Source: Candidatus Hydrogenedentota bacterium
Lineage (GTDB): Bacteria; UBA8481; J006
Assembly (NCBI GenBank): GCA_003697085.1
Contig: RFFU01000077.1
Coordinates: 1 to 32,508, forward strand
DNA length: 32,508 nucleotides
Reading direction: 5' to 3'
Positions 1-32,508 of this stretch are shown piece after piece (the stretch's first letter is position 1; each line of letters opens with the position of its first letter). The notes beneath the pieces were generated by a model. It was not told where the DNA came from and made no database searches. It was given only the letters and a program-made list of their open reading frames with translations. Position numbers and translations under genes: made by a program.

Positions 1-104
1 AGGTGGCCCCCAAAGTCTTGCCCACAAGAATCCCCCACATTCCAAGCCCCATCAGTGCAAAACCGACAAGAAGACCCAATAACAATTTCGCTACGAGCGT
101 CATA
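1..104 (-). CDS. N-terminus of a hydrophobic membrane protein (truncated by window edge)
   Basis: An open frame begins at the ATG whose A is at 104 and runs leftward off the window, so only about 34 residues are visible. The visible part begins MTLVAKLLLGLLVGFALMGL and is almost wholly hydrophobic and glycine-rich, which fits a first transmembrane helix or a signal anchor. No stop is met before the edge. The ATG has no clear Shine-Dalgarno sequence, but a TATACT box (plus-strand 114-119) sits nine bases upstream, which would give an almost leaderless message. It lies downstream of lpxH on the same strand, so it could be an envelope gene. The family cannot be told from this fragment. Confidence 0.45.
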
Positions 105-181
105 AAGACAAAAGTATAGGAAGCAAAATCGGAAGGGGAAGAAGGAAAATTTCTATCAGCCGATATCGGATCGGTGATGAA

Positions 182-913
182 TCAACGAAGACGTTCCGGG
201 GCTTCCTCTGGAGTCACCAGCACCGCCGTCTCCTCGGACCCCAGACACAACACCTCACCGCCGCAATCCCAGGAGCCCAGGGTGAACCACTTCTTCCCGT
301 CCGGAAACTCGACGAGGCCGGGTTTGTGCGTGTGGCCGCAGACAAGAACATCGGCGCTTCCAAGGGAATCCTTTGCTGTTTCGGCCGCGATCGTCATCGT
401 ATCCTCCTTCTTGTGTTCCACCTCGATCCGTCCCGCGTTTCGCAGCCCTCCGGCCAGGGAACGCGCTGCGGACTCTCCTAGTGAGGATGCCAGAAGTCGA
501 AACGGAAGGCTCCGGGCGATCCTTCTCCAGATTTTGTATCTTCGATCTCGTTCCACAAGCGTGTCCCCGTGGAGAAGGCGGAAGGTTCGATTTCCGAACC
601 GCATCTCCGTCTCGTCTCCCAGAACGTTTCCCTTCGTCAAATGTTCCCAGCGTGGGCCGAGGAGAAAATCACGGTTGCCGCGGAGATAATAGGTGGGGAA
701 GGTGCGGAGCCGTTCGATCTCCGGATAATCGCTTCCGAAGTCGTAGCGGGAACCTTCCGCCCAGACATCGAGAAGATCACCGAGTGAAATGACGGTGGTC
801 GTTGGAGGGATTCGTTCGAGCAAAGAGCAGAAGCGTTTGCTGACGGCGGGATCGCTTCCGAGATGGACATCAGCGAGAAGCAGCGCCGGGGGTTCCACGG
901 TGAGGACGGTCAT
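182..913 (-). CDS. lpxH: UDP-2,3-diacylglucosamine pyrophosphatase-like metallophosphoesterase (LpxH family)
   Basis: Predicted to remove UMP from UDP-2,3-diacylglucosamine to give lipid X, a cytoplasmic, membrane-associated step of lipid A synthesis. The calcineurin-like metal-site motifs appear in order: LLLADVHLGS near the N-terminus, GDLLDVW, the LpxH-type RGNRDFLLG, LLHGDTL, and CGHTHKPGL towards the C-terminus. Length from the chosen ATG (913) is 243 residues, close to the usual 240 for LpxH. The frame stays open another 59 codons upstream, but that extension reads through the CCACGGAA repeat array and has biased, non-protein-like composition, so ATG 913 is preferred although its ribosome-binding site is weak. 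Kdo and heptose transferase genes in the same window support a lipid A role. A related UDP-sugar or other phosphodiesterase is the main alternative. Confidence 0.85.
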   Translation of the reverse strand: MTVLTVEPPALLLADVHLGSDPAVSKRFCSLLERIPPTTTVISLGDLLDVWAEGSRYDFGSDYPEIERLRTFPTYYLRGNRDFLLGPRWEHLTKGNVLGDETEMRFGNRTFRLLHGDTLVERDRRYKIWRRIARSLPFRLLASSLGESAARSLAGGLRNAGRIEVEHKKEDTMTIAAETAKDSLGSADVLVCGHTHKPGLVEFPDGKKWFTLGSWDCGGEVLCLGSEETAVLVTPEEAPERLR

Positions 914-972
914 AAGGAAATTCTCGGTGTCCCGAAGTTCCGTGGCAAGAGGAAAGATATACCTCAAAAGCG

Positions 973-1240
973 GGACCACGGATGATGCGGAAAGGAACCA
1001 CGGAAGGCACGGAATAACGCGGAAAGGAATGAACCACGGAAGACACGGAATACGCGGAAAGGAATGAACCACCGAAGACACGGAACACACGGAAGGAAAG
1101 GAATCACGGAAGGCACGGAAAAAGAAAAAGTCAAGAGGCAGAAGTCAAAAGGCGAAAGGCAAAAGGAAAAAAGAAAAAGGCAAAAGGAAGAGGGCGAGGG
1201 CAGGGGCAAGCGTGAGGGCGAGGACGAAGGCAAGAGCGCA
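973..1240 (+). repeat. Composite intergenic repeat, copy 1
   Basis: Between the divergent lpxH and aldolase genes lies a stretch built of three low-complexity modules in order. The first (about 973-1120) is an array of units like CCACGGAAGACACGGAAT. The second (about 1121-1192) is a purine-rich array of units like AAAAGGCAAAAGG. The third (about 1190-1240) is an array of units like GAGGGCAAGCGTGAGGGCGAG. The first two modules recur in the same order at 8649-8710 and 31317-31382. No convincing protein is encoded; the small reading frames here only translate the repeat (NHGRHG-type peptides). Confidence 0.8.
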
Positions 1241-1309
1241 CCGCGACGCCGGCTTCTCCATCGCTACGTTCGCCTGCGCGGGTTGGAAAATTGGGCTTCC
1301 TTCCGGCCG

Positions 1310-1333
1310 GCAGGAAGCCTGCGACTCCAGGAC
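1310..1333 (-). repeat. Reverse-oriented copy of the GGAG(T)CGCAG hairpin repeat
   Basis: Plus-strand GCAGG-AAG-CCTGC (1310-1322) is followed by GACTCCAGG. Read on the minus strand this becomes TGGAGTCGCAGG followed by the matching arm, the same layout as the TGGAGCGCAG hairpins at 8711-8734 and 31389-31412. The stem is shorter and less perfect here. The remaining sequence up to the promoter at 1403 shows nothing else I can identify. Confidence 0.5.
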
Positions 1334-1402
1334 GGCCTGTTGACCGAAATTTACCCCTGCCCTCAATATGGCAGGCACCCGCCCTCCCGAGAGGAAAAGC
1401 GA

Positions 1403-1431
1403 TTGAAATGGGGGAGAAGAGCCGCTATAAC
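1403..1431 (+). promoter_or_regulatory. Sigma-70-type promoter upstream of the aldolase operon
   Basis: TTGAAA (1403-1408) and TATAAC (1426-1431) are separated by exactly 17 bases; each box matches the consensus at five of six positions. Predicted transcription start is near 1438, giving a leader of roughly 115 bases before the aldolase ATG. This is a sequence match only. Confidence 0.5.
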
Positions 1432-1554
1432 GCGGGCAGAAAATTCGATGGGGATGGGATCTTTTCGAGGAAGAATTTCTTCGGCGTGTCGAATTCCGCG
1501 GCGCGTTCAACCGTTTCGGAGGCGCCGAAAAGTCAAAGTTAAGGAGGAAGAACG

Positions 1555-2982
1555 ATGTTCTTCAGGGATCTGAGTGATTTGGAGAAAGCCATCGAGGGGA
1601 TTCTCGAGGTTGAGGGAGACGACGTAAAGGTTACGAACGCGGCGGAACTTCGCGGAAGTCTCGTGGACCGTCTCGCGCTTAATGCCGCCGCGAACGATGA
1701 GCCGCTCGTGAAGGCCCGATGCCAGTGGTTGATTCGCCGCGCGGCGCGCGCCGTCGGGATCGAACCGGCCTCGATCCATGACCTCTATATCGCGGTCGGA
1801 AGGGGCGAAGCGAAGGGAGGATACACCGTTCCCGCCATCAACCTTCGGACCTTGACCTATGAAACGGCGCGGGTGATTTTCCGGGAGGCGTTACGGATCA
1901 ACGCCGGCTCCTTCATTTTCGAGATCGCCAAATCGGAGATGGGGTACACGATGCAACGTCCGGCGGAATACGCCTCACAGATTTTGGCGGCGGCGATCCG
2001 CGAACTGTGGAAGGGACCGGTCTTCATTCAGGCCGATCATGCGCAGATCAACGCGTCCAACTACAAGGCGGATCCGGCGAAAGAAAAGGCCGGCTTGAAG
2101 ACTCTGATTCGCGAGGCCATGGCGGCGGGCTTCTACAACATCGACATCGACAGTTCCACTCTCGTGGATCTGTCGCTGCCGACTTTGGAGGAACAGCAGC
2201 GGGAGAACGCGCGGGTTTGCGCTGACATGACAGCCTTCATTCGCGAGTTGGAGCCGCGCGGCGTGACCGTTTCGGTCGGCGGCGAGATCGGCGAGGTGGG
2301 ACAAAAGAATTCGACGCCGGAGGAGTTTCACGCTTTTATGAAGGAATACAAGGAGGCGCTGTCCGCTTACGGCTCGGATCTGATCGGCATATCAAAGATC
2401 TCGATCCAGACGGGAACCTCCCACGGTGGAACCGTTCTCCCGGACGGAAGCATCGCCGAGGTTGCGATCGATTTCGATGCGATGAAGGCGATCTCGGAGA
2501 TTGCGCGGAAAGAGTACGGATTAGGCGGAGCGGTTCAGCATGGCGCCTCGACGCTTCCCGAGGAGGCCTTTTCGAAATTCGTCGAGGCTACCGCAATCGA
2601 GGTTCATCTTGCGACCGCCTTCCAAAACCTCGTGTACGATTGCGGAGCAATGCCTGAGGACCTCAAGAAGAGAATCTACGCGTGGCTGGATGAGAACTGC
2701 GCAGGGGAACGGAAAGAAGGGCAGACGGATGAGCAATTCTATTACAAGACGCGAAAGAAAGGGCTGGGGCCGTTCAAGAGGGAGATTCTGACGATGCCGC
2801 GCGAGAATCTCGAGAGAATCATCGCGGACTTCGAGAAAAAGTTCGCGCTGATCTTCGAGAAACTCAACATCGCCGGGAACCTTCCGGAAACCAAAAACGC
2901 CGTAAAAATCGTCCGGGTGCCGTGGGACGCGGTTCGAGAGGAAGGGAAACTCGAGATCGGCATGAACGAGCAGGGGGAATAG
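1555..2982 (+). CDS. Class II (zinc) fructose-bisphosphate aldolase-like protein, long form
   Basis: Belongs to the zinc-dependent class II aldolases, which cleave or form ketose 1,6-bisphosphates such as fructose or tagatose bisphosphate. Family landmarks are in order: GGYTVPAINLRT (about 88-99), the catalytic Asp and zinc-ligand His in QADHAQIN (D161, H162), VGGEIGEVG (E244), QTGTSHGG (H290) and GGAVQHGAS (H329). At 475 residues it is longer than the usual 285-350, with about 85 extra residues before the barrel and a long C-terminal part. The start is well supported: AAGGAGG (1541-1547) lies seven bases before ATG 1555. It heads a plus-strand run with acpS 37 bases downstream. Which bisphosphate it uses cannot be told from sequence, so no gene symbol is given. 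Confidence 0.85.
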   Translation: MFFRDLSDLEKAIEGILEVEGDDVKVTNAAELRGSLVDRLALNAAANDEPLVKARCQWLIRRAARAVGIEPASIHDLYIAVGRGEAKGGYTVPAINLRTLTYETARVIFREALRINAGSFIFEIAKSEMGYTMQRPAEYASQILAAAIRELWKGPVFIQADHAQINASNYKADPAKEKAGLKTLIREAMAAGFYNIDIDSSTLVDLSLPTLEEQQRENARVCADMTAFIRELEPRGVTVSVGGEIGEVGQKNSTPEEFHAFMKEYKEALSAYGSDLIGISKISIQTGTSHGGTVLPDGSIAEVAIDFDAMKAISEIARKEYGLGGAVQHGASTLPEEAFSKFVEATAIEVHLATAFQNLVYDCGAMPEDLKKRIYAWLDENCAGERKEGQTDEQFYYKTRKKGLGPFKREILTMPRENLERIIADFEKKFALIFEKLNIAGNLPETKNAVKIVRVPWDAVREEGKLEIGMNEQGE

Positions 2983-3019
2983 ATCGTCCAGCGGTTCCGG
3001 AGCCGGATCGAAGAGGAAA

Positions 3020-3490
3020 GTGCGCCACGCCGGGATTCCTCTCGGGGTCATTCGAGGTCTGGGGATCGACCACTGTGAGGTGGAACGTGTGGCGAGGACG
3101 TTGGAGCGGTTCGGTGAACGCTTTCTCCGACGTGTCTTCACCGAGGAAGAGGTTCGATACTGTCTGAGGTTTTCGTCGCCGGCCGAGCGACTGGCGGCGC
3201 GCTTCGCAGCGAAGGAAGCGACCGCCAAGGCGCTCGGAACAGGCCTCTCCCACGGCGTCGGTTGGAAGATGATCGAGGTACGGCGGGAGAAAGGAAAGGA
3301 ACCGCGACTCTATCTTTCGGGCCGGGCCGCAGTGATTGCCTGTGAACGAGGAATAATGAGATGGCATCTTGCGATTACGCACGCCGGCGGTTTGGCCACG
3401 GCGATTGTGATCGGCGAGGGCGGATGGAACTCCGGCTCGGAACGAGAACCAGCGGCGAAGTCGGAAGAGGAACCAACGGCCGGCTCGTGA
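3020..3490 (+). CDS. acpS: Holo-[acyl-carrier-protein] synthase
   Basis: Transfers 4'-phosphopantetheine from CoA to acyl carrier protein, activating it for fatty acid synthesis. The two signature blocks are clear: GLGIDHCEVERV (13-24, metal ligand D17) and RFAAKEATAKALGTG (63-77, metal ligand E68), followed by the AITHAGGLATAIVI strand typical of the family C-terminus. The usual length is about 125 residues; this one has 156, because of a short N-terminal extension from the GTG start and a polar C-terminal tail of about 20 residues that runs into the next gene. GTG 3020 is the only usual start codon close before the first motif; GAGGA just upstream is a weak ribosome-binding site. Likely co-transcribed with the aldolase and the following cytidylyltransferase. 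Confidence 0.9.
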   Translation: MRHAGIPLGVIRGLGIDHCEVERVARTLERFGERFLRRVFTEEEVRYCLRFSSPAERLAARFAAKEATAKALGTGLSHGVGWKMIEVRREKGKEPRLYLSGRAAVIACERGIMRWHLAITHAGGLATAIVIGEGGWNSGSEREPAAKSEEEPTAGS

Positions 3491-4212
3491 CGAGGAGAGG
3501 AGCAGAGAGCGGTTCCGGGGACGGGGGCACGGGAGGGAGCGGCGATTTCGAGAAGAACGTTCGCGTCATTTTGCAAAGCCGCGTGGGATCCACACGGACT
3601 CCGGGGAAGGCCCTTGCGGACCTCGGCGGACGGACGTTGACCGAGCAGGTGATGTTTCGGGCCGAAGCGGCTTTTGGGCGGCCGGGAATCCTGGCGATTC
3701 CCGATTCTCCCGAAAACGACCCGCTCGAGGCTCTTGCGCGGCGAAGGAAATGGGACGTTTTTCGAGGAAGCGAAGAAGACGTTCTGGGACGCTTTGCCGG
3801 TGCGGTGGAACGGTTCGGGCCGAAGGTGGTGGTGCGTGTCACAGGAGACAACCCGTTTTTGGCTCCGGAGGCGATGCGCGGCGTGGCGGCCGGAGTGGTG
3901 GAAGGAGCGGATGCGGCCCAGGCCCGCGGCTGGCCGTACGGGACGGGAAGCGAAGCGGTTCGGGCTGAACTTCTTATCCAAGCCGCCAGGGAGGCCCGGG
4001 ATCCGTACGAACGCGAACACGTGATGCCGTTCTTCTATCGAAGACCCGACCGTTTTCGATTGTCGTATTTCGACTGTCCGTATCCAGGCGCCGGGAAGAT
4101 TCGATTGACGGTTGACACCCCAAGTGACCTTGATCGGGCACGCCGGCTCTTCGCACGTTTCGGAGCGAGTGTTTCGATACAGATCCTCATCAGGGAATTG
4201 AGCATCCTTTGA
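3487..4212 (+). CDS. SpsF-like cytidylyltransferase/glycosyltransferase family protein
   Basis: Resembles the SpsF/CMP-sugar synthetase family, which activates sugars for surface polysaccharides. Diagnostic parts are the nucleotide-binding N-terminus VILQSRVGSTRTPGKAL, the segment FRGSEEDVLGRF, and VVRVTGDNPFLAPE, which matches the family's usual VVRITGDCPL-type block. The frame is open from ATG 3361, with further starts at ATG 3424 and GTG 3487. I chose GTG 3487 because it overlaps the acpS stop as GTGA and avoids a long stretch inside acpS; ATG 3424, preceded by GAGGG, is a real alternative. About 20 low-complexity residues precede the conserved domain. Its place before waaA suggests envelope glycan work, but the sugar substrate is unknown, and KdsB is less likely from the motifs. 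Confidence 0.75.
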   Translation: MTRRGAESGSGDGGTGGSGDFEKNVRVILQSRVGSTRTPGKALADLGGRTLTEQVMFRAEAAFGRPGILAIPDSPENDPLEALARRRKWDVFRGSEEDVLGRFAGAVERFGPKVVVRVTGDNPFLAPEAMRGVAAGVVEGADAAQARGWPYGTGSEAVRAELLIQAAREARDPYEREHVMPFFYRRPDRFRLSYFDCPYPGAGKIRLTVDTPSDLDRARRLFARFGASVSIQILIRELSIL

Positions 4213-4375
4213 CTCAAGACGTTCGAGCGTCTTCAGTGCCCGGTGAACAGCGATCTTTCCCCCACAAATTTTTCCGATGAACCAACTTCGACATCCCGCG
4301 GTGGAAGGGAAGAGAAGTCCCGGCAGGAGTCTCGATCTATTCTCCAGCGTGTTTCTCTGATAACGTTCCTCGGTG

Positions 4376-5740
4376 ATGTACAGAAAAGATTCGACAGTTC
4401 CACGCGGGTACGGAATTCTCTATTCCCTCTTTCTTCTCGGGTCCGCCCCTCGCTATCTTCTTCGCACCGTCCGGAACCGGAGGGGGCCGGGAATTGTGCA
4501 ACGTTTCGGTCTCGGGGTTGGTTTCCCTTCGACGCGCGCGGGGGATTGTCGTCTTCCGGGTGAGGGTTCGGAACGGGTTTCGAAGAGAGAAAGAGACATT
4601 TCAAGGCGTGATTCTTCGACCTCCGATGTGCGCTCCGACCGCTCCGTTCGTCCGGCGCGGTCGCTGTGGTTCCACGCGTGTTCGGTCGGGGAGGTCGAAA
4701 CCGCGATGCCGCTCGTGCGCCTCTTCGCACGGGCCTATCCGGACGATGCGTTGATCCTCTCGACGGTCACGGAAACGGGGCAGGCTCGGGCGCGAAAACT
4801 TCTCGGCAATGAATTCGTGCGCTATCTTCCGTTCGATTTCGGTTTTGCGATCCGAAGGCATCTCTCCTCCGTCCCCCTTCCGCGCTTCTTCATCGTGATG
4901 GAGACGGAGATTTGGCCGAAACTCTACTCGGAATTGTCCCAACACAACATTCCGCTTTTCATCGCCAACGGCCGAATCAGTGACCGGGCCTGGCGGCGGT
5001 ACCGCCGCGCCGTGGAATTCCTTCGCGGGACGATGGCGTGTGTTCGAGCGGTCGGAGCGCGGACGGTGCAGGATGCCGAGCGATTCCGAATTCTCGGGGC
5101 ACGGAACGTCTCGGTTCTCGGGAATATCAAGTTTGATCGGGGCGCCGCGCCGGCCCCGGAAGGAATGCCGTCGGGGAAATTCCTTCTCTTCGCCAGCACG
5201 CATCCGGGAGAGGATGAGTTATTTGTGAGAACGTGGCGGTCCTTGAGAAACCGCTTTCCTCGGCTGCGTGCCGTTCTCGCACCGCGGCATATCGAACGGG
5301 CCCCCGCGCTTGCAAAGAAATACGGCGGAGCGTTGCGAAGCGCCGGGTGGAAGGACGAATCCCTTCTGGTCCTGGATACGCATGGAGAGTTGGCCGGGCT
5401 TTTTTCGGGCGCGACCGTGGCGATCATCGGAGGTTCCTTCGTGCCGCACGGCGGGCATAACCCCTTCGAGGCTGCGGTCCAGGGAGTGCCGATTCTTTGG
5501 GGACCGCATATGCAGAATTTCCGCGACGCGGTGGAAGTTTTGGAGGGCCGGGGCGGTGAGACCGTTCGAGAAAACGAGGAATTGGCGGAGGCTTTGGAGG
5601 CTCTTCTCTCGGATGAAGATTTAAGGAGGCAACGCGGTGCGGCCGCGAGGGCGGCGGCTTCGGAGAATACCGGCGCGGCGGAACGCCACTTCAATTTCTT
5701 CAGAGACCGATTGTTCGAGGGAGAGGGGGAAAGGCGATGA
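4376..5740 (+). CDS. waaA: 3-deoxy-D-manno-octulosonic acid (Kdo) transferase
   Basis: Adds Kdo from CMP-Kdo to lipid A precursor at the inner membrane. A hydrophobic N-terminus (YGILYSLFLLGSAPRYLL) fits the membrane anchor. The conserved WFHACSVGEVETAMPL block carries the catalytic-type Glu, and near the C-terminus GGSFVPHGGHNPFEAA plus WGPHMQNF match the GT-B fold nucleotide-sugar site of the family. Length is 454 residues against about 420-430 usual. The excess sits between the anchor and the SVGE block as a polar, low-complexity stretch rich in Arg, Ser and Asp. ATG 4376 was chosen; GTG 4373 just before it is possible. The last bases overlap the next gene as ATGA. The 160-base gap before it holds a small hairpin (4216-4233) but no evident gene. 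Confidence 0.92.
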   Translation: MYRKDSTVPRGYGILYSLFLLGSAPRYLLRTVRNRRGPGIVQRFGLGVGFPSTRAGDCRLPGEGSERVSKRERDISRRDSSTSDVRSDRSVRPARSLWFHACSVGEVETAMPLVRLFARAYPDDALILSTVTETGQARARKLLGNEFVRYLPFDFGFAIRRHLSSVPLPRFFIVMETEIWPKLYSELSQHNIPLFIANGRISDRAWRRYRRAVEFLRGTMACVRAVGARTVQDAERFRILGARNVSVLGNIKFDRGAAPAPEGMPSGKFLLFASTHPGEDELFVRTWRSLRNRFPRLRAVLAPRHIERAPALAKKYGGALRSAGWKDESLLVLDTHGELAGLFSGATVAIIGGSFVPHGGHNPFEAAVQGVPILWGPHMQNFRDAVEVLEGRGGETVRENEELAEALEALLSDEDLRRQRGAAARAAASENTGAAERHFNFFRDRLFEGEGERR

Positions 5741-6729
5741 AAATTATCGTCCGAATGCCGAACTGGCTCGGCGATCTCGTGATGGCCCTGCCCGCGGTTC
5801 GGGGACTCCAACAGAATTTCGCCACGGGGGGGCCCAGAGGGTGGGGCGGGGAACCTCCCGAAATCGTTCTCGCGCTTCGAAAGCCGTTTGCGGATCTTTT
5901 TCCAAAGGAACGCCTTTGTGTCTTGGATGGATCGGAAACGGCCGCTTTGCGAAGGGAAGGCGCAGACCGAATCGTTCTGATGACGAATTCCTTTTCCACG
6001 GCTCTTGCGGCGTATCGCGCGGGGATTTCGGAGCGGATCGGATATTCGCTCCACGGCCGCCGCTTGTTGCTGACGTGGCCATTGGATTGGAAAGCGCGAC
6101 CGCATCATCAAAGGGATCAATACCGCCAATTGGCTCGCGCCGGTGGCGCCGCCGGCACACCCGAAACGGCGCGATTGAATCCGAAGGATTTTCCGAGAAT
6201 GGCGGGTCTGGAAAAAACGGAGAAGAGGCGGCGCCGGATCGTTCTGGCTCCGGGAGCGCGTTACGGGGCGGCGAAACGTTGGGGGGGATTCGGGGAATTG
6301 GCGAGGGAGTTGGTGCAATCGGGGTGGGAGGTGCACGTTGTCGGAGGAAAAAACGAGGCTCCTCGAACTGCAGAGGGAGACTTCCAAGATTGGACGGGAC
6401 GGACGAGCCTTACGGAACTGGCGGGGATTCTTGCGTCCGCGGACCTCGTCGTCGGAAACGATTCGGGAATCGTTCATCTTGCGGCGGCTTTCGGCCGTCC
6501 CGTCGTGACACTCTTCGGTCCGACCGACGAGTCGCGAACTGCGGCGGATGGAGCGGTCGTGGTCCGAGCATCGGGTGTCGATTGCGCGCCATGCCACCTC
6601 CGTGTCTGTCCCATCGACCATCGGTGTATGAAAAGAATCTCGGTGGAGCACGTCATGCGGGCGATCGAGAAAACAGTTTCCGTTGCGGGAGATTCGGAAA
6701 CAGTCTCCGAAGGGAAGAAAGGGGAATGA
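5737..6729 (+). CDS. waaF: Lipopolysaccharide heptosyltransferase (WaaF-like, GT9)
   Basis: A GT9 family enzyme expected to add heptose to the inner core of lipopolysaccharide. It starts MKIIVRMPNWLGDLVMALPA, the typical WaaF N-terminus, and has a strong donor-site region GNDSGIVHLAAAFGRPVVTLFGPT followed by a cysteine cluster (CAPCHLRVC...CM) before the C-terminal helix. It is 330 residues long, a normal length. ATG 5737 overlaps the waaA stop (ATGA), which implies translational coupling. The next gene starts inside its stop codon in the same way. The symbol reflects the N-terminal and donor-site motifs; whether it adds the first or second heptose cannot be decided here. Confidence 0.85.
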   Translation: MKIIVRMPNWLGDLVMALPAVRGLQQNFATGGPRGWGGEPPEIVLALRKPFADLFPKERLCVLDGSETAALRREGADRIVLMTNSFSTALAAYRAGISERIGYSLHGRRLLLTWPLDWKARPHHQRDQYRQLARAGGAAGTPETARLNPKDFPRMAGLEKTEKRRRRIVLAPGARYGAAKRWGGFGELARELVQSGWEVHVVGGKNEAPRTAEGDFQDWTGRTSLTELAGILASADLVVGNDSGIVHLAAAFGRPVVTLFGPTDESRTAADGAVVVRASGVDCAPCHLRVCPIDHRCMKRISVEHVMRAIEKTVSVAGDSETVSEGKKGE

Positions 6730-7700
6730 GAATCTTGATCGTCAGAATCGGCGCAATGGGAGACGCCATCCACACGCTTCCCCTTGTCAACGATTTACGA
6801 GATCGATTGCCGAAAGCGGAGATTTCGTGGTTGGCGGGTCCGGCCGTACGGCGATTTTTGAGCGGGCACCCAGCGGTTGATCGTTGGGTGCCCGCTCCGA
6901 GAAAGGCCGGCGAGGTTATGCGTTTTCTCAGTGAAGAGAGAAAACGGTACGACGTTGCGATTGATGCGCAAGGGCTGATCAAGTCCGCTCTTCTGGCCCG
7001 TGCCGCTTCTTCCCGCGTCATCGGGCGGGCTTCCGGATTTGTGCGTGAGGCTCCCGCGGCGTGGGTGTACACGGAGCCGATTCGACCGCGCCTCCCTCAT
7101 ATAATCGAACAGAATCGGGAATTGGCGCTTCCCTTGACCGGTCCTTTTCCTTTCGAGGAAACCCGGTATGATGTTCCGATCGATCCCCCGCCGGAATGGG
7201 ACCTGTTGGAGGAACGGCCGGTGCTTCTCAATATCGGTGGGGGATGGTGGACGAAACTCTGGCCGCCGGAGATGTTCGCCGCGTTGGCAAAACGCCTCCG
7301 CGAGGAATTGGATCTACCGGTGGGAGTCGTCTGGGGTCCGGGGGAGGAGACACTTGCCGAAAAGACGGCGCGGATGGCCTCGATTCCCATCGCTCCGCGA
7401 ACCTCGTTCCGAGAACTCGGAGGGATGTTTCGAAAGGCACGCCTCGTCGTCTCGGGCGAAACAGGCCCTCTTCATCTCGCCGTCGCTCTCGGGATACCGA
7501 CGGTCGCCCTGATCGGGCCGACTTCGGCCGAAAGAAACGGTCCTTTGGGTTCGGGGCACGAGGTCGTCGAGCCGGAGGCCATTCCCTGCCGCCCCTGCTA
7601 TGCGCGCCGGTGCATCGATTTTCGGTGTATGAACGCGATTTCGGTTGATAAAGTCTTTGAGGCCGTAAACCGAATCGTGTGGCGACAAGATCACGGATAA
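6726..7700 (+). CDS. Second GT9 glycosyltransferase (heptosyltransferase family)
   Basis: A paralogue of the preceding gene: MRILIVRIGAMGDAIHTLPL at the start is the WaaC/RfaF-type Rossmann opening, VDRWVPAPR follows, and VVSGETGPLHLAVALGIPTVALIGPT is the donor-site block. It also ends with a cysteine cluster (CRPCYARRC...CM). It is 324 residues, a normal length. The N-terminal Gly-Asp-Ala segment is closer to WaaC (heptosyltransferase I) than to WaaF, so it may add the first heptose, but this is inference. The ATG lies within the stop of the previous gene (ATGA at 6726-6729). A much longer frame open from 5637 is only the continuation upstream through waaF in another frame. Confidence 0.82.
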   Translation: MRILIVRIGAMGDAIHTLPLVNDLRDRLPKAEISWLAGPAVRRFLSGHPAVDRWVPAPRKAGEVMRFLSEERKRYDVAIDAQGLIKSALLARAASSRVIGRASGFVREAPAAWVYTEPIRPRLPHIIEQNRELALPLTGPFPFEETRYDVPIDPPPEWDLLEERPVLLNIGGGWWTKLWPPEMFAALAKRLREELDLPVGVVWGPGEETLAEKTARMASIPIAPRTSFRELGGMFRKARLVVSGETGPLHLAVALGIPTVALIGPTSAERNGPLGSGHEVVEPEAIPCRPCYARRCIDFRCMNAISVDKVFEAVNRIVWRQDHG

Positions 7701-7765
7701 AGGGGGAAGTGCTCTTCCGAGGAAGGACAGAGAACGGCATCGGCGGAAAGCGGAAAGGAGAGTGT

Positions 7766-8638
7766 GTGAGCGGAGACAACGAGAGAAGAGCGGACGTTCC
7801 GCAAGAGTATGGTCCCGAGAAAGAGCCGCTCGTCTGTTTGCGCTCGGCGGGAACGGAAACCTTGGTCGAATGGGAGAAGGAAGGTCTTCGCATTCGCGGC
7901 GTCTTCCACACTCCGGCGGCGAGGAGATTTCCGGCCGTTGTGATGTGTCCGGGATTCACGGGAACGAAGACGGAGCCGGGATTCCTTTTTACGAAGGCGG
8001 CCCGATACTTCACCACGCTGGGATTCGGTGTTTTGAGATTCGATTATCGAGGGAGCGGCGACAGCGAGGGAGATTTCGTCGACGTAACGATCCAGGGAGA
8101 GATCGCCGATGCGGAAAGCGCGCTTCGATGGCTGGAATCACGGCCGGAAGTTGATTCGAAGAAACTGGGCCTGCTTGGTCTGAGTATGGGCGGATGCGTT
8201 GCCGCGTACGTCGCCGGTGATCGGCACGACCTTTCCTCCGTGGTACTTTGGGCGCCGGTCAGCAATCCGCTTCGGTTGGCTCGGGAGAGAAAGAGCCGGG
8301 AGCAGATCGAGATGATGCGGCGTTACGGCTGGGCTCCCTACGGCGGACATCGGATCGGCCGCGCGCTCGTGGCTGAACTCCCCTCGCTCCGTCCTACGGA
8401 AAGGATCGCCCTGTATCCCGGACCGGTTTTGTTGTGCCACGGGACGGAGGACGAGGCGGTTCCGCCGGCGGCTTCGGAAGAGTACAGAGCGGTCCTCCGG
8501 GCGCGTCCCGGCGGAGACGTCCGGACTTGCGTCGAGATGGAGACAGTCGAGGGAGCCTCGCACGTCTTCGAACGCTACGACTGGCAGAGGCGGGTCATCG
8601 TGAGAACGGGAGAATGGTTCTCACGATGGTTCGGGTGA
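7766..8638 (+). CDS. Alpha/beta hydrolase (serine esterase/peptidase-like)
   Basis: A single-domain alpha/beta hydrolase of 290 residues. The catalytic triad can be read as S140 in the nucleophile elbow GLSMGG, D229 in HGTEDEAVPP and H266 in GASHVFE. Before these come the strand PAVVMCPGFTG (oxyanion region) and FDYRGSGDSEGDF, typical of the family. The frame opens at GTG 7679 inside the previous gene, but GTG 7766 has AAAGGAG (7754-7760) at ideal distance and removes a 29-residue basic, non-conserved leader, so it is preferred. It is the last gene of the waaA operon. No signal peptide is seen, so it is probably cytoplasmic. The substrate is unknown; acyl-ester or small-molecule esterase activity is the safest statement. 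Confidence 0.82.
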   Translation: MSGDNERRADVPQEYGPEKEPLVCLRSAGTETLVEWEKEGLRIRGVFHTPAARRFPAVVMCPGFTGTKTEPGFLFTKAARYFTTLGFGVLRFDYRGSGDSEGDFVDVTIQGEIADAESALRWLESRPEVDSKKLGLLGLSMGGCVAAYVAGDRHDLSSVVLWAPVSNPLRLARERKSREQIEMMRRYGWAPYGGHRIGRALVAELPSLRPTERIALYPGPVLLCHGTEDEAVPPAASEEYRAVLRARPGGDVRTCVEMETVEGASHVFERYDWQRRVIVRTGEWFSRWFG

Positions 8639-8648
8639 GAAGAGGACG

Positions 8649-8734
8649 AACCACGGAAGACGGAAAAGGAAAAAGGCAAATGTCAAAAGGCAAAAGGAAA
8701 TAGGAGATGTGGAGCGCAGGTTCTCCAACCTGCG
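8649..8734 (+). repeat. Composite intergenic repeat, copy 2, with perfect hairpin
   Basis: Directly after the hydrolase gene come a short CCACGGAAGACGGAA unit (from about 8649), an AAAAGGCAAATGTCAAAAGG array (about 8665-8700), then GTGGAG and a perfect hairpin: CGCAGGTT (8715-8722), loop CTCC, AACCTGCG (8727-8734). Module order matches the copy at 31317. No T-tract follows, so this is not an ordinary terminator. Confidence 0.8.
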
Positions 8735-8755
8735 GGACCGATCGGCGCTCATGGG

Positions 8756-8932
8756 GGATTCCTCGTCGGGCTTCGCCCTCCTCGGAATGACACCAGGGGT
8801 GGGTGGATCGGCCAAACGCAGACTGGAGAGTCTTCGCTCCATAACACGGCGGAAATGGGGCGTAGGTTCTCCAACCTGCGGGACCGATCGGTACCGCGGT
8901 TGTCATTCCGAGCGAACGCGAGGAATCCCCTC
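8756..8932 (+). repeat. Inverted pair of TCATTCCGAG...GAGGAATCC elements with a repeated hairpin between
   Basis: At 8756-8794 the minus strand reads TGTCATTCCGAG...CGAGGAATCC, and at 8901-8928 the plus strand carries the same ends, so two copies face each other. Between them the 28-base segment starting AGGTTCTCCAACCTGCGG at 8718 recurs exactly at 8864-8891. The second hairpin has arms CGTAGGTT and AACCTGCG with the same CTCC loop. I see no coding content. The rest of 8639-9344 is covered by the neighbouring entries. Confidence 0.7.
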
Positions 8933-8981
8933 CATGGGGTATCCCGATCCGGAGACCGATCGGCCAACCAGAGGTATTTCG

Positions 8982-9056
8982 GGCCAAGCGTAAAGCCAAG
9001 GACGAGGCCAAGCGCAAGGGCAAGCAGAGAAGCGAGGGGGAAGGAACGGGGGGAAA
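8982..9056 (+). repeat. Purine-rich degenerate array (GAGGCCAAGCGCAAGGGCAAG type)
   Basis: A low-complexity stretch of hexamer-like units (GCCAAG, GCAAGG, GCGAGG) resembling the third module of the composite repeat at 1190-1240. It closes the repeat-rich region after the hydrolase gene. Confidence 0.5.
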
Positions 9057-9077
9057 GATTCCTTCGGTCTGTATGCA

Positions 9078-9184
9078 AACGTGTTACGTTCCTTTTTCCC
9101 AAAAAACGCTCTCTTGTTTTGTTGGACGACTACCTACTTATTGAATCCGCACCCTCTTGGATCTTGGAGATGCAACTTGCATCT
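9078..9184. promoter_or_regulatory. Two dyad symmetries upstream of the GGDEF-like operon
   Basis: AACGT-GTT-ACGTT (9078-9090) and AGATGCAA-C-TTGCATCT (9168-9184) are perfect dyads, 5+3+5 and 8+1+8. They lie 160-270 bases before the first gene of the 9345-14985 operon and could be regulator-binding sites. The second could instead be another small palindromic repeat. No confident promoter boxes were found in 9091-9344, and that stretch contains no convincing gene. Confidence 0.35.
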
Positions 9185-9344
9185 TTGCGGTTCCTTGTTA
9201 CCTTTCCGTAGGTGCCTACTGGTGTGGCGGAGGGGAGTTCGTGGACGAAGCGAACCGCAGCGTTTTGATAGAATAAAAAGTTGTGGTGCAAAGCGGAAGA
9301 AAAAAGGCCTTGTGTTTCGCGATAGGGAAGCGGAAAGGAAGACG

Positions 9345-10016
9345 ATGGAAGAACGAGAGCAGGAGATCGGTCGCCGGCTTGCGGAATTATCGCGACGGTT
9401 GACGGAAGCACTCGATGAAACAGCGCGACGGGCCGCCGCGGTGGAATGCCTTGCAGGGCTTTTTCCCGAGACTTCGTGGTACTGTCGCGACGACGGCGAA
9501 CGTTATCGTCTCGTCGGCGAGCCGGCACCGGTGGGAGTGGAACGCGACTTCGCTGCGGCCGTGGAGAATCTGCTCGACCTTTCCCGGCTGGCCGCCTTCG
9601 GCCTTGTTCCGGCGCCGATTCTTTCTGAGCGTACCTTCGGCGTGCGACTCGGAGTCGAAGTTCGGCGCGCGCACCGATACAACAGTAAATTAGCGCTTCT
9701 TCTCATCGTGGAATCTTCCCTCTCGAATTCTCTTCCCTCCGAAGGGAACGCCTCTTCGCGGGAGTTGATGGAGATGGTTCGCGGCAGCGTCCGAGAAAGC
9801 GACATCGTCGGGCTCTGCCGTTCCCGTCCCGCCGTGCTTCTCCTGGCCGCGGATCGAGATACCGTTGTGGTGGTCGAGGAACGGATTCGACGCCGTTTGG
9901 GTGAGGAACGGAGCAAGAGATACTCTTTTCGGACGGCCTTTTTTCCGTATGATGGTTGGAGCGATACCGAACTGATTTCGAAAGCACTGGAAGGAATCGA
10001 GGGAGGAGAAGGATGA
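9345..10016 (+). CDS. Degenerate GGDEF-like domain protein
   Basis: A 223-residue soluble protein. Residues 1-75 are charged and heptad-like (MEEREQEIGRRLAEL...), suggesting a coiled coil. From about 100 on, the layout follows a diguanylate cyclase: FGVRLGVEVRRAHRYNSKLALLLI matches the usual first helix and strand, VRESDIVGL leads into the hairpin, AVLLLAADRDTVVVVEERIRRRL follows, and SFRTAFFPYDGWSDTELISKAL ends the domain. The hairpin that should read GGDEF instead reads CRSRP, so catalysis is not expected. ATG 9345 follows AAAGGAAGACG, a good ribosome-binding site; the frame extends upstream to 9081 but that part is unlike protein. It overlaps the outer-membrane gene as ATGA. A binding or scaffolding role is inference. 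Confidence 0.6.
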   Translation: MEEREQEIGRRLAELSRRLTEALDETARRAAAVECLAGLFPETSWYCRDDGERYRLVGEPAPVGVERDFAAAVENLLDLSRLAAFGLVPAPILSERTFGVRLGVEVRRAHRYNSKLALLLIVESSLSNSLPSEGNASSRELMEMVRGSVRESDIVGLCRSRPAVLLLAADRDTVVVVEERIRRRLGEERSKRYSFRTAFFPYDGWSDTELISKALEGIEGGEG

Positions 10017-10711
10017 CGCAAGGAAGCCGGGTTGGCGGGCGGTTGTGCGTGTTCCTGGGGGCCGCGGCGGTCGTGATGATTTCGACGGCCGTCGTAAAGG
10101 CGGGACCGGTCGGGCGCCCCGTCACCACCGAGAAGCAGTGGGCCGTCGGTGGAGGGTATTCCTGGGATGAGTTCAAGATCGACGCGAAGGGAACGACATT
10201 GACGGGCGAGGCGACCGCGAGCACGGGGTACATCGAGGCGGCTTTCGGTTTCGCAAACAATGTCGAGGGATATCTGCGTCTGGGAGGAGGGTCGGAGGAT
10301 CTCTCCTCGAACCAACTCCGCGTCGATTACGGAAGTGGACTGATGTGGGGTTTGGGGGTTCGCGGAACGATGTATGAGTCGTACCAAGGGTGGCGCCTTC
10401 TCGGTGATCTCCAGTGGTTGAGTCGCCCGTCGCGTTCGGTGGGGATAGCCGACATCGATATAACGGAGATTCAAGCGGCGGGGTTGCTCGAATTCGATAT
10501 GCAAACCTTCCGGCCCTACGTCGGGTTCGGGTGGTCCCGCTTCGAGGCTGCTTCAAACAACCAGGGGCTTGTTCCGACGGTTCGGAGCAAGAACAATCTC
10601 TCGTTGATCCTCGGCGGCGGATTCGAGCCGCGGGAGGAATGGAGCCTCTTTCTTGAGGGCCGCTTTATCAATACGATCTCCTTCTCCGGCGGCGTCTTTC
10701 GCCGGTTCTGA
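10013..10711 (+). CDS. Outer-membrane beta-barrel protein (unknown family)
   Basis: A 232-residue exported protein. Residues 10-30 form a signal peptide (LCVFLGAAAVVMISTAVVKA, cut probably after A30). The mature part alternates polar and aromatic/hydrophobic residues in short strands (AVGGGYSWDEFKI, GYIEAAFGFA, VEGYLRLGGG, WGLGVRGTMYE, WRLLGDLQWLS, LSLILGGGFEP, WSLFLEGRFINTISF) and ends in Phe (GGVFRRF), the usual barrel-assembly signal. About eight strands would fit the length. It starts at ATG 10013, overlapping the GGDEF-like gene's stop, with GGAGGAGAAGG directly upstream. No sequence family was recognised beyond small OmpW/OmpA-like barrels. Confidence 0.75.
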   Translation: MTQGSRVGGRLCVFLGAAAVVMISTAVVKAGPVGRPVTTEKQWAVGGGYSWDEFKIDAKGTTLTGEATASTGYIEAAFGFANNVEGYLRLGGGSEDLSSNQLRVDYGSGLMWGLGVRGTMYESYQGWRLLGDLQWLSRPSRSVGIADIDITEIQAAGLLEFDMQTFRPYVGFGWSRFEAASNNQGLVPTVRSKNNLSLILGGGFEPREEWSLFLEGRFINTISFSGGVFRRF

Positions 10712-10714
10712 TCG

Positions 10715-11587
10715 ATGACACTCCCGGAGGACCGGGAGCCGGGGCGCGTTTCCTCCCGGCGGATTCTGTTGAAGATCGCCTACGAGGGAACGAACTACTC
10801 CGGTTGGCAATATCAGGAGAATGGGCGCTCCATCCAGGCGGAACTGGAGAAGGCGTTTCGGAAACTTTTCGGGGAAATGGTGCGGATCCACGGCGCCGGC
10901 CGAACGGACGCCGGTGTTCACGCCCTCGGACAAACGGCTCATTGCAACATCAGGAATCCTCTTCCCATCGCGCGTCTTCCGGAGGCGTTGGCGACGGTTC
11001 TTCCCGAAGCGATCGCCGTTACGGACGCGGTGGAGGTGGAGCCGGATTTCGATGCGCGTCGCCGGGCTCATCGCCGCACCTATTGTTATCGAATCGCCGA
11101 CGGGTTTCGCCCCTCCGTCCTTGAACGCCGCTTTGTTACTTTTGTTCCGTATCGCCTCGACGTCGAACGGATGCGCGCGGCCGCGGCGCTGTGGATCGGC
11201 AAGCATAACTTCTCCGCTTTTCGCGGCGCCGGATGTACCGCGACGCGCACCGTGCGGGACATTCTCGAATTCACCGTGGACCGAGTCCCGAACGATCAAG
11301 GCCGTTTCGGGGCCGGTGGACTGCTCTTCCGCGTCTCTTCTCCCGCCTTTCTTCGTCATCAGGTTCGGATTATGATCGGAACGCTTGTCGAGATTGGGAG
11401 AGGCCGCCGCGAGCCTTGCTGGGCGCGGGAGATTCTCGAAGAAATGGATCGGAGAGCCGCCGGGCCGACGGCTCCCCCTCAAGGGCTCGTTCTTGAAGAG
11501 GTCGCTTATGTCCCGGATCCCTTTCGAAGTTCCGTGAACCGTCGAGAGGCGCGAGTTCCCGTCGGGACCGTCGGAGGGAAGATATGA
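10715..11587 (+). CDS. truA: tRNA pseudouridine(38-40) synthase
   Basis: Isomerises uridines 38-40 in the anticodon arm of many tRNAs. The catalytic motif GAGRTDAGVHALGQ carries the nucleophile D65; the first strand block LKIAYEGTNYSGWQYQ (19-34) and the late motif RHQVRIMIGTLVEIGRGRREP are also typical. It is 290 residues, slightly above the common 245-270, with about 15 extra residues at the N-terminus. It starts three bases after the barrel gene's stop and its own stop overlaps the dnaE start (ATGA at 11584-11587), so translation is probably coupled to both. Confidence 0.93.
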   Translation: MTLPEDREPGRVSSRRILLKIAYEGTNYSGWQYQENGRSIQAELEKAFRKLFGEMVRIHGAGRTDAGVHALGQTAHCNIRNPLPIARLPEALATVLPEAIAVTDAVEVEPDFDARRRAHRRTYCYRIADGFRPSVLERRFVTFVPYRLDVERMRAAAALWIGKHNFSAFRGAGCTATRTVRDILEFTVDRVPNDQGRFGAGGLLFRVSSPAFLRHQVRIMIGTLVEIGRGRREPCWAREILEEMDRRAAGPTAPPQGLVLEEVAYVPDPFRSSVNRREARVPVGTVGGKI

Positions 11588-14500
11588 ATCCGGAGTTCGT
11601 TCACCTTCATCTTCATTCTCACTACTCTCTTCTCGACGCGATGAATCGTTTCGACGAACTCGCCGGCGCAGTGTGGGAGCGGGGGATGCGGGCGGTCGCT
11701 CTGACGGATCACGGAAATCTCTTCGGTGCAATCGAGTTCTATCGCACGCTCTCCGGCCACGGTGTGAAACCGATCCTCGGTTGCGAGGTTTACGTCGCTC
11801 CGGAATCGAGGCACGTGAAGGAACGGCATCGGGACGGATGGGAGCGCGGATTTCACCTCACGCTCCTTGCGATCTCGAACGAGGGTTACCGCAACCTCGT
11901 CCGCCTCAGTTCCCTCGGTTACACCGAGGGGTTCTATTACAACCCGCGCGTCGATTACGAACTCCTCGACACCTATTCCGAAGGTTTGATCGCCCTTTCC
12001 GGATGTCTTTCCGCCGAAGTCCCGCGAAAGTTCTTGTCGGGAAGGGAAAAGGAGGCGATCACGGCGCTTCATCGCTATCGCGATATCTTCGGAAAGGAGA
12101 ATTTTTTCATCGAACTTCAAGACCATGGACTGGAAGAACAACGCCCTCTCGGAAACTTCTTATGGGAACTATCGAAGCGGGACGAGATTCCCGCCGTGGC
12201 CACGAACGATGTGCATTACCGCGATGCCGCCGATGCCTCCGTCCACGACGCGCTCCTTTGCATCGGCACCCGCGCTCTCCTGACCGACGAGAAACGAAAA
12301 CGGTACGGCTCGGACCAGTTTTATCTCAAATCGCCCCGGGAAATGCTGAAGACCTTTTCCTTTGCGCCTGAGGCTCTCGCCCGCACCGTCGAGATCGCGG
12401 ATCGGGCGGACGTCGAGATCGATTTTACAACAGTGCATCTGCCGAAGTTTCCGTTGCCCGCGGGTGCGGTGGCGGAGGAGGAGTATTTGACGGAACTGGT
12501 GCGGGATGGATTGGCGCGGCGGTTCCCGGAGGGCGTCCCCGCTCCTTACGCCGAACGGCTCGAACACGAACTCGCCGTGATTCGGAAAAAGGGATTCGCC
12601 GGGTACTTTTTGATCGTGTCCGATTTTATATCAGAAGCACGGCGAAGAGGAATTCCGGTCGGCCCCGGCCGCGGTTCCGCCGCCGGCTCCCTCGTCTCCT
12701 ACGCGCTCGGGATTACGCAGATCGACCCGCTGAAATATGATCTCGTCTTCGAACGCTTTCTCAATCCCCAACGAACGGCGCTCCCGGATATCGATGTCGA
12801 TGTCTGCCAGATCGGGCGCGAGGAGGTGATCGAGTACGTTCGGCAACGCTACGGACCGGATCGGGTCGCTCAGATCATCACCTTCGGTACCTTCGGCGCT
12901 CGAGCGGTCGTGCGGGACGTTGCCCGCGTTACCGGCGTGCCGATTTCGGAGACGGAAGCCTTGGCCAAAAAGATTCCCGACGTACTTCACATCTCCCTCG
13001 AGGATGCCATCGAACAGGTGGAGGAGATTCGAGTCGCGGCGGAAGGAAGGTACGCTGAACTCTTCCGCATCGCCCGGCGGATCGAAGGGCTCGTTCGCCA
13101 CGCCTCGCGCCACGCGGCGGGGATCGTCATCGCGAACGTGCCGATTATGGAGATCGTTCCGCTCTATCGCGATGCGGAGAACAATGTCGTCACGCAATAC
13201 GATATGGGGTCCGTCGAGGCGCTGGGGCTTCTCAAGGTCGATATCCTCGGACTCAAGACGCTTTCGGTCATCCGAGAGGCCTATGAGATGGCCGGTATCG
13301 ATGCGACATCCGCGGACGAGGAGCCTTCCTTCGACGACCCGGCGGTTTACGAACTTCTTTCACGCGGCGACACCCTCGGCGTTTTTCAACTCGACTCCAC
13401 CGGTATCCGTGAACTCATCGTGCAGATGAAACCGGAGACTTTCGAGGATCTGGCTACCGTCATCGCCCTTTATCGCCCCGGTCCGATGAACCTGGCCGCC
13501 GAAATGGTCCGTCGAAAGCACGGCCTGGCTCCTGTCACTTACCTCGACCCCCGGCTCGAACCCATCCTCGGTTCGACCTATGGGATCATCCTCTATCAGG
13601 AACAAGTGATGCGGATTGCGCACGACCTTGCCGGCCTCTCGATGGCCGAAGCCGACGATCTGAGGAAAGCGATGGGGAAAAAGAAGTTTGACTTGATGGC
13701 GTCGTTTCGTCAGCGATTCGTAACCGGAGCGGTCGAGCGAGGGATGGAAGAATCCGCCGCCGCGGAATTGTTCGATCAGATGGAACGTTTTGCGGAATAC
13801 GGTTTCAACAAGAGTCACGCCGTCGCCTATGCCGCCGTTGCTTATGAAACGGCCTGGCTCAAGGCTCATCATCCGATCGCTTTTATGGCGGCCACGCTTT
13901 CCTTCGAGATGTCCAATCATACGAAGTTGGCGCTTTATGTCCGAGAATGCAACCGGATGGGTATCTCCCTGCTTCCCCCTTCCGTTAACGAATCGGATGT
14001 CGGGTTCCGCCCGGTCCCGGAAGCCTCGCCGCCCGCCATCCGCTACGGCTTGTCCGCCGTCAAGAACGTCGGCGTCGGTGCGTGCGAGGAGATCGTCAGA
14101 GTGAGAAAGGACGGTCGTTTCGAGTCCTTTTGGGATTTCCTGGTCCGCGTGGACCATAAGAAAGTGAACAAACGCGCCGTTGAGGCTTTGGTCGAAGCGG
14201 GAGCACTCGACGGCCTCGGCCCCACGCGACGGGCGATGATCGAGGGGCTCGAGGAATTCTGGGAACGTTCTCAACAAGTGCGGAGAGAAGCGGAATCGGC
14301 GCAGGCGAATCTCTTCGGAGAGGAAACGACCGTCTTCGAACCGGTCCTCGAGGAGAAGGAAGAATTCGAGGACGTTGCGGCACGGGAAAAGCGCACGCTC
14401 GGTGTTTACCTCAACGGCCATCCACTCGAACGGCGTTTCCCCGCTTTGGAAATGCTTGCGCCGCCGGAACAGACCGGACCGTTTTGGATGCCGGCCCTGA

Positions 14501-14985
14501 TCGCCTCGGTGAAGATGACGGTGGACAAACGGGGTAAACCGATGGCGTATCTTATGCTGGAAGGCCCGGATTCCGATCGGGAAGCCATTGTTTTTGCTTC
14601 CGTGTACGAGCAAGCCATGGAAAAGATCCGTGAGGGAAACGCGGTCTTTGTTCTGGGGCGGCTCGACGCCGCGCGACTCCTTGTGGACAATGTCCTCGAT
14701 CTCGACGAAGTCTCTTGGTGCGTGACGGTGCTGACGGCGATGGAGCAGGAAAGATTGGCCGGGTTGCGGAAGATTCTGAAATCGGTCGAGACGTCCGCGT
14801 CGAGGGGAGCGAAGGCTGAGCTGGTTTATTCCGATCCGCGGAGTGGAAGGAAGATGCGTTTTCGCTTACCGACCCGACTCGATCCGAACAGGCTTTTCGA
14901 GCGGTTGCGGAACGAGCCGGAAGTTACGATGGAATTGCGCCCCGCTGCGGAAGTTCTCGTCCGCCGCCGTCGAGAGAATCGCTGA
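11584..14985 (+). CDS. dnaE: DNA polymerase III subunit alpha
   Basis: The replicative polymerase catalytic subunit. The N-terminal PHP domain (about 1-270) begins HLHLHSHYSLLDAM and continues ALTDHGNLFGAIEFY, GCEVYVA and ATNDVHYRDA; its metal-binding histidines look intact. The polymerase palm carries PDIDVDV (D402, D404) and LKVDILGL (D553). GPGRGSAAGSLVSYALGIT and PGPMNLAAEMVRRKHG are also family blocks, and YGFNKSHAVAYA belongs to the fingers. An OB-fold region follows (about 970-1045: VKMTVDKRGKPMAYLML...). It is 1133 residues, within range for DnaE1. It has no DnaQ-like exonuclease insertion, so this is not PolC. It is the last gene of the operon starting at 9345. Confidence 0.95.
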   Translation: MNPEFVHLHLHSHYSLLDAMNRFDELAGAVWERGMRAVALTDHGNLFGAIEFYRTLSGHGVKPILGCEVYVAPESRHVKERHRDGWERGFHLTLLAISNEGYRNLVRLSSLGYTEGFYYNPRVDYELLDTYSEGLIALSGCLSAEVPRKFLSGREKEAITALHRYRDIFGKENFFIELQDHGLEEQRPLGNFLWELSKRDEIPAVATNDVHYRDAADASVHDALLCIGTRALLTDEKRKRYGSDQFYLKSPREMLKTFSFAPEALARTVEIADRADVEIDFTTVHLPKFPLPAGAVAEEEYLTELVRDGLARRFPEGVPAPYAERLEHELAVIRKKGFAGYFLIVSDFISEARRRGIPVGPGRGSAAGSLVSYALGITQIDPLKYDLVFERFLNPQRTALPDIDVDVCQIGREEVIEYVRQRYGPDRVAQIITFGTFGARAVVRDVARVTGVPISETEALAKKIPDVLHISLEDAIEQVEEIRVAAEGRYAELFRIARRIEGLVRHASRHAAGIVIANVPIMEIVPLYRDAENNVVTQYDMGSVEALGLLKVDILGLKTLSVIREAYEMAGIDATSADEEPSFDDPAVYELLSRGDTLGVFQLDSTGIRELIVQMKPETFEDLATVIALYRPGPMNLAAEMVRRKHGLAPVTYLDPRLEPILGSTYGIILYQEQVMRIAHDLAGLSMAEADDLRKAMGKKKFDLMASFRQRFVTGAVERGMEESAAAELFDQMERFAEYGFNKSHAVAYAAVAYETAWLKAHHPIAFMAATLSFEMSNHTKLALYVRECNRMGISLLPPSVNESDVGFRPVPEASPPAIRYGLSAVKNVGVGACEEIVRVRKDGRFESFWDFLVRVDHKKVNKRAVEALVEAGALDGLGPTRRAMIEGLEEFWERSQQVRREAESAQANLFGEETTVFEPVLEEKEEFEDVAAREKRTLGVYLNGHPLERRFPALEMLAPPEQTGPFWMPALIASVKMTVDKRGKPMAYLMLEGPDSDREAIVFASVYEQAMEKIREGNAVFVLGRLDAARLLVDNVLDLDEVSWCVTVLTAMEQERLAGLRKILKSVETSASRGAKAELVYSDPRSGRKMRFRLPTRLDPNRLFERLRNEPEVTMELRPAAEVLVRRRRENR

Positions 14986-15187
14986 GAGGTCGCGTTACTG
15001 GAGCGAGGAATGTGTCGTCCGCGACGGGCCGGTCATCCGCCGCGTGCGATGAGAACCGGTGTTCGTTTCGGGCGGGGAAAATACCTGTAGTTCCCGGGAC
15101 CGCGCGCGACTCCTAATGTTTCTGTTTTCCCGGGTTGGTGAATCCCTGTTCCTTTTCCCCGCCCTGCGCCCGAGGGGGATTGCGCCG

Positions 15188-16312
15188 TCATTCCTTCGCG
15201 GCGCGGTACAGGGCCTCGAAATATTCACGGAGGGGCGCTGCGACGGCGGGGTTCTCGACGAGCACGTTGAGTTCGTGTCGTTCCGCCAAGGCCTCGTACC
15301 CCCAGTTCGTCGATCCGATGATGACGCCCCGATCCGTTAGAAGCATCTTGGCGTGAGATGTCACGTGGTAAGGATCGCGGAGTACCTCGGCTCCGGCCCT
15401 TCGAAGAATTTCGACGGCCTCGAGGTTTCCTGAATTCGTCGCCTCGTTGAAGTCCGACTCCTCGATGATCGCTCGGACACGTTCTCCCTTCCGCGCCGCG
15501 TCCGCCACGAGGTCCACGAGATGAGTCGAGGGACTTTGCGGATCGTTGTAGTAACGGACACCGTAGAGCTGCAGATCGATCTTCGAGGCCTTGCGGAGAA
15601 GGTCTTCCGCGGCGGGTAGATAGTCTTGATCGAAAAGAAGACGGATTCCACGAACGCGGACGGGGGGGACGCGATAAGGTTCGGCCGAGGAGTCCCAAAG
15701 AAAATCGGCGTAGGCCCGCAGGGCTTCGACGAGTTTCGGAATCGTGAGAAGCAGATTCACCTCGTTGTTCCGGGTCATCGACGTGGTCGTCCAATTGGTC
15801 GAGCCGAAGAGAGCGGTGTTATCCGCGATGAGCAGTTTGGTATGGGTTCTTCGTTCGAGCGAATCAAGTTTCGCGTCGATGCCTCGTCGCCTCAAATGCC
15901 GCACGCTTTCCCGCGTCCGGTGGGATTCTTCGTCGAGGAGCACTCGGACGCGTACTCCTCGACCGACCGCCTCCCCCAGCGCCTTCTGAATCTTCTTCGT
16001 AGCCGGGCCGTAAATGAAGAGGAACTGGACGGCGAGAATATCGGAGCGTGCCGATCGGATCAGTCGGAGCGCGGTCGGGAGGTATTGGTCATTCGTGACG
16101 GTTTGGGCGTAGTCAGGTCCGGAAATGATTCCGGGAACAGGGGCCCGTGGGCCGTCCATGTGGGGCGAGGGAGTGCCGGGGGAGGCGCGCGTTCTGCTTG
16201 CGGACCGCGCTTGGAGATCGGGTTTCGGGGAAGTCCCGCAGGATGGTATGAGAAAAATGAGTAAGACGAGGAAGACTGCTAAAAACGGTTCCTTGGTGAA
16301 GTTCCTGATCAT
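15188..16312 (-). CDS. Phospholipase D-family lipoprotein with two HKD motifs
   Basis: A 374-residue protein with a lipoprotein signal: the hydrophobic stretch FLAVFLVLLIFLIPSC (10-25) ends in a lipobox-like LIPSC, so C25 is probably lipidated. Two full HxKx4Dx6GS motifs follow: H157/K159/D164 in THTKLLIADNTALFGSTNW and H320/K322/D327 in SHAKMLLTDRGVIIGSTNW, one per half of the PLD fold. Both halves look catalytically competent. Possible activities are phosphodiester cleavage of lipids (cardiolipin synthase or phospholipase type) or of nucleic acid; the outer location makes a lipid or extracellular substrate more likely. It lies 64 bases downstream of the Crp-type regulator and may be co-transcribed. 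The 14986-15187 gap up to dnaE (convergent) shows no gene. Confidence 0.85.
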   Translation of the reverse strand: MIRNFTKEPFLAVFLVLLIFLIPSCGTSPKPDLQARSASRTRASPGTPSPHMDGPRAPVPGIISGPDYAQTVTNDQYLPTALRLIRSARSDILAVQFLFIYGPATKKIQKALGEAVGRGVRVRVLLDEESHRTRESVRHLRRRGIDAKLDSLERRTHTKLLIADNTALFGSTNWTTTSMTRNNEVNLLLTIPKLVEALRAYADFLWDSSAEPYRVPPVRVRGIRLLFDQDYLPAAEDLLRKASKIDLQLYGVRYYNDPQSPSTHLVDLVADAARKGERVRAIIEESDFNEATNSGNLEAVEILRRAGAEVLRDPYHVTSHAKMLLTDRGVIIGSTNWGYEALAERHELNVLVENPAVAAPLREYFEALYRAAKE

Positions 16313-16376
16313 TCTTCCTTTGTTCCGTTCCTAAAAGAGAAAAGGTGAAACGAAGAAGCGGGAAAGGATACCGGGA

Positions 16377-17060
16377 TCAGTTGATCCAGGCGCGGAGTTT
16401 CTCTTCGTCCGTTATCAAAAACATCCGTTTGTGAACCTCCAGACTTCCCTCGGAACGAAAATCCCGCAACATCTTCGTGACCGTTTCCCGGTTGGTGCCG
16501 ACGAGTTCCGCCAGGTCGAAGTGAGAAAGAGTCAGCCCGATCTCGACGCCGTTCTTCTTTTTCGTGCCGAATTTCTCGGCGAGATCGAGCAACTTCGCCG
16601 CCAGCCGGCCGCGCAGCGTTTTGAAGACAAGATTCTCGATGATGCGGTTTGCTTCGTAAAGTTTCACGGCCATCGATTTCATGATGTTTCGCGCGATCGA
16701 GGGATACTCCTTGATCAAGCGAAGAAAACTTTCCTCATCCGTTACGAGAAGGTGGGCGGCTCCCAGTGTTCGCGCCGCAGCCGTCCTCCCTGTGTTCGTC
16801 ACGACGGCGATTTCACCGAAACAATCCCCCGCGGAAAGGATAGCAAGGATATTGCGTCTTCGGGAAACGGGATCGATGTGTTCGATTCGGACCTTGCCCT
16901 CGAGAATAATATAAAGCGTATGTCCCCGCTCTCCCTCGCGGAAAATAACGGTGCTGCGCGGGTATTTGACTTCCGTCAGATATCGTGACAATGTGCGCAA
17001 TTGATTGACGCGGAGTCCGTCGAAGAGTGCGACGTTCTTGAGACGATTCACGAATTTCAT
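16377..17060 (-). CDS. Crp/Fnr-family transcriptional regulator
   Basis: A 227-residue regulator with an N-terminal cyclic-nucleotide-binding-type beta-barrel (about 8-120; VIFREGERGHTLYIILEGKVRI, then GDCFGEIAVVTNTGRTAAART as the phosphate-binding-cassette region with R92), a long dimerisation helix (about 118-150) and a C-terminal winged helix-turn-helix (about 175-215; FDLAELVGTNRETVTKMLRDF). There is no N-terminal cysteine cluster, so an FNR iron-sulphur oxygen sensor is unlikely; a cNMP or other small-molecule effector is possible. ATG 17060 is preceded by GGGAGGGG at good distance. The frame stays open far upstream antisense to asnB, but that part is a shadow. It is divergent from asnB, so it may control that gene or itself. 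Confidence 0.9.
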   Translation of the reverse strand: MKFVNRLKNVALFDGLRVNQLRTLSRYLTEVKYPRSTVIFREGERGHTLYIILEGKVRIEHIDPVSRRRNILAILSAGDCFGEIAVVTNTGRTAAARTLGAAHLLVTDEESFLRLIKEYPSIARNIMKSMAVKLYEANRIIENLVFKTLRGRLAAKLLDLAEKFGTKKKNGVEIGLTLSHFDLAELVGTNRETVTKMLRDFRSEGSLEVHKRMFLITDEEKLRAWIN

Positions 17061-17115
17061 TTTTCCCCTCCCACCCCGCTTTTTCCGCAATGACTTTACG
17101 GGGAACTTGCCGGGG

Positions 17116-17144
17116 ATTATCTTTGGTAAACAGGGGAAGCGCAA
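17116..17144 (-). promoter_or_regulatory. Promoter for the Crp-type regulator gene
   Basis: Read on the minus strand, TTGCGC (17144-17139) and GATAAT (17121-17116) are separated by 17 bases. The -10 box matches at five of six positions, the -35 box only at three. Predicted start near 17109 gives a leader of about 50 bases containing the ribosome-binding site. Confidence 0.4.
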
Positions 17145-17297
17145 GGAGAATTGAGGGAAGGTGAGACGGAGAGGAAGAGGAAAGAAGGGGGGCACGTTCT
17201 TCCACGCCGTCCGCCATCGGCCGGTGTAGTCGATTTCGGGGCGATCGGAAGCGCGCGGCGGAGCAGAGAGTTTGGGAAGGAGACGGGGAAGCGAGGA

Positions 17298-19127
17298 ATG
17301 TGTGGGATTGCAGGCGGGGTGACGCGAGGACCGATCGAGGACGCACGAATTCAACATTGCCTCAGGGTTCTTCACCATCGCGGCCCCGACCATCAAGCCT
17401 TTATGCGTGACAGGGTCGGGGATCGGGAGGTGACTCTCCTTCATACCCGTTTGAGCATTATCGATCTGGATCCGCGAGCCCACCAGCCGTTTACGCGCGG
17501 CGGAGTGACGGTCGTTTTCAACGGGGAAATCTATAACTACGTGGAACTCCGTGAGGAACTTTCCCGAAAGGGATCGGTCTTTCGGACGAATTCGGACACG
17601 GAGGTCCTGCTGGAGGCCTGGCGGGCGTGGGATATCGAAGCCTTCGATCGCTGTGAGGGAATGTGGGCACTGGCTCTTTGGGATTCTCCGGCCAGACGCT
17701 TTCTCCTCAGTCGCGATCGTTTTGGAGAAAAACCCCTTTATCTCTTTGATGAAAACGGGGAGATCTTCTTCGCGAGCGAGATCAAGGGGCTTGCGGCCCT
17801 TATTCCCTCGCCGCTTCAGGTCAATCGCGGGCATCTCCTGCGGTACCTCGTGAACGGTTACAAGGCACTGTACAAGACGAAGGAGACGTATTTCGAGGGC
17901 GTAAGGGAATTGGAGGCGGGGACGTTTCTCGAGTTCGTTCTTCCGGAGATGAAGGAAACCGAAAAGCGGTACTGGACGTTGCGGTACGAGCCGGAGGAAG
18001 AGATGAGCCGGGAGGAGGCGGTAGCGGAGACGAGACGGCGGCTTCTGGAGGCGGTCCGTTTGCGGCTCCGCTCCGATGTCCCGCTCGCTTTTTGCCTCAG
18101 TGGCGGCGTAGACTCGGCCGCTTTGGCTTCGATCGCCGCGCGGGAATTCGATTACAACGTCTCGACCTTTTCGATCATCGACAAGGACGAACGCTACAAC
18201 GAGACGGAGAACATCCTTGCCACCGTTAACGATATTCAGTGTGAGCACAAACTGATCGAGATTCCAAGAGAGGGGTTTCTGGAACGGCTACGGAATCTGG
18301 TCAAGGCGCACGACGCGCCGCTGGCCACGATATCCTATTACGTGCACTCATTTCTCACGGAGGCCATAGCGGAGAAAGGGTATCGGGTCAGCGTCTCCGG
18401 AACGGCCGCCGACGAGCTCTTCACCGGGTATTACGACCATTTCAACCTCTACCTCCACGAGATGAGAGACACCCCCTTTTATGAAAAGGCACGAAACGAC
18501 TGGGAGAGATTCGTGAGACCGATGGTGAGAAATCCTTTCTTGAAGGATCCCGAACTTTACGACCGGGATCCCGATTTTCGAGATCATATCTATCTCAACC
18601 GCGATCTGTTTCTTTCGCTCCTTGAAGTCCCCTTTTCCGAGACTTTCGAGGAAGAGCCTTATTCGCGCTCGCTTCTGCGAACCCGAATGTTGAATGAACT
18701 CTTTCACGAGGCGATCCCCGTCATCCTTCACGAGGACGATTTGAACGCTATGAAGGAATCCATCGAGAATCGTTCGCCGTATCTGGATCGGTCGTTGGCC
18801 GAATTCGCCTATCGGATCCCGAATCGGTTTCTGATGGATTCCGGATACGGCAAGAGCATTCTGCGCGAGGCGGTGAAGGGCATCCTGAATGACGCGGTTC
18901 GGTTGGACAGAAGAAAGAGAGGGTTCAATGCTTCTTTTCGATCGTTGCTTGATCTCGATGATGAAAAGGTCCGGCGCGATTTGTTATCCGACGGACCGGT
19001 TTTCGAATTGATCAACCGCGAGCGCCTCGAGCCGTTGTTGGATCGGGATCCGCTTCCGAACAGCGTCAGCAAATTCCTTTTCAACTTCGTCAACGTTCGG
19101 ATCTTTCTGGAGGAGTTCGCCTCGTAG
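17298..19127 (+). CDS. asnB: Asparagine synthase (glutamine-hydrolysing)
   Basis: Transfers the amide nitrogen of glutamine to aspartate using ATP. The N-terminus MCGIAGGV exposes Cys2, the glutaminase nucleophile, once Met is removed; GPDHQAF, RLSIIDLDPRAHQPF and FNGEIYNYVELR complete the glutaminase domain (about 2-190). The synthetase domain starts near 235 and holds the pyrophosphate loop LSGGVDSAAL (about 267-276) and SGTAADELFTGY. The late block MKESIENRSPYLDRSLAEFAY is also conserved. It is 609 residues, typical of AsnB. ATG 17298 is fixed by Cys2; the open frame further upstream (17151) is not protein-like. Some AsnB homologues amidate cell-surface sugars or peptides instead, so free asparagine as the product is likely but not certain. 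Confidence 0.9.
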   Translation: MCGIAGGVTRGPIEDARIQHCLRVLHHRGPDHQAFMRDRVGDREVTLLHTRLSIIDLDPRAHQPFTRGGVTVVFNGEIYNYVELREELSRKGSVFRTNSDTEVLLEAWRAWDIEAFDRCEGMWALALWDSPARRFLLSRDRFGEKPLYLFDENGEIFFASEIKGLAALIPSPLQVNRGHLLRYLVNGYKALYKTKETYFEGVRELEAGTFLEFVLPEMKETEKRYWTLRYEPEEEMSREEAVAETRRRLLEAVRLRLRSDVPLAFCLSGGVDSAALASIAAREFDYNVSTFSIIDKDERYNETENILATVNDIQCEHKLIEIPREGFLERLRNLVKAHDAPLATISYYVHSFLTEAIAEKGYRVSVSGTAADELFTGYYDHFNLYLHEMRDTPFYEKARNDWERFVRPMVRNPFLKDPELYDRDPDFRDHIYLNRDLFLSLLEVPFSETFEEEPYSRSLLRTRMLNELFHEAIPVILHEDDLNAMKESIENRSPYLDRSLAEFAYRIPNRFLMDSGYGKSILREAVKGILNDAVRLDRRKRGFNASFRSLLDLDDEKVRRDLLSDGPVFELINRERLEPLLDRDPLPNSVSKFLFNFVNVRIFLEEFAS

Positions 19128-19199
19128 GTTTTACTCTCTTTCGGCCGAGAAACGGTCTCTTTCTTGGATTTCCCGGTGTTCGAAAAGCAAACACTTTCT

Positions 19200-19262
19200 T
19201 CCTTTTACCATTCTGTCGCTGTGACTTCTCCGTGTCCTCTTTGTCCTTTGTGGTGTCCTCGT
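19200..19262 (-). repeat. Degenerate relative of the CACGGAA repeat
   Basis: On the minus strand this reads GGACACCACAAAGGACAAAG followed by AGGACACGGAGAAG and, further on, GGTAAAAGGAAG, which resembles the first two modules of the composite repeat in weakened form. It sits between the convergent asnB and helical-repeat genes. A weak GGCCG/CGGTC hairpin followed by a T-rich stretch (19143-19165) is the only possible terminator seen here. Confidence 0.4.
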
Positions 19263-19283
19263 ATGCAACGTGCAGGAGTCCGG

Positions 19284-21914
19284 TCAATGAGAAAAGCCAC
19301 CGTATAGGAGAAGGTCGCCGATCCAGACGCGTGTCGGCGTCCGCGAAGCGGTGCGGAGGGCTTTCTTCAATATCCGAGCGGCACCGTCGGGATCGCCGCG
19401 TTTGTAGCAGGCAACGGCCGCCTCGGCTACGATCGGTGCGACGAAGGAGAAGTGATCGAGATAATAGACGGGATCGGAAAGGAATTCCGCGTTCGCCTCG
19501 GAGATCATCCTTACGACACGATCCGCATTCGCCGTGCTTCCCGCGTGCAGGACTTTCACTTGCGGGATCGCATTCAAGGAGGGAGTCAGAGATTCCGCCG
19601 CTCCGCCTTTTTCCCGGAGAATCTTTTCCAGCCGCCGCAGGGATCGGAGACGGGATTCCTTGAACCTCTTCAAGGCGGCGATATCCCCGGCCCCGACTTC
19701 GTCGGCTTTCTCCAAGAGGTCGCAGGCCGCAAGAAATTCGTCGCGCATCCAGGACAAGAGACACAGTTCGCTCAATTTGAATGCATCGGGAGTGGTCGGG
19801 GAAATCGGTTCGTTGCGTGCGTACCATTTCACGGCCTGCCACGCGGCATCGAGATCGGAGCCGGGATCAGACCACCGTTTGGAAAGGAGATTCCCGAGTT
19901 CCCCGCGGCGGCCATGTCGCAAGAGGAACGCCGCGTAATCGAGGAGGATTTCATCATGGCGCTCCTTCAGACTCCGTGAGGTCTTCTCTTTTCGGATGTC
20001 GCCGGGCGATGACCGGATTCGATCCAAGGCCGTCAAGACCTTTTCAAAATACCACCGATCGGCGACGCCTTGCATTCGGTCGTTCATTTTTGCAAGGGTT
20101 TCAAGATACGATTTCGAACCCGGCTTCGTTCTTCTCAGGTAAGAAAAGGCCTTTTCCAGATAGGCGCGGCGTTTCACGGCATCAGTGCTCCACAGAGCGA
20201 AGGTCGTGTAAAGAAGAGCGATCTTGTTCGATGTTTCCGCCCGCCTCGCCATCGTCTCGGCTTCCGCACGCCGATCCATCAAGAACAACACTTCCGCCAA
20301 TCTGAGAGAATACGCCGGGCTCTTTTCTTCCCACAGCGGGCGGTCTCCTCGGACTCTCGAAAGGATCCCGCGATCCCAACTCGAAAGAAATTCCCGCAAT
20401 TTGTCATCCGTCGCTTCCGTGCTCGCGAGAAAGAGATCTCTTGGATAAGGACCGGCGTCGAACATTCCGGCGGGGATCATCTTCCGAAAGATCAGCCGCG
20501 CGGTCCTGCTCCTCCCCGCCTTCGAGAGCCGATAGGCGACGTTTGCCCAGAAGAATTCCCACGCAAACGGAAGGCCGTCCTGTGTTCGGAAGAGGGGATC
20601 CGACTTGCTGAACGACGACATCGCCTTCTTGCACATTTCCTCGGCGGAGTCGACGTCACCGAGTTCGAAAGCGAGACGGATGACGGTAACAGGAACGCAG
20701 GGAATGCTCAACGCACGGTATTCCGCGAACGCGCGTTTCGCATCAGCGGTCTTTCCATGTTGAAGAAGAGCGTTTCCGAGCGCGCCGAGCAGTTCCGCGC
20801 GCTGGCAGGTGTCGGAGACCCGCGCGATCCACTCCCGCGCCGCTACGGTATTGTTCCCGTACAGGAAACGATAGGCCTCCTTGACTATCGCGTCGGGTGC
20901 GAGGCTTCGGAGAGGGACGCGGCGCGGGGAGCGTCCGGTCTCTTCGAGAAAACGAAGCGCGTCACGGATTTTTCCTTCTCGAACAGCCTGCGTGGCCGCA
21001 CGAGCGAGCAGGATATTGCGAACCGCTGGATCGGCAACGGCTCGAATCCGATCCAACGTGGAGAGGTCTTCCCGCGTAACGGCGCATTCGACTTCCCGCG
21101 CGAGTGCGAAGAGCATGTTCCAGTCTTCCGGGTAAGGTCGGGACGGGTTCTCGAGGACCGGAGACAATTGCGCCTCGAGTGCCGCGTTGTCTCCGAAAAG
21201 CCAAAGCAGTCCGGCGGCGGCTTCCGTGTCCTTTCCCAGGAGTCGTTCGATGACCGAAGTATCCTCGCCCAGAAAGAAAAGCACCTTTGCCGCGGCGATT
21301 CGGCCTTGTCGGGCGGCAAAACGGCTCCCTTTTCCGGCACTTGCGGAGAAGTCCCTGCTCCGGTCCGCACCGTTCGGAGAGTTCGCATCGAGGTAATCCA
21401 CCAGAAAATCTTTGGGAACCGGCGGAACGGCTGCTCTTCCTTGCGCGAGGGCTTCAGCCGCCAGGATGATTCGCGCGCTGCGTCGGAGGGAAGGATCATC
21501 GATGCGTTCCGCCCACTTCGCGGCGGTGATGTCGTCGCCCCGTTCCGCGAATCCGACCGCAATCGCCCATCGTGCGGCTTCCCGGTCCTGCTTGCTCAAG
21601 GATGAATCTTGAATCAGATCGACGGCCAGGTCCTCTCGCCCGATTCGAACGGCTGCGGTCATCAGCGGAAGGAAGGCGGCCCGGCGCAATCCGGGCATCT
21701 CCATCGTTTCCGTCGGCCAACCCTCCGAGCCGCCCTCGGTAGAGGTCATATGGAGGGCGAAGTATTTGAAATGATGATAGAGGAGAAGAATTATTCCCAG
21801 AAGGAGAGGGATGAGAAGGAGGAACACAAAGCGGCGCCGTCGCCGCGAAGGCCGGGTTGTCATTCCGGAAATTCCCCGCTTCTCGTCAAATTCCGCACGC
21901 TCGGCGCCTCCCAT
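19284..21914 (-). CDS. Large membrane-anchored helical-repeat (TPR-like) protein, unknown function
   Basis: An 876-residue protein not recognised as any named family. The N-terminus has a basic stretch (RPSRRRRRF) followed by one transmembrane helix (about 29-47, FVFLLLIPLLLGIILLLYHH), so the bulk is probably periplasmic with an inner-membrane anchor. The rest is nearly all helical, with pairs of amphipathic helices rich in Ala, Leu and Arg (for example ELLGALGNALLQHGKTADAKRAFAEY and ALLYTTFALWSTDAVKRRAYLEKAF split by short turns), typical of TPR or other alpha-solenoids that mediate protein contacts. No catalytic motif is visible. The start is sound: TAGGAGAAG lies directly before ATG 21914. 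It is transcribed alone, divergent from the cold-shock gene and convergent with asnB. Confidence 0.8.
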   Translation of the reverse strand: MGGAERAEFDEKRGISGMTTRPSRRRRRFVFLLLIPLLLGIILLLYHHFKYFALHMTSTEGGSEGWPTETMEMPGLRRAAFLPLMTAAVRIGREDLAVDLIQDSSLSKQDREAARWAIAVGFAERGDDITAAKWAERIDDPSLRRSARIILAAEALAQGRAAVPPVPKDFLVDYLDANSPNGADRSRDFSASAGKGSRFAARQGRIAAAKVLFFLGEDTSVIERLLGKDTEAAAGLLWLFGDNAALEAQLSPVLENPSRPYPEDWNMLFALAREVECAVTREDLSTLDRIRAVADPAVRNILLARAATQAVREGKIRDALRFLEETGRSPRRVPLRSLAPDAIVKEAYRFLYGNNTVAAREWIARVSDTCQRAELLGALGNALLQHGKTADAKRAFAEYRALSIPCVPVTVIRLAFELGDVDSAEEMCKKAMSSFSKSDPLFRTQDGLPFAWEFFWANVAYRLSKAGRSRTARLIFRKMIPAGMFDAGPYPRDLFLASTEATDDKLREFLSSWDRGILSRVRGDRPLWEEKSPAYSLRLAEVLFLMDRRAEAETMARRAETSNKIALLYTTFALWSTDAVKRRAYLEKAFSYLRRTKPGSKSYLETLAKMNDRMQGVADRWYFEKVLTALDRIRSSPGDIRKEKTSRSLKERHDEILLDYAAFLLRHGRRGELGNLLSKRWSDPGSDLDAAWQAVKWYARNEPISPTTPDAFKLSELCLLSWMRDEFLAACDLLEKADEVGAGDIAALKRFKESRLRSLRRLEKILREKGGAAESLTPSLNAIPQVKVLHAGSTANADRVVRMISEANAEFLSDPVYYLDHFSFVAPIVAEAAVACYKRGDPDGAARILKKALRTASRTPTRVWIGDLLLYGGFSH

Positions 21915-22036
21915 CTTCTCCTACCCGCGGACATGATTCTATTCCAAATCCCCGCTTCTTCGAAACGTTTTCATCCTGGAGATGGGCGGGGGGGCACTGC
22001 GTAGCCGTTTGTTACTAAGAGAGGCCGATTTTTCTC

Positions 22037-22065
22037 TTGCCACGGATTATTTCGCCGATTAATCT
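22037..22065 (+). promoter_or_regulatory. Promoter for the cold-shock gene
   Basis: TTGCCA (22037-22042, five of six to consensus) and TAATCT (22060-22065, three of six) are 17 bases apart. Predicted start near 22072 gives a leader of about 109 bases, long for this compact genome and in keeping with the leaders of some cold-shock mRNAs. Confidence 0.4.
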
Positions 22066-22118
22066 CTTATTGAAATTTGGCTTCCTGAAGTTTTTGGGAA
22101 ACGGAGTATCGGGCGGTT

Positions 22119-22176
22119 CCTTTGCTGCCCCGAGATCTCAGGTACCGACTCGGGAGAGCAGTAAAGGCAGGTGAGG
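22119..22176 (+). promoter_or_regulatory. Structured 5' leader of the cold-shock mRNA
   Basis: The leader can fold into one long hairpin: CCTTT (22119-22123) with AAAGG (22163-22167), a G-U pair (22124/22162), CTGC (22125-22128) with GCAG (22158-22161), a three-base bulge AGA on the 3' side, and CCCGAG (22129-22134) with CTCGGG (22149-22154), closing a 14-base loop. That is 16 pairs, ending right before the ribosome-binding region CAGGTGAGG (22168-22176). A competing pairing of GGGC (22111-22114) with GCCC (22128-22131) would open it, so a switch-like role, perhaps temperature sensing, is possible. Confidence 0.5.
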
Positions 22177-22180
22177 TAGT

Positions 22181-22381
22181 ATGGCGACCGGTACGGTGAA
22201 GTGGTTCAACGACCAGAAGGGTTACGGCTTTATCCAGGATGACAACGGAGGCGACGTCTTCGTGCATCACACGGGAATCTCCGGTGAAGGATTCAAGACC
22301 CTGGGAGAAGGACAGCGTGTTTCCTTCGAGGTGGAGGAGACTCCGAAAGGTCTCTCGGCTCGGCAAGTAACCGTGATCTGA
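22181..22381 (+). CDS. Cold-shock domain protein
   Basis: A 66-residue single cold-shock domain, the normal length for the CspA family. It begins [20 protein letters not shown] and contains RNP1 (KGYGFI, 13-18) and RNP2 (VFVHH, 26-30), the single-stranded nucleic-acid-binding motifs. Such proteins act as RNA chaperones. AGGTGAGG seven bases or so before the ATG serves as ribosome-binding site. The gene stands alone between a promoter and a strong terminator. Whether it is cold-induced cannot be told from the coding sequence. Confidence 0.96.
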
Positions 22382-22400
22382 TCCGGACTTGACGTAACGC

Positions 22401-22440
22401 GGCGTCTTCCCGTTCCGGGGAGGCGCCGTTTCTTATTTCC
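22401..22440 (+). terminator. Intrinsic terminator of the cold-shock gene
   Basis: GGCGTCTTCCC (22401-22411) pairs along 11 positions, two of them G-U, with GGGGAGGCGCC (22417-22427) across the loop GTTCC, followed by the T-rich tract GTTTCTTATTTCC. It starts 20 bases after the stop codon. Confidence 0.8.
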
Positions 22441-22563
22441 TTTTCGTTTCCTGATTCCCCATTTTTTCTTGGAATTCCGTCCGCTCTTCCCCTAACTTGT
22501 TCTTTTGAGACCGTGGCGGTTCGATTTCCTTCTCCGCGGCCGGGAAATGGGAGGGCGTTATCC

Positions 22564-22794
22564 GTGAAGGATGACAGGCTGAAAAAATTTCGCGAAAGTA
22601 TCCACGACGCGAGAAATTATCTCACGGCCCTTCGCTTGAATCTCGAGGTGGCCTTGGACGGTGTTGAAAGAAATTCGGAATCGGCGGTCTCGCTTAGAGA
22701 AGCCCTCGAGCAAGTCGAATCTCTTACACGAGAGATCGAGGACATCCGAAACCTCGTCCTCGAAATGTCCGAAACGTCCCAACGCCGCTCCTGA
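22564..22794 (+). CDS. Small protein resembling a stand-alone histidine-kinase phospho-acceptor (DHp) helix pair
   Basis: A 76-residue all-helical protein. Its first helix contains FRESIHDARNYLTALRLNLE, which matches the H-box of HisKA-type domains (H-D/E-x-R-N-x-L-T), with H14 as the would-be phospho-acceptor; the second helix LREALEQVESLTREIEDIRN matches the return helix of the dimerisation domain. There is no ATP-binding domain after it, and the stop is followed three bases later by the next gene. GTG 22564 follows GGGAGG at about nine bases and is preferred over GTG 22513, whose added residues are Pro/Arg-rich and unlike the rest. A phosphotransfer or dimerisation role is inference; it may be a plain coiled-coil protein that happens to match. 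Confidence 0.6.
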   Translation: MKDDRLKKFRESIHDARNYLTALRLNLEVALDGVERNSESAVSLREALEQVESLTREIEDIRNLVLEMSETSQRRS

Positions 22795-22797
22795 AGG

Positions 22798-23562
22798 ATG
22801 TCTCAGTCCTCTGTATCCCCTCTGACGGCCGTCATACCGGCGGCGGGCAGGGGGACTCGGTTGGGTGTTTTGACCGAGGAACTTCCCAAACCGCTTCTGC
22901 GCATCGACGGGCGGAGAATGATCGAGGTGGTTCTCGAACAGGCCGAACGCGCCGGCGTCGAACGCTTTGTCATCATAACAGGATACAAAGCCGAGGCATG
23001 GGAGAGTTGGCGGGGAGATCTTCCGGCATCGCTTCGGACCCGGGTGTCCTTTTTCCAAAACGAGAATTGGGAGAAATTTGGAAACGGATATTCCGTTCTT
23101 GTTGCGAAGAAATCGGTACCGGAGCGTTTTCTTCTTCTGATGAGCGATCACCTTTTCGCCGTTGAGACGCTGGCGGACCTGATCGAGGCCGGGCCCCCTG
23201 CTGACGAGTGCCGACTTCTCTGTGACTTTTCCCCGCCTCCTTTTCTCGATATCGGAGATGCCACGAAAGTTCACGCCTCGCCGGACGGTCGGATTCACGC
23301 GATGGGAAAGGACCTCGAGGATTTCAACGCCGTCGACACCGGCCTTTTCTATTCGTCCTCCGTCCTTTTCGACGCGCTTCGAGTCTGTTGCCGGCGGGGT
23401 CGAACGGCGCTGACGGACGCCAATCGTTTTTTGGCGGAACAGAACAAGATGAAAGCGGTGAGGAAGAATCCCGACCGAGGTTGGTGGTGTGACATCGATA
23501 CCGTCCGTGATTTAGAGAACGCCGTGCGGCTTTTCGATCCTATCGAGAAACGAGCGGATTAA
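22798..23562 (+). CDS. Nucleotidyltransferase resembling CTP:inositol-1-phosphate cytidylyltransferase
   Basis: A 254-residue MobA/GlmU-type nucleotidyltransferase. The glycine-rich loop IPAAGRGTRLG (13-23) and ELPKPLLRIDG form the nucleotide site; FGNGYSVLVAKK (94-105), LLMSDHLF (113-120), IGDATKVHA (152-160) and MGKDLEDFNAVDTGLF (169-184) follow the order I know from the cytidylyltransferase half of archaeal and thermophile IPCT/DIPP synthase proteins; WCDIDT (230-235) gives the second metal site. The fused CDP-alcohol phosphatidyltransferase half of those proteins is absent. It starts three bases after the small helical gene. Choline-phosphate or other sugar-phosphate cytidylyltransferase activity is the alternative. 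The 163-base gap before the convergent FecR gene shows no gene. Confidence 0.75.
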   Translation: MSQSSVSPLTAVIPAAGRGTRLGVLTEELPKPLLRIDGRRMIEVVLEQAERAGVERFVIITGYKAEAWESWRGDLPASLRTRVSFFQNENWEKFGNGYSVLVAKKSVPERFLLLMSDHLFAVETLADLIEAGPPADECRLLCDFSPPPFLDIGDATKVHASPDGRIHAMGKDLEDFNAVDTGLFYSSSVLFDALRVCCRRGRTALTDANRFLAEQNKMKAVRKNPDRGWWCDIDTVRDLENAVRLFDPIEKRAD

Positions 23563-23725
23563 ATAACCCCGGAGAGAAGGGAAAGAAAAGAGAGACGATA
23601 CGGCGGATGGAGTTGTCGGAAGGGCGGCGGTTTTCCGCTGTGTCCGTCTGACTTCTCGACGTCCGCTGTTCTCCCGGCGCCTTCTCAAAATTCGATCTGT
23701 CTCTTCCCGGCCGGATCCTTTTCCG

Positions 23726-25045
23726 TCACCTCGTCAATGTGTTCGTGGTGTCTGTCAATTCGGAGGAGGGAGGCGGCGGAGGCGGGCGGAAGTTGGGAAG
23801 TCGTCTGAGGGGAAGCCGAGGCCGTGGAATGTTACGGTTTCGCAAAAAACGCGTTCGCGTGGGCGAAGTCGCCAAGTTGCCGTGACGCATTCGATCCGCA
23901 ACGAATTTCTGGACGGGCGCCGGAAAGGCGTTGGGGGATTTCGCTGTCTGGACCATCACTGATTTCGGAATCGGTACCGGGTGAAGGCGCCCTGCGTTGG
24001 CGGACGGCGCTCTCGCGCCCGCTTGGGGCCGCATCCCATAACCGCTTCCACCCGAGACAGGATGCGCTCCCGCTGCTTCGCCACCTTTTTGTGGTCTTGC
24101 TACATTTCCGGGACGGTTACCCCTGTGCGCCAGTCCGGAAGCCGGCTTGCCGGAGCCAGGCCTTGCCGCGACGGGGCCCTTGGCAACTTCCTTCCTTCGC
24201 TCCTTCTTCTTCGTTGCGTAAGAATTCGCGAATTTCGCGGGAGCGGCGAGATCTCCGCCCCGTTTTCTCTTCCCCATCTCGGAACGGATATACTTTCTCA
24301 AAGATCTGACGGCTTTTTTTCGAGCGGCCTTCGCGGCGTTTCCCGCCGCCGGCGGGCGAGCCCCGCGCATCTGAATATGATATCCCGCTCTCACGATCGT
24401 GGGAGCGATCGTGGGAGCCGAGAGATCCTGCACGGCCACCGAACCTTCGAAGACGGAAAAGTTGACGTCGTAGGTCGGCTCACCACCGGACGCACCCGCT
24501 TCGTTTCGCACGACGTCCGCTTCGAAAACCGTTCCCCGAACCCCGGCCACGGCTACGGGCGTGCTCACCGTGAAATCGCGTCCGCTTAGGCGCGATAACG
24601 CCGGAAGGACGGACCCCTCCTCCAGATGAAGATGATACGCCCCCGTCGCTTTGTTCTTGAAGAGAAACTGCCCTCGGACGGATTCCGTTGTATTTCGCAC
24701 CTCTTCCAGGTCAACTTCGGTCTTTTCCATTACGCGCACAAGGTTCCCCGGCGAAAGTTCAATGATGCACCACGCGCCCTTTGCCGTCCGAAGGGCATAG
24801 CCGGAACGCAACCGCATCTTTCGACTGGCGCGTACCCATTCTTCGTCCGGACTCGTTCGCGCCTCGACCTTCCCGAAAAGGCTTACGATCAACGCGTCGC
24901 GGCCGGCGGCGGATACCGGAACGACTTCCCCGCTCAAGAACAGAAGTATCAGAACGAGGGGAAGAAGGAGGAAACGTCTCCCCAGGATTTCCCGCCCCAC
25001 GGTTCGGAAATCAGAAGTAAAGGAGCCCCTGAAGAACGAATTCAT
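23726..25045 (-). CDS. Secreted FecR-domain protein with long basic, Pro-rich tail
   Basis: A 439-residue exported protein. A signal peptide occupies about 24-48 (RRFLLLPLVLILLFLSGEVVPVSAA). A FecR domain spans about 88-215, recognised by RTAKGAWCIIELSPGNLVRVMEKTEVDL and by FTVSTPVAVAGVRGTVFEADV (158-178). The remaining half is low complexity, rich in Ala, Gly, Arg, Lys and Pro, with a six-proline run before the C-terminus. Unlike anti-sigma FecR it has no inner-membrane helix after the signal peptide and no sigma factor gene nearby. ATG 25045 has AAAGGAG at ideal distance and overlaps the end of the porin gene by 35 bases, so the two are co-transcribed. The earlier start at 25135 would lie deep inside the porin gene and is rejected. 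Confidence 0.8.
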   Translation of the reverse strand: MNSFFRGSFTSDFRTVGREILGRRFLLLPLVLILLFLSGEVVPVSAAGRDALIVSLFGKVEARTSPDEEWVRASRKMRLRSGYALRTAKGAWCIIELSPGNLVRVMEKTEVDLEEVRNTTESVRGQFLFKNKATGAYHLHLEEGSVLPALSRLSGRDFTVSTPVAVAGVRGTVFEADVVRNEAGASGGEPTYDVNFSVFEGSVAVQDLSAPTIAPTIVRAGYHIQMRGARPPAAGNAAKAARKKAVRSLRKYIRSEMGKRKRGGDLAAPAKFANSYATKKKERRKEVAKGPVAARPGSGKPASGLAHRGNRPGNVARPQKGGEAAGAHPVSGGSGYGMRPQAGARAPSANAGRLHPVPIPKSVMVQTAKSPNAFPAPVQKFVADRMRHGNLATSPTRTRFLRNRNIPRPRLPLRRLPNFRPPPPPPSSELTDTTNTLTR

Positions 25046-26120
25046 TGTTATCGATCTCCTTTCCCGCGGCATCGCGCGCGCTCTCGAGATTCCAGTCATA
25101 CTCGGCGATGAACTGGAGATACTCTGATGGAGCATAAGTTATGGTGGCGCTCCTCCGCTCTCGGTCCCAGGTCTCCGGGCGTTGGAGCAGTAAAGCGCCC
25201 GTGTTGATATTAAATTTATCGTACGCAAGCCCGAAAGTCACCTGGCCAAAACGGTGAAAAAACGTACGTTGCGCGGAGACGGAATAAACCTCTCTCAACA
25301 CGCGGCCGTCACGGGCTCTAAGAAACTCACCGAAGACCTCGTAAGGTCCCTTTTCATAGTCCACGTCGAAGGAAAAATGTTCCCGTTTGTTCCTTCGATC
25401 CTCAGTCCGGTATTTCAAGAGAAGCGAGGGGGTGAAGGGATTGATGGGATTGAGAAGGCGAAGCTCGGTCGGTGACAATTTTCCTCGTGTATAGGTCAGG
25501 CCCGCCGTAAGACTCCCCCACGGTTCCCCGAATTCCACGCCCCCGCGGAGATAAACATCGCGGAGATGGTTCAGATTCCTATCGGAAATATGCATCTGGG
25601 AAAGGATGGGCGTACCCGCCACCCGAGACGCCAGTGTCGGAATGGCCAGCGGATTCCCGTTGACATAACCGAACTCGGTGACGAAGGGATAGGATTCAAA
25701 GTTGAACTTAACGCCCACGTCGGGAAATGCGTGCACGAGAAGCGCGGGGAAGGAGAGGTTGGCAAGAGGAATGGGAGCACCAAGTGGTTTGTAGAAGCGG
25801 CCGAAGGTGAAACTTCCGTTCGCGGGGAGCCCGCTTATCTTCACCCACGCTTCGTCGAGACTGACGCTGCTGCCCGTTCCGACAACGCGAACATAGGTCG
25901 TTGTGAAATCCCCGAAATAGCCCGTGAAATTGACCCCGACCTGTTCGTACTTCAGTCCGTCCGTGTCCGTGTTCGGAACGTTATTCGCCTGGATGTCGTT
26001 GAAAGAAGCGAGGAAATCGGCGGAGACGTCCACCTGCGCCGCCGTTGCCCGCGGGGCAAGGCGGACGAGAAAGATTCCCGCCACAGAAAGGATACCCAGA
26101 CAGAAAACAAAGCGATTCAC
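25011..26120 (-). CDS. Porin-like outer-membrane beta-barrel protein
   Basis: A 369-residue exported protein starting at GTG 26120. Residues 1-27 are a signal peptide (VFCLGILSVAGIFLVRLAPRATA). The mature part is a run of amphipathic strands with many aromatic girdle residues (VGVNFTGYFGDFTTTYVRVVG, GSFTFGRFYKPLG, VKFNFESYPFVTEFGYV, GSLTAGLTYTRG, EHFSFDVDYEKG, ATITYAPSEYLQFIAEYDW, each here in part), ending FVLQGLLYF with a terminal Phe. This fits a 16-strand general or substrate-specific porin; the DEAWVKISGLP...FGRFYKPLG region recalls OprO/OprP-type porins. The transported substrate is unknown. Upstream of the GTG, GAGAAAGAGAGAA gives a plausible ribosome-binding site. Confidence 0.8.
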   Translation of the reverse strand: MNRFVFCLGILSVAGIFLVRLAPRATAAQVDVSADFLASFNDIQANNVPNTDTDGLKYEQVGVNFTGYFGDFTTTYVRVVGTGSSVSLDEAWVKISGLPANGSFTFGRFYKPLGAPIPLANLSFPALLVHAFPDVGVKFNFESYPFVTEFGYVNGNPLAIPTLASRVAGTPILSQMHISDRNLNHLRDVYLRGGVEFGEPWGSLTAGLTYTRGKLSPTELRLLNPINPFTPSLLLKYRTEDRRNKREHFSFDVDYEKGPYEVFGEFLRARDGRVLREVYSVSAQRTFFHRFGQVTFGLAYDKFNINTGALLLQRPETWDRERRSATITYAPSEYLQFIAEYDWNLESARDAAGKEIDNNEFVLQGLLYF

Positions 26121-26203
26121 GGCACCGATTCTCTCTTTCTCCGGTAACGATACACGCGGGGAAGATTAACGGGAACCCCGGCATTTGTCCAGGAAGCGTC
26201 AAA

Positions 26204-26240
26204 GGTTGGAATGGGGCGCGAGGTTTCCAACCGCGGGAGG
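26204..26240 (+). repeat. Degenerate hairpin repeat in the porin/xpb divergent region
   Basis: GGTTGGAA (26204-26211) is the exact inverse of TTCCAACC (26225-26232), and the centre TGGGGCGCGAGGTTTCCAACC resembles TGGAGCGCAGGTTCTCCAACC of the hairpin repeat at 8711. This looks like a decayed copy, or simply a local inverted repeat. Confidence 0.45.
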
Positions 26241-26301
26241 CGGATTCGTGCGTTTTCCCCCGATTTTGCATTCTTTCTTTTCGACCCGTCGTCGGTTCGG
26301 A

Positions 26302-26307
26302 TATACT
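26302..26307 (+). promoter_or_regulatory. Candidate -10 box of the xpb gene
   Basis: TATACT (five of six to consensus) lies 12 bases before ATG 26320. The best -35 match at 17-base spacing (TTTCGA, 26279-26284) is poor. If used, the message would have a leader of only about six bases, in line with the absence of a ribosome-binding site before this ATG. Confidence 0.3.
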
Positions 26308-26319
26308 GGCCAATTCGCT

Positions 26320-28002
26320 ATGGGATACCGGCCGGAAAATCCATTGGTCGTGCAGTCGGACCGCACGATCCTTCTCGAGGTGAACCATCCGCGGTTTTCG
26401 GAAGCGCGGAATCTCCTGAGCGCGTTTGCGGAGATCGAGCGGTCGCCGGAACACATTCACACCTACCGATTATCGCCGTTGTCGCTCTGGAACGCCGCCG
26501 CGGCCAATCATAGCCCCCAGACACTACTGGAAGAGTTGGCCCGCCTCTCGAAATTTCCGATTCCGGGCAACGTCGAGACGGAGATCAGAAATTGGATGGA
26601 ACGGTGGGGGAAATTGAGATTGGATCGCGAGGGGGAGAGGAGGTTGGTTCTGCATTCCGCCGATGCGCGACTGATGAAACAACTGCGGAGCCACAAGAAG
26701 ATACGGAAATTTCTTCTTCAAGACCGCGACTCACGGACCTCGATCGTCGACCCCGCGTTTCGGGGACATTTGAAGATGGAGACCGCCGCAGTGGGTTGGC
26801 CGATTCAAGATTTGGCGGGATACCGAGAAGGCGCGGCGTACGAGTTTACGCTTCGAGAGGTTACGAGTACCGGGCGGCCGTTTCGAGTCAGGGACTATCA
26901 GCGATTGGCCGCGGAATCCTTTTATGCCGGAGGTTCCCCCGAAGGAGGTGCCGGTGTGATCGTTTTGCCTTGCGGCGCGGGAAAAACCATCGTCGGAATG
27001 GACATTATGAGGCGCTTGGGAAGAAAGACCCTGATTTTGACGACGAACATCGTCGCCGCGCGGCAGTGGAAGTCGGAACTCCTCGATAAAACCTCGATCC
27101 CAGAGAACGACATCAAGGAGTATTCCGGGGAGAAGAAGGAGATCGGGCCGGTGACGCTGGCCACGTACCAGATCATCACGCATCGTCGCCGGAAGACCGA
27201 TTCCTTCACCCACTATGCCCTCTTTGACGCGGAGGATTGGGGGTTGATCATCTACGACGAAGTTCACCTTCTTCCCGCGCCGGTCTTTCGGATCACGGCG
27301 GAGTTGCAGTCCCGCCGCCGGCTCGGTCTGACCGCGACCCTCATTCGCGAGGACGGACGGGAACGGGAGGTCTTCAGCCTGATCGGCCCCAAGAAATTCG
27401 ATGTTCCGTGGCGGGAGTTGGAATCGTCCGGGTGGATCGCGCCCGTGCTTTGCCGCGAGGTTCGCGTTCCCCTGGAACCAAGCATCGAGGACGCCTATGC
27501 GGTAGCGGGCGATCGCGAGAAATTTCGGCTGGCCAGTGCGAACCCGCAAAAATGGCCGGTGGTCCAAAGAATTCTCGAAAAACATTCCGCCGATCCGACA
27601 TTGGTCATCGGCCACTATCTCGATCAACTGCGCGAAGCGGCGGACCGGTTTCGCGCTCCACTCCTGACGGGCGAGACGCCGAATGTCGAACGCGAACGGT
27701 TGTACGCGGCGTTTCGGAGAGGGGAAATCCCGCTGCTGGTCGTCTCACGCGTCGCCAATTTCGCCGTCGATCTTCCGGATGCGCGGGTGGCGATCGAAAT
27801 CTCGGGACTCTTCGGTTCGAGGCAGGAAGAAGCGCAACGATTAGGGAGAATCTTGAGGCCGAAGAAGGACGGGGAGAGGGCTCATTTCTACGTCGTGGTG
27901 ACGCGGAATACGATCGAAGAGGAGTTCGCACAGAAGCGTCAGATTTTTCTCGTGGAACAGGGGTATCGGTATGAAATCGAGATTGCGAATACAACTGGTT
28001 AA
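26320..28002 (+). CDS. XPB/ERCC3-family DNA helicase
   Basis: A 560-residue superfamily 2 helicase of the bacterial XPB type, a 3'-5' DNA translocase linked to repair. Residues 6-100 form an N-terminal accessory domain (NPLVVQSDRTILLEVNHPRF...IRNWMERWGKLRL) of the kind annotated as Helicase_C_3. Walker A is LPCGAGKT (216-223), the DEVH box is at 313-316, motif III is GLTAT (336-340), and the XPB-specific RED motif is present as R343-E344-D345. Motif VI appears as EEAQRLGRILRPK. ATG 26320 is preferred to the open frame from 26185, which reads through a repeat. It overlaps its partner gene by 32 bases. The main alternative is a general SF2 repair helicase, but the RED motif argues for XPB. Confidence 0.92.
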   Translation: MGYRPENPLVVQSDRTILLEVNHPRFSEARNLLSAFAEIERSPEHIHTYRLSPLSLWNAAAANHSPQTLLEELARLSKFPIPGNVETEIRNWMERWGKLRLDREGERRLVLHSADARLMKQLRSHKKIRKFLLQDRDSRTSIVDPAFRGHLKMETAAVGWPIQDLAGYREGAAYEFTLREVTSTGRPFRVRDYQRLAAESFYAGGSPEGGAGVIVLPCGAGKTIVGMDIMRRLGRKTLILTTNIVAARQWKSELLDKTSIPENDIKEYSGEKKEIGPVTLATYQIITHRRRKTDSFTHYALFDAEDWGLIIYDEVHLLPAPVFRITAELQSRRRLGLTATLIREDGREREVFSLIGPKKFDVPWRELESSGWIAPVLCREVRVPLEPSIEDAYAVAGDREKFRLASANPQKWPVVQRILEKHSADPTLVIGHYLDQLREAADRFRAPLLTGETPNVERERLYAAFRRGEIPLLVVSRVANFAVDLPDARVAIEISGLFGSRQEEAQRLGRILRPKKDGERAHFYVVVTRNTIEEEFAQKRQIFLVEQGYRYEIEIANTTG

Positions 28003-29560
28003 GTTTCGATCGATCCTCGCGGGTCAGGAGAGGGAACGATTGAAAGCCCTTGCGAAGCGCCTCCTCCTCGATACCGCCGGTCCGCTTATTCCCGAAATCA
28101 TCGCCTATTATTCCGAGAAGAAGAGATTGAATGCGGTCCTGGAATCTCTTTCGAACGAGACGTGCGATTATCTCGAACTTCTCTTTCGGCTTTCCGCCGC
28201 TCCCGCCTGCGCTTCCCTCGAAAAACTTCAGGATTTCAAGCCTGTCCAGGAACTCTCCCGGGCGGGTCTTCTCTGGACCGCGAGAGAATCCTTCGGGGGC
28301 GAACGGCTCGTGATCCCCGAGGAACTCGAACGGGGTATTCGAGACTTTCTCATAAACCGTCGCGCGGCTTTCCTGCGCCAAGCAGCGACCGTGACGGGCG
28401 AGGGCAAGACTGTTCGAGCCCCGGCGGACGCGTTCCTGAGGAATGTCGAGACGGTCCTTGCGCTGGCGGGCTCCGAGCCTCTTCCCCTCACGGCGAAAGG
28501 AAATGTTGCAAAACCCTTCGCGCGCCGCCGCATTCTTCCCTTTCTTGAGAATCCGATCGGTCTCGAAGAGACAATTCTTCTTCAAACGATCGTGGATTAT
28601 GCCGCCTTCTTTCGACTTCTTCGAAAGAAGGAAAAGGTGCTTCTGGCGACGGAACACAAGGAGGAATTTCTTGCCGCCTCGCCCAACGCGCTGGGGGAGA
28701 GCCTTTTGTTGTTTTTGGAGATGAAAAGACCCGATCCGGAGACCATTTTTCTGCTGGAGGTTCTGCGCCTGGCGACGGAGGACGGCTCATGGCTTCGTTT
28801 CGATCGCTTCCGGGAAGTCCTGAATGAAACGCGGAAGCCCTTCGCGGGATTAATGGAACCACGGACGGTCTTCGAAGAGAGGATACGCGATTTTCACATC
28901 ATCGGATATTGCGAGCAACTTCTGGAGGAGAACGGTGTGCCGGCGGCGATCCGCGTCGGCCATTATTGGCGGAAAGGAGGATCGGGCCGATGCGAAACGT
29001 CCTTCTTTGTTACGCCAGATTTCTTCATCACCGCGCCTCGTACACTCGACCCCACCATACGAAGTGTGATTTTTCGAATCGGCGATCTCGTGGCGGCGGA
29101 TATGATGGATCGATGGCGATTGACGCGGGAGTCCCTTCAACGGGCCTGGGATGGGGGCGCTCGTTTCCAGCAGATTCGAGAATTTCTCGAACGGTATTCC
29201 CAGACTCCGGTTCCCGTCAATGTTCTGGAGAGTATCCGATTATGGCTCGAGGAATACGGCAAATTGGCTCTTTTCGACGGGATGGCCTTGATTGTCGAAA
29301 ACGAGCGGGACCAAGTGTGGGTCGAGGAATTCTTCGAGAGGGAAGGAGGATTGGTGGCGCGGCCCGCTCCGAATCTCTTTCTCTTCTCCAGGGGCGGAGT
29401 CGACCGCCTTCTGCCGGCGATCGAAAAACGCCGCCGGGTGGCGGTGCTTCGGGAGCGCGGGCCGGAACGTGCCGGGAAGGATTTCGAGGAGATCGTCAAA
29501 AAGACGGCGGCGGAGTTTCGGGAAAACCATCTTCGCGATCCTTTTCTTCGCTGGATCTGA
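27971..29560 (+). CDS. XPB-associated protein with C-terminal helicase-associated domain
   Basis: A 529-residue protein without helicase motifs. Residues 1-330 are mostly helical, probably winged-helix-like, and unassigned. Residues 345-460 (FFVTPDFFITAPRTLDPTIR...RWRLTRESLQRAW...IREFLERYSQTPVPVNVLESIRLWLEEYGKLALFDG) match the pattern of the Helicase_C_3 domain also seen at the N-terminus of the neighbouring helicase: the same R-L-(T/S)-x-x-S/L, E-x-L, P-(I/V)-P and I-R-x-W-x-E spacing. ATG 27971 lies inside the helicase gene (32-base overlap), so the two are made together. Mycobacterial XPB also has such a gene next to it, as far as I recall. A scaffold or loader for the helicase is the likely role; it is not recognisably the archaeal Bax1 nuclease. 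Confidence 0.75.
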   Translation: MKSRLRIQLVKFRSILAGQERERLKALAKRLLLDTAGPLIPEIIAYYSEKKRLNAVLESLSNETCDYLELLFRLSAAPACASLEKLQDFKPVQELSRAGLLWTARESFGGERLVIPEELERGIRDFLINRRAAFLRQAATVTGEGKTVRAPADAFLRNVETVLALAGSEPLPLTAKGNVAKPFARRRILPFLENPIGLEETILLQTIVDYAAFFRLLRKKEKVLLATEHKEEFLAASPNALGESLLLFLEMKRPDPETIFLLEVLRLATEDGSWLRFDRFREVLNETRKPFAGLMEPRTVFEERIRDFHIIGYCEQLLEENGVPAAIRVGHYWRKGGSGRCETSFFVTPDFFITAPRTLDPTIRSVIFRIGDLVAADMMDRWRLTRESLQRAWDGGARFQQIREFLERYSQTPVPVNVLESIRLWLEEYGKLALFDGMALIVENERDQVWVEEFFEREGGLVARPAPNLFLFSRGGVDRLLPAIEKRRRVAVLRERGPERAGKDFEEIVKKTAAEFRENHLRDPFLRWI

Positions 29561-29600
29561 GGACCACAACGTTTCGGCGCCGAGGTATGTCTTCCTGGAA

Positions 29601-29640
29601 GCGCGGATCTGCATGCCGGCAGGCAGGCATCTTGCCTGCA
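29601..29640 (+). repeat. GCAGGCA hairpin repeat
   Basis: GCAGGCA (29623-29629), loop TCT, TGCCTGC (29633-29639) is a perfect seven-pair hairpin preceded by AAGCGCGG, resembling the AGCGCAG hairpin repeats at 8715 and 31393 but with extra sequence in the 5' part. The rest of 29561-29769 shows nothing else. Confidence 0.6.
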
Positions 29641-29769
29641 GAAACGGCTTCGGACGGCGCACCTTTTGGCCGCCCGAATTGTAGGCGGCTCTTCCGACCA
29701 ACGGTTCCCTGGATTTGTCAGGCAAAAAGCGTCCATTTTCCGCCGCCTCCCCCTCCTTTGTGTCGAAAC

Positions 29770-29798
29770 TTGAACATCGCGGGGGGGAAACGTATTAT
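29770..29798 (+). promoter_or_regulatory. Promoter of nnr, predicting a leaderless message
   Basis: TTGAAC (29770-29775, four of six) and TATTAT (29793-29798, five of six) are 17 bases apart. Counting seven bases from the -10 box places the transcription start at 29805, the A of the ATG. No ribosome-binding site precedes that ATG, which agrees with leaderless initiation. Confidence 0.5.
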
Positions 29799-29804
29799 CA
29801 ATCT

Positions 29805-31316
29805 ATGTTGACGATCGTATCCGCGGCCGAGATGGGGGAGATTGACCGTACCTGTGGCGTCCCGTCACTGGAGCTGATGGAGAACGCGGCGGCGGCGGTC
29901 GCGGATGCCGTAGAGGAGAGGCTTCGTTCCGAGGAGGGAACGAAGGAGGTTTTGGTTCTGACCGGGAAGGGGAACAACGCCGGCGACGGCTTCGCTGCGG
30001 CTTGCATTCTCTCGGAGCGGGGAATTTCCGTCTCGATCCTCAATTTCTTCGACGAGACGGCTCTATCCGGTGATGCTCTGACGAATTTCGCGCGGTTGAA
30101 GGAGACGAGTGTTTCGCTCCGCGGGCCGGACCTTTCGGTTTTGGAGGAGAGACGATTCGGTGTTGCGGTGGATGCCCTTCTGGGGACGGGGCTGCGATCC
30201 GAACCGTTGAAGGAGCCGTGGTCGTCGGCGGTCTCGGGCCTGAATCGCGCGCGGCGGGAGGGCCGGGTGGGATTCGTCGTCGCCGTCGATATTCCCTCGG
30301 GCATTTCCGCCGATACGGGGCGGGAATGCGGAGTCTCCGTGGGCGCCGACTTGACCGTGACCTTCGGACGGGCGAAGCGCGGCCACTTTCTTTTTCCCGG
30401 ACGGCTTCGCACAGGCCGGCTCATCGTGAACGACATCGGGATCCCTCCGGAGCGTTTTTCGGGATGTCGGGGAGAGGTTCTGACGGACGAGGATATGCGA
30501 CGGCTTCTTCCAACGCGCCCGAGGACGGCTCACAAGGGATCGGCACGTCTTGTGATCATCGGAGGGTCGCGCGGTCTGACGGGGGCGGCGTCGCTCGCGG
30601 CGCTGGCGGCTCTCAAGGCGGGAGCCGGATACGTTACCATCGGCGGGCCCGAGGGAAACGAGGCGGCAATGGTTCCGATCGAGGCGGTCCGGGTTTCGTT
30701 GCCGGGAGTGGAGGGACGTTTCGGACCGGAATCGGAGGAGCCGGCCTTGAATTTGACCTTGAAAAGTCATGCCACGATTCTTGGGCCGGGATTGGGCCGA
30801 GGCGAGGCGGAGCGGGCCTTGTCGATCCATCTTTGCCGGCTCGTTCCGGTTCCGATGGTCGTGGATGCGGATGCGCTTCACCAGATTTCACCGGATCTTC
30901 TCCGCTCGGCTCATGCTCCGCGCGTCGTCACCCCGCATCCCGGGGAATTCAGTGCGCTCTTCGGGGGCACGGTGGAAACAATCGAGGAGGATCGGATCGG
31001 GCGAGCCTTGGATGCCGCAAAACGGTGCCGGCAGGTGGTGGTCTTGAAGGGACCTGCGACCGTTGTGGCGGAACCTTCGGGGCGCTATCGGATCAACCCG
31101 ACGGGGAATCAACTTTTGGCCACCTGCGGCTCCGGTGATGTCCTTTCCGGCATCATCGGCGCGCTCTTGGCGCAGGGAATGGATGCGTTCGAGGCGGCGT
31201 CGGTCGGCGTATTTCTACACGGTCGTTGCGCGGAGGAGTACGCGGAGCCGGTCGGCCTGACCGCCGGAGAGATCGCCGAACTGATTCCAAAGGCCTGGGG
31301 GAGGATCGTCCCGTAA
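29805..31316 (+). CDS. nnr: Bifunctional NAD(P)H-hydrate epimerase / ADP-dependent dehydratase
   Basis: Repairs hydrated NADH and NADPH. The N-terminal YjeF_N epimerase half (about 1-215) opens MLTIVSAAEMGEIDRTCGVP and carries the nucleotide-binding GKGNNAGDGFAAA and VAVDIPSGISADTG. The C-terminal ribokinase-like dehydratase half (about 225-500) has RLVIIGGSRGLTGAASLAAL, LGPGLGRGE, VVDADALH, VTPHPGEF, VVLKGPATVV and the anion-hole motif CGSGDVLSGIIGALL with the catalytic-type Asp. It is 503 residues, normal for the fused form. The frame is open from 29715, but those 30 residues are not conserved and ATG 29805 begins the family's typical start. It is followed directly by the composite repeat. 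Confidence 0.93.
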   Translation: MLTIVSAAEMGEIDRTCGVPSLELMENAAAAVADAVEERLRSEEGTKEVLVLTGKGNNAGDGFAAACILSERGISVSILNFFDETALSGDALTNFARLKETSVSLRGPDLSVLEERRFGVAVDALLGTGLRSEPLKEPWSSAVSGLNRARREGRVGFVVAVDIPSGISADTGRECGVSVGADLTVTFGRAKRGHFLFPGRLRTGRLIVNDIGIPPERFSGCRGEVLTDEDMRRLLPTRPRTAHKGSARLVIIGGSRGLTGAASLAALAALKAGAGYVTIGGPEGNEAAMVPIEAVRVSLPGVEGRFGPESEEPALNLTLKSHATILGPGLGRGEAERALSIHLCRLVPVPMVVDADALHQISPDLLRSAHAPRVVTPHPGEFSALFGGTVETIEEDRIGRALDAAKRCRQVVVLKGPATVVAEPSGRYRINPTGNQLLATCGSGDVLSGIIGALLAQGMDAFEAASVGVFLHGRCAEEYAEPVGLTAGEIAELIPKAWGRIVP

Positions 31317-31472
31317 CCACGGAGCACACGGAATAACACGGAGAAGGAAAAAGGCAAGATTCAAAAGGCAAAAGCGAAAAGGAAATGTGGAGCGCAGACA
31401 CTCTTGTCTGCGGAGAGGAAAACCACGGAACACACGGAAGGCGTGGAAAAGGAAAAAGGCAAAGGTCAAAAC
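31317..31472 (+). repeat. Composite intergenic repeat, copy 3
   Basis: Starting at the nnr stop codon: CCACGGAGCACACGGAATAACACGGAG (in part, 31317-31343), then AAGGCAAGATTCAAAAGGC-type units (to about 31383), then TGTGGAG and a perfect hairpin CGCAGACA (31393-31400), loop CTCT, TGTCTGCG (31405-31412), then a second round of CCACGGAACACACGGAAG (from 31422) and AAAAGGCAAAGGTCAAAAC (to about 31472). Module order matches copy 2, and here the first two modules are repeated on both sides of the hairpin. Confidence 0.8.
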
Positions 31473-32440
31473 AGGGATAAGCACAATTTCTCGGATGATT
31501 CCAAGGGCCGTGTCAGACCGCGAAGTCGGGGTTGCGTGTTGATACTGGCGGCCTGAAATACGGTTTTGGGTTTGTCGTTTCTCGTTTCCCTCCAAGTGTT
31601 GTCGAGCATTTGGTTTACCTGGTAGAGGAAAGACGGCGCGAGGGAAGCGGGAACTGACGCACCGATTTCTAACAACATCTCCGAAGCTTTATCTGTCCTC
31701 AGGGCCCTCCTTATGCCGGTCAAAAGAGGCTGTTCGGCCAATGTGTCGACACCGGCCGAAACTGATTCCAATACTGAGTTGGCGTGAGAGAGGGAGAATA
31801 TCCTCGATAATTGGAGAGAAATCGAATCCTCTGCCTTGAGACGTTTTACATTGTTTCGTTTTGCCCCGGAGGAAGTCCCCATCATCAGAGAGACGGAAAG
31901 AGGTTGCGCCCAATCGAAAGAAACCAGCGTGTCCCCGCGTTTTATTTTCGCGGCCTCTGGATTGAACCCGCTTTCGACGAACCTTCTGAATGCCGAAACA
32001 TTGAATTTGAACCCGCTTGTCCCGATCTCACGTTTCAATTCCCTGACGTCTGGATCCCTACGATCGTCAAATTCAGGGACAGAAAGGATACCTACCTTCG
32101 CCATGACGGCGCCGAACACGGTCAAGCCAGTTCCCACTGACGCCCGCGCCGCTTTTTGCGTTGCTTCGTGAGTCTGAACCTTGTAGGTCGGGATAGATTC
32201 CGGGTTATCCCGGAAATACTCTCCGAGTTTCGTGTCGCTCCCCGCGACCGTGTTCGCTATGAATTGGCGGGGCTTCTCTTCCTCTATAAGATTATTGTCG
32301 GGATTTCGTCCTCGCGCCCTTCCGCCCGGAGCTTCTTGTAGTAGTCTATCTTCTTTTGCTGCTCCGGCAGAGGCCCGTCCCGTAGCTCTCCCGTCAGGGG
32401 GCATCTGGCTCTCCCGAGAGCCTCCAATAACACGTCCCAT
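31466..32440 (-). pseudogene. 3' remnant of a phage/conjugative-element large polyvalent protein
   Basis: The coding-like part spans about 32300 to 31500. It holds a glycine/alanine helix (ASVGTGLTVFGAVMAKVGIL), a segment RDPDVRELKREIG...FKFNVSAFRRF, then GDTLVSFDWAQPLSVSLMMG, and finally SFLYQVNQMLDNTWRET. This order is what I know from the C-terminal region of very large polyvalent proteins of phages and conjugative elements (large polyvalent-protein-associated domains). Such proteins are usually thousands of residues long and continue past the DNTWRET block. Here the frame ends about 30 residues later (stop at 31466) inside the third composite repeat, and on the other side similarity fades near 32300 without a usual start codon; the 45 codons up to ATG 32440 look like a shadow of the small gene. 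I call it a truncated fragment. Confidence 0.6.
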
Positions 32441-32493
32441 GGTATTGGCACGTTCCGAGGAAGGCCCAACCTGTCCGCCTGCGCTTGGCCCAT
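32284..32493 (-). CDS. Small protein of unknown function next to the polyvalent remnant
   Basis: A 69-residue frame beginning at ATG 32493, eight bases after a perfect AGGAGG (32508-32503 on the minus strand), so it is probably translated. An in-frame GTG at 32502 is possible but lies on the ribosome-binding site. The sequence starts MGQAQADRLGLPRNVPIPWD and ends in a charged stretch (EQQKKIDYYKKLRAEGREDE), with two cysteines absent from any clear metal motif (only one Cys is seen, in ARCPLTGEL). No family is recognised. It lies upstream of, and slightly overlaps, the polyvalent fragment in a different frame, so it may belong to the same mobile element or be the result of a frameshift in it. 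Confidence 0.5.
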   Translation of the reverse strand: MGQAQADRLGLPRNVPIPWDVLLEALGRARCPLTGELRDGPLPEQQKKIDYYKKLRAEGREDEIPTIIL

Positions 32494-32508
32494 TCGTCTC
32501 ACCTCCTG

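Follow-up and report, generated by a model that had tools for sequence, protein, structure and literature searches.

A predicted stand-alone HisKA-type DHp protein encoded beside a probable inositol-phosphate cytidylyltransferase gene in a Candidatus Hydrogenedentota bacterium

HisKA domains (PF00512), the DHp domains of sensor kinases, are normally joined to their kinase. In the phosphotransferases Spo0B and ChpT, a DHp-type bundle acts as the phosphotransfer intermediate (PMC3433190 for ChpT). Both additionally carry a degenerate CA-like domain. HisKA domains bear the motif H-E/D-x-x-T/N, whose acidic position supports kinase activity and whose Thr or Asn supports phosphatase activity (PMC3510030). 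The studied precedent for a split kinase is the CheA3/CheA4 pair of Rhodobacter sphaeroides, whose acceptor, a CheA-type P1 domain, and ATP-binding domain reside on separate co-encoded proteins (PMC3591291). In archaea, nonenzymatic histidine kinase-like proteins with HisKA but no HATPase have been described, and an acceptor, transfer, or phosphatase role was proposed for them (PMC5847659). Here, we describe a mini-protein of 76 amino acids that shares with the HisKA domains of sensor kinases the two-helix hairpin, the H-E/D-x-x-T/N motif, and the placement of the His within helix 1, but differs from these kinases in being a stand-alone protein (65 to 76 aa in its known members) with no HATPase, no sensor, and no proline after the Asn. 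It has the HisKA-like domain, conserved His, and lack of HATPase of the archaeal proteins but none of their N-terminal PAS, GAF, or other sensor domains. Like Spo0B and ChpT, it is predicted to be of the DHp-bundle type; unlike them, it stops after the second helix, and no CA-like domain follows. An acceptor-only protein of this size appears to occur naturally in this lineage.

The DNA analyzed (the window) is a 32,508-nucleotide stretch corresponding to contig C111 of a MAG (3.2 Mb, 94.6% complete). The mini-gene lies at positions 22564 to 22794 on the forward strand, with a GTG start at 22564, a TGA stop at 22792 to 22794, and a probable ribosome-binding site, GGGAGGG, read directly from the sequence at 22549 to 22555 (forward strand). 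Its GC content by codon position (0.60/0.36/0.60) resembles that of the neighboring genes. A forward-strand cytidylyltransferase gene (22798 to 23562; 254 aa) follows after three nucleotides, the junction reading TGA AGG ATG (22792 to 22800); both open reading frames, and the three-base gap that the earlier note had described, were confirmed from the sequence. Since the cytidylyltransferase ATG at 22798 has no well-spaced Shine-Dalgarno sequence, its translation is likely coupled to that of the mini-gene. The two open reading frames share one frame and are separated by the single TGA. We considered an in-frame fusion produced by TGA read-through and rejected it: TGA is the usual stop of many window genes and therefore a real stop here, and the cytidylyltransferase start is the usual one for its family. 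Upstream on the same strand, a cold-shock-domain (csp) gene (22181 to 22381; CSD, E = 1.9e-26) probably forms a separate transcription unit. A terminator-like hairpin with 14 pairs and a T-rich tail lies between the two genes (22399 to 22429, forward strand); the count of terminator-like sites in the region was not above the shuffled expectation, and this stem was the longest. Downstream, the opposite strand carries a FecR-domain gene (23726 to 25135) and, adjacent to it, a gene (25011 to 26120) for a predicted protein with no Pfam match up to E = 1.

The best Pfam match of the mini-protein was HisKA (E = 1.3e-4; 22.3 bits, below the curated cutoff of 26.9), and its best NCBIfam matches were likewise kinases, all far under cutoff. 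No Hpt domain (PF01627) was among its Pfam matches up to E = 1, and Pfam searches found no HATPase domain within the open reading frame or adjoining it. The best sequence match in the PDB was the kinase AdeS (weak, E = 0.047), with H14 of the mini-protein falling on the AdeS H-box His. We then scored the mini-protein against a profile derived from the DHp segments of eight kinases, of which seven came from the window MAG and one from the genome of a relative (G001, below). The mini-protein reached 19.4 bits and its relative 17.2 bits, scores attained by none of 2,000 shuffled sequences, and H14 aligned with the phospho-acceptor histidines of the kinases. H14-D15-x-x-N18 (HDARN) constitutes the H-E/D-x-x-T/N motif, and the same motif is present in the relative. 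An AlphaFold2 model made from two input sequences showed a two-helix hairpin (helices 2 to 33 and 39 to 75; pLDDT 92). Its top Foldseek match was the kinase ZraS (weak E value), and the DHp regions of CpxA and ERS1 were among the other fold matches; because helical hairpins are common, match many unrelated folds, and are not specific to DHp domains, these matches are no more than consistent with DHp identity. Despite scores below cutoff in both members, homology to HisKA is likely. We therefore regard the 76-aa protein as a real stand-alone DHp domain of HisKA type, as predicted from sequence and structure modeling, in agreement with the earlier note's reading of a two-helix, H-box protein devoid of a kinase domain.

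Among the genomes searched, one other stand-alone member was detected: a 65-aa open reading frame in G001 (record PEWQ01000207, labeled Candidatus Hydrogenedentes CG07), a bacterium of the same order but a different family. The two mini-proteins share 37% identity (E = 9e-6), and the relative matches HisKA independently (E = 4.1e-4; 20.8 bits, also below the curated cutoff). H14, D15, N18, and the segments NLEVA and EAL are invariant between them. The importance of H14, which the earlier note had proposed to check, is thus borne out in the sole known relative (n = 2). When the alignment of the two proteins was run against GTDB r220 contigs, the G001 locus alone was returned, and viral contigs gave no match. 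Across 386 genomes spanning the domain and 77 genomes of one phylum, all further matches were in long frames, apart from one chance TPR protein. On this evidence, the mini-protein represents a stand-alone DHp restricted to one lineage.

The G001 mini-gene (contig C167, 4493 to 4690, reverse strand) lies in a two-component operon, in the order MerR-type HTH-REC, FapA, HATPase-REC, mini-gene, CHASE4-PAS-HK-REC, double REC, and REC. Its start overlaps by 1 nt the stop of the HATPase-REC gene (4690 to 5742, reverse strand), whose 350-aa product matched HATPase and REC but not HisKA. In alignment, this protein has an Asn at the position of the kinase acceptor His, an assignment that is tentative given its divergent N terminus; its structure model was too poor for use (pLDDT 40). 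The anatomy is that expected of a split kinase, and from sequence the pair looks like a candidate HisKA-type example, in which the mini-protein would supply the missing half. As in CheA3/CheA4, acceptor and ATP-binding domains are on separate co-encoded proteins, but the acceptor here is a HisKA-type DHp rather than P1.

In the window genome, searches gave no such partner: no orphan CA domain was visible in the 94.6% complete MAG, and every recognizable histidine kinase has retained its acceptor His. Contigs C34 and C103 encode hybrid kinases that include receiver domains, but no Pfam Hpt domain was found in this genome or in G001, while control genomes gave Hpt matches. These observations make it likelier that in the window organism the mini-protein works with receiver domains, as a relay or as a phosphatase, a plausible version as judged from gene content. 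We propose that the mini-protein hairpins dimerize into the usual four-helix bundle, that H14 would accept a phosphoryl group in trans from a kinase CA domain or a receiver domain, and that the protein may then hand this group to receiver domains or strip it from them. It is not certain that the two mini-genes, in their differing contexts, share one role. Overall, we put the probability at roughly 60% that this is a free DHp of HisKA type, acting in trans to relay phosphoryl groups or to remove them, and that its adjacency to the cytidylyltransferase gene does not represent a conserved enzyme-regulator pair. Such an acceptor-only protein, encoded in G001 next to a kinase half that appears to lack its acceptor, would provide a minimal HisKA-type split kinase and a small, testable model of how phosphorelays come apart and rewire.

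Three other explanations were weighed. The protein might instead be a dimerization or decoy module, itself unphosphorylated, that inhibits kinases through their DHp or CA domains. Mixed bundles could arise from free DHp-like hairpins, which might also cover a CA or receiver surface, and the failure to find an orphan CA domain among the window organism's kinases is in keeping with this idea; however, a pure decoy would not need the His, the acidic residue, and the Asn, yet both members retain them, and we consider this explanation unlikely. Ranking below it, and improbable in our estimation, is a nonfunctional remnant of a histidine kinase gene stripped of its sensor and catalytic domains. The sequence clearly derives from a kinase DHp, two copies are known, and the score is under the HisKA cutoff, all as a remnant might show. 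Nevertheless, the two proteins are trimmed to equal size and keep H-D-x-x-N across two families at 37% identity, their start, stop, and ribosome-binding sites are intact, and no kinase fragments adjoin the window copy.

The third explanation makes the mini-protein a binding partner and regulator of the cytidylyltransferase, to which it might, for instance, present a phospho-histidine signal or which it might keep dimeric. The enzyme matched the Archaeoglobus IPCT 2xme best (2e-24, over residues 8 to 244), followed by 4mnd (also Archaeoglobus; 1.2e-23) and Thermotoga 4jd0 (1.8e-11); a match to NF041135 (5e-34) was under that model's cutoff. As in these IPCTs, the match spans the whole domain and includes the conserved Arg, Lys, and Asp: R21, K31, and D117 align with conserved family residues, and a second Asp pair (CDIDT) is present. 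By residue type, this set corresponds to the Arg, Lys, and Asp of the Thermotoga active site (PMC12275187). We therefore assign the product as a predicted myo-inositol-1-phosphate cytidylyltransferase (IPCT) making CDP-inositol, in line with the cytidylyltransferase call of the earlier note; since the substrates of related enzymes can include different phospho-alcohols (phosphoglycerate in the case of CpgD; PMC12275187), the substrate is one that we infer.

Regulation of this enzyme by the mini-protein draws support from the arrangement of the genes, which have 3 nt between them, share a frame, and are likely translationally coupled; such tight spacing signals related function in many operons. 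The pair is not conserved, however. The G001 relative lies in its two-component operon, and the IPCT of that genome is a fused bifunctional IPCT-DIPPS on another contig. Among the loci read (L012 to L040 and L111 to L123), the window's is the only case of the mini-gene beside a nucleotidyltransferase gene, and the cytidylyltransferase, run against GTDB r220 contigs, gave no confirmed relative. The earlier note had named a lack of conserved adjacency as grounds for rejection, and by that standard the pairing fails; the test of pair conservation rests on one comparison genome carrying the mini-gene. In addition, the solved IPCTs (2xme and 4mnd) cover the whole catalytic domain, so the fold needs no added module. 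The shared transcript is thus probably lineage-specific rather than that of a conserved enzyme-regulator pair, and the position of the mini-gene looks incidental. Control of the IPCT by the mini-protein is unsupported; since two members are known, we hold it to be improbable rather than refuted, and marginally more doubtful than the remnant. The earlier note's interpretation therefore stands for the DHp reading, for the importance of H14, and for the cytidylyltransferase but not for a functional pairing of the two proteins. That a free phospho-histidine hairpin physically couples two-component signaling to CDP-inositol synthesis by phosphotransfer rather than transcription is the least probable proposal, and a highly improbable one.

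The window enzyme makes sense within an inositol pathway that requires no signaling partner. It ends at 254 aa, with no C-terminal CDP-alcohol phosphotransferase domain, and is monofunctional rather than a bifunctional IPCT-DIPPS. The genome also encodes an inositol-phosphate synthase and, on contig C15 (666 to 1964, forward strand; 3605 to 4762, reverse strand), two proteins that match DIPPS in their C-terminal part; their N-terminal halves are decayed and miss the nucleotidyltransferase motifs. In this genome's inositol pathway, the nucleotidyltransferase is thus separated from its transferase partner. At one locus of a distant genome (L112), the gene for inositol-phosphate synthase adjoins genes for an IPCT that is likewise monofunctional and for a DIPPS-like protein of similar kind.

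A counterpart of the G001 operon was sought in the window genome, and contig C103 was found to carry genes for FapA, PAS, and hybrid-kinase proteins, although the mini-gene is absent from it. Eight FapA-domain (DUF342) proteins are encoded in this genome, on contigs C70, C103, C30, C49, C119, C42, and C52. The genes for two of them, both on C103, adjoin the PAS and hybrid-kinase genes, and a similar operon is present in G001.
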